Assembly (NCBI GenBank): GCA_947488305.1
Contig: CANKZM010000001.1
Location: 496,001 to 560,000 of the forward strand
Length of the DNA: 64,000 bases
Reading direction: 5' to 3'
DNA from: an uncultured Roseobacter sp.
GTDB lineage: Bacteria; Pseudomonadota; Alphaproteobacteria; Rhodobacterales; Rhodobacteraceae
The notes below the pieces were generated by a model. That model searched no databases. It was not told where the DNA came from and saw only the letters and a program-made list of their open reading frames with translations. Shown in pieces: positions 1 through 64,000 of the stretch (positions are counted from its first letter, which is position 1; each line of letters opens with the position of its first letter). The position numbers and the translations under genes are program-made.

Positions 1-1275
1 AAGCAGCTCAGGCCGGGTCATATCATTACTGTCGATCTTGGTCAGTGCACAGAGGTCAAACAGCAGGTCTATTGGAAAGCAAAACCAAACGAAGATTCGT
101 CACTCACGTTTGATGACGGTTTGGCGGCTTTCGGGGGGCGGTTTTCAGAGAGCGTCAGAAGGCACCTCTTGAGCGATGTCGCCGTAGCGTCATACTTGTC
201 CGCGGGTTTCGATTCAGCTTCGGTTTTTGCGCAGGCGTCCAGCGAATATGGAAGTGGCTTGACTGCCTATACCGGGCGATTTGACCGGGGCAGCGAATGG
301 TACGACGAAACCGGACCTGCGGGTGAGTTAGCTGATGCGCTGGGTCAGAAACACATTAAGGTCGACATTGATCCGACTGATTTAATTGATGACCTTGACG
401 ACATTACCAACGCTTTGGATGAGCCTCGTATGGGCATGGGCGCCTTCTCGCAATATGCAGTCGCAAAGCGTGCGGCGCAGGATTACAAGGTGATCCTGAC
501 AGGCCATGGCGGCGACGAACTGTTTTCTGGCTATCCCGTTTTCGCCTATGCAAAGAGCGGTCTGTTGGGTTTGAGAAAGGTGTCAGAGGCACCCCATTTT
601 ATATACTTTGCGCTCTCGCGGTTTTTGGGACGGATAAGGCCCGAACAGGGAAGAGGGCTGCCGGTGTTATGGTCGGTGGCGGAACAAGCCTCTTTGACAG
701 GGGCAAATGTGTCTGAGTTGCATCCATGGCAGATGTTGGATGAGTTCACTGCTGATGCCATCTCGCCAACAGATCGTATTTTGCTAACCTATCTGAATGC
801 CTACCTGCCAGGACTTTTGATTGTCGAAGACAAGATATCAATGGCGCATTCCCTTGAGGCGCGCACACCGTTTCTCGACAATGAAATGCTTGATCTGAGC
901 CTATCCATACCTGGTTCGATAAAATTGTTCGGAGGGCAACTCAAAGCGGTGGTGAAGCAAAACGCCCGAAAAATCCTGCCTCCGGTGTTCTTTGAGCAGC
1001 CTAAGCGCGGGTTTCCTACGCCCTTGCGGTATTGGCTACGTCGGGAACTCGCAGATTTCATGCGAGACCGGCTGACAGGCCCAGACAGTTACCTGAAAGA
1101 CGTTCTCGACCCCGATCAAACTCAAAAGATTGTGCAATCCTACCAAAAGTCGTGGCGTAGACATCTCCGCCCGTTGGATGAAATCCAAAGCCACAAGATC
1201 TGGCAGCTACTAAGCCTCGAAAGTTGGTTGCGGGTCTGGTCTACCCGGTATGGCGTAAAATTGAGGCTCGAATGA
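1..1275 (+). CDS. Asparagine synthase-type glutamine amidotransferase, 5' truncated
   Basis: The frame is open from the first base, so only the C-terminal 424 residues are seen; the N-terminal glutaminase domain must lie upstream. The opening LRPGH...YW stretch matches the linker between the glutaminase and synthetase domains of class B asparagine synthases, so the internal TTG at 121 is not the start. Synthetase-domain signs are SAGFDS (199-216) at the ATP PP-loop, GHGGDELFSGY, EDKISMAHSLEARTPFLD and PKRGFPTP. The usual PP-loop is SGGxDS, so the second residue is changed from Gly to Ala. Its stop overlaps the next start (ATGA). Family members in polysaccharide clusters are thought to amidate sugar acids or act on other carboxylates, which is my inference here; free asparagine synthesis is the alternative. 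Confidence 0.85.
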   Translation, partial: KQLRPGHIITVDLGQCTEVKQQVYWKAKPNEDSSLTFDDGLAAFGGRFSESVRRHLLSDVAVASYLSAGFDSASVFAQASSEYGSGLTAYTGRFDRGSEWYDETGPAGELADALGQKHIKVDIDPTDLIDDLDDITNALDEPRMGMGAFSQYAVAKRAAQDYKVILTGHGGDELFSGYPVFAYAKSGLLGLRKVSEAPHFIYFALSRFLGRIRPEQGRGLPVLWSVAEQASLTGANVSELHPWQMLDEFTADAISPTDRILLTYLNAYLPGLLIVEDKISMAHSLEARTPFLDNEMLDLSLSIPGSIKLFGGQLKAVVKQNARKILPPVFFEQPKRGFPTPLRYWLRRELADFMRDRLTGPDSYLKDVLDPDQTQKIVQSYQKSWRRHLRPLDEIQSHKIWQLLSLESWLRVWSTRYGVKLRLE

Positions 1276-2183
1276 GCATTTTGCGTGTAGTGGTCGCGTT
1301 ATTGGCGGCTGCAGGAATTGGCTGGCTTGTCTATTGGGACATCGAAAACCCACAAGTTTCATTTATTTCCAGCTTTTTTGCGGCTCAAATACCGTCCGTT
1401 GCCGTTTTGGTTTTGCTGGGCTGGCGGACGCGATATCTTTCAAATTTATTTTTGTCCTTCAAGACAGCCGTCTACGGCAATGCGCTCGCAGTTGCGGGAA
1501 CACTTTTTCTGCCTGCTCGGTTGGGAGATCTAGGAAAACCTCTGTATTTTAAGGCGTTAAGCGGGTTTCCGGCATCCAAGGGTCTGGTGCTTGTTATCGA
1601 GGAACGCATCTGGGATTTCGTAGGTTTGGCCATGCTGGCTATCCTGACGTTGTACCTCATCGGCGAGCAGGCGGAGAGCGCGGCCCTGCTGACAGCGAGT
1701 TACGTCACGATGACAATTGCTGTTGTGGGCCTGTTTTGCATTCTCGTACTGCCGCGACTTGTGACCCACATCCCGTTCCTTGCCAGCTTGGAGGCCAAGT
1801 ATGAGTTGTTCGGGGTAAAATCGACCAAGCAGATATTGACGCTTCTTGTTTCATCATTGCTGATTTGGACTGCGTCGCTTGCGATTTTGATTATAGCCTA
1901 TCACTTTACCGGATTGCCGGAATTGAGATTTGCTCAACTCCTATTCCTGTTCGTTGCATCGACCCTTGGTCTGGTGATTTCTGTTACTCCCGGTAGTATC
2001 GGAACCTACGAGGGAGCGATTGTCGCGGTGCTGGTCGGGTTTGATGTAAGTTGGGATTCTGCGCTGGCTTTTGCCATAGGGTTTCGCCTGACTTGGTTGG
2101 CTCTTCCCGTTGCTCTCGCCACATACGCGGTAGTGGCCGACGCTAAACTTCTTGCCTTGATCAAAAGTTATAAGGCCAGTTGA
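1272..2183 (+). CDS. Lysylphosphatidylglycerol synthase TM-region (UPF0104/AglD-like) membrane protein
   Basis: This 303-residue protein is almost entirely hydrophobic, with about seven or eight membrane segments. It resembles the flippase-like membrane domain of MprF/AglD (UPF0104) proteins: an early GWRTRYLSNLF stretch, PARLGDLGKPLYF, EERIWDFVGL, and a late SVTPGSIGTYEGAI motif typical of the family. I chose the ATG at 1272 because it overlaps the preceding stop as ATGA, implying translational coupling; an earlier in-frame GTG/ATG would run far into the upstream gene. No soluble aminoacyl-transferase domain is present, so lysyl-PG synthesis is not expected. In a glycan cluster it more likely helps move or process a lipid-linked intermediate, which is inference. 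Confidence 0.75.
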   Translation: MSILRVVVALLAAAGIGWLVYWDIENPQVSFISSFFAAQIPSVAVLVLLGWRTRYLSNLFLSFKTAVYGNALAVAGTLFLPARLGDLGKPLYFKALSGFPASKGLVLVIEERIWDFVGLAMLAILTLYLIGEQAESAALLTASYVTMTIAVVGLFCILVLPRLVTHIPFLASLEAKYELFGVKSTKQILTLLVSSLLIWTASLAILIIAYHFTGLPELRFAQLLFLFVASTLGLVISVTPGSIGTYEGAIVAVLVGFDVSWDSALAFAIGFRLTWLALPVALATYAVVADAKLLALIKSYKAS

Positions 2184-2186
2184 CCC

Positions 2187-3434
2187 GTGTCATATGAGAG
2201 TATTGATATCGTCCTTTCTGCTGCTGATCGGCTTGTTCCAGAAGATGGTTCTTCTGAAAAACTGCGGTCGCTTCCGGTCGCAAAGAAAAACAAAACCGCT
2301 GATGGTTGGTGCTGGATCAGAATGCCGGACTGGGCGTCTGATTTGGTACCGGCGGGATTGGACGGCTTCTACGTCCCAATGCAAGACGGTGCCCCGACCT
2401 GGCGCGAATACGATTGGTGGCTGGGGGCGGCGGCCTTGTTAACGTCCGTTGCAGAGAAGAAACACGAAGCAGAGCAGGGCACGGCACATTCCTATTTCTT
2501 TCGCCTTCATCCCGATCACGGCCCGGCGGTCGACTATGCATGGGTCAATCGCATAGTGATGTTTTTGCGTAGATGGTGGGCGCATGAGAATGAAAGCGTG
2601 GAAGAACCAGCATTCGGTAAGATCCCGCGTGCTGTGATCTACCTGACGCATGACGTTGATGCAGTGTCGAAAACCCTTGCGATACGCGGCAAGCAAGCTG
2701 CTTTCAATTGCTACAACAAGCGGTTCGGTTCGGCGCTGCGATTTCTGTTCGGACCAGCGGACTATTGGCAATTTGAAACAATAACCGATTTGGAGCATCG
2801 CTACGGTCGGCGTAGTGTCTGGAATTTTTATGGCGCGAGAGGGGGAGTGTGGCGGACCCCCAAGGAACACTTGTTCGACCCGGCATATGACGTTCTTTCA
2901 GATCGCTTAGTTCACAAACTGCGGTGGTTGCATGGCGAAGGGCACATCGTCGGATTGCATCCGCGGTTTGATACGTGGCAGGACCCTGAGCGCATGAGGC
3001 TCGAAAAAGAGACTATCGAGGAAGCAACAGGGCATGAGGTGACGGTGGTGCGTCAGCACTGGTTGAGGTTTTCATTTGCGAAGACCTGGAAAGCCCAAAT
3101 GGCTGCGGGATTGCGGCACGACTTTACATTGGGCTTCAATGATCGGTTCGGATTTCGCAACAGTGCTGCGCTCACATTCAAGGATGACGAAAGCGGCATG
3201 CGGGTTACGCCGATGGTCTTGATGGATTCGCACCTGTTTGACTATTCTCAGATCAGTATTGACGCACAGCGTGATACAATCGACCACTTACTTGACGAGC
3301 TTGTCTTTACCGGAGGGGAAGCGAGCATCATCTGGCACCATCGTGTGTTTCATGCTGATTACGGGTGGGGTCCTCTTTACGAATACCTGCTTCAAGCCAT
3401 GCAGAAACGTGATATTGCGTCGCCGGAAAGGTAG
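2187..3434 (+). CDS. Polysaccharide deacetylase-like (NodB-fold) protein
   Basis: The protein has 415 residues from a GTG start 3 bases after the previous stop. The metal-site signature of the NodB/carbohydrate-esterase-4 fold is visible as THDVD (His155, Asp156, Asp158), followed by GLHPRFDTW (His258) and a C-terminal WHHRVFH. The order HDxD ... H fits a divergent CE4-like deacetylase, but the usual HxxxH motif is not clear, so catalytic activity is not certain. No signal peptide is seen, suggesting it acts in the cytoplasm on precursors. Its place in the tightly packed 1-6.7 kb operon supports a role in sugar-precursor modification. Confidence 0.65.
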   Translation: MSYESIDIVLSAADRLVPEDGSSEKLRSLPVAKKNKTADGWCWIRMPDWASDLVPAGLDGFYVPMQDGAPTWREYDWWLGAAALLTSVAEKKHEAEQGTAHSYFFRLHPDHGPAVDYAWVNRIVMFLRRWWAHENESVEEPAFGKIPRAVIYLTHDVDAVSKTLAIRGKQAAFNCYNKRFGSALRFLFGPADYWQFETITDLEHRYGRRSVWNFYGARGGVWRTPKEHLFDPAYDVLSDRLVHKLRWLHGEGHIVGLHPRFDTWQDPERMRLEKETIEEATGHEVTVVRQHWLRFSFAKTWKAQMAAGLRHDFTLGFNDRFGFRNSAALTFKDDESGMRVTPMVLMDSHLFDYSQISIDAQRDTIDHLLDELVFTGGEASIIWHHRVFHADYGWGPLYEYLLQAMQKRDIASPER

Positions 3435-3439
3435 TTTCC

Positions 3440-4969
3440 GTGCTTGGCGAAAAAAACCCATATCTTCCTATCGTGCATCGAAACATGCCGAGGCTATTGG
3501 CTCTCACCAATACTGACAGTACCCACCCATTATTTGGATGCGGCGACAGGCGTTACTGGGCCTGGAAGCTGATGGATTTCCCAAACGGCACCTTTCAGGG
3601 TGCGTCCTATGGGTTGTCCTTGTTGCTGGCAAACAATTGCCTGCCAGCGCAATTTGACGCGCGGCGGATGCAACAGCGGATCGAAGGCATGATCGCGGTG
3701 GTGCCAAAGTTGGTGGACAGGCAAGGCGCGCTTGGAGAAGCATTGCCCAACGAAGGCTCATTCTGTGTAACTGGTCTGGTGCTTGGCGATTGTCTTGGGG
3801 CCTTGGCGACACTCGGCGATAGACTAAAAGCGAAGCGGCGGGAAAACCTGGTTCAGGGGCTGGCTCCCCTGGCGGAGTTTCTCACCCGTCAGGACGAAAC
3901 TCATGGCATCATTTCCAATCATCTTGCGACAAATGCTCTTGCGATGGCTCGTTGGTCCGCGGCGACCGGTGATACACGGGGGCAGGATCGCGCTGCTCTA
4001 TGGGTGGAGCGCATCAAATCCCACGCACACGACGAAGGTTGGATGCGAGAATATGACGGTGCAGATCCAGGGTACCAAAGCTGGTGCACGTCTGCGCTCG
4101 CGCAGATTGCTGTCGAGGCACCAGAATTGGACGTAGCGCCATTGGTTGAGAAAAGCTTTGAGTTTTTGCAGGCCTTCGCGCTTTCAGACGGTCGATTTGC
4201 GAGCGGCTGCGGATCTCGATTGACTCGTTTTCTGATGCCCGGTGGCGCGGAAATTTATGCGGATCAATCAAATGCGGCCGCACAGTTGGCAGTTTTCGCG
4301 CGACGCAACGCGCAACCGAACACCTTCGTCACTCTGGACGCGATTGACGAACCGAATATTGTGCCATTCTTCAATGACATGGTGCTCGCAGCGATACATG
4401 CCAAACGGCTCGATGCAATTGAACCGCCCGAGCCGCGGACGACCGGTTTTCCGGCGGCAGGGCTCTATGTGCATTGTGGAAGTGCCGGACAATTTATAAT
4501 CAACTCAGATCGTGGCGGATGGATCACACGATCATCACAGGAGGTGTCACAAGACTTTCCTGAACCCGTTGCGAAACGGCAAGATGGAACAATTCTGCGC
4601 CCCGTGCGTGGGCAAATTAAAGAACATTCGGGCACAAAAATGATTGTTCACGCTGATCTCGAACCGGTAAACCGAATGCTCCCGTCGCCAGGCAAATTCG
4701 TTGTGCTGCGTCTATTGTCGTTGACCGTTTTCCGTTCGGCCCGCATGGGTAACTTGGTGAAAAGACTTCTGGCCCGATTGCTTCTTTCGGAAACAGGCCG
4801 GACAGTGTCTAGGGTGGAACGGATCATTGACTTGGAAAGCGCGACGGTAAGCGATCGTGTCATCGCAGGCGAAGCGGAGCTAGTCGAAAACCCTCATGGC
4901 TTTTCTCCAATGCATATGGCGTCACAAGGGTATTGGCAGTTGAACGATGATACCTCGTCTGAAAGCTGA
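3440..4969 (+). CDS. Unrecognised protein, helical toroid-like N-terminus with beta-rich C-terminus
   Basis: The 509-residue product starts at GTG 3440, preceded by a GGAAAGG stretch. I do not recognise it confidently. Residues ~40-320 are helical with recurring aromatic/small patterns (FPNGTFQGASYGLSLLL, DPGYQSWCTSALAQIA, DQSNAAAQLAVFA), as in alpha/alpha toroid proteins such as heparinase/lyase or unsaturated-glucuronyl-hydrolase-type folds. The region after ~350 (GLYVHCGSAGQF...) looks beta-rich, which would fit a lyase-like two-domain layout. No signal peptide is seen. It overlaps the next gene by 23 bp, so it is co-translated with the DegT aminotransferase. A function in glycan assembly or processing is only inferred from context. 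Confidence 0.6.
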   Translation: MLGEKNPYLPIVHRNMPRLLALTNTDSTHPLFGCGDRRYWAWKLMDFPNGTFQGASYGLSLLLANNCLPAQFDARRMQQRIEGMIAVVPKLVDRQGALGEALPNEGSFCVTGLVLGDCLGALATLGDRLKAKRRENLVQGLAPLAEFLTRQDETHGIISNHLATNALAMARWSAATGDTRGQDRAALWVERIKSHAHDEGWMREYDGADPGYQSWCTSALAQIAVEAPELDVAPLVEKSFEFLQAFALSDGRFASGCGSRLTRFLMPGGAEIYADQSNAAAQLAVFARRNAQPNTFVTLDAIDEPNIVPFFNDMVLAAIHAKRLDAIEPPEPRTTGFPAAGLYVHCGSAGQFIINSDRGGWITRSSQEVSQDFPEPVAKRQDGTILRPVRGQIKEHSGTKMIVHADLEPVNRMLPSPGKFVVLRLLSLTVFRSARMGNLVKRLLARLLLSETGRTVSRVERIIDLESATVSDRVIAGEAELVENPHGFSPMHMASQGYWQLNDDTSSES

Positions 4970-6125
4970 TCTGCGCGCGCAGGATTTGCTGGCACTCTGG
5001 CCAGAAAGCGGCGGGGCCGATACTATTCCGCGTTTTGAACAAGCCTTTGCTGATCTGGCAGGGCAAAAATATGCGGTTGCCTTTCCTTACGGTCGAACGG
5101 CTCAAATTGCATTGCTGAAAGCTCTCAACAGGCCGGGAGCCGAGGTCATTTGCCCGTCCTACACCTGCGTTGTTGTGCCCCATGCGATCGTCAAGTCCGG
5201 CATGGAGCCTGTGTTCGTCGATAGTTCAGACACAGATTACAATATGGACTGGAGGCTGGTCGAGAAGGCTACCGGTAGCAGAACAGCTGCAGTCATTGCC
5301 ACGTCTATTTTTGGCCATCCGGTGAATGGTCCGGCGTTTCATGCCTATCGCGAAAAATTCCCCGATACGCCGATTCTGCAGGATTGTGCCCATAGTTTCT
5401 TTGCCAACGATACGCACCATGAGGGTCTGGCGGCGTTTTATGGCCTCAACGTCTCCAAAATCATCACATCCGTATTTGGCGGCATGGTGACTACGGATGA
5501 TGGAGATTTGGCAAGGATCCTGCGCAAGATACGCGCGGAGACGTCGAACAATGGTGGCGTTCTCAAGGAAGTAAAACGATCACTTTACCTTGCAGCAGTG
5601 CTGGTTGCATTCACGCGTCCAGTCTACGGGTTTGTAAACAGGCTTGAATCCTTGGGATTTTTGGATCGCTTCGTCAAATACTACGATCCCTCCATCATCG
5701 ATCTGCCCGATGATGCTTTTGTCGCGATGGGGAAGCTGCAGGCGCGCATCGGCATCAGGCAATGTGATCGATATGATGAAATCGTATCTCATCGCCGAAT
5801 TCTGGCGTCGATCTACCACGACCTTCTGCAGGGATGTGCAGATTTTATCATGCCACCGGTTCATGAGAATGCGACGGTGTCTCATTTCGTCATCCAGACC
5901 CGGCAGGCAGAGAAGATCAAGGAGGCTTGTCGCGCTTATGGATATCAACTTGGAGAGTTGATTGACTATGATTGTTCGGAAATGCCGACGTACAAGGATG
6001 CCAGATATCTTGGGGAAAAGAAGTCGAGTAATTTTCCCAGTCTCGTGATCAACTTGCCGGTTCATATGGGCGTTAGGGAGCTTGACGCGCGTAGGATTTG
6101 CAAAGTGGTTAAGGCTGCCGTTTAA
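4947..6125 (+). CDS. DegT/DnrJ/EryC1/StrS-family PLP aminotransferase
   Basis: This 392-residue protein belongs to the sugar aminotransferase family, which converts keto-sugar nucleotides to amino sugars using PLP. Visible signs are the N-terminal FPYGRTAQIALLKAL, the SYTCVVVPHAI segment, the PLP-ring aspartate in QDCAHSF and the Schiff-base lysine Lys171 in NVSKIITSVFGG. The motif context (GLNVSKI rather than S-F...K) is divergent for the family. The start overlaps the upstream gene by 23 bp. With the formyltransferase directly after it (11 bp gap), it suggests formation of an amino sugar that is then N-formylated, as in Qui3NFo/Qui4NFo pathways. Substrate and position are not determinable here. 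Confidence 0.85.
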   Translation: MIPRLKADLRAQDLLALWPESGGADTIPRFEQAFADLAGQKYAVAFPYGRTAQIALLKALNRPGAEVICPSYTCVVVPHAIVKSGMEPVFVDSSDTDYNMDWRLVEKATGSRTAAVIATSIFGHPVNGPAFHAYREKFPDTPILQDCAHSFFANDTHHEGLAAFYGLNVSKIITSVFGGMVTTDDGDLARILRKIRAETSNNGGVLKEVKRSLYLAAVLVAFTRPVYGFVNRLESLGFLDRFVKYYDPSIIDLPDDAFVAMGKLQARIGIRQCDRYDEIVSHRRILASIYHDLLQGCADFIMPPVHENATVSHFVIQTRQAEKIKEACRAYGYQLGELIDYDCSEMPTYKDARYLGEKKSSNFPSLVINLPVHMGVRELDARRICKVVKAAV

Positions 6126-6136
6126 AAGGTACCGAA

Positions 6137-6730
6137 ATGAAAACAATTTACATCATAGGTGATGACAAGCTGGGTCGGGCGTCCATGAACGCACTAGATG
6201 CGGGCTCGCTGGTTTATCGAAATCAATCAGTTGGTTCGCGGCGCGTTCTGAAACTGTTGCGCAAAAAAATCATTCGGTTGAGCGACATTATTGAGATGGG
6301 CGTTGCCGAATTACTCAGAAAAAGCCCAACAGTACCGGACTTCCCAATCGTCAAAACGAATGGTGATGTCCGACGAATTCTTGAAGATGAGAGACCGGAT
6401 CGGGTTGTGTGTTTCAGAGCTGGTCTTGTGCTGAGCCGCGAGGTTTTGAACTTAGGGCCAGAATTCCTGAACATCCACTGCGCAGATCTGCCAGAATTTG
6501 GTGGGCTAGGAGCTATTCGGCGTGCGCTAAGCCAAGGTGCATTGGCTCAAAATGCCTGTTTGCATGAAATGGTTGCGGAGATTGATGCGGGCCGGGTCTT
6601 TCACAAGGAACCGTTCGAGCTCTCACAATCCGTTTCCTTTGCTGAAAATGAGGAACGCGCCTACCAGGCCGGCCGAAAAATTCTGGTTGGTATGGTTAAA
6701 GGAGAGATCAACCCGTCGTTGGATGATTGA
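6137..6730 (+). CDS. Formyltransferase-family protein (sugar N-formyltransferase-like)
   Basis: The 197-residue protein matches the catalytic core of the Fmt/ArnA formyltransferase fold. The catalytic triad pattern is retained: Asn112 and His114 in LNIHCADLPEF and Asp150 in EIDAGRV. The usual HPSxLPxYRG is altered to HCADLPEFGG. It lacks the C-terminal domain of methionyl-tRNA formyltransferase, so initiator-tRNA formylation is unlikely. Directly following a DegT aminotransferase, it most likely moves a formyl group from N10-formyl-tetrahydrofolate to an amino sugar nucleotide (inference from order). It ends 13 bp from the convergent methyltransferase gene. Confidence 0.75.
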   Translation: MKTIYIIGDDKLGRASMNALDAGSLVYRNQSVGSRRVLKLLRKKIIRLSDIIEMGVAELLRKSPTVPDFPIVKTNGDVRRILEDERPDRVVCFRAGLVLSREVLNLGPEFLNIHCADLPEFGGLGAIRRALSQGALAQNACLHEMVAEIDAGRVFHKEPFELSQSVSFAENEERAYQAGRKILVGMVKGEINPSLDD

Positions 6731-6743
6731 AATATCTGTGCGG

Positions 6744-7607
6744 TCAAATCTTGCGCAAGTTGGCGTAAATCATAAACGGAAGTTTCCGGTCCAGCAGCTT
6801 ATGAATTGATCGTGGCATTCCGACCGGCATGCTTCTTGCGGGAAAGAAGTGGAAATAGACGTCATCAACCGCAAATCCGTCGCCGATCAGTTTCAGAAAC
6901 TCCTCCTTGTCATAGGCGATGCCGATCGGATTATCAGCGCCATCATATTGGCGGACGATATCGTCGATGTCCGAATTGGCGTAGATGCCTTCTCTGCCGC
7001 GCCCTCGCAGACCTGCACCGAGCCGACTTAGAAGTTTGGAAACTCCTCGAAACGTCTTCCAGTTTCGCAGCACGATATTCTTGTAGTAGACCGAAACGGA
7101 TGCAGTTCCATTTGGCTTGAGAATACGTTCGATTTCACGCATCGCGTTTTCCGGCGAGGGTGTGTGGTGCACAACGCCCTGACAATTCACATGGTCGAAT
7201 GTTGCGTCGTCAAAACTGGTGCTTTCCGCGTTTTGTTGTGAGAAATTCACCGATATTTCATAGGCCTTGCATCGTTCACGCGCGAGCTTCAGCGAATTGC
7301 TGGACAGGTCAGCCGCATTGATATCGGTGTATCTCCGTTTGGCAAATTCAACGAGCCAGAACCCTATGCCGCATCCAAGATCGAGTATTTTCAGGTCTTT
7401 TGAACGATCCGGGAAAATTGTCTCGTCCATCTGACCGGCAAAACAATCGTCAATGACCGTGGTGCGGTGTTCTTCGAAGAAATCCAACGTGCCAGGGGCA
7501 AAACTCGTTTCTCCGACCCAAAGCGGTGTCGCGTCCCAGAACTGCTGAACATCGTCTATCGTCTTTTCGTTCCGAGGCGATTCATGTTGAAAATCAGTTT
7601 TATCCAT
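6744..7607 (-). CDS. Class I SAM-dependent methyltransferase
   Basis: The 287-residue protein has the SAM-binding motif I ILDLGCGIGFW (about residues 74-84), an acidic post-I loop (INAADLSSNSLKLA), and motif-II/III-like sections NCQGVVHHTPSPENAMREIERILKPNG, typical of UbiE/type-11 methyltransferases. It is the only gene on the minus strand within the 1-12 kb block and converges on the formyltransferase. It is divergent from the second methyltransferase, about 95 bp away. Substrate is unknown; O- or N-methylation of a glycan residue is a context inference. Confidence 0.8.
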   Translation of the reverse strand: MDKTDFQHESPRNEKTIDDVQQFWDATPLWVGETSFAPGTLDFFEEHRTTVIDDCFAGQMDETIFPDRSKDLKILDLGCGIGFWLVEFAKRRYTDINAADLSSNSLKLARERCKAYEISVNFSQQNAESTSFDDATFDHVNCQGVVHHTPSPENAMREIERILKPNGTASVSVYYKNIVLRNWKTFRGVSKLLSRLGAGLRGRGREGIYANSDIDDIVRQYDGADNPIGIAYDKEEFLKLIGDGFAVDDVYFHFFPARSMPVGMPRSIHKLLDRKLPFMIYANLRKI

Positions 7608-7701
7608 CGTACTTGCAGACCCTAGCTTCTTTGCAGTGCTGTGTTGCCGACCCCTATATCAGGTCTGATGAAACGATCTACGGCAATTTCTCTGCGAGTA
7701 C

Positions 7702-8475
7702 TTGGGGAACGATGTGGCGTTAGCGGGTCGAATTCTGTCAGGCAAGATATCCGCCGTATTGTTTGGTGATCGCGAGAGATTTGGACTTTCGCCGGACGAA
7801 ACGGATCAGGACTGGCAGACGTGGCAGGCAACCTATCTTGATTTTTATAACTCAACTCAAAAGGCTGGTTTTGGCCGTGTTGTGAATGACGCAGGCTACC
7901 GGGTCATGCAGGATATTAAGCTTGAGGGTTTGACGGTTGCAGAAATTGGCCCAGGCTCTCTCCCGCATCGCGACTGCTGGAAGGGGGAGCCTGCAAAGTT
8001 CATTGGCATTGATGTGAACCAGAGCTTTTTAGATATTTCAGAGTCAAAGGCCGGATGCCTCTTTCAAGGTATCAAGGTAGCACCTGACGACACGACCGTC
8101 CCACTGGCAGACGAAAGCATCGATATCCTGCTGAGCTATTACTCTCTGGAACATCTGAACCCACTTGGAGACTATCTGGATGAATATGCCAGACTCCTGA
8201 AGCCGGGAGGTCTGCTTGTTGGGGCTATTCCTAACGAAGGCGGATTGTTCTGGGGGCTGGGGCGTTTTTTAACGTCACGGCGTTGGATCCACGCGAACAC
8301 ATCGCTCAATTACGACAAGATAATCTGTTGGGAACACCCGAATTTCGCGGATACGATCATTGCCGAACTGGATAAGCGTTTTTCGCGACAGACGGTAAAC
8401 CACTACCCAAAAATTGGTCTGAGCAGCCAAAACCTGACGCTGCTTACGCGTTTCGTTTATCGCAAGCCAAACTGA
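7702..8475 (+). CDS. Class I SAM-dependent methyltransferase (second, divergent)
   Basis: The product is about 253-257 residues with motif I VAEIGPGSLPH near residue 80 and a type-11-like block SYYSLEHLNPLGDYLDEYARLLKPGGLLVGAIP. It lacks close similarity to the minus-strand methyltransferase, so it is not a recent duplicate. The start is uncertain: TTG 7702 and GTG 7714 are both in frame and neither has a clear ribosome site. Coding ends at a stop followed by more than 400 bp without a gene. A glycan-methylating role is inferred from neighbours. Confidence 0.75.
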   Translation: MGNDVALAGRILSGKISAVLFGDRERFGLSPDETDQDWQTWQATYLDFYNSTQKAGFGRVVNDAGYRVMQDIKLEGLTVAEIGPGSLPHRDCWKGEPAKFIGIDVNQSFLDISESKAGCLFQGIKVAPDDTTVPLADESIDILLSYYSLEHLNPLGDYLDEYARLLKPGGLLVGAIPNEGGLFWGLGRFLTSRRWIHANTSLNYDKIICWEHPNFADTIIAELDKRFSRQTVNHYPKIGLSSQNLTLLTRFVYRKPN

Positions 8476-8911
8476 TCAATAGAGATGTGCCAGGGACTTG
8501 GCGCATCGAATTTCTTGCGGGCTCATATGAACTCAATGCAATGTCCGTCTGGTTCGGACGCCATCCCGTGAATTGGCACGCGCAATGCGTTCTCGCTACG
8601 CATTGTATTCGTCCCGATCTTGCTGTTTTTGCGATTTCTAATCTGTCATGTTGAGAACCCTGCAGTTATGCGCTTGGTGAGAGCTGGGGATGCGATGGCC
8701 GGGTGACTTCCCGACAGAAGCGCACTAACACTATTGTGCAAAGCCAGGCCAAAAGAGGGACGCATTCGGACAATCTTTTGGAAAATCCGACCAGGTCGAC
8801 GTGGCTGCCAAAAAGGGAACGCGCGGGAGCGGAGTTGCATTGGGTCAATGAATGTGAAAACGCAGTCATTGATTGAGAACTGAAATTGAAGACGTAAGAA
8901 AAGAATTGACC
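8476..8911. other. Non-coding stretch of 436 bp inside the glycan island
   Basis: No convincing gene is seen on either strand. It holds an imperfect inverted repeat at 8582-8606 (arms around CAATGCGT and ACGCATTG, 7-base loop) and a smaller GTCCG/CGGAC repeat near 8546-8562. Neither is followed by a proper T-run, so they are not classical terminators. The presumed promoter of the PIG-L gene lies near the 3' end but I cannot place it. Confidence 0.5.
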
Positions 8912-9556
8912 ATGAACCTCTTTGCCGGAGCTCGCGCGCTCTTCTTAGCTCCTCACACAGACGACGTTGAGCTTGGCTGCGGTGCAACGTTGGCGCGATG
9001 TGTTGAGGAATGCGATACGGTAGATGTGGCGGTTTTTTCCTCTGCGGCGCAGTCGCTTCCCAAAGGCCTGCCTAGCGATCACCTGAAGAAAGAATTCTAC
9101 GCCGCGATGGATGTATATGACATTCCACAGGATCGCCTGCACGTTTTTGACTATCAGGTCCGGCGGCTGAATTATTCGCGGCAGGATGTGCTTGAAGATC
9201 TCGTTCAACTGCGTCTCGCGATCAAGCCGAACATCGTGTTCACACCTTCTGGCGGTGACGTGCATCAGGACCATCAGGTTGTTCACAACGAGTCGCTGCG
9301 CGCGTTCAAAACATCAACGGTGCTTGGCTATGAATTGCCGTGGAACAACTTTAACTTCGAAAGTCGCGTTTTTGTGGCAGTATCGCCGGGACATCTTGCT
9401 GTGAAGCATAAGGCCCTACAGGCATACAAATCTCAGATCGAAAAGAACCGGCGCTATTTTGACCCGGAGTTTATAAATGGGCTTGCGTCAGTTCGCGGAA
9501 TTCAACAAGGCGTCAAATATTCCGAAGCTTTCGAGCTGGTCACTTTGAAGGTGTAG
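8912..9556 (+). CDS. PIG-L/LmbE-family N-deacetylase
   Basis: The ATG at 8912 was chosen because a purine-rich AAGAAAAGAA lies just before it and the family motif begins at once. The 214-residue protein has the zinc-site signature APHTDDVELGCG (His15, Asp17, Asp18; usual form AHPDDxxLGCGG) and a second metal motif VHQDHQVVHNESLRAF. Family members hydrolyse N-acetyl groups of GlcNAc derivatives and related amino sugars. It is followed after 4 bp by an LpxD-like acyltransferase, so removal of one acyl group and addition of another to the same sugar is plausible. The changed Pro to Thr in PHTDD is a common tolerated variant as far as I know. Confidence 0.85.
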   Translation: MNLFAGARALFLAPHTDDVELGCGATLARCVEECDTVDVAVFSSAAQSLPKGLPSDHLKKEFYAAMDVYDIPQDRLHVFDYQVRRLNYSRQDVLEDLVQLRLAIKPNIVFTPSGGDVHQDHQVVHNESLRAFKTSTVLGYELPWNNFNFESRVFVAVSPGHLAVKHKALQAYKSQIEKNRRYFDPEFINGLASVRGIQQGVKYSEAFELVTLKV

Positions 9557-9560
9557 TGTC

Positions 9561-10502
9561 GTGGCGGATCGCATTATCAGTACAAACGAACTCTGTGATT
9601 TTCTGATCACCAGTGGAATTGACTTCAAGACTTTGGGCGCGCACCAGACTTTTGATCGCCCTGCGCAGCTTGGAAAGAGCAATCCAAAGAGTTTAGTTTG
9701 GTCCAAAACGCTATCTTCCGACGCATTGGCGTGCCCGTCCAGCGTTTTGATGTTGCCCTATGCAGCGGCAAACGAGGTCTCAGAACAAGAAGATAAGCTT
9801 CTCGTTTTCGTGCATAATCCGAGAGATGTTTTTCGCCGGGTCGTACTCGAGCTGTTTGCAGAAGATTGCATGGTGGCCAAAGGGGTTCGAGACGATGGTA
9901 TGTTCAGGCAATTGTCTGAAAGCGTTTGGATCGCCCATACGGCCACTGTGGCAAAAGACGCTCAGCTGGGCAGCGAGAATGTCATTATCCATCCTGGGGT
10001 AACCATCTATCCGGGAGTGAAACTCGGCAACAATGTCGAGATTTTGCCGGGCTGCACGATTGGCGCACCCGGTTTCGGTCATGTGCGACAGGAAGGAGGG
10101 GCGCTTGAGCCGTTTCCCCATATTGGCGGTGTGCATATCGGCGATAATGTGATGGTTGGCTCCCATACCTGTATAGATTCAGGCGGCCTGTCGCCTACGT
10201 TGATCGGCGATGGCGTTCGGGTCGGCAATCTGACGCAAATTGCACATAACGTCGAGATTGAGCGGAACTGCCTGGTCGGTACACGTGTGCAAGTGGCAGG
10301 GGGCACCCGTATCGGTGAGGGAACTGAAATCTGGGCGGGTGTGACGATATCGAATAACCGCAAGATCGGTCGTAATTGCAACATCAAGATCGGAGCAATT
10401 GTGATCACTCATTTGCCGGACGGAGCCGTGGTATCTGGTAATTTCGCGATCCCGCATGACCGAAATCTCGAATTATTTGCAAAGCTCCGTAGTCCGCTTT
10501 GA
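9561..10502 (+). CDS. LpxD-like hexapeptide-repeat acyltransferase
   Basis: The 313-residue protein starts at GTG 9561, 4 bp after the PIG-L stop. Residues ~115-300 are left-handed beta-helix hexapeptide repeats (IIHPGVTIYPGVKLGNNVEI...). The LpxD hallmarks GAPGFG and the catalytic-type histidine in TQIAHNV (His229) are present. The N-terminal ~100 residues only loosely resemble the LpxD uridine-binding domain. It is not in an lpxD-fabZ-lpxA context, so it is probably not the lipid A enzyme but a paralogue acylating a surface amino sugar. The acyl donor (acyl-ACP or acyl-CoA) is not readable from the sequence. Confidence 0.75.
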   Translation: MADRIISTNELCDFLITSGIDFKTLGAHQTFDRPAQLGKSNPKSLVWSKTLSSDALACPSSVLMLPYAAANEVSEQEDKLLVFVHNPRDVFRRVVLELFAEDCMVAKGVRDDGMFRQLSESVWIAHTATVAKDAQLGSENVIIHPGVTIYPGVKLGNNVEILPGCTIGAPGFGHVRQEGGALEPFPHIGGVHIGDNVMVGSHTCIDSGGLSPTLIGDGVRVGNLTQIAHNVEIERNCLVGTRVQVAGGTRIGEGTEIWAGVTISNNRKIGRNCNIKIGAIVITHLPDGAVVSGNFAIPHDRNLELFAKLRSPL

Positions 10503-10639
10503 GTGTCGTTTAGGCGGAAAACTAACCAACGAAACTGACATTGTCCGGTTTTGGTCTGGAGAGCCACTTGCGATTGTGGAACACTGTGAACAGGCCCGGA
10601 TCGTCCAAAAAATCGTCCAAAAATGCTTGGAGCAAATAA

Positions 10640-12037
10640 ATGCCATTTCCAGAAGTCTCAATGCAAATAGATGCGGCTCGAAAAGCTCAAAAAGTGTTGT
10701 CGAGCTACACTCAAGAACAGGTTGACGAATTGGTGCGGGCTCTGGCTTGGGCCATCTATAGAGACGACCACGCGGAACACCTCGCCAAAATGGCCGTTGA
10801 GGACACCGGGCTAGGCAACGTCCAAGACAAGGTCATAAAGAACAAGCGTAAAACCTTCGGAACCCTGTGTGATTTGTTGCGCGAAAAGACAGTAGGAATT
10901 GTGCGGCACCATCCCGAAATTGGAATGACAGAGTGGGCAAAGCCGGTTGGGGTGGTCGGAAGCCTGACACCGTCGACCAATCCATCCGCCACGCCGGCGA
11001 ACCAAGCCATGATGGCCATCAAAGGTGGCAATGCGATAATCATTAGTCCTTCACCAGCGGGCCTTAGGACGGCGAAGATGCTTAAGAGCTATTTTGATAA
11101 GGCGCTTCTGTCCCTGAGCGCGCCTACTGATTTGTTCCAGGTTATTGAGGGGCCTATCTCTTTTGACAAAGCCGAATACCTGAGCAGGAACGTGGATCTG
11201 TTGATCGTGACGGGAGATCAGGTCAACGTCCGGCGGGGCTATAGCAGTGGCACACCTTGCATTGGTGTCGGAAAGGGCAACGTGCCGGTGATTATTGAAT
11301 CGACTGCGGACCTGCCAGACGCGGCGGCGAAAATCTGTGCGTCAAAAACCTTCGATAACGCGACCTCTTGCAGTTCCGAAAACGCGGTTATTATTCTGGA
11401 CGATGTATTTGACAAGGCGCTGGAGGCTCTTCAACAAGCTGGTGGATACCTTGCAACGGAGAGTGAGACAGATCGCATCCAGCAAACGCTTTTTGTGGAT
11501 GGGAATATCAACCGCCATGCCATTGGAAAGACTATTGATCAGTTGGCGGAGCTTTTCGGTCTTGAAGGCAAATTGACCGACAAGCGTTTCGTGATTGTGC
11601 CTCAAGATAGCATTGGCCCGGATTTTCCTTTATCGGGGGAAAAGCTATCGCTTGTGCTGTCGCTGTATCGTGCTCCAACTTTCGAAGATGCACTACAGAT
11701 TTGTGAAGACATCCTTGACTACGAAGGGGCGGGGCATTCGGTCGGAATTCATACGGCCAATCCGAAGCGATCAAGAGAACTGGCAGAGCGCATCGATGTG
11801 GCCCGTGTTCTTGTCAATCAAGCACATACCTTCGGCAATGGCGGCGGCATGAACAACGCCTTACCTTTCACATTGACTATGGGCTGTGGCACATGGGGAA
11901 AGAACTCCATTTCTGAAAACCTCTCTATCAAGCACTTCATCAACAAAACTTTGCTTGTCGAAACGTTCGATAAAGAAATGCCGCGACCTTCTGATGCATT
12001 TGGGACGAGTTATAAGGCGGAATTGGACGCTTCCTGA
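10640..12037 (+). CDS. Acylating aldehyde dehydrogenase (EutE/SauS-like)
   Basis: This 465-residue ALDH-superfamily protein starts at ATG 10640 behind a GGAGC ribosome site. It has the CoA-acylating type active site FDNATSCSSENA (Cys244), the GVVGSLTPSTNPSATPANQAMMAIKGGNAII cofactor segment (spanning residues ~110-140) and the late HTFGNGGGMNNALPFTLTMGCGTWG block. This subgroup converts aldehydes to acyl-CoA with NAD(P)+. The TSCSSEN pattern reminds me of sulfoacetaldehyde dehydrogenase (SauS), but that is a memory-based guess. Its presence in a glycan cluster is unusual; it may supply an acyl-CoA to the acyltransferase upstream. It converges on the GT4 gene with a 25 bp gap. Confidence 0.8.
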   Translation: MPFPEVSMQIDAARKAQKVLSSYTQEQVDELVRALAWAIYRDDHAEHLAKMAVEDTGLGNVQDKVIKNKRKTFGTLCDLLREKTVGIVRHHPEIGMTEWAKPVGVVGSLTPSTNPSATPANQAMMAIKGGNAIIISPSPAGLRTAKMLKSYFDKALLSLSAPTDLFQVIEGPISFDKAEYLSRNVDLLIVTGDQVNVRRGYSSGTPCIGVGKGNVPVIIESTADLPDAAAKICASKTFDNATSCSSENAVIILDDVFDKALEALQQAGGYLATESETDRIQQTLFVDGNINRHAIGKTIDQLAELFGLEGKLTDKRFVIVPQDSIGPDFPLSGEKLSLVLSLYRAPTFEDALQICEDILDYEGAGHSVGIHTANPKRSRELAERIDVARVLVNQAHTFGNGGGMNNALPFTLTMGCGTWGKNSISENLSIKHFINKTLLVETFDKEMPRPSDAFGTSYKAELDAS

Positions 12038-12062
12038 CGGCAACTGACCGGAACGCGACTAC

Positions 12063-13493
12063 TCAAGTAGAGGTTTGGGTATGATCTTGCGCCTGGGAAA
12101 CGTCGTTCGAAAGTGAGTCGTACAAGTCTATCAAACGCTCCACCTGTGCGGCCCAGCCATATTCTTTCGTCAATCGCGCGCGCCGGTCGTCCGTCATTTC
12201 GAACTTTTGCGGATTCTCGACAGTATCTTTCAGCGTTTCCGCGATGGACTCGACATCTGTCTGGTCCATCGTGCGCCCGATGCCCAGCTTCTCCACAAAT
12301 GCTTTCTGGTCCGGACGATCAGGTACGCAAAGCGGGACTTCAGCGAATGCGGCCTCAAAGAGTTTGTTCGGCATAGAATGCAGGTAGCTAAGCGACAGGT
12401 TCTGCGAGGCACTCGCGGCGACCGACGCATCAGAGACGACGTGAGGAACATCTTGGGCTGGTACAGGGTCGAGGTAATGGACACGATCTGAAACGCCCGC
12501 ATCTTCCGCGATCCCGCGCAACCATGAGTCGTTGCGCGGATGTCGTGGACCGAGGTTCACAAGGTGGTAACCGGGCAACAAGGTCAGGGCTTTTACCAAT
12601 TTGTCGACCCCCCTGTTTTCGCGCTGTATCCCCCCAATGAATACAACCAGCGGCAAATCGCTCCCCAAGTCCAAACGCTCCCGCAGTCGTGGTACATCAC
12701 GTTGCTGATCAGATTTCACCATGGCTGGCGTATTGAATATCAATGTTGGTTCCGGGCCGTGGAACCGCTTTGCATAAAGCTTCGCAATGCCGCTAGAGAC
12801 AGTTATCAATGCGTCAACGTCTTCCAGGCAATCGTCTTCGAATTCCAAAGTGAATATTCGATCATCCTCGTTCAGCGTCACCCGCTCCGGTTCATACTCG
12901 TGGGCATCATAGATAAGCTTGGCGCCGCAAGCCCGGGCCAGAAGGACACCTGCGGGAAGCGTGTAGATGTCGTGCGCATGAATGATGTCAAATTCATCAG
13001 GAGAATAGGATTGAAACAGATTATCCGCGAAAAGCACGCTTCTACCGGCGTTGAGCGAGTGCCATGAATTAAACCTTGAGAGCGGCGCAGTTGAAGAATT
13101 GGCGTTGCCTTTCTGGCGAGAAAAAACTGAAATCGCTTGGTTGAGAATGCGCGCTAGTTCTCTTTGGATGCGCCGATGTAAAAGCTGGGACTGAATGAGG
13201 TTCTGGTAGCGGTGACGAACTACCTCTCCCGACTGTTTAAGAAACGTGAGTTTGTCCAGCATTTCTGGCGTTGCTGCGCGCTTGTTGTAGCAGCGAAACC
13301 GCTTAATCTGGATTCCATCGCGATTTTCGGTGGCGGGATCATCTGTACGCCAGTCGCAATAGACCGTGACATCATGACCTGCAGCCGACAGGCTTAGCGC
13401 CTGCTTCCAAACGCGCGCGTCTTTCGTGGCTTCGTTATAGTTCAGAATTGCAACTTTTGCGGGATATTTTGCCTTTTTGTCAGACGGGTGCAT
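12063..13493 (-). CDS. GT4-family glycosyltransferase
   Basis: The 476-residue protein has a GT-B layout. The N-terminal domain starts AKVAILNYNEATKDARVWKQALSLSAAGHDVTVY and has DIIHAHDIYTLPAGVLLARACGAKLIYDAHEYE. The C-terminal donor domain has PLVVFIGGIQRENRGVDKLVKALTLL and PNKLFEAAFAEVPLCVP, as in group 1 transferases. I used the ATG at 13493; an ATG at 13541 would add 16 residues, and neither has a strong ribosome site. It is transcribed opposite to most of the island, towards the aldehyde dehydrogenase. It probably adds a sugar to a lipid-linked oligosaccharide at the inner membrane; donor and acceptor are unknown. Confidence 0.85.
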   Translation of the reverse strand: MHPSDKKAKYPAKVAILNYNEATKDARVWKQALSLSAAGHDVTVYCDWRTDDPATENRDGIQIKRFRCYNKRAATPEMLDKLTFLKQSGEVVRHRYQNLIQSQLLHRRIQRELARILNQAISVFSRQKGNANSSTAPLSRFNSWHSLNAGRSVLFADNLFQSYSPDEFDIIHAHDIYTLPAGVLLARACGAKLIYDAHEYEPERVTLNEDDRIFTLEFEDDCLEDVDALITVSSGIAKLYAKRFHGPEPTLIFNTPAMVKSDQQRDVPRLRERLDLGSDLPLVVFIGGIQRENRGVDKLVKALTLLPGYHLVNLGPRHPRNDSWLRGIAEDAGVSDRVHYLDPVPAQDVPHVVSDASVAASASQNLSLSYLHSMPNKLFEAAFAEVPLCVPDRPDQKAFVEKLGIGRTMDQTDVESIAETLKDTVENPQKFEMTDDRRARLTKEYGWAAQVERLIDLYDSLSNDVSQAQDHTQTST

Positions 13494-13854
13494 GTGGTCT
13501 ATCGACGTCCTTAAATGAATTCCAATCACCCATCCGCGCATCGGAGTGCCGTAATGAGCGATGTTTTACTGTGGCTCGGTCTGCTGGTCGCAATTCGTAT
13601 CTGTCTCACATACGTTTTGCGACACTAGCGCAACTGTGCAGACCTTTCCAATACGCATTAACCGTGGCGCTTTACGTGTCTGAATCACAGGCGCTACGGG
13701 TCCTTGGTTTGATCGAAAGAAGTTATCGACGGCGGCTAGGAGTTTTTCCAAACCTTACAAACGGTACGTGCGCAAAATTCGGCGAGATACTTGTCGGTAG
13801 TCTTGCATTTGTTGAGTAGTGAATACTCAGCAGTAGCGCAATGAAGGTCCAATG

Positions 13855-13874
13855 AGCCAAAAGGCCTTTTGGCT
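13855..13874. repeat. Perfect 20-bp palindrome
   Basis: AGCCAAAAGGCCTTTTGGCT reads identically on both strands. It lacks a T-run beyond the arm, so it is not a standard terminator; a regulator site or a cruciform-type recombination scar are possibilities. It lies at the edge of the glycan island. Confidence 0.6.
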
Positions 13875-14124
13875 GACAAGCAGGTGATCCATCTGAACAG
13901 TGTTTAACGAACGAATGGAAAAAAGCATTTGTTTTCTAGTATGATCCAAAGGGGGCGAATTGGGCGATGCCAATCGGCAATCTGTAAAAAAATCTGTTTT
14001 GAAGGTCTGTTACACCTTTCGGTCCGGCTCTTTATGGTGCCAACTCGCGCTCATGAGTAGCGCACGCCGAGGCACCGCGATCGTTAGTTACACTACCTTG
14101 TGCGGTTTTGCGCGAGGACCGTTT

Positions 14125-14131
14125 TTGGAGG
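14125..14131 (+). promoter_or_regulatory. Ribosome-binding site deciding a TTG start
   Basis: TTGGAGG lies 6 bp before the TTG at 14138. This makes the TTG a better start than the in-frame TTG at 14108 and places a signal-peptide-like sequence exactly at the N-terminus. Confidence 0.7.
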
Positions 14132-14137
14132 TTTGAA

Positions 14138-15433
14138 TTGAAGCAGGTAGTCTGGGTCAGCGCTTTTTGGTTGACGTTGACCTCTATGGGTATGGCGCTC
14201 GACCTCGGGCCACTGCCGGAGTTTCGTGAGCGAGATCCGGAGCGTGTGAAACTAGGTCAGCTACTCTTTTACGATCCGATATTATCAGGCAATCGGAAGG
14301 TCAGCTGCGCGACGTGTCACCACCCGCGTTTTGGAACAAGCGACGGCGTTTCGCTGTCGTTGGGGGATGGCGCAAACGGTCTGGGGCCGGATAGATCAGC
14401 GGACCCTGAAAACCTGCCGGAGCAACGCATTCCGCGCAATGCGCCCGCCCTCTGGAATCTGGGCGCCTCCGAGTTCACGGTGTTTTTCCACGATGGCCGA
14501 CTTGAGGCGGACCCGGGTCAGCCGGATGGATTCAGGACGCCCCTCGGGTCAGATATGACAACGGGATTTCAATCTGCATTGGCGGCTCAGGCGATGTTCC
14601 CGGTTCTGTCGGCGGATGAAATGGCGGGTCACTACTCGGAGAACGATGTAAGCCAGGCAGTCAGACAGGGCTTGCTGAGTCAAGATGGTGGCGCGTGGGA
14701 CATCATTGCCGCGCGTGTCGCGGGCATTCCGGAATACGCTGAAGCCTTCGAAAGCATCGCACCAGGAAAAAAAGTGTCCTTCACCGAGATTGCGAATGTG
14801 ATTGCAGATTTCATGGCGCATGAATGGCGTGCCGATGACAGTGCGTTTGACCGTGCCATGCGTGGCGGGGAACCATTAAACCCAGACGCCCAGGCCGGAA
14901 TGGATTTGTTTTATGGTGCGGCGGGGTGCAGTTCTTGCCATAGGGGTTGGATTCAAACCGATCACGCTTTCCACGCAATCGCAATGCCACAGATTGGTCC
15001 GGGTAAATCCGCGCGGTTTGAAAGCCATGCGCGCGATGAAGGGAGATTGCGGGTGACAGGAAGGGCCGGGGACGCTTTTGCCTTCAGAACACCTTCATTG
15101 CGCAACGTGACGCTGACCGCGCCTTACGGGCATTCGGGAGCCTATCCGACGTTGGAAAGCGTCGTGCGCCATCATCTGAACCCCGTGACATCGCTCTATG
15201 CTTACCGGATTGATCAGGCAGTCCTGCCTGACTTGGATTCTGCAAAGGATGATGTCGTCCTGTCGTCAGACGAGGATATGCGGGCCATCGCCGACGCCAA
15301 TGTTTTGCAGCCATCGTCGCTCACGGATGATCAGGTGAAGGCTATCCTGGCGTTTTTAGCGGCGCTGGAGGACCCGGCAGAACGGCTGGGCGTGCCCCAG
15401 ACGGTACCGAGCGGTTTGCACGTAGACAGATAA
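14138..15433 (+). CDS. Di-heme cytochrome c peroxidase / MauG-family protein, exported
   Basis: From the TTG at 14138 the protein has 431 residues with a signal peptide (hydrophobic WVSAFWLTLTSMGMA, likely cleaved near residue 20). Two c-type heme sites are visible: CATCH (57-61) in the N-terminal domain and CSSCH (264-268) in the second. Other family marks are LGQLLFYDPILSGN, NAPALWNLG, FFHDGRLE and APYGHSGAYPTLESVVRHHL. These match the CCP/MauG superfamily of periplasmic di-heme enzymes, which either reduce peroxide or oxidise residues in a partner protein. It converges on an exported FG-GAP/ASPIC protein with only a 6 bp gap, which makes a partner relation plausible. It appears unrelated to mau (methylamine) genes, none of which are nearby. 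Confidence 0.85.
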   Translation: MKQVVWVSAFWLTLTSMGMALDLGPLPEFRERDPERVKLGQLLFYDPILSGNRKVSCATCHHPRFGTSDGVSLSLGDGANGLGPDRSADPENLPEQRIPRNAPALWNLGASEFTVFFHDGRLEADPGQPDGFRTPLGSDMTTGFQSALAAQAMFPVLSADEMAGHYSENDVSQAVRQGLLSQDGGAWDIIAARVAGIPEYAEAFESIAPGKKVSFTEIANVIADFMAHEWRADDSAFDRAMRGGEPLNPDAQAGMDLFYGAAGCSSCHRGWIQTDHAFHAIAMPQIGPGKSARFESHARDEGRLRVTGRAGDAFAFRTPSLRNVTLTAPYGHSGAYPTLESVVRHHLNPVTSLYAYRIDQAVLPDLDSAKDDVVLSSDEDMRAIADANVLQPSSLTDDQVKAILAFLAALEDPAERLGVPQTVPSGLHVDR

Positions 15434-15439
15434 GGTGGA

Positions 15440-16960
15440 TCAACGCGAAATGGTGTGGATCCGGTTGGCCGGTATTGGCGTCCAGTCGGTTGCTGTTCCG
15501 TCGGGCCAAATGACCCGAAAATCCGCCTCTTTGGCGGAGCCAAGGCCAAAATGCTCTGGCGCCGCTTGCCCACCAGCGTGACCTCCGCCGATTGTCACTT
15601 CGCGGGTTTGAAGTCCTGCGGTGGTCCGAATTTCGATGAAACTGCCGATTGCTCGCCTGTTTGGTCCGTCCTGTTCGAGCAGAACTGACAGCCAGTTTCC
15701 GACTGTATCGGTTGTGTTTTGGTACACTTCCAGTGGTGCACGGCGGTTGACGACGGCCAAATCAAGACGCCCGTCATTGTTCAGGTCGACCAAAGCGGCG
15801 CCACGTGATCGCGCCATGGTGGCCACGCCGGCGGGGCCGGACACTTCGATAAACTGGCCATCCTCGGTTTGCTCCAGCAGCGAATTGGGATCGTCCATCG
15901 CCAGGCCGGGCATCTGCTCGACATTCCCCTTGGAGACAAAAATGTCATCGCGCCCATCGTTTGTTACGTCGCCAAACTGTGCGTGCCATCCGGTTGACGG
16001 GCGACCGTCGCCCCCCAGATGAGGACGGTGCGCTGTGGTGCCATAGTCATATGTTACATCCCGCCATACCGGGCCACCTGTGGCCGGATCAAATTGCTGG
16101 AGCTTCTGATCTCCCATAGAGGTCAGATAGACTTCGGGAAATCCATCACCCGTCAGATCGCGCGACGCGATGCCCATGCCCCAAATCGAGTAGGTTTGCC
16201 AGTTTTCCTCGGGTCCGAACAGGCGTGGCGTCGCGTGCATTCCCCAGAGTTGTTCCTGCCCGCCACGAACATAGTAATGGCGGTCGTTGCTGATGCGAAG
16301 ATCGGCGCGGCCGCTGCGACTCCAGTCGGAAAACAGGATCGATAATGCGCAAAAACCGGGTGTCAGCGGCTGTGGTGCGCCGTAACCAGTCGCAGTCGGA
16401 CGATAGAGCAGTGTGGCGTCGCAGGCTTCAAAGGGACCATCGGGGTTGGAACGATCCACATAGGTACCAAAAGCAAGCGTCGGCAATGACTGCCCTGCTT
16501 CCCAAGTTGCAGAAAAGGCCGTGGTCCAGTGATCCCCGGATGAAAAACCAAGGTCGTCGAAAGGTGCAAATCGGCAATCACCCAAACCTCGTAGTAGCTG
16601 GTCTGGCCCCACCCGCAGCACAGCGAGATCGGTTTGGCCATCGCTGTCGATATCTAGTGGATATGCTCCCGTAACGCCGGTGAGCGCTAACTCTGCAGGC
16701 GTGGACAGAGAGAAGGACAGCGCCCCTTGCGTCGTATTCAGAAAAAGCTGTCCGGGATTGGCACCCCCCGCAGCATAAAGTTCTGGCAGGGCGTCACCGT
16801 TACAATCTAATACTGCTACCCCGCCGCCAACAAAATGCTCCCACCCACCTGCGTAGACGTGCTCATCGATTGGGATGGGTTGGAACCGAGGGGGCCCGAA
16901 GTCGGCCCCGGCTAGTTCGGGCCCAAGAACAGCCAAAAGGATGCAACAGGGGCGGATCAT
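15440..16960 (-). CDS. Exported FG-GAP/VCBS repeat protein with ASPIC/UnbV (CRTAC1-like) domain
   Basis: The 506-residue product begins with a short signal peptide (MIRPCCILLAVLGPELAGA). It carries several FG-GAP/VCBS-type calcium-binding blade motifs such as VLDCNGDALPELYAAG, PLDIDSDGQTDLAVLR, RDLTGDGFPEVYLTS, VTNDGRDDIFVSKG and VDLNNDGRLDLAVVNR, consistent with a beta-propeller. The C-terminus from about residue 420 matches the ASPIC/UnbV domain (GSFIEIRTTAGLQTREV, GGGHAGGQ, FGLGSAKEADFRVIWPDG). Its start overlaps the end of the ROK gene by 4 bp, so the two may be co-transcribed. Function unknown; as an extracytoplasmic propeller it could be the substrate of the convergent di-heme enzyme. 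Confidence 0.8.
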   Translation of the reverse strand: MIRPCCILLAVLGPELAGADFGPPRFQPIPIDEHVYAGGWEHFVGGGVAVLDCNGDALPELYAAGGANPGQLFLNTTQGALSFSLSTPAELALTGVTGAYPLDIDSDGQTDLAVLRVGPDQLLRGLGDCRFAPFDDLGFSSGDHWTTAFSATWEAGQSLPTLAFGTYVDRSNPDGPFEACDATLLYRPTATGYGAPQPLTPGFCALSILFSDWSRSGRADLRISNDRHYYVRGGQEQLWGMHATPRLFGPEENWQTYSIWGMGIASRDLTGDGFPEVYLTSMGDQKLQQFDPATGGPVWRDVTYDYGTTAHRPHLGGDGRPSTGWHAQFGDVTNDGRDDIFVSKGNVEQMPGLAMDDPNSLLEQTEDGQFIEVSGPAGVATMARSRGAALVDLNNDGRLDLAVVNRRAPLEVYQNTTDTVGNWLSVLLEQDGPNRRAIGSFIEIRTTAGLQTREVTIGGGHAGGQAAPEHFGLGSAKEADFRVIWPDGTATDWTPIPANRIHTISR

Positions 16961-18189
16961 TGTGCCAGCCCTTTCACCTTAAGCGCCGAGACCTGTTCGA
17001 TCCCCATTGCCGCTGCACCCCGGGCCCACATCAAGTCATCCCAGTGGTGGACGCGGATCTCAGGCAATGGCGCATCAACGTTGACCACGCTGTTTCGAAC
17101 TTGTTCCAGTACCGCGTCCGAATGCAAATGCGCGATCCTGTGACCCGCGCCCGACAGGATGATCCTTTCCGGGTCGAACAGGTTTATCAGGTTGGACAAG
17201 CCCATACCAAAAATCTGCCCTGCTTCGTCCAGAACCTTGCGGGCGCTAGCGTCGCCCTCAGTGGCGCGTTGCACCAGAGCCCGTACGGTTTTCACCGCTC
17301 CAGTCCCCATCGCCGCATCGGCACGGCGGAGCAAGGCGTAGCTGCCTACGTAAGCCTCCAAACACCCTTGCTGGCCGCATTGGCATTCGGCCCCATGCAG
17401 AGCGACCTTTGTGTGCCCAAACTCCGCCCCACACCCGCGCTCGCCACGAAAAAGGCGCCCGTTCAATACGATCCCAAGTCCAACGCCGTGTTCCACAGTC
17501 ACAACCAGAAAATTGTTCAGGCCGCGCGCCTCGCCAAACAATTGCTCGGCTTTGGCGGCCAGGTTTGCGTCGTTTTCGACAAAGGCGGCACAGGGAAGAT
17601 GCTCTGAAAGCAACGGTCCAAGATCGATGTTGCGATGGGTAAGTGAGGAAGACCAGTGAACGAATTTTTCGCCGGCGTCCACCTGACCGGCAAGGCCGAT
17701 CGAAATGCCCGCCAGTTTATCCAAGCCGCCGGGGAGATCGGCGCAGGCGGTGGTGACCCCGTCGCGAATTGCCAAAACAAGGGCGGCGGGTTCCATGCGT
17801 GGCTGCGGAAGCTGGACATCCAGGTGCGCGACCTCGCGGCCATTGAAATCAAGGATCAGGATCGACATGGTTTCTCGGGCAATCTTGATCCCTGCCACAT
17901 GAAACCGATCCTTGGTCAAACGCAGGGCAACGCGAGGACGACCTCGTTTCATGGTGTCGGGTGTATCGGTACTGCTGACCTCCTCGATCAGCTCGCCTGC
18001 CATCAAGCCAGATGTCACGAATGTCACCGTCGCAGGACTGAGCTTGAGTGCCGCTGCAATGTCGGTGCGTGAGGCCTCACCAGTCTCTCGGATGCAGTTC
18101 AACACCCGCAGACGCGTTTGCGCGCGTGCGTCCAGATCTGCGACCTCCCCAATGAGGCGCGTTCTAGGCGCGCCTGATTCCCGTTTCAT
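16957..18189 (-). CDS. ROK-family transcriptional regulator (XylR/NagC-like)
   Basis: The start was set at ATG 18189 (410 residues); an upstream ATG at 18267 would lie inside the promoter region of the divergent operon. A winged-helix DNA-binding domain covers ~25-85 (RETGEASRTDIAAALKLSPATVTFVTSGLMAGELIEE). The ROK domain follows, with ISIGLAGQVD, the FLVVTVEHGVGLGIV block and the zinc motif CQCGQQGCLEAY. Divergent from a XylF-type transporter operon, it most likely represses it until a sugar binds the ROK domain. A TCGAA-N7-TTCGA inverted repeat in the shared promoter region is a candidate site. Confidence 0.85.
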   Translation of the reverse strand: MKRESGAPRTRLIGEVADLDARAQTRLRVLNCIRETGEASRTDIAAALKLSPATVTFVTSGLMAGELIEEVSSTDTPDTMKRGRPRVALRLTKDRFHVAGIKIARETMSILILDFNGREVAHLDVQLPQPRMEPAALVLAIRDGVTTACADLPGGLDKLAGISIGLAGQVDAGEKFVHWSSSLTHRNIDLGPLLSEHLPCAAFVENDANLAAKAEQLFGEARGLNNFLVVTVEHGVGLGIVLNGRLFRGERGCGAEFGHTKVALHGAECQCGQQGCLEAYVGSYALLRRADAAMGTGAVKTVRALVQRATEGDASARKVLDEAGQIFGMGLSNLINLFDPERIILSGAGHRIAHLHSDAVLEQVRNSVVNVDAPLPEIRVHHWDDLMWARGAAAMGIEQVSALKVKGLAQ

Positions 18190-18219
18190 TTCATCACCAT
18201 ACACAGATAGATGTGTTTT

Positions 18220-18236
18220 TCGAATATTTTTTTCGA
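18220..18236. promoter_or_regulatory. Candidate ROK-regulator operator
   Basis: An inverted repeat TCGAA-N7-TTCGA sits in the very AT-rich 122-bp region between the divergent ROK and xylF-like genes, 30 bp upstream of the ROK start. The position fits an operator controlling both promoters. The assignment is inference; five-base arms could occur by chance. Confidence 0.4.
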
Positions 18237-18311
18237 CAAGTAAAAAAAATATGTTACCAAAAATCATGGACCCAGCGAATCGCTCGTGTGGGTCGCCAAT
18301 GGGAGGAAAAA

Positions 18312-19331
18312 ATGAAACGTATTCTTGGTCTGTCCGCTGCTGCGGTATTGATGGGATCTGTTGCTTTTGCTGACGGTCATGCCGTCACGGTAGGGGTAAG
18401 CTGGTCGAACTTTCAGGAAGAACGCTGGAAGACGGATGAAGCGGCAATTGTCGGCGCGCTGGAGGCCGCTGGCGCAACTTATGTATCAGCTGACGCACAG
18501 TCTTCGTCGTCCAAACAGCTTTCAGATATCGAAAGCCTGATCGCTCAGGGCGTGGATGCATTGATTATTCTGGCACAAGACGCACAGGCGATCGGCCCAG
18601 CGGTTCAAGCCGCGGCTGATGAAGGTATTCCGGTGGTTGCTTATGACCGTTTGATCGAAGACGACCGGGCGTTCTATCTGACCTTTGACAATGTCGAAGT
18701 GGGCCGGATGCAGGCGCGGGCGGTTTTCGCCGCTCAGCCCGAAGGTAACTATGTGATGATCAAGGGCTCGCCAACCGATCCTAACGCAGATTTCCTGCGC
18801 GGTGGTCAGCAAGAGATCATTGAAGGTGCGGTCGAGAGCGGCGCGATTACCATTGTTGGAGAAGCCTATACCGATGGTTGGCTGCCAGCGAACGCACAGC
18901 GCAACATGGAGCAGATTCTGACAGCGAACGACAATAATGTTGACGCGGTGATCGCTTCAAACGACGGAACTGCAGGTGGCGTCGTAGCCGCGCTGACCGC
19001 GCAGGGTATGGAAGGTATTCCGGTATCGGGGCAGGACGGTGACCACGCGGCTCTGAACCGCGTTGCCAAAGGGACCCAAACCGTATCGGTGTGGAAAGAC
19101 GCACGCGAGCTTGGCAAGGCGGCTGGTGAAATCGCTGTAAACCTTGCCAAGGAAATGGATGCGGGCGACAGCATTCAGTGGACATCACCCGGTGGCACAA
19201 CGATGACCGCGCGCTTCCTTGCGCCGGTTCCGATTACTGCCGACAACCTGACGGTGGTGACTGATGCAGGCTGGATTACGGTCGAGTCTCTGTGCCAAGG
19301 TGTCGAAAACGGCCCGGCACCCTGTAACTAA
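18312..19331 (+). CDS. xylF: Sugar ABC transporter periplasmic binding protein, XylF-like
   Basis: The ATG at 18312 has a strong GGGAGGA site and opens directly onto a signal peptide (MKRILGLSAAAVLMGSVAFA). The 339-residue product follows E. coli XylF closely in key stretches: QEERWKTDEAAIVGAL, IEDDRAFYLTFDNVEVG, GSPTDPNADFLRGGQ, YTDGWLPANAQRNMEQIL, DAVIASNDGTAGGVV and SGQDGDHAALNRVAKGTQT. It binds a pentose, most likely xylose, in the periplasm for the permease and ATPase encoded next. No xylose isomerase or kinase is in the operon. Confidence 0.88.
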   Translation: MKRILGLSAAAVLMGSVAFADGHAVTVGVSWSNFQEERWKTDEAAIVGALEAAGATYVSADAQSSSSKQLSDIESLIAQGVDALIILAQDAQAIGPAVQAAADEGIPVVAYDRLIEDDRAFYLTFDNVEVGRMQARAVFAAQPEGNYVMIKGSPTDPNADFLRGGQQEIIEGAVESGAITIVGEAYTDGWLPANAQRNMEQILTANDNNVDAVIASNDGTAGGVVAALTAQGMEGIPVSGQDGDHAALNRVAKGTQTVSVWKDARELGKAAGEIAVNLAKEMDAGDSIQWTSPGGTTMTARFLAPVPITADNLTVVTDAGWITVESLCQGVENGPAPCN

Positions 19332-19408
19332 ACTACCAAAATCAGCGGCACCGGCAAATGGGTCGGTGCCGCCCACCATCCGCTACTGCTGGCAGGAGAT
19401 TGTCTGAC

Positions 19409-20707
19409 ATGACAGACACGACCGATCAGCCGATCCCCAAAAAGACCGACGGAAATCTGCTCCAGAAACTGGAACTGGATGTACGTCTTCTGGGTATGAT
19501 CGGCGCATTGATCATTTTGTGCATTGGATTCAACATCTTCACGGATGGTCGCTTCCTGACACCTCGTAACATTTTCAACCTGACGATTCAGACAGTGTCG
19601 GTCGCAATTATGGCCTGCGGCATGGTCTTTGTGATTGTGAACCGCCATATCGACCTGTCTGTCGGCGCATTGCTCGCGACCTGTTCGGCTGTGATGGCGA
19701 TGATGCAGACGCAAATTCTGCCAAACATGATGGGTTTGGGTCTGGGCCATCCGATGATCTGGATATTGGCTGTGGGTGCAGGTCTTTTGGTCGGTACGCT
19801 GATCGGGGCCATCCAGGGATGGATGATCGGGTACCTGACGATCCCCGCCTTTATCGTGACACTTGGCGGGTTCCTCGTTTGGCGAAACGTAGCGTGGTAT
19901 CTGACCAACGGTCAGACCATTGGTCCCTTGGATCGAACGTTTCTGACCTTTGGCGGAACCAACGGCACACTTGGCACAACATGGTCATGGGTGTTTGCGG
20001 CCATCGTTTGCGCAGGCGCACTATGGGCGCTTTGGAGCGCGCGCCGTGCCAAAGCCACACATGGGTTCCCCGTAAAACCTATTTGGGCCGAGATGACACT
20101 GTCCGCGGTGGTGGTCGGCGCGATCATCGCCTTTATTGCTTTGCTGAATTCCTACACCATTCCGACCCGCCGTCTGGAGCGCATGTTCGAAGCGCGCGGC
20201 GAGGTCATGCCAGAGGGGCTAGTTGTCGGATATGGATTGCCGGTTTCGGTCTTGATCCTAATCGTGGTCGCCATCGTTTTGACCGTTGTGGCCAAACGAA
20301 CCCGGTTCGGCAGGTATATCTTTGCGACGGGCGGCAACCCCGACGCGGCGGAGCTTTCGGGCATCAACACCCGGCGGCTTACGGTCAAGATCTTTGCGCT
20401 CATGGGCTTTCTCTGCGCGCTTTCTGCGGTTGTGGCGTCTGCTCGCTTGGCAAACCACTCCAACGACATTGGAACGCTCGACGAACTGCGTGTCATCGCG
20501 GCCGCTGTCATCGGCGGCACCGCGTTGGCTGGAGGTTTCGGCACGATCTACGGTGCCATCATCGGCGCGCTTATCATGCAATCGTTGCAATCAGGGATGG
20601 CCATGGTGGGCGTTGATGCACCATTCCAGAACATTGTTGTCGGGACTGTGCTAGTGCTCGCCGTGTACATTGACATCGTTTATCGAAAACGTGTGGGGGC
20701 CAAATAG
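19409..20707 (+). CDS. xylH: Sugar ABC transporter permease, XylH-like
   Basis: The 432-residue protein starts at ATG 19409 behind GGCAGGAGAT. It has about ten membrane segments and family motifs NRHIDLSVGALLATCSAVMA, GYLTIPAFIVTLGGFLVWR, ATGGNPDAAELSGI and VIGGTALAGGFGTIYGAIIGALIMQSLQ. Its central loop (TNGQTIG ... RRLERMFEARGEVMPEG) is longer than in E. coli XylH (393 residues). It forms the membrane channel with the binding protein and the ATPase flanking it; its stop abuts the ATPase start directly. Confidence 0.88.
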   Translation: MTDTTDQPIPKKTDGNLLQKLELDVRLLGMIGALIILCIGFNIFTDGRFLTPRNIFNLTIQTVSVAIMACGMVFVIVNRHIDLSVGALLATCSAVMAMMQTQILPNMMGLGLGHPMIWILAVGAGLLVGTLIGAIQGWMIGYLTIPAFIVTLGGFLVWRNVAWYLTNGQTIGPLDRTFLTFGGTNGTLGTTWSWVFAAIVCAGALWALWSARRAKATHGFPVKPIWAEMTLSAVVVGAIIAFIALLNSYTIPTRRLERMFEARGEVMPEGLVVGYGLPVSVLILIVVAIVLTVVAKRTRFGRYIFATGGNPDAAELSGINTRRLTVKIFALMGFLCALSAVVASARLANHSNDIGTLDELRVIAAAVIGGTALAGGFGTIYGAIIGALIMQSLQSGMAMVGVDAPFQNIVVGTVLVLAVYIDIVYRKRVGAK

Positions 20708-21493
20708 ATGCCGACTGCAAAAGAATTGCGCGCTTCGGGTGCTGCACCCTTGGTCGAGATGAAAAACATCTCGATCGCTTTCGGAGGGGTCAAGGCCGTC
20801 GATGATGTCTCGGTCGATTTGTACCCGGGCGAAGTTGTAGGTCTGCTGGGCCATAATGGCGCTGGAAAATCGACCCTGATCAAGGTCCTTTCAGGCGCCT
20901 ATCAAAAGGACGAAGGCGAGATTTTCATCGATGGCAAAAAGGTGGAGATTGAGAACCCGCGCGACGCTCGCGCCAACAACATTGAGACGATCTACCAGAC
21001 GCTGGCACTGGCCGATAATCTTGATGCTGCATCCAACCTGTTTCTCGGTCGGGAAATGATAACGCCATTTGGTCTTGTTAACGATGCCGCGATGGAGGCT
21101 GAGTGTCGCAAGATCATGGGCAGACTCAACCCAAACTTCCAGAAATTCAATGAACCCGTGTCAGCCTTGTCGGGCGGTCAAAGGCAGTCAGTCGCGATTG
21201 CCCGTACTGTCTATTTCAATGCACGTATTCTGATCATGGATGAACCCACGGCTGCGTTAGGGCCGCATGAAACCCAGATGGTGGCGGATCTGATCCAGGA
21301 GCTGAAGGCGCAGGGTATCGGTATCTTCCTGATTGATCATGATGTGCATTCTGTCATGGAATTATGCGACCGTGCGAGCGTCATGAAGAACGGCAAGCTG
21401 GTTGGGACCGTTGATATCGAGGATGTCACGGATGATGACCTTCTTTCGATGATTATCCTCGGTAAAAACCCGACCGAAAGCGCGGATGCATAA
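20708..21493 (+). CDS. Sugar ABC transporter ATPase, single nucleotide-binding domain
   Basis: The 261-residue protein has Walker [11 protein letters not shown]-loop region [11 protein letters not shown], signature [13 protein letters not shown], Walker [13 protein letters not shown] and the H-loop in [11 protein letters not shown]. coli XylG has two fused ATPase domains (about 510 residues), whereas here there is one, as in FrcA-type transporters, so the active unit is presumably a homodimer. The start codon follows the permease stop with no gap. No other transport or catabolic gene follows; the next 375 bp are non-coding. Confidence 0.87.
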
Positions 21494-21868
21494 TTCGCGC
21501 AGGTTTCTTCGAATGGGCGTCCGGATCTGTTGCTGAAACGCTCGCTGGACGGCCCCGTTCGGACGAATTCAAATGCTGCAACATCTGTCTTCCGAGCCTT
21601 GCGAAATGAGCGTTACCCGAGAAATCGGGTGAGCCGGTAGAGCATTTATTGTGTGGCCGTCGTTCCCGATTGACTGCTGAGGTGACGGTCTTCGCGAAGG
21701 GTTGCATAGGTGTCTCGATTCAAGGCGACGCTGTGCTGTGGTAGGGCGGAAGATGCGGGACGATACGAATGCGCTTAACACCCTCTTGCACCTTTTCGCC
21801 CGCGCACATAGAAGGGCGGAAATTTTATGCCCGCGCCTTTTTGGCGCGCCTTAGCCTATGGAGCACAC
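21494..21868. other. Non-coding leader region upstream of tig
   Basis: No protein gene or tRNA is recognisable. Two compact hairpins stand out: ACCCGA-GAAA-TCGGGT (21615-21630), a six-pair stem closed by a GNRA-type tetraloop, and CGCGCC-TTTTT-GGCGCG (21832-21848), which lies just before the tig ribosome site. Promoter elements could not be placed with confidence. Confidence 0.5.
21832..21848 (+). promoter_or_regulatory. Hairpin in the tig 5' leader
   Basis: The sequence CGCGCC-TTTTT-GGCGCG can form a six-pair GC hairpin ending 11 bp before the GGAG ribosome site of tig. It is too short and lacks a T-run for termination, so a translation or mRNA-stability role is conceivable. Confidence 0.35.
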
Positions 21869-23200
21869 ATGCAGGTCACCGAGACGCAAAACGAAGGTCT
21901 GAAACGCAGCTATGCCATCAAGGTGACAGCTGCCGAGTTGGAGGCCAAGGTGAACGAAAAGCTGGCTGAAGCCCAACCCGACGTCGAAATGAAGGGCTTT
22001 CGCAAAGGCAAGGTGCCGATGGCTCTACTGAAAAAGCAATTTGGTCAGCGGGTCATGGGCGAAGCGATGCAGGAAAGCATCGACGGTGCGATGAATGAAC
22101 ATTTTCAATCGTCAGGTGATCGGCCAGCGATGCAACCTGAAGTCAAAATGACGAACGAAGATTGGAAAGAAGGCGACGATGTGGAAGTCTCGATGTCCTA
22201 CGAGGCCCTGCCGGAAATTCCGGAGGTCGATTTCAGCGCGATCAAGTTGGAAAAAATGACCGTAAAAGCGGACGACGCCGCAATTGATGAAGCGCTGGCC
22301 AACCTGGCGGAAACCGCTCAGGATTTCAAATCGCGCAAGAAGGGATCCAAGGCGAAAGACGGCGATCAGGTCGTGCTGGATTTTGTCGGTAAAGTAGACG
22401 GCGAAGCCTTCGACGGTGGTTCTGCAGAAGACTATCCGCTGGTGCTTGGGTCAAACTCCTTTATCCCCGGCTTCGAAGAGCAGTTGGTTGGTGTCAAAGC
22501 AGGAGAAGAGAAGGCCGTTACCGTAACCTTCCCTGAAAACTATCAAGCCGAAAACCTTGCTGGCAAAGAGGCGGTTTTTGACTGCACCATCAAGGAAGTC
22601 AAAGAACCGGTCGCTGCGCAAATTGACGATGAACTGGCAAAGAAATTCGGCGCCGAAGACCTTGCAGGTCTGAAAGCTCAGATCTCTGAACGGCTGGAAG
22701 CGGAATACACAGGCGCTGCTCGCGCGGTGATGAAGCGGTCCTTGCTGGATGCGTTGGACGACATGGTGAGCTTTGAGCTGCCGCCGTCGCTTGTCGAGGC
22801 GGAAGCAGGCCAGATCGCCCACCAGCTCTGGCATGAAGAAAACCCGGATGTCGAAGGCCATGATCACCCGGAAATCGAGCCAACGGATGAGCATAACAAG
22901 CTTGCCGAACGGCGTGTGCGCCTTGGGCTTCTTCTGGCCGAAATCGGTCAGAAAGCTGAAGTTGAAGTAACCGATGCCGAGATGACGCAAGCGATCATGA
23001 ATCAGGCACGTCAGTACCCAGGTCAGGAGCGCCAGTTCTTTGAGTTCGTTCAGCAAAACCAGCAAATGCAGCAGCAAATGCGCGCTCCGATCTTTGAAGA
23101 CAAGGTTGTCGATCATGTAGTCGAAAACGCAACGGTGAAAGAGAAAACCGTTTCCAAAGACGATCTGCAAAAAGCCGTTGAGGCGCTTGAAGAAGAATAG
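21869..23200 (+). CDS. tig: Trigger factor (ribosome-associated chaperone, peptidyl-prolyl isomerase)
   Basis: The 443-residue protein starts at ATG 21869 (GGAG 5 bp before), giving the usual [14 protein letters not shown]-terminus. The ribosome-binding domain has the signature [12 protein letters not shown]. The FKBP-type isomerase domain follows ([36 protein letters not shown]), then the helical C-terminal chaperone domain, ending in a Gln/Met-rich [21 protein letters not shown] segment. It binds nascent chains at the ribosome exit. An earlier in-frame ATG at 21827 would add 14 atypical residues and is rejected. A terminator follows. Confidence 0.95.
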
Positions 23201-23228
23201 CGCAGCAAAACCGGCTGACACGTTATCG

Positions 23229-23260
23229 AACCGGGTCTCCCATGGAGGCCCGGTTTTTGT
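23229..23260 (+). terminator. Rho-independent terminator after tig
   Basis: AACCGGG...CCCGGTT arms with an interrupted inner stem are followed by a T-rich run, 28 bp after the tig stop. Confidence 0.8.
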
Positions 23261-23332
23261 TTTTCCCCCTCGTATCGCGGTGATTTTGCGTTACGATCTT
23301 GAGCAGGGACAAACTTTAAAACGGAAAAAACA

Positions 23333-24022
23333 ATGACAAAGAAACTGATGGCCGAGTTCTTCGGAACGTTTTGGCTGGTATTTGGTGGTTGTGGTAGTGC
23401 GGTGCTCGCAGCGGGCGTTGCCGATGTCGGGATCGGTTGGCTGGGTGTCAGCCTGGCATTTGGTCTGACTGTTCTGACCATGGCCTATACGGTCGGACAC
23501 ATCTCGGGCGGTCACTTCAATCCGGCTGTATCGCTGGGATTGATGCTTGGAGGACGGTTTGATGCAAAGGACCTGTTGCCATATTGGGCGGCTCAGGTCG
23601 TGGGCGCCGTAGTTGCCGCCTTGGTATTGTACCTGGTGGTGTCTGGAGCGGCAGGCTTTGAAGGGGTCGGCGGCTTTGCTTCCAATGGCTATGGCGAGGC
23701 ATCGCCTCAAGGTTACGGGCTGGTTTCTGTATTGATCGCCGAGATCGTTCTAACCGCGTTTTTCCTGATCATCATTCTGGGGGCGACGTCATCGGGCGCG
23801 CCGGCGGGATTCGCGCCAATTGCAATCGGGTTGGGGCTCACCTTGATCCATCTGATCTCTATCCCGGTTTCCAACACGTCTGTGAATCCAGCGCGATCCA
23901 CCGGTGTTGCATTGTTTGCCGATGGTCCGGCGATGGCGCAATTATGGGTGTTTTGGATTGCGCCACTGGTCGGGGCAGCCCTTGGTGCCATGATCTGGCG
24001 CGCGATGACAACTGACGATTGA
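23333..24022 (+). CDS. aqpZ: Aquaporin Z-type water channel
   Basis: The 229-residue membrane protein has six membrane segments and both half-helix NPA boxes, HFNPAVSLG and [12 protein letters not shown]. The start [27 protein letters not shown] matches AqpZ closely, and the His-Ile/Arg selectivity positions agree with a water-specific pore rather than a glycerol facilitator. It is a single-gene unit between two terminators. It converges on the alternative oxidase gene. Confidence 0.93.
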
Positions 24023-24044
24023 TCACAGTGAGCATGATGTAGTG

Positions 24045-24077
24045 AAACCGGGCCTTCAGCGAGGCCCGGTTTTTTTG
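24045..24077. terminator. Terminator between aqpZ and the alternative oxidase
   Basis: The stem AACCGGGCCT / AGGCCCGGTT with a six-base loop is followed by seven Ts on the plus strand. It serves aqpZ and ends just before the stop of the convergent gene at 24080. Confidence 0.85.
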
Positions 24078-24079
24078 CA

Positions 24080-24715
24080 TTACGCGGCAAGCTCGTCCGC
24101 CATCTCGTGATTTCTGTCGCGGTGCCCGGCTTCATCCGCGCGTACGACAATGATGACGTCCCGCAGGCGCGCATCTTGCGGCAGTTTCCAATAATCAATT
24201 GCGATCTGCGGGGCAGGGATGTTCTCCACCCGCCCGGAATCGACTTCCGACAGATACTGCGTGTAGCTGATCACGGCTTCCTCTTCGAGGTAGCCGACGA
24301 CGCGGTGGGCAATGCGCGGCGTAAACAAGTACAGCAAGAAATACAGGTTGAAGAACACCCCTTGCCCCAGAAGTATGAGGTAGCGTTCCATCCGGCTTGG
24401 TTCGGCCACTTTGATGAAGGTCATCAAATGCATGCGCTCGTTTTCTGCCTCATCCAATAACTCGCGCACCCAGCCCTCATCATCCCTGATCGTGCGCAAG
24501 GCCTTGAGATGTTGCAACATGCCCCCGACCATGCCGGGCACCGCCGCCACGGTTTCCAATACAACGGCCCTATGGCCATAGCGTTTGGCGAAAAATTTGT
24601 CCGCGAAGATTCGCATGAATTTTACCAACCGAAGGGCAAACCGGTCCCGGAAATCCTTCGGTGGGGTATGATGGATCAACGCGTCCGGATCTTCGATAGA
24701 TATAGTATCAGACAT
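24080..24715 (-). CDS. aox: Alternative oxidase (di-iron ubiquinol oxidase)
   Basis: Set at ATG 24715 because a perfect AGGAGG lies 6 bp before it; a longer reading would run into the ribosomal-protein terminator. The 211-residue protein has all the di-iron ligand motifs of [39 protein letters not shown] and [11 protein letters not shown]. It oxidises ubiquinol and reduces oxygen to water without pumping protons, at the cytoplasmic membrane. The two hydrophobic helices around 110-150 fit its interfacial membrane binding. Bacterial AOX occurs in some marine alphaproteobacteria; its role here (stress, NO, low-energy respiration) is not shown. Confidence 0.9.
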
Positions 24716-24794
24716 CACAATCCTCCTGTGTTCAGGTTGAGATGTGTGGTGTGCAACAGGCGGGACAAGGACTTGCGGCAATATGCGCCGACAC

Positions 24795-24826
24795 AAAAAA
24801 GGCCGGGTGTTGACCCGGCCTTTTTC
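24795..24826. terminator. Bidirectional terminator after rplI
   Basis: AAAAAAGGCCGGGT...ACCCGGCCTTTTT forms a strong GC stem flanked by A- and T-runs, so it can stop transcription on both strands. It separates the rpsF-rpsR-rplI operon from the alternative oxidase gene. Confidence 0.85.
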
Positions 24827-24845
24827 CAATGTGTTTTGGGATGCG

Positions 24846-25478
24846 TCAGGCTTTTGACGCGTCGTCCTCAGCGGGCTCTTCTGTCGCAGGTGCGACTGCT
24901 TCCGCGAGGTCTTCGTCTTCAGAGGCAGCGGAACCGATGTCATCGAAGAGTTCCGCAATCTCGAATTCAGCAGCCGCTTCTTCTTCGGCAGCCAATTCCT
25001 GGATGGATTTGCCGGACGCTTGAAGTTCAGCCTCTTCGGCGGAACGTGCAACGTTCAGAGCAATGGTTGCGTCTACTTCAGGGTGAAGAACGATCTGCGC
25101 TTCGTGCAGGCCGAGCTCTTTGATCGGTGCCAGAACAACCTGTTTGCGATCAACCGAGAAACCAGCTTCGGTCGCGGCGTCAGCTGCATCACGGGTTGTG
25201 ACAGAGCCATAGAGCGCGCCGGAGTCGGAGGCGGAGCGAATCACGATGAACTGCTGTCCATCGAGCTTTGCCGCCAGTGCTTCGGCCTCTTTCTTGGTCT
25301 CAAGGTTGCGTGCTTCAAGCTGCGCCTTTTGCTGCTCAAAGGCTTCGATGTTGGCCTTGGATGCCGACAGTGCCTTGCCTTGTGGCAACAGGAAGTTGCG
25401 TGCGTAGCCAGGCTTTACGTCGACGACTTCGCCCATCTGGCCAAGCTTTGCGACCCGTTCAAGAAGAATAACTTGCAT
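24846..25478 (-). CDS. rplI: 50S ribosomal protein bL9
   Basis: The 210-residue protein has the canonical N-terminus [32 protein letters not shown] (across the first 32 residues), the long connecting helix and the C-terminal rRNA-binding domain. Compared with E. coli (149 residues) it has an acidic, Ala/Glu-rich tail of about 60 residues (from ~150 to the end), a trait known in alphaproteobacterial bL9. It is third in the rpsF-rpsR-rplI operon. Confidence 0.96.
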
Positions 25479-25488
25479 GATGCTCTCC

Positions 25489-25716
25489 TTACTTCACAGC
25501 GTAGGGCAGAAGGGCCAGGAAACGGGCGCGTTTGATGGCACGAGCCAGTTCGCGTTGCTTCTTGGCGGAGACTGCGGTGATACGGGACGGTACAATCTTG
25601 CCGCGCTCTGAGATGTAGCGCTGCAGCAGACGCGTGTCTTTATAGTCAATCTTCGGCGCGTTATCACCGGAGAAGGGGCATACCTTGCGACGGCGGAAAA
25701 ATGGTTTAGTGGCCAT
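25489..25716 (-). CDS. rpsR: 30S ribosomal protein bS18
   Basis: The 75-residue protein has the typical [14 protein letters not shown] start, [50 protein letters not shown] core (residues ~24-72). It pairs with bS6 in the 30S platform. A second-position operon gene, 26 bp after rpsF. Confidence 0.97.
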
Positions 25717-25742
25717 GAGTTATGTCCTTTTCCTAAAGCTGA

Positions 25743-26096
25743 TCAGCGACGTTCGCGGCGGTCGCCACGTTCTTCGCGCTTTTGCATCTGAACTGAAGGC
25801 AGTTCGGCGTGCTCGTCGACCTTGATGGTCAATACGCGCATCACGTCATCATGCAAACGCATCAGGCGTTCCATTTCCTGAACGGCCGGTGCCGGAGCAT
25901 CCGAACGCAGGAAGGCATAATGGCCCTTGCGGTTTTTGTTGATCTTGTAGGCCATCGTTTTGACGCCCCAATACTCGTGATCCACGAGTGCGCCACCGTT
26001 GTCGGACAATACGGTACCAAAGTGTTCGATCAGCCCTTCGGCCTGCGTGTTCGACAGGTCCTGACGTGCGATCATAACATGCTCATACAAAGGCAT
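25743..26096 (-). CDS. rpsF: 30S ribosomal protein bS6
   Basis: The 117-residue protein has the bS6 ferredoxin-like fold pattern (MPLYEHVMIARQDLSNTQAEGL, YWGVKTMAYKINKNRKGHYAF) and a basic Arg/Glu-rich tail (KREERGDRRERR). It is the first gene of the operon, preceded by about 105 nt of leader RNA that in other bacteria can bind the S6:S18 complex. Confidence 0.97.
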   Translation of the reverse strand: MPLYEHVMIARQDLSNTQAEGLIEHFGTVLSDNGGALVDHEYWGVKTMAYKINKNRKGHYAFLRSDAPAPAVQEMERLMRLHDDVMRVLTIKVDEHAELPSVQMQKREERGDRRERR

Positions 26097-26206
26097 GTGA
26101 TTTCCTCATTTATATCAAGGCGCATTTCAAAGGCAGGGCGGTTTCCCTTTTGCGGCCCCACCACGAGAGACTGCGCGGTTCATAAAACATGCAAAAGGAA
26201 GTGCTG

Positions 26207-26234
26207 CGTATACACGCTTTGATGCGTGGCGCAA
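26207..26234 (-). promoter_or_regulatory. rpsF: Probable promoter of rpsF-rpsR-rplI
   Basis: On the minus strand TTGCGC (-35; plus-strand 26229-26234) and TATACG (-10; 26207-26212) are separated by 16 bp, about 105 nt upstream of rpsF. Confidence 0.5.
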
Positions 26235-26369
26235 GACTTCCCGGTGTTCTGCCCTGCGTGTTGACTGTTTTTTCCGCGAAATGGTCCCGGCAGCGCCAGA
26301 AACGCGTCTTATTTCGGTCTTTTTTCGTGCGTTAGCTCTTTCTTAACTAAGAAATGAGGAACTTTGGAT

Positions 26370-26858
26370 ATGTCGAGTGCCGCAGACCCAGCAACCTTTG
26401 CATCAATCGGACCGCAACCTGCACGTACATTGGATGGGAGCCGAATGCTTCTGCGCGGATTGCAGGGCGTTATTGGGGTGGCACTCCTTCTGACTGCATT
26501 GGGTCTGTGGCTCGCGCCCGGTGCGAGTTGGGCGCAGGACGTCATGTTGATGAAACTCGGTGCTTCCGCCATCGCAGGCATGGCCGGATTAGCTTGTTTG
26601 CAGGGTTTTGTGCGACCGACGCCGCCAAAAGTAGAAATTGATACGATCCGACATGAAATTCGGCTGGTGCGAACACGTGGCAAGGATCGGTATGTGCTGG
26701 ACCGCTGCGCATTCAAGGACCTGACGCTCGTAGAAAACTCGGGCACACATGTGCAGCTTTGGGGCAAGAACAGCACCTTGATCGCCGAAGTAGCGGCAAC
26801 TGACCGTGTGTCACATCGAAGCCTCGTGACGGCCCTGCGGGTGGCAGGTAAACTTTAG
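26370..26858 (+). CDS. Conserved hypothetical two-TM membrane protein
   Basis: The 162-residue protein starts at ATG 26370 with GAGGA 9 bp before. Two hydrophobic stretches (LLRGLQGVIGVALLLTALGLWLA and LMKLGASAIAGMAGLACLQGF, each given by its extent ~35-58 and ~70-92) flank a short loop. The soluble C-terminus (EIDTIRHEIRLVRTRGKDRYVLDRC) looks like a PH-like or lipid-facing domain. I do not recognise the family. It lies alone between the ribosomal operon and the YceI gene. Confidence 0.6.
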   Translation: MSSAADPATFASIGPQPARTLDGSRMLLRGLQGVIGVALLLTALGLWLAPGASWAQDVMLMKLGASAIAGMAGLACLQGFVRPTPPKVEIDTIRHEIRLVRTRGKDRYVLDRCAFKDLTLVENSGTHVQLWGKNSTLIAEVAATDRVSHRSLVTALRVAGKL

Positions 26859-26992
26859 ATAATTACGCACCTCGAACGTCGTTTGAAGCGCGCAGTGTTC
26901 AACTGCGCGCATAACCTGTTCGTGATCTGCATTTGCCTACGCCCAAATTGCCCCCATGTTGTTGTTGGTAAACAACCTCGGAGGTACCTTCC

Positions 26993-27562
26993 ATGAAATC
27001 CATTCTTCTTGCGACCGCCTTGACGACAGCAGCAAGCTTTGCCGCCGCCGCAGACAAATACGTGCTGGACGCCAGCCACAGCCAGGTTCTCTTTAGCTAC
27101 AACCACCTCGGATTTTCCACGACCTTTGGCATGTTCTCTGGTTTCGAAGGGGAAATCACGTTCGATCAGGAAGATCCTGCGAATTCCTCCGTTACGGTAT
27201 CCATGCCGACCATGAGCATGTTCACGGGTTGGGAAAAGCGTACGGGCCACTTCATGTCAGACGATTTCTTTGGCGCGACCGAAGAAGACATGATCAGCTT
27301 TACCTCCACCGCAATCGAAGTCACCGGCGACAACACAGCCAAGATCACTGGCGATCTGACGATGAACGATACAACAAAGTCTGTTGTACTGGATGCGGTG
27401 CTTAACAAGACGGGCACGCATCCGATGGCAAACAAGGATTGGGCCGGTTTTGATGCGACAACCACGCTGTTGCGCTCAGACTTTGGTCTTGGCTTTGCTG
27501 CACCGGCGGTGAGCGACGAAGTTGAGGTCCGCATCTCGATTGAAGCGATGAAAGCCGAATAA
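26993..27562 (+). CDS. Periplasmic YceI-family protein
   Basis: The 189-residue product starts at ATG 26993 with CGGAGG 8 bp before. A signal peptide (cleaved near AAA-DKYVLD, residue ~20) is followed by the YceI lipocalin-like barrel: DASHSQVLFSYNHLGFSTT, FGMFSGFEGEITFD, GHFMSDDFF and GDLTMNDTTKSVVLD. YceI proteins bind polyisoprenoid or amphiphilic ligands in the periplasm. The neighbouring convergent gene encodes cytochrome b561 fused to another YceI domain, so both probably serve one function linked to quinone/isoprenoid redox. Confidence 0.9.
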   Translation: MKSILLATALTTAASFAAAADKYVLDASHSQVLFSYNHLGFSTTFGMFSGFEGEITFDQEDPANSSVTVSMPTMSMFTGWEKRTGHFMSDDFFGATEEDMISFTSTAIEVTGDNTAKITGDLTMNDTTKSVVLDAVLNKTGTHPMANKDWAGFDATTTLLRSDFGLGFAAPAVSDEVEVRISIEAMKAE

Positions 27563-27583
27563 TCTGGTTGACCCATTTGCTTG

Positions 27584-27611
27584 AAGGCCGCGTCTACTGC
27601 GCGGCCTTTTT
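27584..27611 (+). terminator. Rho-independent terminator after the yceI gene
   Basis: Nine-base arms AAGGCCGCG / CGCGGCCTT, seven-base loop, then a T-run. It lies between the convergent YceI and b561-YceI genes. Confidence 0.8.
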
Positions 27612-27615
27612 GCGT

Positions 27616-28845
27616 TTAGTTGCCCAGGATGGCCCCATCATCGGTCGTTTCGCGCGCCGTGAGCATGATCGCGATGTCCACCCCGAACCGGACATTGCTT
27701 TCGTCTGGCTGACTTTGAGCGCCGATTGCGTAATCGCGCCGATCAACAGCCGTTGAGGCATTGACCGTTGCCAGATTGTCGTTGATCTCCAGATCGAACG
27801 GGAAGGATACCGGCATCGACTGATCCTTGATGGTCAGGGTTCCTTCGGCGACATAACCGTCCGCATTGCGCAGTAAGGTGCCGGTGTAGGTAGCTGTCGG
27901 GAAGTTTTCTGCATTGAAGAAATCGGCACCCAAGGCTTGTCCTGTGACAGACCCCAGAGTGAGAGATCCGATTGCAATGGTCACGTCGACGCTGCCCGCC
28001 GCGCCTTCGGTGACACTTTCGTCAAAGCTGATACTGGCGGTCCAATCCGCGAACTGACCTGTCACCGGTGCGCCAAGCTGTGTCACGGTGATCTCAATCA
28101 TGCCTTCCTCGACGACCCAATCGGATTGTACCGCTTCAAGTGCTGCCGCCTGAACGCTGCCGTCGTGTTTGGCGTAAAGCCCTAACGCGGACCCTGTCGC
28201 AAGCGCTGCGGCCCAGACGCCGAGGGCAACCACTGCAGGTGCCGCCGATTTCTTTGCCGGGGTTGGGGGCGCAATGTCCGGCATGTCCGGCAGCATCCGC
28301 CTTAGCGTAGCGTCACGGTCCACAAAATGGTGTTTCAACGCGCCGGCCAAATGCAGAAAGATCGACAATGCCAGGACCCGCTCGAACACGATGTGAAGCC
28401 CCGCCGTAATGCCCGCGAGGGTTTCGGATTTTGGCACGAGCGGCAAATCCTGCCCCAATGGCCACCAGATTGGGGCAAAGCCTGAGGTTGCGGCGTGATG
28501 TATCCAGCCCGAAAGCGGCACAACAATCAGGGATCCATACAACAGCCAGTGCACCGTCGCTGCTGCCAAGGTTTCCAGCTTTCGGTCGGGATGTAAGTGT
28601 GCAGGTTTCGGTTGGCTGATGGCCCAGGCGATGCGGCCAAGCGCCACGAAGAACACGGTGACGCCTAACGTCTTATGCAATGAGAAAAGCCACGCCTTTT
28701 GAGACAACTGTTCAGAGGTCTCATAGGGTAGCCAGTTTGCATAGATGCCCAGCGGGATGAGTGTCAGGACCAACAACGCGGTCAGCCAATGAAAAACCTT
28801 GGCAATCGCGCCGTAATACAAAGTGGAATTGGCCAGAGGCATCAA
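27616..28845 (-). CDS. Cytochrome b561-YceI fusion protein
   Basis: The 409-residue protein has an N-terminal cytochrome b561 domain (~1-195) of four membrane helices. Heme-ligand histidines are in KVFHWLTALL, SLHKTLGV, WIHHAATSG and GLHIVFERVLALSIFLHLAG. A linker with one more hydrophobic segment (~205-230) leads to a YceI domain (~235-400) with GQFADWTASISFDESV, ADFFNAENFPTATYT and GTLTIKDQSMPVSFPF. The fusion puts YceI on the periplasmic face next to a quinone-reactive b-type cytochrome. Start could also be the second Met, three bases later. Confidence 0.85.
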   Translation of the reverse strand: MMPLANSTLYYGAIAKVFHWLTALLVLTLIPLGIYANWLPYETSEQLSQKAWLFSLHKTLGVTVFFVALGRIAWAISQPKPAHLHPDRKLETLAAATVHWLLYGSLIVVPLSGWIHHAATSGFAPIWWPLGQDLPLVPKSETLAGITAGLHIVFERVLALSIFLHLAGALKHHFVDRDATLRRMLPDMPDIAPPTPAKKSAAPAVVALGVWAAALATGSALGLYAKHDGSVQAAALEAVQSDWVVEEGMIEITVTQLGAPVTGQFADWTASISFDESVTEGAAGSVDVTIAIGSLTLGSVTGQALGADFFNAENFPTATYTGTLLRNADGYVAEGTLTIKDQSMPVSFPFDLEINDNLATVNASTAVDRRDYAIGAQSQPDESNVRFGVDIAIMLTARETTDDGAILGN

Positions 28846-29040
28846 GAATCTCCGCTAGGGCATCGTTTGAGTTAGATTACTATGTGTTGTCGCGACGACA
28901 ATCCGCCCGTGCGCACAATTGGTGCGCGCCGTACCATACGGTGGCCTGTTCCAGATTCAGCTTCGCGGGTAGCGAGACGTTGCCCTCACGGCAAGGGCAG
29001 GCTAATCGGGTAGGAACCATCGCGATAAAAGGCAATTAAT

Positions 29041-29973
29041 ATGAGCAAAGCTTTCGTTTTTCCCGGGCAAGGTGCCCAAACGATCGGCATGGGGCGGGCG
29101 CTGGCGGATGCGTACCCTTCCGCGCGTTCCGTCTTCGAAGAAGTTGATGATGCATTGGATGAGAAGTTCAGCGCATTAATCTGGGAAGGGGATATCGAGA
29201 CACTGACCCTGACAGAAAATGCACAACCCGCGTTGATGGCAACGTCTATGGCTGCCATCCGGGCGCTGGAGGCCGAAGGCGTCTCAGTCAGTGACGCGTC
29301 TTTTGTGGCGGGCCACAGTCTTGGCGAATATTCGGCACTGGCAGCGGCTGGTACTTTTTCGGTGGCCGATGCGGCGCAGCTTTTGCGCACCCGTGGGCTT
29401 GCCATGCAGCAGGCCGTACCGGTTGGTCAGGGGGCCATGGCTGCGGTGCTTGGGCTGGACTTTGACACAATGACTGAGATTGCCGCCAAGGCAGCAGGGG
29501 ATCAGGTGTGCCAGGTAGCAAATGCGAACGATCCCTCCCAGAACGTGGTATCAGGAGACAAGGAAGCGGTTGAGCGCGCAACGGTGCTTGCCAAGGAGGC
29601 CGGCGCGAAACGTGCGTTGCTTTTGCCGGTGTCCGCACCGTTTCACTGTGCGCTTATGGCGCCCGCAGCAGACCGCATGGCTGAGGTGCTTGAAACTGTT
29701 GAGGTTCGGGCCCCGATCGTTCCCATTGTGCTCAATGTAGCGGCGGAAGCGGTGAGTGACCCTGCGGAGATCAAGCAGCTGCTGATCCGTCAGGTCACCG
29801 GGCAAGTACGTTGGAAAACGTCAGTCGAGTGGATGGTGGGGCACGGCGTCACCGAGTTTTGGGAGGTCGGAGCGGGCAAAGCACTGTCGGGTATGATCCG
29901 GCGCATCGCAAAAGAAGCCGCGACCCGAAACATCGGGACACCAGAAGATATCAAAGCGGCCTTGGAGGCCTGA
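29041..29973 (+). CDS. fabD: Malonyl-CoA:ACP transacylase
   Basis: The 310-residue protein transfers malonyl from CoA to ACP for type II fatty-acid synthesis. The FPGQGAQTIGMG start and the nucleophile elbow GHSLGEYSAL (Ser93) are present, followed by the catalytic histidine region SAPFHCALM. It begins the fabD-fabG-acpP-(GNAT)-fabF-mltG block and is followed by fabG after 14 bp. Confidence 0.95.
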   Translation: MSKAFVFPGQGAQTIGMGRALADAYPSARSVFEEVDDALDEKFSALIWEGDIETLTLTENAQPALMATSMAAIRALEAEGVSVSDASFVAGHSLGEYSALAAAGTFSVADAAQLLRTRGLAMQQAVPVGQGAMAAVLGLDFDTMTEIAAKAAGDQVCQVANANDPSQNVVSGDKEAVERATVLAKEAGAKRALLLPVSAPFHCALMAPAADRMAEVLETVEVRAPIVPIVLNVAAEAVSDPAEIKQLLIRQVTGQVRWKTSVEWMVGHGVTEFWEVGAGKALSGMIRRIAKEAATRNIGTPEDIKAALEA

Positions 29974-29987
29974 AGGGAGGAGAGCAG

Positions 29988-30725
29988 ATGTTTGATCTGA
30001 CAGGTAAAAACGCGCTGGTTACTGGTGCTTCTGGCGGGATCGGTGCCGAGATCGCCCGTGTCCTGCATGGCGCAGGGGCCACCGTCGGTCTATCGGGGAC
30101 CCGGGTTGATCCGCTGCAAGCGTTAGCCGGTGAGTTGGGAGAAAGTGCACACGTCCTGCCTTGCGACCTGAGCGATATGGCGGCGGTTGATGCCTTGCCA
30201 AAACAGGCTGCTGAGGCGATGGGCTCCGTCGATATTCTGGTCAATAACGCTGGGATCACCCGGGATAACCTTTTCATGCGAATGTCGGATGATGAATGGC
30301 AGTCGGTTCTGGACGTCAACCTGACGGCAACGTTCAAGCTCTGCAAAGGTGTCATGCGCGGCATGATGAAAGCGCGTTGGGGTCGCATCGTGAATATCTC
30401 AAGCGTTGTCAGTGCGACAGGCAACCCCGGTCAGGCGAACTATGCGGCGTCAAAGGCCGGTATGGTCGGCATGTCGAAAAGTCTGGCATATGAAGTCGCC
30501 AGTCGTGGCATCACCGTAAACGCGGTTGCGCCGGGCTTTATTGAAACGGCCATGACCGACAAACTGACGGACGATCAAAAAGCTGCCATCATGGGACAAA
30601 TCCCGGCGGGGCGTATGGGATCGGCGGGTGAAATTGCGTCCGGCGTCCTCTATCTTTCCAGTCCGGAAGCCGCTTATGTTACCGGCACGACCTTGCATGT
30701 GAATGGCGGTATGGCCATGTTGTAG
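29988..30725 (+). CDS. fabG: 3-oxoacyl-ACP reductase
   Basis: The ATG at 29988 follows a strong AAGGGAGGAGA site and yields 245 residues. It is a short-chain dehydrogenase with NADPH motif TGASGGIG, NNAGITRDN and catalytic YAASK. It reduces 3-oxoacyl-ACP in fatty-acid elongation. An in-frame upstream extension overlapping fabD is rejected because it lacks a ribosome site and family similarity. Confidence 0.95.
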   Translation: MFDLTGKNALVTGASGGIGAEIARVLHGAGATVGLSGTRVDPLQALAGELGESAHVLPCDLSDMAAVDALPKQAAEAMGSVDILVNNAGITRDNLFMRMSDDEWQSVLDVNLTATFKLCKGVMRGMMKARWGRIVNISSVVSATGNPGQANYAASKAGMVGMSKSLAYEVASRGITVNAVAPGFIETAMTDKLTDDQKAAIMGQIPAGRMGSAGEIASGVLYLSSPEAAYVTGTTLHVNGGMAML

Positions 30726-30972
30726 CAGCCAAGCGCATCCGTTTGAGCACAGATCACAATGCGTTTGCCATTGGGACAGCTTGTGTTAAAGGGGGCGCAG
30801 TTTTTGACTCGGTAGAAGTATGAGCTTTGCCGAAACCACCTGTTTCTACCCCTTCTTTTGGGCGGGATCAGGTTTCGAGCCGCCCTAAGGGGCAGAGGTT
30901 TGCTCCCGCTGAGATTCGGGCTGCAGACAACCGAAAAGGGGCCTATGTGGCCCGAACGAATGAGGGACTAAT

Positions 30973-31206
30973 ATGAGCGACATCGCAGATCGCGTGAAGA
31001 AAATCGTTGTTGAGCACCTTGGTGTCGAAGAAGACAAGGTGGTCGAGAGTGCATCCTTTATTGATGACCTTGGCGCTGACAGCCTTGACACCGTGGAATT
31101 GGTAATGGCCTTCGAAGAAGAATTCGGCATCGAGATTCCTGACGATGCGGCTGAAACCATCCAGACGTTTGGCGATGCGGTGAAGTTCATCAACGAAGCA
31201 TCCTGA
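30973..31206 (+). CDS. acpP: Acyl carrier protein
   Basis: The 77-residue acidic protein carries the phosphopantetheine serine in [11 protein letters not shown]. The four-helix ACP pattern ([17 protein letters not shown] ... [17 protein letters not shown]) is complete. A 247-bp spacer separates it from fabG, with a long-range GGTAGAA/TTCTACC repeat (30811-30850), so it may have its own promoter. Confidence 0.97.
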
Positions 31207-31245
31207 CCGACAGCCGGGTTGACCGGTGTTGTCGACTAAAAGATT

Positions 31246-31278
31246 GGCACCTTTTCCTAGCGGAGAGGTGCCTTTTTC
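31246..31278 (+). terminator. Rho-independent terminator after acpP
   Basis: GGCACCT / AGGTGCC arms with a 13-base loop are followed by TTTTTCTTTT, 40 bp after the acpP stop. Confidence 0.75.
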
Positions 31279-31378
31279 TTTTCCGCATTCGCTAAAGGGT
31301 TGAATCGCACATAGATTCTGCGCCATGCTTTGCCCAGAGGGCGCAAAGCTCCGATTTCGCGATGAGAGGCAGCAGTAC

Positions 31379-31912
31379 ATGTCGCGTAGCATACCGACGA
31401 TCAATACGCATCGGCTCACATTGCGGGGCATGCGGGCAGAAGACTTCAACCGATTTGCCGAGATTTGGGCGATGCCCGAAGTTGTACGGTACATTGATAC
31501 CGCGCCGTGGTCTCGTAGTAAGGCGTGGGATGCATTTCTACGTCAGGCCGGCCATTGGCAAATCACAGGTTTCGGGCAATGGGCGATCAATCGCCACCGC
31601 GCCCCAGATATGTCCGGGCAGGTCGGTTTCTTTTTCGCAAAACGCGGCCTCGGTCCAGAGTTTGATGATTTTCCGGAAGCCGGTTGGGTGTTAGCGCCGG
31701 ATGCACATGGTCAAGGCTATGGCATGGAAGCGGTGAAGGCTGCGCACGATTGGTTTGACCGTGTGGTCACCGGACGGCTGGTGTGCATGATTGATCCACA
31801 AAATACTCGCTCCCTCCTTATTGCCGAGCAAATGGGATATCGCCACATGCGGGACGATGAAGTGGGCGACGGTGCGGTAAAGCTCTTTGAACGCAATGGA
31901 CCGCCGCAATAA
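31379..31912 (+). CDS. GNAT-family N-acetyltransferase (RimJ/RimL-like)
   Basis: The 177-residue protein starts at ATG 31379 (MSRSIPTINTHRLTLR); an in-frame ATG at 31325 would add an atypical 18-residue extension. Family signs are the TxRLxLR start, the acetyl-CoA pyrophosphate-loop region LAPDAHGQGYGMEA and the late DPQNTRSLLIAEQMGY. It acetylates amino groups; substrate unknown. It is inserted between acpP and fabF behind a terminator, so it is likely expressed alone. Confidence 0.8.
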   Translation: MSRSIPTINTHRLTLRGMRAEDFNRFAEIWAMPEVVRYIDTAPWSRSKAWDAFLRQAGHWQITGFGQWAINRHRAPDMSGQVGFFFAKRGLGPEFDDFPEAGWVLAPDAHGQGYGMEAVKAAHDWFDRVVTGRLVCMIDPQNTRSLLIAEQMGYRHMRDDEVGDGAVKLFERNGPPQ

Positions 31913-31990
31913 CGCGGGGCGATTCAAGAGCCCTTGCACAGAAACGCGGGCTCAAGGTAAGTGAGGGCAGAAATTGAAGGGGGCATTACG

Positions 31991-33250
31991 ATGCGCAGAG
32001 TAGTTGTCACAGGCCTTGGTCTGGTTACGCCTTTGGCGGATGGGGTAGAGGCAAGCTGGTCCCGCATTCTGGACGGCCAGTCCGGTGCGGGTCCGATCAC
32101 GGGCTTTGACGCGAGCAAACTGGTCACGCAGTATGCTTGTGAAGTGCCTTTGGGCGATGGGTCTGGCGGGACGTTCAATGCGGATGCGTATCTTGCGCCG
32201 AAGGAACAGCGCAAGGTCGACACTTTCATTCTCTTTGGTTTGGCAGCCGCTGAACAGGCTGTTAAAGACGCTGGATGGATGCCGGAAGACACCGAAAGCC
32301 TTGAGCGAACAGGTGTTCTGATTGGCTCTGGCATCGGCGGGTTGAACTCAATTGCCAACACGGCGGTTATGATGGCTGAAAAAGGACCGCGCCGGGTCTC
32401 GCCCTTCTTTGTACCGGGCGCGTTGATCAACCTCATATCGGGTCAAGTCAGCATCAAATATGGGTTCAAAGGGCCAAACCATTCGGTTGTAACGGCTTGC
32501 TCGACGGGCGCGCATGCAATTGGGGATGCCAGCCGGTTAATCCAGCATGGTGATGCGGATGTCATGATTGCGGGCGGCGCTGAAGCGGCCATCTGCGAGA
32601 TTGGGATTGCCGGGTTTAACGCTTGCAAAGCTCTGAGCACCAAGCGTGGCGATGACCCGCAAAAAGCCAGCCGCCCCTATGATGCAGATCGCGATGGGTT
32701 TGTAATGGGAGAGGGCGCAGGCATCGTCGTGTTGGAGGAATACGAACACGCCAAGGCACGCGGTGCCAAAATCTATGCAGAGGTTTTGGGGTATGGCTTG
32801 TCGGGCGATGCCTATCATATCACCGCACCGTCGGAGGATGGCGAGGGCGGCGAGCGCTCCATGCGGAACGCGCTGCGAAACGCTGGATTGGAGCCCAAAG
32901 ATGTGGATTACATCAATGCGCATGGGACGTCTACAATGGCCGATACCATTGAATTAGGCGCCGTTGAACGGTTGATGGGCGACCATGCAAGCAATGTCAC
33001 CATGTCATCCACAAAGTCCGCAACGGGGCATCTGTTGGGTGCTGCCGGTGCGATCGAGGCGATTTTCTCGATCCTTGCGATCCGCGATCAGGTCGCTCCG
33101 CCTACGATTAACCTCGACACTCCGGCGGTAGAGACAGCAATTGATCTTGCGCCAAATGCCAAACGTCCGCGCGAGATCAATGTGGCCTTGAGTAATTCCT
33201 TTGGCTTCGGCGGCACCAACGCGAGTGTCGTCTTTGGGAAGCCCGGCTGA
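31991..33250 (+). CDS. fabF: 3-oxoacyl-ACP synthase II
   Basis: The ATG at 31991 (GGGGG 8 bp before) gives 419 residues. The Cys-His-His condensing triad is present: TACSTGAHA (Cys170), NAHGTSTMADT and SATGHLLGAAGA. It elongates acyl-ACP with malonyl-ACP. Its stop overlaps the mltG start (TGATG), so both are translated together. Confidence 0.95.
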   Translation: MRRVVVTGLGLVTPLADGVEASWSRILDGQSGAGPITGFDASKLVTQYACEVPLGDGSGGTFNADAYLAPKEQRKVDTFILFGLAAAEQAVKDAGWMPEDTESLERTGVLIGSGIGGLNSIANTAVMMAEKGPRRVSPFFVPGALINLISGQVSIKYGFKGPNHSVVTACSTGAHAIGDASRLIQHGDADVMIAGGAEAAICEIGIAGFNACKALSTKRGDDPQKASRPYDADRDGFVMGEGAGIVVLEEYEHAKARGAKIYAEVLGYGLSGDAYHITAPSEDGEGGERSMRNALRNAGLEPKDVDYINAHGTSTMADTIELGAVERLMGDHASNVTMSSTKSATGHLLGAAGAIEAIFSILAIRDQVAPPTINLDTPAVETAIDLAPNAKRPREINVALSNSFGFGGTNASVVFGKPG

Positions 33251-34416
33251 TGTGGCGACATATCGCATCCAATGCGGTGACCCTTTTGATCGTACTGCTG
33301 TTCATGGGGGGCGGGGTGATCTTATGGGGGAAAGGCCAGTATGATGGCGCGGGTCCGCTAAGCGCCGCCTATTGTGTCGAAGTCCCAAGCGGATCGAACA
33401 TGCGGCGTGTCAGCGAACGTCTGGAAGAGGACGGCGCGATCCGTTCCGGTGCGATTTTCCGTATGGGAGCAGATTACGCCGAGAAGGCCAGCCAGTTGAA
33501 AGCAGGTAGTTATCTCGTACCTGAAGCGGCCTCGATGTCGCAGATCGTTGATACGATCACCCGTGGTGGCGCGAGCACCTGCGGAACTGAGGTCGTTTAC
33601 AGAATTGGCGTGAACCGGATCGGCGTGCAGCTTCGCGAATTGGAACCATCGACCAATCAGTTCGTGGAAAAGGCCAACTTCAATCCTGCTGAAGAGGATG
33701 CTCCCGAAATTTACGTGGACCGCAAAGCGTCTGCTGGCACTCGGTTTCGGGTGGCGCTCGCCGAGGGGGTTACTTCCTGGCAGATCGTTGAAGGTTTGAA
33801 GGCCATGGATATTCTGGAGGGAACAGTCGCTGAATTGCCGCCGGAGGGCGCTTTGGCACCCGATAGTTATGAGGTACGTCCAGGCGATACGCGGGAAGAT
33901 GTGCTTGCCCGTATGCGCACGGCTCAGGAAGAGCGGGTCGCACAGGTTTGGGAAACCCGTGCCGAAGGCTTACCTATCGAGACGCCAGAGGAGCTCTTGA
34001 TCCTCGCCTCCATCATAGAGAAAGAAACTGGCGTGGCCGAGGAACGAGGGCAGGTTGCCAGTGTTTTCGTAAACCGCCTGAACAGAGGGATGCGTCTGCA
34101 AACGGATCCAACGGTAATCTACGGCGTGACGGAGGGACGCGGCGTCTTGGGACGTGGTCTGAGGCAAAGTGAATTGCGCGCAGCGACCCCTTGGAACACC
34201 TATGTCATCGAAGGGCTTCCACCTACACCCATTGCGAATCCGGGGCTTGCCAGTCTTGAAGCAGCAGCCCAACCGCTCGAGACACCCTACATCTTCTTTG
34301 TGGCTGATGGCACAGGTGGTCATGCTTTTGCCGAAACGCTGGCTGAACATAACCGCAATGTGGCCGCTTGGCGCCGGATTGAGGCGGAGCGCGCCAACCA
34401 ATCCACCAACAATTGA
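33250..34416 (+). CDS. mltG: Endolytic murein transglycosylase MltG
   Basis: The 388-residue protein has one N-terminal membrane anchor (SNAVTLLIVLLFMGGGVIL) and the YceG domain with catalytic Glu257 in ASIIEKETGVAEERGQVASV and the conserved RGMRLQTDPTVIYG. It cuts nascent glycan strands in the periplasm and affects their length. Translationally coupled to fabF. No terminator is visible between its stop and the GTA promoter. Confidence 0.93.
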   Translation: MWRHIASNAVTLLIVLLFMGGGVILWGKGQYDGAGPLSAAYCVEVPSGSNMRRVSERLEEDGAIRSGAIFRMGADYAEKASQLKAGSYLVPEAASMSQIVDTITRGGASTCGTEVVYRIGVNRIGVQLRELEPSTNQFVEKANFNPAEEDAPEIYVDRKASAGTRFRVALAEGVTSWQIVEGLKAMDILEGTVAELPPEGALAPDSYEVRPGDTREDVLARMRTAQEERVAQVWETRAEGLPIETPEELLILASIIEKETGVAEERGQVASVFVNRLNRGMRLQTDPTVIYGVTEGRGVLGRGLRQSELRAATPWNTYVIEGLPPTPIANPGLASLEAAAQPLETPYIFFVADGTGGHAFAETLAEHNRNVAAWRRIEAERANQSTNN

Positions 34417-34481
34417 CCCGCAATCTTGGCGCAATAGCTTTCATTGCCTACCTGTGCTTTCAGGTTGGGGTAATCGCGAAT

Positions 34482-34518
34482 GGTTAACAAGCACCGTACG
34501 GTGGGTAAAGGTTAACAA
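34482..34518 (+). repeat. Two GGTTAACAA direct repeats upstream of the GTA promoter
   Basis: GGTTAACAA occurs at 34482-34490 and 34510-34518, 28 bp apart, with a 10-bp palindrome ACCGTACGGT (34493-34502) between them. They sit just upstream of the -35 box at 34530, where an activator would bind. They do not match the CtrA TTAA-N7-TTAA spacing. Confidence 0.55.
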
Positions 34519-34529
34519 TCTGATTTTGC

Positions 34530-34558
34530 TTGACTTTGCGAACGGTTACACGTATAGA
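34530..34558 (+). promoter_or_regulatory. Sigma70-type promoter of the GTA remnant
   Basis: TTGACT (34530-34535) and TATAGA (34553-34558) with the ideal 17-bp spacer form the best promoter in the window. Transcription would start near 34565. Confidence 0.65.
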
Positions 34559-34565
34559 TTGTGAC

Positions 34566-34601
34566 ATGCTAGAAGAAGTGGGCGAGCGACCCCGGGTATG
34601 A
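34566..34601 (+). other. Possible 11-codon leader peptide
   Basis: An ATG lies almost exactly at the predicted transcription start and opens a frame of 11 codons (MLEEVGERPRV) whose stop falls in the loop of the following terminator hairpin. There is no room for a ribosome site, so translation would have to be leaderless. Very tentative. Confidence 0.2.
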
Positions 34602-34619
34602 CCCGACGGGTCGCTTTTT
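34586..34619 (+). terminator. Terminator/attenuator between GTA promoter and first gene
   Basis: Outer arms GCGACCC (34586-34592) and GGGTCGC (34608-34614) stack on an inner CGGGT-ATG-ACCCG hairpin and are followed by TTTTTC. It sits between the predicted start site (~34565) and the first gene at 34665, so it would make a ~55-nt transcript unless read through. It may simply also end mltG transcription. Confidence 0.65.
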
Positions 34620-34664
34620 CGTTTCTCTCGTGCGGAGACTACGCGCATGAGAGGTAAAACCTGA

Positions 34665-34997
34665 ATGACTTTACTAACCCCAGAGCACGTAGAGTCCGAG
34701 ACCGAAAATCTTTTGAATTCGGTCATCGGAACGATCAAGGATTTACGCCAGGAACTGGAAGGCCTGAAAGAAAAGGTCCGGTCGGGCGAAGATCTTGAAC
34801 AGACGCAGGACAAAAGAACGGTGTCATCGGCAACGGCGCTTTTGAAGACCTGCCAGGAAGTGGAGAATCGTCTTGTCGAATGTCGTAGCAAAACAGCCGG
34901 AATCGCAAAAGGGGGCTATGCCCTCGATCTTGAGCGGGCCCGGATTGAGATCGGGTGCAAGCTGGATCGCCTCCGCGGCACGACACGTGCAGGATGA
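34665..34997 (+). CDS. Small GTA g1-like protein (small terminase candidate)
   Basis: The 110-residue protein is helical and charged (TENLLNSVIGTIKDLRQELEGLKEKV, then LLKTCQEVENRLVECR), with a coiled-coil-like N-terminal half. Its position directly before a large-terminase frame matches g1 of Rhodobacter-type gene transfer agents, where g1 acts as the small terminase. It has GAGG about 10 bp before the ATG. Identification rests on context more than on sequence. Coding overlaps the start of the next frame. Confidence 0.65.
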   Translation: MTLLTPEHVESETENLLNSVIGTIKDLRQELEGLKEKVRSGEDLEQTQDKRTVSSATALLKTCQEVENRLVECRSKTAGIAKGGYALDLERARIEIGCKLDRLRGTTRAG

Positions 34998-37392
34998 GTT
35001 TCTTGACAACCTGACGGAGGGAGAGCTTCTGGCTCTCCCTTTTCTGTTCGAGTTCTGGGCGCTTGATCATCAGTTGCCGCCGGAGGGCGACTGGCGAACC
35101 TGGGTGATCATGGGGGGGCGCGGCGCTGGCAAGACCCGTGCAGGCGCGGAATGGGTCCGTGCGCAGGTCGAAGGAGCAAAGCCATTAGATGAGGGGCGCG
35201 CACGACGTGTCGCCTTGGTTGGGGAGACCATTGACCAGGTGCGTGAGGTAATGATCTTTGGTGACAGTGGCATTCTGGCCTGTTCACCCGAGGATCGACG
35301 TCCGGTTTGGGAGGCGGGTCGCAAACGTCTGGTCTGGCCCAACGGCGCGATCGCTACGGTGCATTCGGCGTTTGATCCCGAAGGATTGCGCGGCCCGCAG
35401 TTTGACGCAGCCTGGGTCGATGAAATGGGCTGTGCCGCAATCGACAAGGGCACCAACCAGCCCAACAAGTTCATCGACTCAAAGTCATCTGAAAGCAGTT
35501 TGCCACAATATTCAAACGGTGCGCGAGACGACTTGATACAGGCCCAATACCTCAAGGCGATGGTGTCATTCTGGGCGGATGAAGCCAACAACCCGGTATC
35601 GGCCAGCTATGGCGCGCCAATGGTGGACATGAACCGTGCTTTCGTGTGGGCATGGGACGCGCGGCCTTATCCCTACTTTCCGAACAATCTGTCGTTGTGG
35701 AGCGACTCGGAGAATTATAGCCGGGGACATTGGGTCAATGGACGTACATCTGCACGTGCGTTGTCGTCAGTCGTTGCAGAAATATGTCTGAAAGCCGGAT
35801 TGACGGACTTTGATACATCGCAACTCTACGGTGTTGTACGTGGCTACGTCATAAATGACGTTTCAGAGGCGCGTGCCTCTCTTCAGCCCCTGATGCTGCG
35901 TTATTCTTTTGATGCGGTCGAACGCGATGGCGTTCTTACGTTCAAGATGCGGGATCGCCGGGGGTCCGTATCACTGGATCGGGAGCAGCTTGCGCTTTCA
36001 ACGGACCTCGACGCGACTGTCGAACAGATGCGGAAGGCAGATGCCGAAGTTTCCGGGCGGGTTCGATTGCGGTTCCTTCAGGCAGATGCCTCATTTGATG
36101 CATTGGCAGAAGAGGCGGTATTGGCAGATGAAAAAACTCACTCTGTTGCAACATCCGAGATTCCGATTGCTTTGACCCGCGTCGAAGGCCGTCAGGTTGT
36201 TGAACGCTGGCTCACAGAGGCGCGGGTCGCACGGGATGTCATCCGGTTTGCCTTGCCGCCGTCTCTTTTGTCCTTGGGGGCTGGCGATGTGGTTTCACTG
36301 GCAGCAGAGCAGCAAGAAGGTCCAGCGCTTTACCGGATCGACCGAGTGGAACAGGGAGCCTTGCAAGTGGCCGAAGCTGTTCGCATCGATCCTGAGGTCT
36401 ATGTCGCCTCCGATATGCCGGATGAAGTTGAAAGCCCGAAAGCATTTGTGCCGCCCGCTCCGGTGTTCCCGTTGTTCATGGATTTACCCCTGATCAGTGG
36501 CGACGAAATCCCCCATGCACCATATATCGCCGCGACGGCGGACCCATGGCCCGGATCAGTTGCGGTCTACCAATCACCGGGCGAAAGCGATTATCAGCTC
36601 CTCAACGTCCTTTCGGCTCAATCTGTCGTTGGCGTCACGGAAAGCGCTATGATCTCAGCGGCTCCGGGCCGTTTTGATGAGGGCAAAGGCCTTCGGGTCA
36701 AATTGCTCAGCGGCAACCTCACCAGCGTTGATGACTCAGCCTTGATTGCTGGCGCAAACCTTGCCGCAATTGGGGACGGCACCGCGGGCAATTGGGAGGT
36801 TTTCCAGTTTGGAAACGCCGAGCTTGTGGACATCGATACGTACGATCTGACCCACCGCTTGCGAGGGCAACTTGGCAGCGACGGACTGATACCAGATTCC
36901 TGGCCAACAGGGTCGTGGTTCGTCTTGTTGAATGGACTACCGGAACAAATCGGTTTGTCGCGGAATCTCCGTGGTATCTCGATGAATTACCGTATTGGAC
37001 CAGCACGTCGCCCGATTGATGACCCCTCTTATATCGACGAGACGCAGGTGTTTGCGGGAAATGGTCTCCGGCCTTACGCGCCCGCTCACCTGACAGCGGA
37101 CAACACCCAGTCTGGTGGCCACAAGTTCAACTGGATCCGCCGAACACGGATTGACGGCGACACATGGGATACGCCGGAAGTGCCCTTGGGTGAAGAAAGC
37201 GAAAGCTACATGATACGCATTTCGCAGGCCGATGAGGTGCTGCGAGAAGTCATTGTGGAGGAACCAGCCTGGGTTTATACGCTGTCCGAACAGGCGGCAG
37301 ATGGCGTATCGGGGAGCTTTGATATCTCTGTTGCGCAGATCTCCGCGACCTATGGGGCAGGGCTGTCGGTTGCCCTAACGGTAAACAATTAA
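34873..37392 (+). CDS. In-frame fusion: GTA large terminase N-terminus joined to g15-type tail protein C-terminus
   Basis: This single 839-codon frame joins two GTA genes normally many kilobases apart. Residues ~45-184 match the terminase ATPase part: LPFLFEFWALDHQLPPEGDW, Walker A GGRGAGKTRAG and Walker-B-like FDAAWVDE (Asp183, Glu184). From ~186 (GCAAIDKGTNQPNKF) to the end it matches the C-terminal half of the last GTA structural gene (g15 megatron/host-specificity protein): DSKSSESSLPQYSNGARDD, NNPVSASYG, FVWAWDARPYPYFPNN and NGRTSARALSSVV. The junction lies near 35416-35433. The terminase nuclease domain and the whole portal-capsid-tail block are missing. Starts at GTG 34873, ATG 34918 or GTG 34987 are possible. 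No stops or frameshifts occur across 2.5 kb. Most likely a deletion relic; expression of a chimeric protein is possible. Confidence 0.85.
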   Translation: MSNVVAKQPESQKGAMPSILSGPGLRSGASWIASAARHVQDEFLDNLTEGELLALPFLFEFWALDHQLPPEGDWRTWVIMGGRGAGKTRAGAEWVRAQVEGAKPLDEGRARRVALVGETIDQVREVMIFGDSGILACSPEDRRPVWEAGRKRLVWPNGAIATVHSAFDPEGLRGPQFDAAWVDEMGCAAIDKGTNQPNKFIDSKSSESSLPQYSNGARDDLIQAQYLKAMVSFWADEANNPVSASYGAPMVDMNRAFVWAWDARPYPYFPNNLSLWSDSENYSRGHWVNGRTSARALSSVVAEICLKAGLTDFDTSQLYGVVRGYVINDVSEARASLQPLMLRYSFDAVERDGVLTFKMRDRRGSVSLDREQLALSTDLDATVEQMRKADAEVSGRVRLRFLQADASFDALAEEAVLADEKTHSVATSEIPIALTRVEGRQVVERWLTEARVARDVIRFALPPSLLSLGAGDVVSLAAEQQEGPALYRIDRVEQGALQVAEAVRIDPEVYVASDMPDEVESPKAFVPPAPVFPLFMDLPLISGDEIPHAPYIAATADPWPGSVAVYQSPGESDYQLLNVLSAQSVVGVTESAMISAAPGRFDEGKGLRVKLLSGNLTSVDDSALIAGANLAAIGDGTAGNWEVFQFGNAELVDIDTYDLTHRLRGQLGSDGLIPDSWPTGSWFVLLNGLPEQIGLSRNLRGISMNYRIGPARRPIDDPSYIDETQVFAGNGLRPYAPAHLTADNTQSGGHKFNWIRRTRIDGDTWDTPEVPLGEESESYMIRISQADEVLREVIVEEPAWVYTLSEQAADGVSGSFDISVAQISATYGAGLSVALTVNN

Positions 37393-37506
37393 GGGTAAAT
37401 CTGACGGGCTTCCAATTCATTCGGGTTCGGAATAAGTCTCATCACAGCTTTGCATTTGGCGTTTGGTTCGCAAATGACTACTGTAAAGACCGAAAGGATG
37501 AATGTG

Positions 37507-38319
37507 ATGGCGACACCAAAACCAAATATTTCTGCCGTTGATCCGGTTTGGGACCAGATCAATGCGGAGGCCCGGCATGCCGCATCTGACGAACCGCTTA
37601 TGGGTGGGTTTCTTCACGCGTGCATCCTGCACCACAAGAGCATCGAGAAAGCGCTCTCTTACCGCATTGCGGCGAAATTAGCCTCAAATGAGATGTCGAT
37701 GGTTGTGGTGCGTGAGATGGTGGAGGAAGCCTACGCCTCTGACCCGTCGCTGGTTCAGGCGGCGCGTGCCGATCTTGTGGCCATCTACGAACGAGACCCT
37801 GCTTGCCATCGCCTGCTGCAACCGATCCTGTTCTTCAAAGGATACCAAGCGATTCAAGCTTACCGGGTTGGCCACCACTTGTGGCAAAAGGGACAGCGGG
37901 ATCTAGCGTATTTCGTCCAGATGCGTGTCTCGGAAATCTTTGGGGTGGATATCCACCCGGCTGCGCGGATTGGCAAAGGTATCATGATTGACCATGCCCA
38001 TTCGATTGTAATCGGAGAGACGGCAGTGGTTGGCGATAACGTCTCGATGCTGCACTCGGTGACCTTGGGCGGTACCGGCAAAGAAGAAGAGGACCGCCAT
38101 CCCAAGATCGGCGATGGGGTTTTGATTGGCGCAGGGGCAAAGGTTCTTGGCAACATCAAGGTCGGCAACTGCAGCCGCATCGCTGCCGGTTCGGTGGTGC
38201 TGGAAGAGGTTCCGGCTTGCAAAACGGTGGCGGGTATTCCCGCCCGGATCGTTGGCGAGGCGGGTTGTGATCAACCTGCAGTCTCCATGAACCACATGCT
38301 TGGACCGCACGATAGCTGA
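37507..38319 (+). CDS. cysE: Serine O-acetyltransferase
   Basis: The ATG at 37507 with AAAGGA 8 bp before gives 270 residues, close to the usual 273. The helical N-terminal domain (DPVWDQINAEARHAASDEPLMGGFLH) is followed by hexapeptide repeats with GVDIHPAARIGKGIMIDHAHSIVIGETAVVGDNVSMLHSVTLGGTGK (residues ~140-190), including the catalytic Asp-His pair DHA. It makes O-acetylserine for cysteine synthesis. It directly follows the GTA remnant, an arrangement I recall from GTA-bearing Rhodobacterales. Confidence 0.95.
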   Translation: MATPKPNISAVDPVWDQINAEARHAASDEPLMGGFLHACILHHKSIEKALSYRIAAKLASNEMSMVVVREMVEEAYASDPSLVQAARADLVAIYERDPACHRLLQPILFFKGYQAIQAYRVGHHLWQKGQRDLAYFVQMRVSEIFGVDIHPAARIGKGIMIDHAHSIVIGETAVVGDNVSMLHSVTLGGTGKEEEDRHPKIGDGVLIGAGAKVLGNIKVGNCSRIAAGSVVLEEVPACKTVAGIPARIVGEAGCDQPAVSMNHMLGPHDS

Positions 38320-38337
38320 AACGCGGTGAACTGATTG

Positions 38338-38372
38338 AAAAGAGCCGGAAGCAGTTGCTTCCGGCTCTTTGT
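38338..38372. terminator. Bidirectional terminator between cysE and pdhC
   Basis: A twelve-base stem AGAGCCGGAAGC / GCTTCCGGCTCT with an AGTT loop, flanked by A- and T-runs, separates the convergent genes. Confidence 0.85.
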
Positions 38373-38402
38373 TTTTTCGTTGTCGTTTGGTGATGTCAGG
38401 CG

Positions 38403-39707
38403 TTAGGCCAGCATCGTCATCGGATTTTCAAGATTGTCCTTAATTGCGGTCAGCAGCTGTGCACCAAGTGCTCCATCGATCACCCGGTGATCGACCGACA
38501 GTGTCACAGACATCACTGTCGCAACCGCCAATTCACCATCTTTGCCGACAATTGGCTTCTTGACGCCTGAGCCAACCGCAAGGATCGCACCGTGTGGTGG
38601 GTTGATAACCGCATCAAAGTTATCAATTCCAAACATGCCAAGGTTCGAGATCGCAAAACTGCCGCCCTGATACTCATGGGGTGCAAGTTTGCGGTCTCGG
38701 GCGCGACCGGCCAAATCCTTCATTTCAGCCGACAGGGCCGAGAGAGACTTCATCTCGGCGTCTTTCAGTACAGGTGTGAACAGCCCACCCTCAATTGCAA
38801 CCGCGACGGCAACATCTGATGGTTTCAGTTTGAGCATACGGTCCCCGGCCCAGACTGCATTTGCGTCAGGCACAGTCTGCAGTGCCAAAGCGCAGGCCTT
38901 GATGATAAAGTCATTGACCGAGAGCTTCACGCCGCGCGCTTCGAGTTGTTTGTTCAACTGACCCCGGAAGGCAAGCAGAGCATCTAGTTCGATATCGCGT
39001 CGCAGATAGAAGTGCGGAATGGATTGCTTTGCTTCGGTAAGCCGGGCGGCAATCGTCTTGCGCATGCCATTGAGGCTGATTTCCTCATACTCGCGCCCAT
39101 CGTACATCGCCATAACGGCATCAGCTGCGGGTCCAGCCGCAAGGGCCGGGGCAGATGCTGCAGCAGGTGTAGCAGCCGAGGAGGCCGCCGCTTTGGGTGC
39201 AGCGCTGGCGCCTTCCACGTCTGCTTTTACGATGCGACCGTGCGGACCACTTCCTTTGATCGATGTCAGGTCGAGACCCTTGTCCGCCGCAATGCGCCGC
39301 GCCAATGGTGACGCAAAAACGCGTGAACCGTCTGCCGCCTGGGGAGCTGCGGGTGCCGGCGCAGCGGCCGCAGGAGCGGCTTTCGCGGGCTCAGAGGGTG
39401 CTGCATCGGAAGGGGACGGTGCAGCGGCCGCTGGCGCTGCATCGGAAATGTCATCGGCGCTTTCGCCTTCTTCCAACAAGATGGCGATGGGCGTATTGAC
39501 CTTCACGCCTTCGCTGCCTTCTTCGATTAGAATTTTGCCAATGGTACCTTCGTCCACGGCTTCAAATTCCATCGTCGCCTTGTCGGTTTCAATCTCGGCC
39601 ATGATGTCACCGGAAGAAACAGTATCGCCTTCCTTGACCAGCCATTTGGCCAGCGTGCCTTCTTCCATCGTGGGGCTGAGGGCGGGCATCAGAATTTCGG
39701 TAGGCAT
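38403..39707 (-). CDS. pdhC: Pyruvate dehydrogenase E2, dihydrolipoamide acetyltransferase
   Basis: The 434-residue protein has one lipoyl domain (1-80, lipoyl lysine in [13 protein letters not shown]), an Ala/Pro-rich linker, a peripheral-subunit-binding domain ([18 protein letters not shown], ~130-165) and the catalytic domain ending with the [12 protein letters not shown] active-site motif. It passes the acetyl group to CoA. It is last in the pdhA-pdhB-pdhC operon, 12 bp from pdhB. Confidence 0.95.
39530..39707 (-). repeat. Lipoyl-domain DNA repeat, copy in pdhC
   Basis: The first ~180 bp of pdhC are nearly the same, base for base, as the first ~180 bp of pdhB (40922-41099); by eye roughly 95 percent over the best 140 bp, including third codon positions. 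See the second copy. Confidence 0.8.
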
Positions 39708-39719
39708 GGTGCGCGCTCC

Positions 39720-41099
39720 TTACTTATACGTGACTTTTTTGACGGCTTCGATGACCTCATTTGTGGTCACCAGCGCGTGTTTTTCGAGGTTGGCGGCATA
39801 GGGCATCGGAACGTCCTTGCCGGTGCAGTTGATGACAGGCGCATCGAGATAGTCGAAGGCTTCCTGCATGATCACCGAACTGATGTAATTGCCGACAGAC
39901 CCTTGCGGCCATCCTTCTTCCACGGTCACACAACGATTGGTCTTCATCACGGATTTGATGATGCTGCCGGTGTCCATAGGACGCAAGGTACGCAGATCAA
40001 GGACCTCAGCGCTGATCCCGTCTTCGGCGAGTTTGTCAGCGGCCTCAAGCGCGTATTGCATTCCGATGCCAAAGCTGACGATGGTGACATCCGTGCCTTC
40101 GCGCCAGATCCGGGCTTTTCCGAAGGGGACGGTATAGTCGTCCATTTCCGGCACATCAAACGTGCGGCCATAAAGGATTTCGTTTTCGAGGAAGATCACT
40201 GGATTCGGATCCCGTATCGCGGTTTTCATCAACCCTTTGTAGTCCGACGCAGAGTAGGGCATTACGACCTTTAACCCGGGCACCTGCATATACCATGCGG
40301 CATAGTCCTGGGAGTGTTGTGCGCCCACGCGCGCCGCAGCGCCGTTTGGACCCCGGAACACCATCGGAGCACCCATTTGGCCGCCGGACATATAAAGCGT
40401 CTTGGCGGCAGAGTTGATAATGTGGTCAATGGCTTGCATGGCGAAGTTAAACGTCATGAATTCTACGATTGGACGCAGGCCGCCAAAGGCAGCACCTGTC
40501 GCGATCCCCGCAAAACCATGTTCGGTAATCGGCGTGTCAATGATGCGCTTGGCGCCGAATTCGTCGAGCATGCCCTGACTGATCTTGTAGGCCCCCTGAT
40601 ATTCAGCGACCTCTTCGCCCATTAGGAAAACAGTGTCATCACGGCGCATCTCTTCGGCCATACCATCGCGCAAGGCTTCGCGTACGGTTTGTTGCCGCAA
40701 AGTCGTGCCTTCCGGCCAGTCAGGCGTCGTATCCGTCTGCGGCGCCGCGGGTGCCTCAGACGCTGCTGCTGCTTGGGCGGGCTCATCGCTGGCTGCTGCC
40801 GCTGGCGCAGCTTCGGGCGTGCCACCACCAAGATTGTCGGCGGCAGACGCGTCTTCGCCCTCTTCGAGCAGCACGGCGATGGCTGTGTTCACTTTTACGC
40901 CTTCGGTGCCTTCGGCCACGAGAATTTTGCCAATGACACCTTCATCCACAGCTTCGAACTCCATCGTCGCCTTGTCGGTTTCAATCTCGGCCATGATGTC
41001 ACCGGAAGAGACAGTGTCGCCTTCCTTGACCAGCCATTTGGCCAGCGTGCCTTCTTCCATGGTCGGGCTCAGGGCGGGCATCAGAATTTCAGTTGCCAT
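39720..41099 (-). CDS. pdhB: Pyruvate dehydrogenase E1 beta with N-terminal lipoyl domain
   Basis: The 459-residue protein carries a lipoyl domain (1-80, [13 protein letters not shown]), an Ala-rich linker and then the E1-beta transketolase-like domain (from ~125: [70 protein letters not shown]). A lipoyl domain fused to E1-beta is a known trait of several alphaproteobacteria. With E1-alpha it decarboxylates pyruvate. It lies 3 bp from the pdhA stop. Confidence 0.95.
40922..41099 (-). repeat. Lipoyl-domain DNA repeat, copy in pdhB
   Basis: Partner of 39530-39707 at a constant offset of 1392 bp. Near-identity at synonymous sites suggests recent gene conversion between the two lipoyl domains. 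Confidence 0.8.
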
Positions 41100-41102
41100 C
41101 GA

Positions 41103-42113
41103 TCAAGCCTCCTGCGGAACTTCGGTTGCGTAAATGTCGGTCCAGAGCTCCTCCAAAGCGGGCTCAGGTGAGGTCTTGGCGAATTCTGCGCTTTCGTTCA
41201 CGACGGCTTTGATCTCCTTGTCGATCGCTTTCAGATCGTCTTCGGTTGCATGTTTACCTGTCAGCAACAAAGTGCGTACGGCTTCAATCGGGTCGCGCTC
41301 GTCGCGCATTTTCTGTACTTCTTCACGGGTCCGGTACTTGGCCGGATCGGACATGGAGTGGCCGCGATAACGGTACGTCTTAATCTCTAGGATGTAGGGG
41401 CCTTTGCCAGAGCGGCAGTGCGCCACGGCTGTCTCACCTGCGGCTTTGACGGCCAGGACATCCATGCCGTCAACGGCTTCACCGGGGATGCCAAATGCTT
41501 TGCCGCGTTCGTAAATCTCTGCCGACGAAGTTGAACGCTGCTGCGATGTGCCCATGGCGTATTGGTTGTTTTCAATCACGAAGACACAAGGCAGTTTCCA
41601 GAGAGCCGCCATGTTGAAGGCCTCGTAAACCTGTCCTTGGTTGGCCGCACCATCGCCAAAGTAGGTAAACGTCACCCGACCATTTTCGAGATACTTGTCC
41701 GCGAATGACAGGCCGGCCCCTAGGGGGACCTGTGCAGCAACAATTCCGTGGCCGCCATAGAAATGCTTCTCTTTCGAAAACATGTGCATGGAGCCGCCTT
41801 TACCTTTGGAATAGCCGCCCTCGCGCCCAGTCAACTCTGCCATGACGCCGTTTGGATCCATCCCACAGGCCAACATGTGACCGTGGTCGCGATAAGAGGT
41901 GATGCGCTTGTCGCCCTCTTCAGCGGCAGCTTCGAGACCGACAACGACTGCTTCCTGACCGATGTAAAGGTGGCAGAAGCCTCCGATCAAACCCATTCCG
42001 TAGAGTTGGCCTGCTTTTTCCTCAAATCGTCGGATCAACAGCATGTCTTTATAATATGCTTTGAGTTCCTCGGCGGAGACGTTGGGCTTTTTTGCCGCTT
42101 TTCGCGTTGCCAT
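41103..42113 (-). CDS. pdhA: Pyruvate dehydrogenase E1 alpha
   Basis: The ATG at 42113 (AAGGAAG 9 bp before) gives 336 residues. The thiamine-diphosphate motif GDGAANQGQVYEAFNMAALWKLPCVFVIENN spans ~165-195. Other family blocks are LLIRRFEEKAGQLYGMGLIGGFCHLYIGQEA and the phosphorylation-loop-like YRYRGHSMSDPAKYR. It is the first gene of the PDH operon, with an inverted-repeat operator 38 bp upstream of its start. Confidence 0.96.
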   Translation of the reverse strand: MATRKAAKKPNVSAEELKAYYKDMLLIRRFEEKAGQLYGMGLIGGFCHLYIGQEAVVVGLEAAAEEGDKRITSYRDHGHMLACGMDPNGVMAELTGREGGYSKGKGGSMHMFSKEKHFYGGHGIVAAQVPLGAGLSFADKYLENGRVTFTYFGDGAANQGQVYEAFNMAALWKLPCVFVIENNQYAMGTSQQRSTSSAEIYERGKAFGIPGEAVDGMDVLAVKAAGETAVAHCRSGKGPYILEIKTYRYRGHSMSDPAKYRTREEVQKMRDERDPIEAVRTLLLTGKHATEDDLKAIDKEIKAVVNESAEFAKTSPEPALEELWTDIYATEVPQEA

Positions 42114-42150
42114 CGATCGCACTTCCTTTCATCCAAGCCCATTCGGGCAG

Positions 42151-42170
42151 ATAGTTTAGCATTAAACTAT
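42151..42170. promoter_or_regulatory. Inverted-repeat operator upstream of pdhA
   Basis: ATAGTTTA-GCAT-TAAACTAT is a perfect 8-base inverted repeat ending 38 bp before the pdhA start. The same arms with a 4-base spacer occur upstream of lpd (57213-57238), which encodes the E3 subunit of the same complex. Confidence 0.75.
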
Positions 42171-42248
42171 CCATTATCGGATTCGACGGCGTATTGCGAG
42201 AGTCAATCGAGGGGTATGCTATTTTGCCGCAAAATACCCGCTGTTCGC

Positions 42249-42548
42249 CTAGCGAATAACGATTTCATCGGCGCGGATCATTCCCAGCACGCGGCGGGCG
42301 CGTTCGTCCAAAAGGTCAAGATCGAGATAGTCGTCAGAGAGCCGCTTGGTCAGGCTTTCCATGCGGGCCACTTCTTCCCGTACTTCTGACAGCTGTATTT
42401 TCAATTGATCCGCTTCGGCGTTGATTTCAGCGCGTCTGAACAGGCCAAAGTCACCCTGAACCGCGGCAAAAGTGAAATAGGTTGCCAGGCCCAATGCGAG
42501 CGCAAAGAACACAAAGGGTCCGAATGCTGGTCGGGAACTGCGGTTCAT
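42249..42548 (-). CDS. FtsB/DivIC-family septum formation protein
   Basis: The 99-residue protein (ATG 42548, GAGGCAG before it) has one N-terminal membrane helix (FGPFVFFALALGLATYFTFAA) and a heptad-rich coiled coil (INAEADQLKIQLSEVREEVARMESLTKRLSDD), then LDLLDERARRVLGMIRADEIVI. This is the FtsB/DivIC architecture, a subunit of the divisome that links to FtsL and FtsQ. It lies between pgk and the PDH operon. Confidence 0.85.
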   Translation of the reverse strand: MNRSSRPAFGPFVFFALALGLATYFTFAAVQGDFGLFRRAEINAEADQLKIQLSEVREEVARMESLTKRLSDDYLDLDLLDERARRVLGMIRADEIVIR

Positions 42549-42668
42549 GTCATCTGCCTCAATCCGCCTCTTTGCGGGCGTAACAGGAGTATGACACAAC
42601 GGCAGCAAGCTGTGAATCCCCTTTTGGAAAAAATAGCTTAAAAACAGCGGTTTTTAACCATTTCCGGT

Positions 42669-43856
42669 CTATTTTTCGAGTGCAGCGACGCCCGGTAACG
42701 TTTTGCCTTCCATCCACTCGAGAAAAGCGCCACCTGCGGTGGAAATATAGGTGAAGTCATCAGCGACCCCGGCTTGATTGAGGGCGGCAACTGTATCTCC
42801 CCCTCCCGCGACCGACGTCAGCTTTCCGGCCCTTGTCAGAGCAGCAGCATGTTTGGCAGCCGTCACGGTGGCCTTGTCAAAGGGTGAGATCTCGAAGGCA
42901 CCAAGGGGCCCGTTCCATATCAATGTGCTGAGACTGTCAAAGGCGGTTGTGATGGCGTCGGTGCTGGTCGGTCCCGCATCGAGCACCATCTGGTCGTCCT
43001 CGAGAACGGTATCCGCGCCGAGCGGCAGCGTTTCCAGCGCCGCGCCCGCTTTGAACTCTCTTGCCACCGCCCCATCAACTGGCAACAGAATACGGCAACC
43101 TGCTTTCTCGGCTGAGGTCATTATAGTGCGGGCTGTTTCTATGTGGTCCGCCTCCATCAGAGATGCGCCAAGTTGCGCACCCTGCGCTGCCAGAAAGGTA
43201 TTTGCCATGCCCCCGCCGATCACCAGAAGATCAAGACGCCCCACAAGGTTTTCAAGCAACGCGATTTTGGTGGAGACCTTCGCGCCACCCACAACAGCAC
43301 CAACCGGGCGTTTGGGGGAGGTCAATGCAGCTTCGAGTGCTGAAAGCTCAGCTTCCATCAGCCGACCTGCACAAGAAGGAAGAAGATCCGCCACGCCCGT
43401 TGTGGACGCATGCGCGCGGTGCGCTGCTGAAAATGCATCATTGCAAAAAATGTCGCCAAGGGAGGCGAGGAACTGCGCCATTTTGGGGTCATTTGCCTCT
43501 TCGCCCGCGGCAAAGCGGGTGTTCTCGATCAAAACGACCGTGCCTTGTTCCAGAGCGGCGAGCGTCGCGACGTCTGGGCGCTCGACAAACTCGACCGGGA
43601 CGCCCAATGCAGCCTCCAGCGCGGGCAAGGTCACGCGGAGCGACATTTCGGGAACATATTGACCTTTGGGTCGCCCAAAGTGCGCCAGCAGGATCGGGGT
43701 GCCTCCCGCGGCTCGAATGTCATTGATCGTTGGGACGATCCGGTCAATCCGCGTGGTATCTGTGACCTGTCCATCTTCCACGGGCACATTGATGTCGACC
43801 CGCACCAGCACGCGCTTGCCCGCGAGCTCCATATCATCGAGTGTTTTCCAGCCCAT
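42669..43856 (-). CDS. pgk: Phosphoglycerate kinase
   Basis: The ATG at 43856 with GAGGAGC 6 bp before gives 395 residues. Characteristic segments are [72 protein letters not shown] and [13 protein letters not shown], ending in [12 protein letters not shown]. It makes ATP and 3-phosphoglycerate in glycolysis. It is divergent from the cyclophilin pair. Confidence 0.96.
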
Positions 43857-43987
43857 GTGTAGCTCCTCATTCCAGATACGCCTTATCGTCTGTGTTGCGC
43901 TTATCTTCGCCAAGGTCAACCGACCGACTTGGCATTCGCGCGCCCACGGCTTAGGTATTCGGCGACAAAGACAACAGGAGCGCCCAA

Positions 43988-44494
43988 ATGGCAGACATCA
44001 CAGATCCCGAGAACACAATCATCATGGAACTGAAGGGGGGAGCGGTTACGATTCAGTTGCTGCCAGATGTCGCCCCGCAGCATTGCGAACGGATGAAAGA
44101 ACTTGCGCGGTCCGGGCAATATGACAACGTAGCGTTCCACCGTGTGATCGACGGGTTCATGGCGCAAACCGGTGATGTGCAACACGGGGACATGGAAGAT
44201 GGCTTCAACCTGCGGATGGCAGGCACGGGCGGCTCTGATTTGCCAAATGTTCCGGCTGAATTCTCCAAGATCCCGCACGCGCGCGGATCACTGGGTGCTG
44301 CGCGCTCGGCCAACCCGGACAGCGCCAACAGCCAGTTCTTCATCAACTTCAAGGACAATGATTTCCTGAACGGACAATACACCGTTTACGGTCAGGTTAT
44401 TGCAGGTATGGAACATGTAGATGCGATCGCACGGGGCGAGCCACCTGCCGAGCCTGATCGCATGATCTCTGTAAAGGTCGCAGCAGATGTATAA
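43988..44494 (+). CDS. ppiB: Cytoplasmic peptidyl-prolyl isomerase (cyclophilin)
   Basis: The 168-residue cyclophilin lacks a signal peptide and has [16 protein letters not shown] (catalytic Arg), NSQFFINF and [15 protein letters not shown]. The stop overlaps the start of the following exported cyclophilin by 8 bp, so both are co-translated. It catalyses proline isomerisation in the cytoplasm. Confidence 0.93.
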
Positions 44495-45032
44495 GGCGGT
44501 CCTTGCATCCTTGGTATTGGCGGGTCCCGCCTTGGCCACAGGCATTGAGATCGAGGTCGCAGGCGAAGCCAATGGCACCATCATCATCGACCTGCTGGAA
44601 GATGTCGCACCCGCGCATGTGACGCGCATCACCGAGCTTGCCGAGAGCGGCGCCTATGACAATGTCGTCTTCCACCGCGTGATTGACGGCTTCATGGCGC
44701 AAACCGGGGATGTGGAACACGGCAAGATGGGCGGCGACATGCGCCGGGCGGGCACCGGCAGTTCTGACCAGCCCGACCTGCCAGCGGAATTCTCAGATGT
44801 GCCCTATGATCGCGGTGTGGTTGGAATGGCGCGCGCTCAAGACCCCAATAGCGCAAACAGCCAGTTCTTCATCATGTTCAGTGAGGGCTACTTTCTGAAC
44901 GGGCAATACACCGTCGTCGGGCGCGTGACCAGTGGTCTGGATGTCCTCGACGCGATCAAGCGGGGCGAAGGCGGCAATGGCGCTGTTATCGGGCAACCGG
45001 ATGTCATGCAGAAAGTTACCGTCATCGACTGA
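44487..45032 (+). CDS. ppiA: Exported peptidyl-prolyl isomerase (cyclophilin)
   Basis: The 181-residue protein begins with a signal peptide ([19 protein letters not shown]) and then a cyclophilin domain closely resembling the preceding gene product: [38 protein letters not shown]. It is therefore a periplasmic partner of the cytosolic copy, probably arising by tandem duplication. A terminator follows. Confidence 0.92.
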   Translation: MYKAVLASLVLAGPALATGIEIEVAGEANGTIIIDLLEDVAPAHVTRITELAESGAYDNVVFHRVIDGFMAQTGDVEHGKMGGDMRRAGTGSSDQPDLPAEFSDVPYDRGVVGMARAQDPNSANSQFFIMFSEGYFLNGQYTVVGRVTSGLDVLDAIKRGEGGNGAVIGQPDVMQKVTVID

Positions 45033-45053
45033 CAAACGTTACATGGTAAGGAC

Positions 45054-45082
45054 AAACGGCGGCTTGATGGCCGCCGTTTTTA
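45054..45082 (+). terminator. Rho-independent terminator after the cyclophilin pair
   Basis: ACGGCGGC / GCCGCCGT arms with a six-base loop and a T-run, 24 bp after the stop. Confidence 0.85.
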
Positions 45083-45138
45083 TTTGCGGCAAAGGCTTTC
45101 CGGGTGCAGGCTAGCGATCAGAGCCATGGGAGACCGGG

Positions 45139-46002
45139 ATGCAAAAGAAGTTTCTCTCCGTAAACGATCAGAAGATGGCCTATGTGGAAATGGGGCAGGG
45201 GCGCCCGATTGTCTTTTTGCACGGCAACCCCACATCCTCCTACCTCTGGCGTGATGTTATGCCTGAACTGGCTGCGTTGGGCCGTTGCATCGCACCAGAT
45301 CTCATTGGCATGGGTGACAGTGCGAAACTCCCGGGCGCGGACGCCGAAACCTATAGATTTTCCACACATGCAACGTATCTATCAGGGTTCATGTCCGGCA
45401 TGGGTCTGGATCAGGATGTGCTGCTGGTGGTGCATGACTGGGGCTCTGCCTTGGGATTTGATTGGGCCAACCGCAATCGAAAAGCTGTACGCGGCATCGC
45501 CTATATGGAAGGTATCGTGCGGCCATTGGCCGGGTGGGAGGAGTTTTCTCCCGCCGCGACGCCGATTTTTCAGGCCTTGAGGTCCCCGGCGGGCGAAGAC
45601 CTGATCCTGAACAAAAACATCTTCATTGAACGCATTTTACCTGGTTCTGTTTTGCGCACGTTGTCGGCAGAGGAAATGGATGAGTACCGCCGGCCTTACT
45701 TACAAAAGGAAGACCGGTTTCCGACGTTGACCTGGCCGCGATCCATCCCGATTGGGGGCGAACCGCCAGACGTCGTGCGCATCGTGCAGGATTATGCGGA
45801 CTGGCTGTCGACCAGTGCGGCGCCAAAACTCTTTGTCGATGCCGATCCGGGCGCGATCCTGATCGGCGCACAGCGTGAATTCTGTCGCAGCTGGCCAAAT
45901 CAGAAAGAGGTCAGGTTCAAGGGAAGCCATTTCATCCAGGAAGACTCCGGGATCGAGATCGGGCGCGCCATTTCAGCCTGGATGATTGCTCAGGACCTGT
46001 AG
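45139..46002 (+). CDS. Haloalkane dehalogenase-like alpha/beta hydrolase
   Basis: The 287-residue protein has the haloalkane dehalogenase pattern: HGNPTSSYLWR with the halide-binding Asn30, nucleophile Asp100 and Trp101 in VVHDWGSALGF, catalytic acid Glu124 in YMEGIVRP and base His264 in KGSHFIQEDS. This Asp-Glu-His set is that of the HLD-II (LinB/DhaA) group, which split carbon-halogen bonds hydrolytically. The natural substrate is unknown. GGGAGA lies 5 bp before the ATG. Single-gene unit convergent with the ion-channel homologue. Confidence 0.88.
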   Translation: MQKKFLSVNDQKMAYVEMGQGRPIVFLHGNPTSSYLWRDVMPELAALGRCIAPDLIGMGDSAKLPGADAETYRFSTHATYLSGFMSGMGLDQDVLLVVHDWGSALGFDWANRNRKAVRGIAYMEGIVRPLAGWEEFSPAATPIFQALRSPAGEDLILNKNIFIERILPGSVLRTLSAEEMDEYRRPYLQKEDRFPTLTWPRSIPIGGEPPDVVRIVQDYADWLSTSAAPKLFVDADPGAILIGAQREFCRSWPNQKEVRFKGSHFIQEDSGIEIGRAISAWMIAQDL

Positions 46003-46045
46003 CGATTCCGTCTGGGCTGCGGAGTTCCGACCTGATGGCAAACGC

Positions 46046-47089
46046 TCAGTTGAGATTAATGTAGAGGATCGCGCACAGCCCGAAAAACACCATGGGGAAA
46101 ACAAATCGGCTGATCAGATCAATTCGCATCGCCAAAGCATTCATGCCCTTGGTCGCCAGATGGCCAGTGATCAATGATTGCAACAAGGCGAGAAAAACAA
46201 AGATTGTCGCGGTGCCCACAAACCGGTCGAGCATTGTGAAGTAGCCCAGTTTTGGTAACAGACTTGTGGTTGCAAAAATGAAGGCGATCATGGTCAGCAC
46301 TGAGCTGGCAGAGAAGCCGAGTTGAGTTCCGAAGTCCTTGGGGTTTATCCAGAACACGCACCAGGACATCACGACAATCAACGCGATGGGCACCATGACT
46401 TTCCAGATATAATAGCTGACATGGCGCTTGGCCGAGATTTCGAGCAAGTAGCCCGAGTGAACCTGATCCGTGGAGTCGAAATGGTATTGAATGACGTCTG
46501 CTGTCACACCTTTGATTTGCCAGTCCGAAATATTGAGCTCGTCAGCAAGGCCTGTGAATTCTTGATCATTCACCAGCACGAGTTTCTCGGCGGTCCAATC
46601 CAACGGGTAAAGACGCAATGAGATCACCTGGTGATCGAATGGAAAGTCTTTGAGCTGTTGATAACCCGCAAATGTGCCGGAGACGCGCTGAAGGTAGGAC
46701 ACATGTCCATTTTCTTCCACGCTCGCCTCTTCCGGCCAGCGGTGAAACATGCGGCCCGAGTTTTTCATGATCAACTGCGGAAACCAGATGTCACGTATCG
46801 GGAGTTTGCAGCCCGCGAGCGATGCCAGTCTGGGGTCGTGCCATTGCATGCGCAAGGCCACATCCAGTGTGATGGTCTGATCCACGTCATTGATTTCGAG
46901 AAGGTCAACGACACGAGCGCCAAGTTTAACTTCGGTACGCTGTCCTTTGGGCCCAGGCCGGACATCAGTTCGATAATTTGGCGCCGCACACGGGTCTGAT
47001 GGTTCCGGAGTTTGCGCCATGACCGTTTCCGGCAAGGATGTAAGTGCCATCATCAAGAAGATGCCAACCAAAAGCACAAAACGCCGCAT
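46046..47089 (-). CDS. Pentameric ligand-gated ion channel homologue (Cys-loop receptor superfamily)
   Basis: From ATG 47089 the protein has 347 residues, beginning with a signal peptide (MRRFVLLVGIFLMMALTSLP). The extracellular ligand-binding domain (~25-215) shows LRMQWHDPRL, RDIWFPQLIMKNS and the loop DFPFDHQVISLRLYPLDW, equivalent to the Cys-loop without its cysteines, as in GLIC and ELIC. Four membrane helices follow: M1 HVSYYIWKVMVPIALIVVMS, M2 with QLGFSASSVLTMIAFIF, then LPKLGYFTMLDRFVG into M3, and M4 at the C-terminus. M2 keeps the 9' Leu and lacks the -2'/-1' Glu of cation-selective relatives. Upstream in-frame ATGs exist at 47128 and 47134. Ligand unknown. Confidence 0.88.
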   Translation of the reverse strand: MRRFVLLVGIFLMMALTSLPETVMAQTPEPSDPCAAPNYRTDVRPGPKGQRTEVKLGARVVDLLEINDVDQTITLDVALRMQWHDPRLASLAGCKLPIRDIWFPQLIMKNSGRMFHRWPEEASVEENGHVSYLQRVSGTFAGYQQLKDFPFDHQVISLRLYPLDWTAEKLVLVNDQEFTGLADELNISDWQIKGVTADVIQYHFDSTDQVHSGYLLEISAKRHVSYYIWKVMVPIALIVVMSWCVFWINPKDFGTQLGFSASSVLTMIAFIFATTSLLPKLGYFTMLDRFVGTATIFVFLALLQSLITGHLATKGMNALAMRIDLISRFVFPMVFFGLCAILYINLN

Positions 47090-47273
47090 AGCCCAATCCC
47101 GTCCACTACGTGGATATCCCCAGTCCATGGTCATTAGGCATATCTTTTCATGGAAAAGCAAATCCATCGGTCCGGAGGGTCGTTGTTTTGCAACGACCCA
47201 TAGCGAGACGCTCACACGAAAAAAAAGCGCCGCTGCATCGCGACGCTTTCCGTTAAGACCGCTCAGATCCGGA

Positions 47274-47771
47274 TCAGGAAGCCGGGTTCGGTTTCGAGGC
47301 TGGCGCCGTTTTTGCACCCGGGTTCAGCGGGTCGTCTTGCCGCTGGACAGAACCTTCGAAATGCGCGCCGCTTTCGATCGCGATGGTCTTGTGGATGATA
47401 TCCCCTTCGACCCGCGCGGTAGATGTCAGGCGGACTTTCAGGCCACGAACGCGGCCCACAATACGTCCGTTGACCACCACATCATCGGCAACAACTTCAC
47501 CCTTGATTGTGGCGCTCTCGCCAATGGTCAGAAGATGCGCGCGGATGTCGCCTTCGACGGTGCCTTCAACCTGAATGTCGCCGGTTGTCTTCATATTTCC
47601 CGTCACATGCAAATCAGCGGACAGGACAGAGGCCGGTGGTTTGGCTTTTGGGGCTGACGAGGCCTTGTAGTCGGTCTGCTTTGGTGCCGCCGGTGCGGAG
47701 GTCGCTGCCGCCGGTGCGTCGGTTTCTGCCGGTTTGCCGGCCGGTTCATTGATTTTGCTCTTAGAAAACAT
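47274..47771 (-). CDS. Bactofilin-family cytoskeletal protein
   Basis: The 165-residue protein has a disordered Ala/Pro/Lys-rich N-terminus, a beta-helical bactofilin core (~50-145: LHVTGNMKTTGDIQVEGTVEGDIRA, IGESATIKGEVVADDVVVNGRIVG, ARVEGDIIHKTIAIESGAHFEG) and a short Pro/Ala tail. Bactofilins polymerise without nucleotides on the inner membrane and recruit cell-wall enzymes. It overlaps the M23 peptidase gene upstream by 11 bp, a known functional pairing. Confidence 0.92.
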   Translation of the reverse strand: MFSKSKINEPAGKPAETDAPAAATSAPAAPKQTDYKASSAPKAKPPASVLSADLHVTGNMKTTGDIQVEGTVEGDIRAHLLTIGESATIKGEVVADDVVVNGRIVGRVRGLKVRLTSTARVEGDIIHKTIAIESGAHFEGSVQRQDDPLNPGAKTAPASKPNPAS

Positions 47772-49092
47772 CTTGTGCAGCCTTGATATAGGTCATTGGA
47801 TTTACAGCTTTGCCGCCGACGCGTACTTCGTAGTGAAGGTGCACGCCGGTCACGCGTCCAGATGCTCCCATATCACCAATATGATCCCCGCGCGAGACCT
47901 TTTGCCCAACTTTAACGCGTATTTTTGAAAGGTGCGCGTAGCGTGTTTCGATGCCGAAGTCGTGCTGGATCGTAACCATGCGTCCATAACCGGATTGCCA
48001 GCCTGCCTTGCTTACGACGCCATCAGCGGTTGCGAAAAGATCTGTCCCCACAGGGGCCGCGAAATCAACACCTTTGTGCATCCGACGACCGCCAGTTTTC
48101 GGGTCACGGCGGAAGCCGTAGCCGCTGGTGAACCGGAACGCGTTTTTTACCGGCATTGCGAAGGGCGCTTTTTCAGCCGCGATGCGATAGAGGTTCAACT
48201 CATCCAGTTTTCCCAACAGCCAGTTGGCGCGTTGCATGTCTTCGCTGATTTCCTCTCCCCGCGTAGAAAAGGAGATCGGCGTCAGTGGCCCACCTTGCCC
48301 GGAATACCCGCGACGCACCTGGTCCAGGATACGTTCTGTTGGCAGCCCTGCATTGCGAAACATCTTGTCGAGCGGTTCAACCGAGATGGCCATGGCCTCT
48401 TCAAGCTGACGGAAAATCTGATCGTTATTCTCTTTCATGAGGGCAATCTCAAGCGCCATCTCATCGGCGAGATCCAACGCTTCTTGTGCGTCCGCTACGA
48501 CCTTGTCCCGCTCCTCAGCAGTGCGGGCAAGCGCGGCGGCCAAGAAGTCGACGGGTACAGGATCATTGCCTTTGTCGAAAACATTCGGGGTATCCGTGCC
48601 CTCAGCGCTTTCCTTCAGTGCCGCAAGCTGTGTCTCGGCCTCTTCGCGATATTTCAGCGCCTGACGTAGTTTCGACTGCACCACTTCAATGCCGGTCTCC
48701 AGCTCAAACCGCTGCGTTTCGGATCTGAGCAATTCCGACTGCATCATTGAAATCTGGTCGAGTGCGGCGTTGAAGCGTTCTTGAGCAGCCAGCGCTTCCG
48801 CTGCACGGTCATCGCGTTGGCGAGCAAGGTCATTCAAACGTGCCTGATAGGTGGTCTGATCGCGCTTGGCCTGTTCCCGGAAGTTGCCCGCGCCAATACT
48901 GTCCATCAGTAGAATGGATGTGGCGATGATCGACCATGCGACGACGAGCGATCCACCGGCAAATGCAATAAGCTGCGTTTCAGGGCGCAGGCGGATAAAG
49001 CGGGTATCAGTATCTGACTTCAGAAAGACACGGCGTTCAGGAAAGACGCGTTCCAGAAAGCTGTGAATTTTGATTGCCAGCCGTGTCCGCAC
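47761..49092 (-). CDS. M23-family metallopeptidase with N-terminal TM and coiled coil
   Basis: I chose GTG 49092, which has AGAGG 7 bp before it and yields 443 residues; a longer TTG start at 49188 is possible. One membrane helix (LIAFAGGSLVVAWSIIATSIL) is followed by a long coiled coil (~75-250) and a C-terminal LytM/M23 endopeptidase domain with zinc motifs MHKGVDFAAPVG, YAHL and HLHYEV. It cleaves peptidoglycan cross-bridges in the periplasm. It overlaps the bactofilin gene, which probably positions it for shape control. Confidence 0.88.
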   Translation of the reverse strand: MRTRLAIKIHSFLERVFPERRVFLKSDTDTRFIRLRPETQLIAFAGGSLVVAWSIIATSILLMDSIGAGNFREQAKRDQTTYQARLNDLARQRDDRAAEALAAQERFNAALDQISMMQSELLRSETQRFELETGIEVVQSKLRQALKYREEAETQLAALKESAEGTDTPNVFDKGNDPVPVDFLAAALARTAEERDKVVADAQEALDLADEMALEIALMKENNDQIFRQLEEAMAISVEPLDKMFRNAGLPTERILDQVRRGYSGQGGPLTPISFSTRGEEISEDMQRANWLLGKLDELNLYRIAAEKAPFAMPVKNAFRFTSGYGFRRDPKTGGRRMHKGVDFAAPVGTDLFATADGVVSKAGWQSGYGRMVTIQHDFGIETRYAHLSKIRVKVGQKVSRGDHIGDMGASGRVTGVHLHYEVRVGGKAVNPMTYIKAAQDVF

Positions 49093-49270
49093 AGATTTGC
49101 CTCTACCCTGTTTCGTGGCCGTACGCGCCTGAAAGCGTTTGTGCGGCTTTGCGATGTCGTGATTAGACAGCCCAAACGCTTGGGGCAAGACCGTTTACCT
49201 TTTTGGCTGCCACCTGTGATTGAAAAGCCAAAAACTGGCAAGAATCTGCCGAATTTCGGGGGGTTATCGC

Positions 49271-50080
49271 CTAAGCCGTTTGAGACAGCGGCCAGTAGAA
49301 GTCGGGTGGAATGCCGGCTTCCGCGCGCTTTTCCTCATTGAACGGAGGCTTCAGAGCGCCATGGAAGTATTTTCTGACCAGCGCATGAAAGCGGATCTTT
49401 GGGTCCTCATTGTTGCGCCCACACAGGAAGTGAAACCATTTTGAACCGTAGGCGACGTGAGACACTTCCTCGCCATAGATGACCTCCAGAGCCTCGACGG
49501 CCTGACCCGCTTTTGCTCTGCGGAAAATCTCGATCATCCCAGGCGTCACATCAAGCCCACGTGCCTCCAGAACCATAGGCACGACCGCGAGGCGGCCCAT
49601 CAGATCATCGAACGTGTCTTCTGCAGCGCGCCACATGCCAGCGTGCGCGGGAAGGGCGCCATAGTGACTGCCCATCGCTTCAAGACAATCGCACATCAAA
49701 TTGAAATGTTTGGATTCTTCGTCGGCAGCTTTAACCCAGTCGTCGTAAAAACCCATGGGCATATCGACGTCCGAGAACCTCGCAATGATATCCCAATGCA
49801 GGTCCACCGCGTTCAACTCGATATGAGCGACCGCGTGCAGCAGAGCAATGCGTCCTGCCTCCGATCCGGTTTTGCGATGCGGCACTTCGCGTGGGCTGAG
49901 AAGTTCGGGGCGTGCGGGACGTGCGGGATGCAGCGGCGGATCTGCCTTTCCGATGTCAGGCTCATGCCCTTCTGCGCGGGCGGTTTGCCACATCTGTGCA
50001 AAGTTGCGCGACAAGGCGGTTTTCTCGCGGCCATCTGCGGTGCGCAGCACCTGATCGGCCATCTCAGCCAAAGGTTTCAC
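49271..50080 (-). CDS. DUF455 ferritin-like protein
   Basis: The GTG at 50080 overlaps the bcp stop (GTGA) and gives 269 residues; a longer ATG reading would sit fully inside bcp. The DUF455 ferritin-like fold shows helices with metal-ligand motifs HIELNAVDLHWD, DEESKHFNLM, VLEARGLDVTPGM and YGEEVSHVAYG. Function unknown; di-iron chemistry or a tRNA-modification-like (MiaE-type) role are suggested by the fold. Coupled to bcp, hinting at oxidative-stress context. Confidence 0.8.
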   Translation of the reverse strand: MKPLAEMADQVLRTADGREKTALSRNFAQMWQTARAEGHEPDIGKADPPLHPARPARPELLSPREVPHRKTGSEAGRIALLHAVAHIELNAVDLHWDIIARFSDVDMPMGFYDDWVKAADEESKHFNLMCDCLEAMGSHYGALPAHAGMWRAAEDTFDDLMGRLAVVPMVLEARGLDVTPGMIEIFRRAKAGQAVEALEVIYGEEVSHVAYGSKWFHFLCGRNNEDPKIRFHALVRKYFHGALKPPFNEEKRAEAGIPPDFYWPLSQTA

Positions 50081-50538
50081 AAGGCACGTACCGCTTCCAG
50101 CACCTCTTCCACATGGCCGGGCACTTTCACCTTCTCCCAAATACGCGCGATTGTGCCACCAGCGGCAATAAGGAATGTGCTGCGGACGATCCCCATGTAT
50201 TTCTTGCCGTACATCGCCTTTTCCTGCCAGACGCCATAGTCTTCGCAGGCCGAGCCGTGTTCGTCCGATAAGAGCGGCACGGTAAGCTCGCGTTTGGTCA
50301 CGAATTTCTCATGGCTTGACATACTGTCTTTGGAAATGCCGAAAACGGCGGCACCTGCAGCCTCGAAATCAGCGCGGAGTTCGGAGAAACCTTGCGCTTC
50401 CTTTGTGCATCCGCTCGTGTTGTCGCGCGGATAGAAAAACAACACGACAGGCCGGCCTTTGAAGTCAGAAAGAGAGACCTCGCCACCGTCGGTGCTGGGC
50501 AGGGTGAAAGCGGGGGCAGGCTGGGATATCTGTGGCAT
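50077..50538 (-). CDS. bcp: Peroxiredoxin, Bcp type
   Basis: The ATG at 50538 with AAGAGA 6 bp before gives 153 residues, the normal Bcp/PrxQ length. The peroxidatic cysteine is Cys44 in DNTSGCTKEA. The resolving cysteine often found five residues later is absent (Gln49), so it may work as a 1-Cys or a different 2-Cys type. It reduces peroxides with thioredoxin. Divergent from the AsmA-like gene. Confidence 0.92.
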   Translation of the reverse strand: MPQISQPAPAFTLPSTDGGEVSLSDFKGRPVVLFFYPRDNTSGCTKEAQGFSELRADFEAAGAAVFGISKDSMSSHEKFVTKRELTVPLLSDEHGSACEDYGVWQEKAMYGKKYMGIVRSTFLIAAGGTIARIWEKVKVPGHVEEVLEAVRAL

Positions 50539-50664
50539 AACATTCTCTTGGGTTTTCACAATTGCGCTCGGGTGACATAGTAGGGCATGCCAGTCCAGCG
50601 CCAAGGGGTGAACTGGTGTTTCGCTGTCAAGTGTCGCCCAGCAGCCTAAGAGAAAAGAGTCAAT

Positions 50665-53600
50665 TTGGATAACGACATTCCAGAGACACCTAGAAGGCAT
50701 TTCCGCAGGCGACGTAAGAAGACGCTGATCTGGACGGGCGTTATTTTTGCCCTTTTGATCAGCGGCTCGGTTGGAAGCGTCTTGTGGCTGCAGGGCCGCG
50801 AGATGTTGGCGCCGAGCTGGCTGCGCGACCGGATAGCAGAAGAAGTGACCCAGAGCCTGCCGGATTTCCAGATCGAATTTGGTGATGTCGTTCTGGTTAT
50901 GGACGAAGACTGGCGGCCACGGTTTTCGGTCCGCAACCTTCAGCTTCTGACACCTGAAGGAAACGAAATCATTTCAGTGACCGACGTTCGGGCGGGCTTC
51001 GTCGGGAGGGCTTTGCTAGATCGGAAGTTGGTCTTGCGATCCCTCGATGTCAGCGGCGTGTTGGTGACGATGCAACGAACGGAAGATGGTTCGTTTTCGC
51101 TGCGGGCCGGGGTAAGGGCCGGGGCGGTCAGGAGTCAGGCACCATCGATACTGCAATTGGTAAATGAGATGGACGAGTGGCTTTTGCTACCTGAACTGGC
51201 CGAATTGCAGCATGTCGATCTGCGCGGGGTCACGTTACAATACGACGATTTGCGGGCCGCGCGAAGCTGGACGGTCGACGGCGGCCGCATGAGGCTTGAT
51301 CGCTCGGGGGGTGACGTGCAGATCGCGTTAGATCTGGCGGTTCTGGGGGGCACGTCGGGGGTCGCCACGTTATCCGCGAGTTATGCCGGCATACTCGGCA
51401 TGCAGATGTCAGAATTTGGCATTACGATTGCAAACCTTGATGCGCGCGATATCGCCTCGCAAGGCGCTGCGTTTTCATGGCTGCGCGCGGTAGAAGCCCC
51501 GATTTCGGGGTCGCTCCGGGGCGGCACCGGGCAGGACGGGTCGCTCAACCCGCTGAATGCCACGCTCCAGATATCTGCGGGTGTTATCCAACCCACACCT
51601 GAAGCCCGCGCGATCCCCATCGAAGGGGCCTGGAGTTACTTCTCCTATCTGCCGAAGGAACAGCTTCTGCGGTTTGATGAGCTGCGCGTGGATAGTAAAT
51701 GGGGCAGCGGCCAGCTCGAAGGGCAAGCCTTGCTGGGAGCGGTAGCAAATGGCCAGCTGGAAGATCTGGTTGGCCAATTCCGGCTGACCAATCTGAAAAT
51801 AAACCCTGACAATCTTTATCCTGAACCAATAGAGATCGCATCGGCAGAGATGGATTTTCGCCTTTCGCTGGCACCTTTCGCAATGGACATCGGTCGTTTG
51901 CAGTTCAGCGATCAGGGGCAGGTCCTGAGTGCACAAGGGAGCGTGCTCGCCGGGAAGAGCGGTTGGAGCATTGCGATGGATGCGGAGATGGATGCCATTG
52001 CACCTGCGCGCTTGCTCGCACTTTGGCCGAAGCGCATGAAGCCCAAAACCAGGAACTGGATTTCCGAAAATGTAAGGGATGGTCAGATCGAGGATGCGAC
52101 AGCAGCCTTACGACTTGCTCAGGGAGAAAAACCAAACCTGTTTTTGGGTTTCGATTTCAATGATGCAGACTTCACTTTCACCAAGAAGATGCCACCTGTT
52201 GAGGGAGCCTCGGGACATGCGTCATTGGTCAAGGATCGGTTTGTCATCACCTTTGACAAAGGCGGCCTTACCGCACCAAAAGGCGGATATGTAGATGCTG
52301 CCGGCACGTCCTTTATTGTGCCGGATACTACGGTCAAACCCGATCCCCCTGGTATTGTCCGACTGACGGCCAGTGGGGGGGTGACTGCCGCCTTGTCTTT
52401 GTTGAACCAACCTCCCCTGGAGATGATGAATAAGGCAGGGCTTCCCGTTGATATCGCCTCTGGCACCCTTGCGGTTGAAGGCACATTGGCGCTGCCTTTG
52501 AAAAAGAAAATCCCGGTCCAAGAAGTAGATTTTGACGTGGCCGGTACGGTCTGGGACGTAACGAGTACCCGTTTAGTCAAGAACCGTGAAATCGCCGCGC
52601 AAGAGTTGTCGCTTTTGGCGTCAGACGAGGCGATCAAGATCGCGGGAGTTGGAACGCTGGACGCCATACCGCTTGATGTTGTCTGGCGTCAGGAGCTCGG
52701 GCGACCGGGGCAAAAGCTCCCAGGAAAAGTCACTGGCAACGTCAAAATCGATCAGGCAACTCTTGATGTCTTTAATATTGATCTGCCACCAGGGACCGTG
52801 AGCGGTGAAGGGCAAGGCAATTTAACGCTCGATCTGCTCAAAGGCACGCCCCCAAAGTTCGCATTGCAGTCGGATTTGGTTGGGTTGGGGCTTCGCGTAG
52901 CGCCCATTGGCTGGGCAAAAGCGGCGACTACCGAAGGGCTGCTTGACGTGGAGATGACTCTGGGCAAGGCACCCCGTGTCAACCGGTTGGTGATCGACGC
53001 GCCGGGGTTATATGCCGCCGGAAACATTGATCTCAACGACGACGAGAAACTGGATCGCGTGCGTCTGGAAGAATTGCGGGTCGGAAACTGGCTGAACGCA
53101 AGCGTAGACTTGAGGGGCCGAGGTGAAGGACGGCCCGTCGGGGTTGAGGTTCGGGGCGGTACCGCTGACTTAAGAAACGCAGACCTTCCGGAAAGTACGC
53201 AAGGTGCAGGTGAAAGCAGCCCGCTGGCCGTCAACCTCGATCGCCTGACGATCAGCGATACCATTGCCGTCACTGACTTGAAGGGCACTTTTTCCACCGG
53301 AGGTGGACTGGCCGGAACCTTCAACGGAGCCATCAATGGCACTGCGCCTGTAGTTGGACAGCTCAGTCCACGCGATGGGCGCAGCGCTATTCGGGTGACG
53401 TCCCAAGATGCGGGGCGATTATTGTCGGCGGCAGGTCTCATGAAAGATACCCGCGGCGGGCAGATGGCTTTGATGCTAGTGCCCGTCGGGTCTGGTGGGG
53501 CCTTCGATGGCACTTTGCGCGTGACCGACGCCCGTATCACCGAAGCCCCAACCATGGCGGCTTTGCTAAACTCGATCAGCGTGGTGGGTCTGATCAACGA

Positions 53601-54024
53601 ATTGAACGGGGATGGGATCTATTTCTCGGAAGTCACTGCTGATTTCCGACTCGCACCTTCCCGCATCACAATCCGCGAGGCGGCCGCCGTTGGGGCCTCC
53701 ATGGGGTTATCGATGGATGGGGTGTTCGAACCGGATACCGGTCGCCTTCAAATGCAGGGCGTGATCTCGCCCGTATACATGTTGAACTCTATTGGAAGTG
53801 TCCTGACGCGGCGGGGAGAAGGGCTCTTTGGCTTCAATTATTCCATCACTGGGACCGCCGCCAATCCGCAGGTGTTCGTCAACCCGTTGACCGCTTTGGC
53901 ACCGGGCATGCTGCGTAACTTGTTCCGGGGCGCTGAACCGGAGGTGCCGTTGGAAGACGGGGAGACTGCTCCTGAGCCGGTACCACGTCAGCGGCCGGTT
54001 GTGACGCGGGGAGATGACCGCTAA
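50665..54024 (+). CDS. Large AsmA/YhdP-like (DUF3971) envelope protein
   Basis: The 1119-residue protein starts at TTG 50665 behind AAGAGAAAAGAG. One N-terminal membrane helix ([23 protein letters not shown]) is followed by a very long beta-rich periplasmic region with repeated AsmA-type strands and a DUF3971/AsmA-C end ([63 protein letters not shown]). Such proteins (TamB/YhdP/AsmA) form hydrophobic grooves and carry phospholipids across the periplasm. Its stop lies 10 bp before the queA start. Confidence 0.82.
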
Positions 54025-54034
54025 AGAGCCGCGC

Positions 54035-55090
54035 ATGAAACTTAATGATTTTGATTTCGACTTGCCCGAAAACCTGATTGCGATACGGCCCGCGGTACCG
54101 CGTTCTTCGGCACGCCTGCTTGTTGCGCAAGGTGGCCGGATCACGGACACGATTGTATCGTCGCTTCCCGACTGGTTATCACCCGGAGATCGCTTGGTGC
54201 TGAATGACACGCGGGTCATTCCTGCACGGCTGAGTGGTGTACGCCCCCGAAACACCGCGCAAGGCCCCATGCAGGCCAAGGTCGAAGTGACCTTGCTGGA
54301 ACCGATGCCAGATGGTTCATGGAGTGCGCTCATCAAACCCCTCAAGAAAGTAAAAATCGGTGAGCAGATCCTGTTTTCCGATGATCTTGAGGCGGTCTTG
54401 CACGCGGTTGAAGACGGCCAGGGGCGGTTGAAATTCAACGTGAGCGGTGACGATTTCGACGCCGCCTTGAATGCAGCGGGCGCCATGCCGCTGCCGCCTT
54501 ATATTGCCGCCAAAAGACCCGCGGATGCGCGCGACAAGGATGACTATCAAACCGTTTTTGCCCGCAATGCCGGAGCGGTTGCAGCACCGACCGCCTCGCT
54601 GCATTTTGATGATGCGTTGCTCAATGCTCTGGCTGAACGCGGGGTCGAGTTCTCACATGTAACCTTGCATGTAGGCGCCGGCACATTCCTTCCGGTCAAG
54701 GTGGAGGACGTGACAACGCACAAAATGCACGCCGAATGGGGTCAGGTCAGCGCTGAAGCTGCTGCCGAAATCAACGCAACCAAGGCCGCAGGTAAAAAGG
54801 TCATACCGGTCGGCACAACAGCCTTGCGCCTGATTGAGACGGCAGGACGTTCCGGGCAGATATCGGCCTGGGAGGGCGATACAGACATTTTCATTTATCC
54901 GGGTTTCAGGTTTCGCATCGCTGATGCCCTGATGACAAATTTTCACTTGCCGAAATCCACACTGATGATGTTGGTCTCAGCCTTGATGGGTGCTGAAGAA
55001 ATCCGGAACATTTACGCGCACGCCATTGCCCAAGAATATCGGTTCTTTTCTTACGGTGATGCGTCGTTGTTGTTCCCGCATGAAACTTAG
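54035..55090 (+). CDS. queA: tRNA preQ1(34) S-adenosylmethionine ribosyltransferase-isomerase
   Basis: I used ATG 54035 for the usual [16 protein letters not shown] start (AAAGAG before it); an ATG at 54014 would overlap the upstream gene without a ribosome site. The 351-residue protein has [46 protein letters not shown] and [17 protein letters not shown]. It transfers ribose from SAM to preQ1 on tRNA during queuosine synthesis. Length is normal. Confidence 0.94.
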
Positions 55091-55197
55091 TTTGGTGCGA
55101 CGATAACGACTTACCTTGGTCGCACCTGAGCCTGAAACAGGATGGCGAGTCGTCCATTGGGGACGGATCAGTTCCCTCTCTCCCGATGGAGGCGCCA

Positions 55198-56463
55198 ATG
55201 TTGCAAGTTCTTTCCAGTGCCTGGGCGCTTTTGCTTGGCATGTGTTTGTTGATGGTCGGCAACGGCATGCAAGGCACGTTGCTCGGGATCAGGGGTGAAA
55301 TCGAAGGGTTTTCCACGCTCGAAATGTCGATTGTGATGTCGGCCTATTTCGTTGGCTTCTTGGGTGGGTCACGAACGGCGCCAGCAATGATCCGTCGTGT
55401 AGGTCATGTGCGCGTCTTTGCGGCGTTGGCCTCGCTGATTTCTGCCGTGATGATTCTCTACCCAACCTTGACGGAAGTCTGGGCCTGGACGGCGGGCCGG
55501 GTCCTGATCGGGTTCTGTTTCTCGGCGGTGTATGTGACGGCGGAAAGTTGGTTGAACAATGCCGCCACGAACGAAAACAGGGGGCAGGCGCTGTCGCTCT
55601 ACATGATCGTTCAAACGGCCGGTATTGTGGTGAGCCAAGCGCTTTTGTTGGCGGCGGATCCATCAGGATATGTTCTTTTCGTAATCCCGTCGGTGCTGGT
55701 TTCCATCGCCGTGACGCCGATTTTGTTGTCGATCAGCCCAACACCCGCATTCGATACGACGAAACCGATGAGCCTGAAGGAGCTTGCAGGGTATTCTCCG
55801 TTGGGGTGCGTCGGAATGTTCCTGCTCGGAGGCATCTTCTCGGCGCAGTTCGGGATGGCTTCGGTATATGGCGCCCAGGCGGGCCTTTCTGTTGGCCAGA
55901 TTTCGACCTTTGTGGCGATGTTCTTTGTGGGCTCGGTCTTGCTGCAATATCCGATCGGATGGATTTCGGATCGGATGGATCGCCGGTTTCTTGTCCTGAT
56001 TGTCGCCGCAATCGGGGCAGTGGGCTCGTTGATCGGGATGCTCTTTGGGGAACAATTCACCTTGCTTTTGGTGTCAGCCTTTGTGGTCGGCGGGATGTCC
56101 AATCCGCTCTATTCACTACTGATCGCCCATACCAATGACTTTCTGGAACATGAAGATATGGCTGCGGCATCGGGTGGGTTGATTTTCATCAACGGGCTGG
56201 GTGCGATCGCCGGACCGATTATCACCGGGTACATGATGGATACCGTTGGCCCCGGCGGGTTCTACCTGTTTACGGGCGTGCTCTTCGTGATGCTGGTGGC
56301 CTACGCGGCTTATCGCTCAACCCGTCGTCGTTCGATTGCTGTCGAGGACACTGGCGCTTATGTGGCTGTGACGCCCAGCTACACGTCGGTTGCCATTGAA
56401 TATGCACAGGAATACGCCATTGAGACGGAAAAAGACGAAGAAAAACCCCAAAATGACAAGTGA
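55198..56463 (+). CDS. MFS transporter
   Basis: The ATG at 55198 was preferred to one at 55186 because the ribosome site GGAGG (55188-55192) lies between them. The 421-residue protein has twelve predicted membrane helices and MFS loop signatures (GGSRTAPAMIRRVGHVR, GWISDRMDRRFLVL). The C-terminus ends in a charged, cytosolic tail. It resembles the YcaD/YfkF-type group; substrate unknown. Confidence 0.85.
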   Translation: MLQVLSSAWALLLGMCLLMVGNGMQGTLLGIRGEIEGFSTLEMSIVMSAYFVGFLGGSRTAPAMIRRVGHVRVFAALASLISAVMILYPTLTEVWAWTAGRVLIGFCFSAVYVTAESWLNNAATNENRGQALSLYMIVQTAGIVVSQALLLAADPSGYVLFVIPSVLVSIAVTPILLSISPTPAFDTTKPMSLKELAGYSPLGCVGMFLLGGIFSAQFGMASVYGAQAGLSVGQISTFVAMFFVGSVLLQYPIGWISDRMDRRFLVLIVAAIGAVGSLIGMLFGEQFTLLLVSAFVVGGMSNPLYSLLIAHTNDFLEHEDMAAASGGLIFINGLGAIAGPIITGYMMDTVGPGGFYLFTGVLFVMLVAYAAYRSTRRRSIAVEDTGAYVAVTPSYTSVAIEYAQEYAIETEKDEEKPQNDK

Positions 56464-56554
56464 TTGTGTCGCAGTGACGCAATTTGTGAATAGGGTGATC
56501 TTGCAAAACTGGGCTACGATACGCACGTGAGTTGCGATTTAAGGGAGTTTTAAG

Positions 56555-57139
56555 ATGGTTGGTCCCGAAGAGGTTCTGAGTTTTTGGCTTGATGAGGTCG
56601 GGCCAGATGGCTGGGACATGCAATCTGACGCGCTGGATAACACCATACGCGACCGTTTTGCGGATACATTGAAAGGCGCAGCGCAAGGACGCTTTTCGCT
56701 GTGGCTGACCTACCCGTCCGGGGTGCTGGCGTACATTATTGTGACGGACCAATTCTCCCGAAATATGTACCGGGATACATCGAAGGCATTCGCGACCGAT
56801 CGAATTGCACTGGCGGCAGCCAAGTCAGCAGTTGCCAAGGGCTGGGATTTGAAAATCGACGAACCCGCGCGGCAGTTCTTCTACCTTCCGATGATGCATT
56901 CGGAGAACCTGTGTGATCAGGACCGTTGCGTTCGACTGATGTGTGAACGCATGCCGGGCGGCGGTGCGGAGAACCTGCTGCATGCCCGGGCGCACAGAGC
57001 GGTCATTCGGCAATTCGGACGCTTTCCAACGCGCAATGCGGCGCTTGGCCGGACCAGCACAGGGCCGGAGTTGGAATATACTTCAAATGGCGGCTACGGC
57101 GCGACCCTGCGTAGTCTGCAAGAAGCCAAGGCCGCCTGA
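56555..57139 (+). CDS. DUF924-family protein
   Basis: The 194-residue protein matches DUF924: VLSFWLDEVGPDGWDMQS, LAYIIVTDQFSRNMYRDTSKAFATD, FFYLPMMHSENLCDQ and RFPTRNAALGRTST. These are helical TPR-like proteins with unknown function. A good AGGGAG site lies before the ATG. It is a single-gene unit upstream of lpd. Confidence 0.88.
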   Translation: MVGPEEVLSFWLDEVGPDGWDMQSDALDNTIRDRFADTLKGAAQGRFSLWLTYPSGVLAYIIVTDQFSRNMYRDTSKAFATDRIALAAAKSAVAKGWDLKIDEPARQFFYLPMMHSENLCDQDRCVRLMCERMPGGGAENLLHARAHRAVIRQFGRFPTRNAALGRTSTGPELEYTSNGGYGATLRSLQEAKAA

Positions 57140-57212
57140 CCGCGCAATTGATTGGCGGCTGACCTGCGGAGCGCGCTTATGTCGCGTCCCCGATGATATT
57201 GCTGCGCCTCGC

Positions 57213-57238
57213 AATATAGTTTAACGGTAAACTATATT
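57213..57238. promoter_or_regulatory. Inverted-repeat operator upstream of lpd
   Basis: Arms AATATAGTTTA (57213-57223) and TAAACTATATT (57228-57238) flank ACGG. The inner 8-base arms equal those of the pdhA operator, with the same 4-base spacer, and the site ends 27 bp before the lpd start. Confidence 0.75.
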
Positions 57239-57265
57239 TAGAAATCCTATGCGCGAGGACAGGAC

Positions 57266-58660
<1,395 letters not shown>

Positions 58661-58699
58661 CATATCCCGGGGGCTCTCCCGGAGGAGAGGCCCCCAACC

Positions 58700-59875
58700 A
58701 TGCAAGCAGCGAACGAGACCCTAAAAACCCCGTGGGGTTTGATTATTGCGCTCTGGGGCGCCGGTCTCGGGGCGGCGGCGCAATATGGCAAGTTCAGCGT
58801 CACTTTCGGTGAGCTCGCGGAGGTCTACCCACATGCTGGCGATGCTCTTGGGTTCATAGTTTCCAGCGTTGGAGTGCTCGGCATTTTCTTTGGTGTCGCG
58901 GCGGGTTTGCTTGTTGCCCGTGTGCGGTATCGTCGTGCCCTTCTTTGGGCCTTGTGGTTCGGAGCGGGATTGTCTGCGTTTCAGGCGCTATTGCCACCCC
59001 TTCCTTGGATGCTGGTGAGCCGTGCGGCCGAAGGCCTGTCGCATCTGGCGCTCGTTGTCGCCATTCCAACCCTGATTGCGCAGCTTTGCGCGCCTGCGGA
59101 CCGGGGGCTAGCGCTTACCCTGTGGGGTACATTTTTTGGCGTGGCTTTCGCCATTCTGGCGTGGGTTGGACTGCCGCTGGTCGCTTATGGCGGGCTATCT
59201 GCATTGTTGGTGGCGCATGCGCTCTACCTTGCCGTTTTTGCGCTTTTCCTTGGGGCCCGTCTCAGGGCGTTGAAGATCGATGAAGCACCTGTGCCCCTCT
59301 CGCTTGCGGCCATTTTGCGCGAGCATATCCGGATATACAGTTCGCCCGCCACCTCGGCGCCTGGGCTCGGATGGCTGTTTTACACGTTCTGCTTCGTTTC
59401 AATTCTGACGGTGCTGCCCGGCTACATTCCACAAGAAACCCGCGCGTTTGTGATGGGGGCGATGCCACTGACCAGTATCGGCGTATCCATGACCCTGGGT
59501 GTATATTTGCTGCGCTGGATCCCTGCGGTTTCGGTTGTTGTGCTGGGCTTTGCATGCAGTGCCTTTTGCATGCTCTGGCTGTGGTTCGAACCGGGGGGCA
59601 CTTTGCCTTGCCTGTCGCTGGCCGGCGCGATGGGGTTGGTGCAGGGGGCCAGCTTTGCAGCGGTACCGCAACTGAACAGCACGCCGTCTGAACAAGCCCG
59701 CGCCAATGGGGCGATGGCGCAGATGGGGAATGTCGGAAACACCCTGGGAACGCCTGTGATGGCAATCGCTGCCGGCGGGTTGGGGTATCTGGGATTGCCC
59801 TTGCTTGCAGGGGCCGCGTTCCTGGCCGGCGGGATCGTGCATCTGATCTTGTCAGCTCGACGGAAACATGCCTGA
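58700..59875 (+). CDS. MFS transporter (CynX/NimT-like)
   Basis: The 391-residue protein has about twelve membrane helices with MFS patterns (ARVRYRRALLWALWFGAG, VSRAAEGLSHLALVVAIPTLIAQLCAPADRGLALTLWGTFFG across ~105-150). A strong GGAGGAG site precedes it. It follows lpd by 40 bp but there is no evidence of shared function; substrate unknown. Confidence 0.83.
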   Translation: MQAANETLKTPWGLIIALWGAGLGAAAQYGKFSVTFGELAEVYPHAGDALGFIVSSVGVLGIFFGVAAGLLVARVRYRRALLWALWFGAGLSAFQALLPPLPWMLVSRAAEGLSHLALVVAIPTLIAQLCAPADRGLALTLWGTFFGVAFAILAWVGLPLVAYGGLSALLVAHALYLAVFALFLGARLRALKIDEAPVPLSLAAILREHIRIYSSPATSAPGLGWLFYTFCFVSILTVLPGYIPQETRAFVMGAMPLTSIGVSMTLGVYLLRWIPAVSVVVLGFACSAFCMLWLWFEPGGTLPCLSLAGAMGLVQGASFAAVPQLNSTPSEQARANGAMAQMGNVGNTLGTPVMAIAAGGLGYLGLPLLAGAAFLAGGIVHLILSARRKHA

Positions 59876-59956
59876 TGTTCCATGTTCGTTCTCATTTTTT
59901 CGTTGGCTAACCGGAGCAATGCGCCTATGTCAGGTGAGTAGGTTAGGGGGTGCCAT

Positions 59957-62818
59957 ATGGCTGAGCTGAAAAACATTGAGGTGCGCGGCGCACGCGAGCA
60001 TAACCTAAAGAGTATCGACGTCGATATTCCACGTGACCAACTGGTTGTAATCACCGGGCTTTCGGGCTCGGGCAAGTCCAGCCTCGCCTTTGACACCATC
60101 TACGCCGAAGGGCAGCGCCGTTACGTCGAATCGCTTAGCGCTTATGCCCGCCAGTTCCTCGACATGATGCAAAAGCCGGATGTTGACCACATTTCCGGCC
60201 TGAGCCCGGCGATCTCTATTGAGCAAAAGACGACCTCAAAAAACCCGCGCTCGACCGTCGGCACCGTGACAGAGATTTATGACTACATGCGCTTGCTGTT
60301 TGCGCGTGTCGGAACACCCTATAGCCCGGCCACCGGCAAGCCGATCGAAGCGCAACAGGTGCAGGACATGGTGGACCGCATCATGACCATGGAAGAGGGG
60401 ACACGCGCCTATCTTCTTGCCCCCATTGTCCGAGACCGCAAGGGCGAGTACCGCAAGGAATTCCTGGAACTACGCAAACAGGGCTTCCAGCGCGTCAAGG
60501 TCGATGGTGATTTTTACGATTTGGACGAACCGCCGACACTCGACAAGAAATTCCGACATGACATCGACGTCGTGGTCGATCGTATCGTTGTCCGGGAAGG
60601 GCTTGAAACCCGGCTGGCCGACAGTTTGCGCACCGCGTTGGACCTCGCCGATGGCATTGCCATCATCGAAACCGCTCCAAGCGACGGCGAACCCGAACGT
60701 ACAACCTTCTCGGAGAAATTTGCCTGCCCAGTCAGCGGCTTTACGATCCCGGAAATCGAGCCTCGGTTGTTTTCGTTTAACGCGCCATTCGGGGCCTGTC
60801 CGGAATGTGACGGCCTTGGGGTTGAGCTATTCTTTGATGAACGCCTTGTGGTGCCTGATCAGAACCTGAAGATCGCCGACGGCGCGTTGGCGCCGTGGCG
60901 CAAGGGAAAATCGCCGTACTTTTTGCAAACCATCGAAGCGATTGCGAAACACTATCAGTTCAAGCAATCGACCAAGTGGAAAGATCTGCCAGAGAAAGTT
61001 CAGCAGGTGTTCCTTTATGGGTCTGGTGAAGAAGAGATCGCTTTCCGCTACGACGAAGGTGGGCGGGTCTATCAGGTCACCCGGGTGTTTGAGGGCGTGA
61101 TTCCAAATATGGAACGTCGCTACCGCGAAACCGACAGCAATTGGATTCGCGAAGAGTTTGAGCGCTATCAGAACAATCGACCTTGCGGCAGTTGCGGCGG
61201 CTACCGTCTGCGACAAGAGGCGTTGGCGGTGAAAATCGCCGGGTTGCACGTGGGGCAGGTCGTTGAGATGTCCATTCGCGAGGCGTTCGAGTGGTGCGAA
61301 ACGGTGCCCGAGCACCTCACGGCGCAAAGGAACGAAATTGCGCGGGCCATTCTGAAGGAAATTCGTGAACGGTTGGGCTTTCTCAACAACGTGGGCCTTG
61401 AGTATCTGACCCTGAGCCGAAATGCAGGGACGCTCTCAGGTGGTGAAAGCCAGCGTATTCGTCTTGCAAGCCAAATCGGGTCGGGGTTGACCGGCGTTCT
61501 TTACGTGCTCGATGAGCCCTCAATCGGATTGCACCAACGCGACAATGACCGGCTTTTGCAGACGCTGAAAAACCTGCGGGATCAAGGCAATACCGTCATT
61601 GTTGTGGAGCACGACGAAGAGGCGATCCGCGAGGCGGATTATGTCTTTGACATTGGTCCGGGCGCAGGCGTGCATGGCGGACAAGTTGTCAGCCATGGCG
61701 CGCCGGAAGTGATCACAGCGGACAAGAACTCCGTCACTGGCCAGTATCTCAACGGCACGTTGGAGATCCCAGTTCCGCCCTCCCGCCGGAAGGGAAACAA
61801 GAAAAAGGTGCAGGTGGTCAAGGCTACTGGCAATAACCTGCAGAATGTGACGGTGGATTATCCTCTGGGGCAGTTTGTCTGTGTGACCGGCGTGTCCGGT
61901 GGGGGCAAGTCAACGCTGACGATTGAGACATTGTTCAAGACCGCGTCCATGCGGCTGAACGGTGCGCGCCAGACGCCAGCCCCCTGTGAAACCATCAAGG
62001 GTTTGGAACATCTGGATAAGGTGATCGATATCGACCAGCGCCCCATCGGGCGGACGCCACGGTCGAATCCTGCGACCTATACCGGGGCGTTCACGCCGAT
62101 CCGCGATTGGTTCGCGGGGCTGCCGGAATCCAAAGCACGCGGCTATAAACCCGGGCGCTTCAGTTTCAACGTCAAGGGCGGCCGGTGCGAGGCGTGTCAG
62201 GGCGATGGCGTCATCAAGATCGAGATGCACTTCCTGCCGGATGTTTACGTGGAATGTGAGACCTGCAAGGGGCAGCGTTACAACCGTGAAACCCTGGAAA
62301 TCAGGTTCAAGGGCAAAAGCATTGCCGATGTGCTCGATATGACCGTCGAGGACGCGCAGGAGTTCTTCAAGGCCGTGCCGTCGATCCGCGAGAAGATGGA
62401 TGCCTTGATGCGCGTGGGCTTGGGGTACATCAAGGTGGGCCAGCAGGCGACAACGCTCTCCGGTGGGGAAGCGCAGCGCGTGAAGCTTTCGAAGGAGCTT
62501 TCCAAACGCTCGACCGGGCGAACCCTCTATATCTTGGATGAACCCACAACCGGCCTGCATTTCGAAGACGTGCGCAAGCTCTTGGAAGTGCTGCATGAAT
62601 TGGTGGATCAGGGCAATTCAGTGATTGTCATTGAACACAATCTGGACGTGGTCAAAACCGCAGACCATATCATTGATATCGGTCCCGAAGGCGGCGACGG
62701 CGGGGGGCAGATTGTGGCGACCGGCACGCCCGAACAAGTGGCCGAGGTGGTGGGGAGCTATACCGGCAAGTATCTTGCACCGATGCTGAATCCGCGCAAA
62801 CGGGTCGCTGCTGAGTAG
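59957..62818 (+). CDS. uvrA: Excinuclease ABC subunit A
   Basis: The 953-residue protein has two ABC ATPase halves: Walker [11 protein letters not shown] and [10 protein letters not shown], signatures [12 protein letters not shown] and [12 protein letters not shown]. Zinc modules include CPVSG...ACPECDG in the first insertion, CGSCGG, and CEACQGDG...CETCKGQ in the second half. The first module has Ser where many bacteria have the second Cys (CPVSG rather than CPxCG), which I recall in other alphaproteobacteria. It finds damaged DNA for nucleotide excision repair. Confidence 0.96.
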
Positions 62819-62835
62819 ACATGACCGGGTGTGTC

Positions 62836-62863
62836 GAACGGCGCTGCAATTGTCGCGCCGTTC
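62836..62863. repeat. Inverted repeat after uvrA
   Basis: Nine-base arms GAACGGCGC / GCGCCGTTC with a 10-base loop lie between the convergent uvrA and DUF2892 genes. No T-run follows on either strand, so it is not a textbook terminator but may act as a transcript end structure. Confidence 0.55.
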
Positions 62864-62874
62864 ATACCGTGTCG

Positions 62875-63072
62875 TTACTTCTTGCAGGTATTTATGCCCA
62901 GTATCGCGTAAGGAGGGCAGGACCCCAATGCGGCGGTCGCCAGCAAGACGATGCCTGCGATCAGCAAGAGCCAACTTAACCCGCCGGACACCACGAAATA
63001 GGCTATCACCAGAATGGCTCCAACGATCCCGCGGATGGTTCTATCCGTTTGGCCTACGTTTTTCGAAAACAT
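62875..63072 (-). CDS. DUF2892 (YgaP-TM-like) small membrane protein
   Basis: The ATG at 63072 with GAGGAGA before it gives 65 residues: FSKNVGQTDRTIRGIVGAIL, one or two hydrophobic helices and the family end GSCPPYAILGINTC with two cysteines. This is DUF2892, as in the membrane part of YgaP rhodanese. A longer ATG reading to 63369 exists but overlaps the mmsB gene on the same strand and lacks support. Confidence 0.85.
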   Translation of the reverse strand: MFSKNVGQTDRTIRGIVGAILVIAYFVVSGGLSWLLLIAGIVLLATAALGSCPPYAILGINTCKK

Positions 63073-63142
63073 TGTCTTCTCCTCATCCTGTGTCAGTTGT
63101 CGACACTGTAAGGTCAATGTCCCGGTCCGGCCATGATCTGGG

Positions 63143-64000
63143 TCAATCTCGGCCGCGTTTTTCGAATCTCGGCAAGATGGCGGAGAAATCCTTGCCGCGC
63201 CCGTCTTCCTCTTCGACAAAGGTTTGATAGAGCGTCTGCGCCAAAGCACCCATCGGAGTATCAGCATCAACAGATTGCGCTGCCTGTTGGGAAAGACCCA
63301 GATCCTTGAGCATGAGCTCTGCTGCAAAGCCGGGGGTGTAGTCATTGTCCGCAGGGCTTTGTGGTCCAATGCCAGGAGCGGGGCAATAAGCGTTCATCGA
63401 CCATGAATAGCCTGACGAGGTGCTCACCACGTCAAACATTCGCGCACGGTCAAGGCCGAGCTTGTCGGCCAGCGCGAAGGCCTCGCAGGTGGCAATCATG
63501 GTCGCGCCGAGGATCATGTTGTTGCAGATCTTGGCAGCCTGTCCTGCACCGGCCTCGCCACAATGCACCGCCTTTTGCCCCATGATGTCGAAGAGTGGTT
63601 TGGCAATCGCGAACCCTGCCTCAGATCCACCTGCCATGAATGTCAACGTCCCTGCTGCAGCGCCCCCGATTCCACCTGACACCGGTGCATCGACAAACGA
63701 CAGGCCCTTGGTTTCCGCGATCTCGGCCACCGCGCGCGCGCTTTCGACGTCCACAGTTGAACAATCTAGTAGCAGCGCGCCGGGTTTCATGGCGGGGATG
63801 ACCTCATCTGCGACGCTGCGCAGGATGGCGCCGTTTGGCAGCATCGTAATCACGATATCCGCATCCGTTGCTGCTTTTGCTGCAGTTTCGGCATTCGTGA
63901 CGCCTTCAGCGCGGGTCTCGGCGGTATCAAAGCCCACCACCTGCATCCCTGCGCGGGCCAGGTTTGCAGCCATTGGCGCGCCCATGTTGCCCAATCCAAT
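63143..64000 (-). CDS. mmsB: 3-hydroxyisobutyrate dehydrogenase, 5' end outside the window
   Basis: The visible C-terminal ~285 residues begin inside the NAD-binding motif (IGLGNMGAPMAANLARAG, window edge), so the start lies beyond 64000. Other family marks are DAPVSGGIGGAAAGTLTFMAGG, the catalytic lysine region GAGQAAKICNNMI and GYSWSMNAYCP. It oxidises 3-hydroxyisobutyrate in valine degradation. The final Met seen at 63994 is internal. Confidence 0.93.
   Translation of the reverse strand: MGLGNMGAPMAANLARAGMQVVGFDTAETRAEGVTNAETAAKAATDADIVITMLPNGAILRSVADEVIPAMKPGALLLDCSTVDVESARAVAEIAETKGLSFVDAPVSGGIGGAAAGTLTFMAGGSEAGFAIAKPLFDIMGQKAVHCGEAGAGQAAKICNNMILGATMIATCEAFALADKLGLDRARMFDVVSTSSGYSWSMNAYCPAPGIGPQSPADNDYTPGFAAELMLKDLGLSQQAAQSVDADTPMGALAQTLYQTFVEEEDGRGKDFSAILPRFEKRGRD

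Follow-up and report, generated by a model that had tools for sequence, protein, structure and literature searches.

In the Rhodobacterales, the closest described system to the locus analysed here is the RcGTA-type head-tail cluster, which occupies the same locus, contains the same terminase and megatron parts, has the same neighbours and is intact in close relatives. The gene cysE1 has been described as lying directly downstream of this cluster (PMC9552610). Recurrent loss of the gene transfer agent (GTA), a domesticated virus that carries DNA from cell to cell, is already known: in PMC10883770, pseudogenised or lost clusters are read as cheater lineages, and non-producers are expected to occur as cheaters. 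Incomplete GTA clusters are called abundant in PMC9765227, and PMC6209664 states that most GTA clusters do not fit into the particles they encode and that DNA from producers can repair defective alleles of non-producers, with no such repair in the other direction. How GTA production persists against non-producers is a debated and modelled question in these papers.

The window, a stretch of 64,000 nucleotides from an uncultured marine Roseobacter sp. (own genome 4.80 Mb in 31 contigs), lacks about 11.3 kb of the structural genes of the RcGTA-type cluster, and likewise represents a non-producer from a producer lineage. The losses in PMC10883770 are described in general terms, whereas the present ones show an identical in-frame join again and again, with a frame that is mostly open. 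GTA loss in the Rhodobacteraceae repeatedly shows one exact in-frame deletion allele, and losing the GTA seems to follow one fixed genetic route. The literature on GTA loss, fusion and deletion, searched by title and beginning of abstract, with supplements and subscription papers outside the search, returned no paper on the join among the matches listed, and terms for the join had no counterpart in the available text of PMC10883770, PMC9836097, PMC6821227 and PMC9765227.

The terminase–megatron chimera in the GTA slot

The first-pass annotation of the window had described a single 839-codon frame with a terminase ATPase start and a GTA tail end, a structure confirmed by Pfam and NCBIfam (coordinates in the table below). 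The Pfam matches comprise Terminase_6N at residues 79–185, GTA_TIM at 175–270, which covers only profile positions 204–299 of 299 (the last third), and the two C-terminal megatron domains, Phage-tail_3 at 331–493 and Rcc01698_C at 585–684. The NCBIfam model GTA_megatron (NF048004) is matched only from profile position 640 to 1298 of 1299, with 792.8 bits, which is below the curated cut-off of 800. As in the large terminase subunits of phages and GTAs, the chimera keeps the motifs that are here taken to be Walker A, at residue 81, and Walker B (..WVDE); with the Terminase_6N match, the terminase ATPase motifs are therefore present, and both are invariant in the 17 fused rows aligned. The terminase frame of intact relatives continues after Walker B with a TTTPR stretch and what is presumably the nuclease domain, whereas the chimera lacks everything after Walker B and switches to megatron at residue 185. 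The likelier start is ATG 34918, which is preceded by a purine-rich stretch and would give a protein of 824 aa.

Features of the chimeric locus, with an insertion in a fused congener (window positions unless stated otherwise)
Feature	Position	Strand	Remarks
Chimeric open frame	34873..37392	+	839 codons from TTG; ORF scan, Pfam, PHROGs, NCBIfam
Terminase large subunit part, residues 1–183	34873..35421	+	Walker A (from 81) to Walker B Asp (D183 codon, 35419–35421)
Join, Glu codon GAA (E184)	35422..35424	+	Codon shared by terminase (..WVDE) and megatron (..WFTE)
Megatron (GTA baseplate protein), C-terminal half	35425..37389	+	About residues 662–1316 of the G003 protein
110-aa ORF in place of GTA g1 (small terminase position)	34665..34997	+	Upstream of chimera, retained
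Left flank, fabF and mltG	31994..34416	+	NCBIfam
Right flank, cysE (serine O-acetyltransferase, +) and pyruvate dehydrogenase E2 (−)	37450..39707	.	NCBIfam
IS3-type element	L122 (G001 contig C159), ~696–1885		NCBIfam

The sister-strain comparison that had been proposed for this locus uncovered an intact cluster in a genome of the same genus (G003, taken as Roseobacter sp. H9). There the counterparts of the two halves lie in separate genes, a 471-codon terminase (93% amino acid identity over residues 16–185 of the chimera) and a 1316-codon megatron (76% identity over the megatron half), between which lie members of the portal, prohead protease, capsid, connector, tail tube and baseplate hub families. 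The earlier claim that the structural cluster had been lost is thereby upheld, the deletion relative to G003 amounting to 11,342 bases; the aligned terminase and megatron blocks are 10,913–11,864 bases apart in 41 intact clusters, compared with 7 bases in the window. The fusion occurs at one place only in its own genome, which gave no match when searched with the capsid and portal of G003, in line with the earlier expectation that no GTA particles should be made unless another copy exists. Among 26 fused genomes searched, the own genome included, none had a close match to GTA capsid or portal, although both intact controls did; distant homologues were found in a few of the 26 (capsid at 29–36% identity in 5, portal at 31% in 1).

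The locus is thus a GTA-null allele: about 11.3 kb has been deleted inside a chromosomal RcGTA-type head-tail cluster, from terminase codon 185 through the portal, protease, capsid, connector and tail genes and on through the first half of megatron, so that the remaining parts of terminase and megatron form an in-frame chimera. Since these structural genes are deleted, no particle should be formed from this locus. The chimera occupies the position of the GTA cluster in the chromosome, flanked by mltG and cysE. The upstream ORF in the place of g1 owes its name to position only, having no match in Pfam, PHROGs or NCBIfam, and an 84% identical ORF is found at the same spot in G003. Second megatron-like genes, at 35% identity, were observed in relatives within the genus (G003:C14:83922-85883, G005:C13:68823-70781 and G013:C3:3745860-3747614) and possibly belong to prophages or to a second GTA-like element.

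Recurrence of the same join across the family

A scan of named genomes with the chimera gave, among the best 80 of 189 relatives, collinear matches of about 2.5 kb in records whose titles include Tateyamaria, Sulfitobacter, Marimonas, Ruegeria, Brevirhabdus, Thioclava, Celeribacter, Rhodobacter, Defluviimonas and others. Every fused frame hit by both patterns, Walker A and tail motif, carried them in one reading frame, 342 bases apart. With a join-spanning query of 234 aa, the join was found to be spanned in 17 of the 394 genomes of a family set holding about one genome per genus (own genome included), in 10 of 54 Ruegeria genomes, in 3 of 16 Thioclava genomes and in 2 of the 19 genomes of the window's own genus. 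The terminase and megatron pieces are separate in the other 13 Thioclava genomes and, by listed positions, in 36/54 Ruegeria genomes, while 8/54 Ruegeria genomes have lost or damaged the cluster otherwise; the fused genome G182 has a single congener in the set, which is intact. Altogether at least 37 fused genomes were found, 36 of them in the frame survey after removal of second copies, with G001 in addition. The first-pass annotation had treated the event as peculiar to one strain, a view that is overturned by the same domain order in at least 36 other genomes.

The join falls at the same codon in 32 fused genomes that were aligned, as well as in the Ruegeria and Thioclava sets and in G001, with the terminase ..W-x-D-E running in frame into x-G-C-..-megatron at the GTA locus, as in the window. 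The residue after the join Glu (L, M, Y, F, I or T) varies like the megatron residue at that position. Within the bases examined in 35 fused genomes, mltG lies upstream in 32/35 and fabF in 31/35, and pyruvate dehydrogenase E2 lies downstream in 29/35; L046, L058, some divergent loci and contig ends are exceptions to the common slot, and the ORF at the g1 position is recognisable in 18 fused genomes. An allele joined at the same codon is therefore scattered over the family beside close relatives with an intact cluster.

No terminase–megatron fusion at another codon was seen among the Ruegeria matches listed, and L327, first considered a partial join, proved to be an ordinary terminase. A class-level search outside the family (109 of 385 genomes with a match, including five from the family itself) revealed no join, a weak negative in that only about 30 out-of-family genomes had two or more matches. 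The join was also sought as mobile cargo and was found neither on plasmids (14 records matched, none covering 80% of the query), nor on the 30 phages listed of 110 matched, nor on the best 80 of 429 viral contigs. The one phage record covering at least 80% of the query does not carry the join: its match is a full-size tail protein, about 1,327 codons long, that follows tail genes.

Homology at the join and ancestry of the two halves

Short homology had been suggested to guide the deletion, an idea that the intact clusters do not bear out. Of 82 intact clusters, 23 have no exactly matching base through the join, 44 have an exact run of 1–4 bases and 15 one of 5–8 bases, so that 67 of the 82 have at most 4 bases and none more than 8, and longer exact runs occur at a median of 18,378 of the 614,760 in-frame codon pairs between both genes. 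An earlier test of 41 clusters, covering a wider area in 18-base windows, had the same outcome; both tests rule out a microhomology hotspot as the cause, and the homology explanation of the join is rejected on these alignments. No shared DNA motif beyond the positions determined by amino acids was visible by eye at the join. In the intact megatron of G003 (L124 12930-16877), residues 635–684 match the Pfam glycoside hydrolase family GH113, with a whole-protein score just above the cut-off; this stretch holds the conserved Glu of the join, which may therefore lie near a TIM barrel catalytic residue.

The ancestry of the terminase half (T) and the megatron half (M) was assessed in family trees of 73 and 72 rows, respectively, the frameshifted L160 being left out of the M tree and of the sliding alignment, and L045 and L167 out of the pair profile along the sequence near the join. 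The fused label needs 14 changes on the T tree, at least 5 of them forced by well-supported branches, and 15 on the M tree, at least 11 of them so forced. In T the window itself clusters with intact G003 (99/78), and in M it joins the intact G003/G011/G013/G018 clade. A single fused clade, unlike these family trees, is also rejected by the AU test in Ruegeria (30 intact, 10 fused; p-AU 0.00044 for M and 0.0000059 for T), where the fewest-change counts are 9 (T) and 7 (M). With three outgroup rows added, fused Ruegeria rows are mildly clustered in M (8 label changes, against a shuffled mean of 10.7) and not clustered in T (10 changes, against 10.6–10.7).

The two halves resemble local intact relatives right to the last 15 bases. 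In the bases beside the join, 11/150 and 21/150 differences separate fused rows from their nearest intact row, compared with 23/150 and 35/150 from their nearest fused row; spread from a distant fused donor leaving a tract was discarded, as no fused–fused excess is present near the join. G001, the other fused genome of the window's genus, is not sister to the window; five segments all place it as the sister of intact G009, at 100% bootstrap. The megatron start EYGCASVDKG is common to G001 and its intact sister (G009/L202), so that the join of G001 stands in a different local sequence from that of the window, which again speaks against a strain-specific event. In a Thioclava group of three fused genomes and one intact genome, which are 2.5–3.9% apart in T and 6.4–7.9% apart in M, the only private bases that all three fused genomes have in common are at the join; at the start of M one member is like intact L369 and the others are like intact L368, and the clustered site patterns of the trio suggest mosaic tracts. 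The residue Q196E, considered as a fusion-specific convergent change, was dropped, being present in 10/31 fused but also in 9/41 intact rows.

State of the frames and readings of the recurrence

The frame is open over at least 800 codons in 31 of the 36 fused genomes surveyed, among which L055 is counted despite a stop in the megatron block. Stops or frameshifts occur in L160, L172, L247 and L045, while G001 (taken as MAG Roseobacter sp. Ww482) carries an IS3-family insertion of two ORFs inside the megatron half. In L249 (G463; taken as Ruegeria sediminis) the fused frame is open over 1310 codons, 488 of them upstream of the terminase block, and this extension either lengthens the fusion at its N-terminus or is open by chance.

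The proposal to compute dN/dS on each half led to a divided answer. Omega on 14 fused branches is mostly low, at 0.03–0.38 (T) and 0.004–0.11 (M), compared with 0.014–0.101 (T) and 0.009–0.24 (M) on 10 intact controls, with three M fits on fused branches saturated and the sister also fused in one triplet; omega on most fused branches is thus near that of intact genes, with some relaxation. In contrast, neutrality is not rejected for T of L173, nor, on the short branch of G001, for T and the outer M beyond the insertion (omega 0.57 and 0.23), and omega of L055 is raised (0.12, compared with 0.025). Private N:S changes in the M half of the Thioclava trio are 35:60, one of the 35 being a counting artefact of a double change, compared with 8:13 in the intact sister. 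At all 55 + 81 positions that never vary in 82 intact rows, the window protein has the invariant residue, whereas fused rows on average break 0.72 such sites in T (0.11 for intact rows) and 1.94 in M (1.31 without the frameshifted L160; 0.37 for intact rows), a comparison that leaves out eight loci duplicating genomes in the set and in which the fused rows are also further from their nearest intact row. The low omega values cannot be placed after the fusion, since no pair of genomes certainly goes back to the same event (the candidates from the Thioclava trio and L253/L254 are ambiguous) and since gene conversion would look alike. The earlier suggestion that the frame is either recent or kept may accordingly be widened: the mostly intact frames may result from selection, recency or gene conversion.

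The reading that is tentatively preferred, with a probability of about 0.4, is that the GTA-null deletion is a single old allele, which has been maintained in species or has spread between them while recombination with GTA-positive relatives renewed its flanks. The join would most probably have arisen once or very few times and have since lasted or spread in the form of a non-producer allele. Since GTA-positive neighbours carry a terminase and a megatron homologous to its halves, incoming DNA would repeatedly overwrite each half with local sequence up to the join, where homology ends; pairing between DNA of an intact donor and the fused chromosome would extend no further than that point, and tracts ending there are to be expected. 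Such overwriting would keep most frames open and the halves local-looking, and the chimera would not need to have a function. A GTA particle carries too little DNA for the missing 11 kb, so the allele would be refreshed and not cured by GTA, which fits the GTA literature in that a deletion of 11 kb is hardly restorable by producer DNA. Support comes from the single codon, the mostly common slot, the scatter beside intact kin, the local halves, a join site that homology leaves unexplained, the 31 open frames and the mostly low omega, and this reading is preferred because it alone accounts for the single codon without a new mechanism.

Several observations stand against the old allele. Conversion must have reached the join in essentially every lineage, and no residual shared tract was found, a result that fits repeated origins equally well. 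The fewest-change counts in the family and in Ruegeria also weigh against it, sharing over many genera needs a long-lived polymorphism or transfer between genera, and the join was absent from the plasmids and from the phages and viral contigs listed. Both alleles were never seen in one species, the collections holding one genome per species. Mixtures of independent deletions and a refreshed old allele may constitute a third reading of the pattern.

Independent exact deletions, on the other hand, need selection or a targeted process, because homology gives no preference and because fusions at other codons are missing among the Ruegeria matches listed. Repeated adaptive fusion, in which deletions arise everywhere in huge populations and only the exact useful chimera is kept, is considered rather unlikely. 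It would exchange a strand ending in Glu for another strand ending in Glu and combine the nucleotide-binding part of terminase with the C-terminal half of megatron. The constancy of the codon despite slight homology, the open frames, the omega values on fused branches, the N:S ratio of the Thioclava trio and the retention of all intact-invariant sites in the window are consistent with it. It is opposed by the broken copies (L045, L160, L172, L247 and G001), by the branches on which neutrality is not rejected, by the greater number of invariant sites broken in fused rows, by the rarity of clades formed by fusions and by AlphaFold models of the whole chimera and of residues 30–309, in which pLDDT is below 50 at and after the join (from 15 and 17 sequences only).

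A mutational hotspot, at which a putative site-specific nuclease or recombinase acts on both sites and the copies are young, is unlikely. Exact recurrence with local sequence on both sides and scatter beside intact kin would follow from it, but long homology is missing, no motif was seen by eye beyond amino-acid-determined positions, and few decayed copies were found; if the copies were neutral with 31/36 still open, nearly all of them would presumably have to be very young. It is quite improbable that a putative targeted excision mechanism of the Rhodobacteraceae cuts the GTA body precisely between the Walker B codon of terminase and the corresponding Glu codon of megatron, converting producers into non-producers, and has acted independently in about 20 lineages. 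A single recent deletion in this strain with short homology as guide, although the deletion itself is real, is very improbable and is refuted as a sufficient account by the other fused genomes and the ordinary homology at the join. An assembly artefact is hardly credible: the join is known from assembled sequence alone, but its presence in 36 other assemblies, 37 in all, including L160 (4.19 Mb contig), L359 (4.02 Mb contig) and the MAG records L045, L054, L055 and L078, argues against it, as does the lack of a capsid or portal match elsewhere in the own genome.

The join provides a concrete, PCR-detectable non-producer allele, always the same and found beside intact close relatives in several genera, so that allele frequency, age, spread and cost become measurable. 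If it is one old allele, it would represent a polymorphism of a cooperative trait common to several species; if it arises anew each time, it would point to targeted deletion or a useful chimera.

GTA remnants without the join were also encountered. In L128 (G021), L129 (G031), L114 and L214 (G282), the terminase and megatron pieces are 0.4–6.5 kb apart, and G436, G438, G442, G461, G464, G467 and G482 contain the terminase alone or in part. These remnants have different end points and offer material for comparing other routes of GTA loss.
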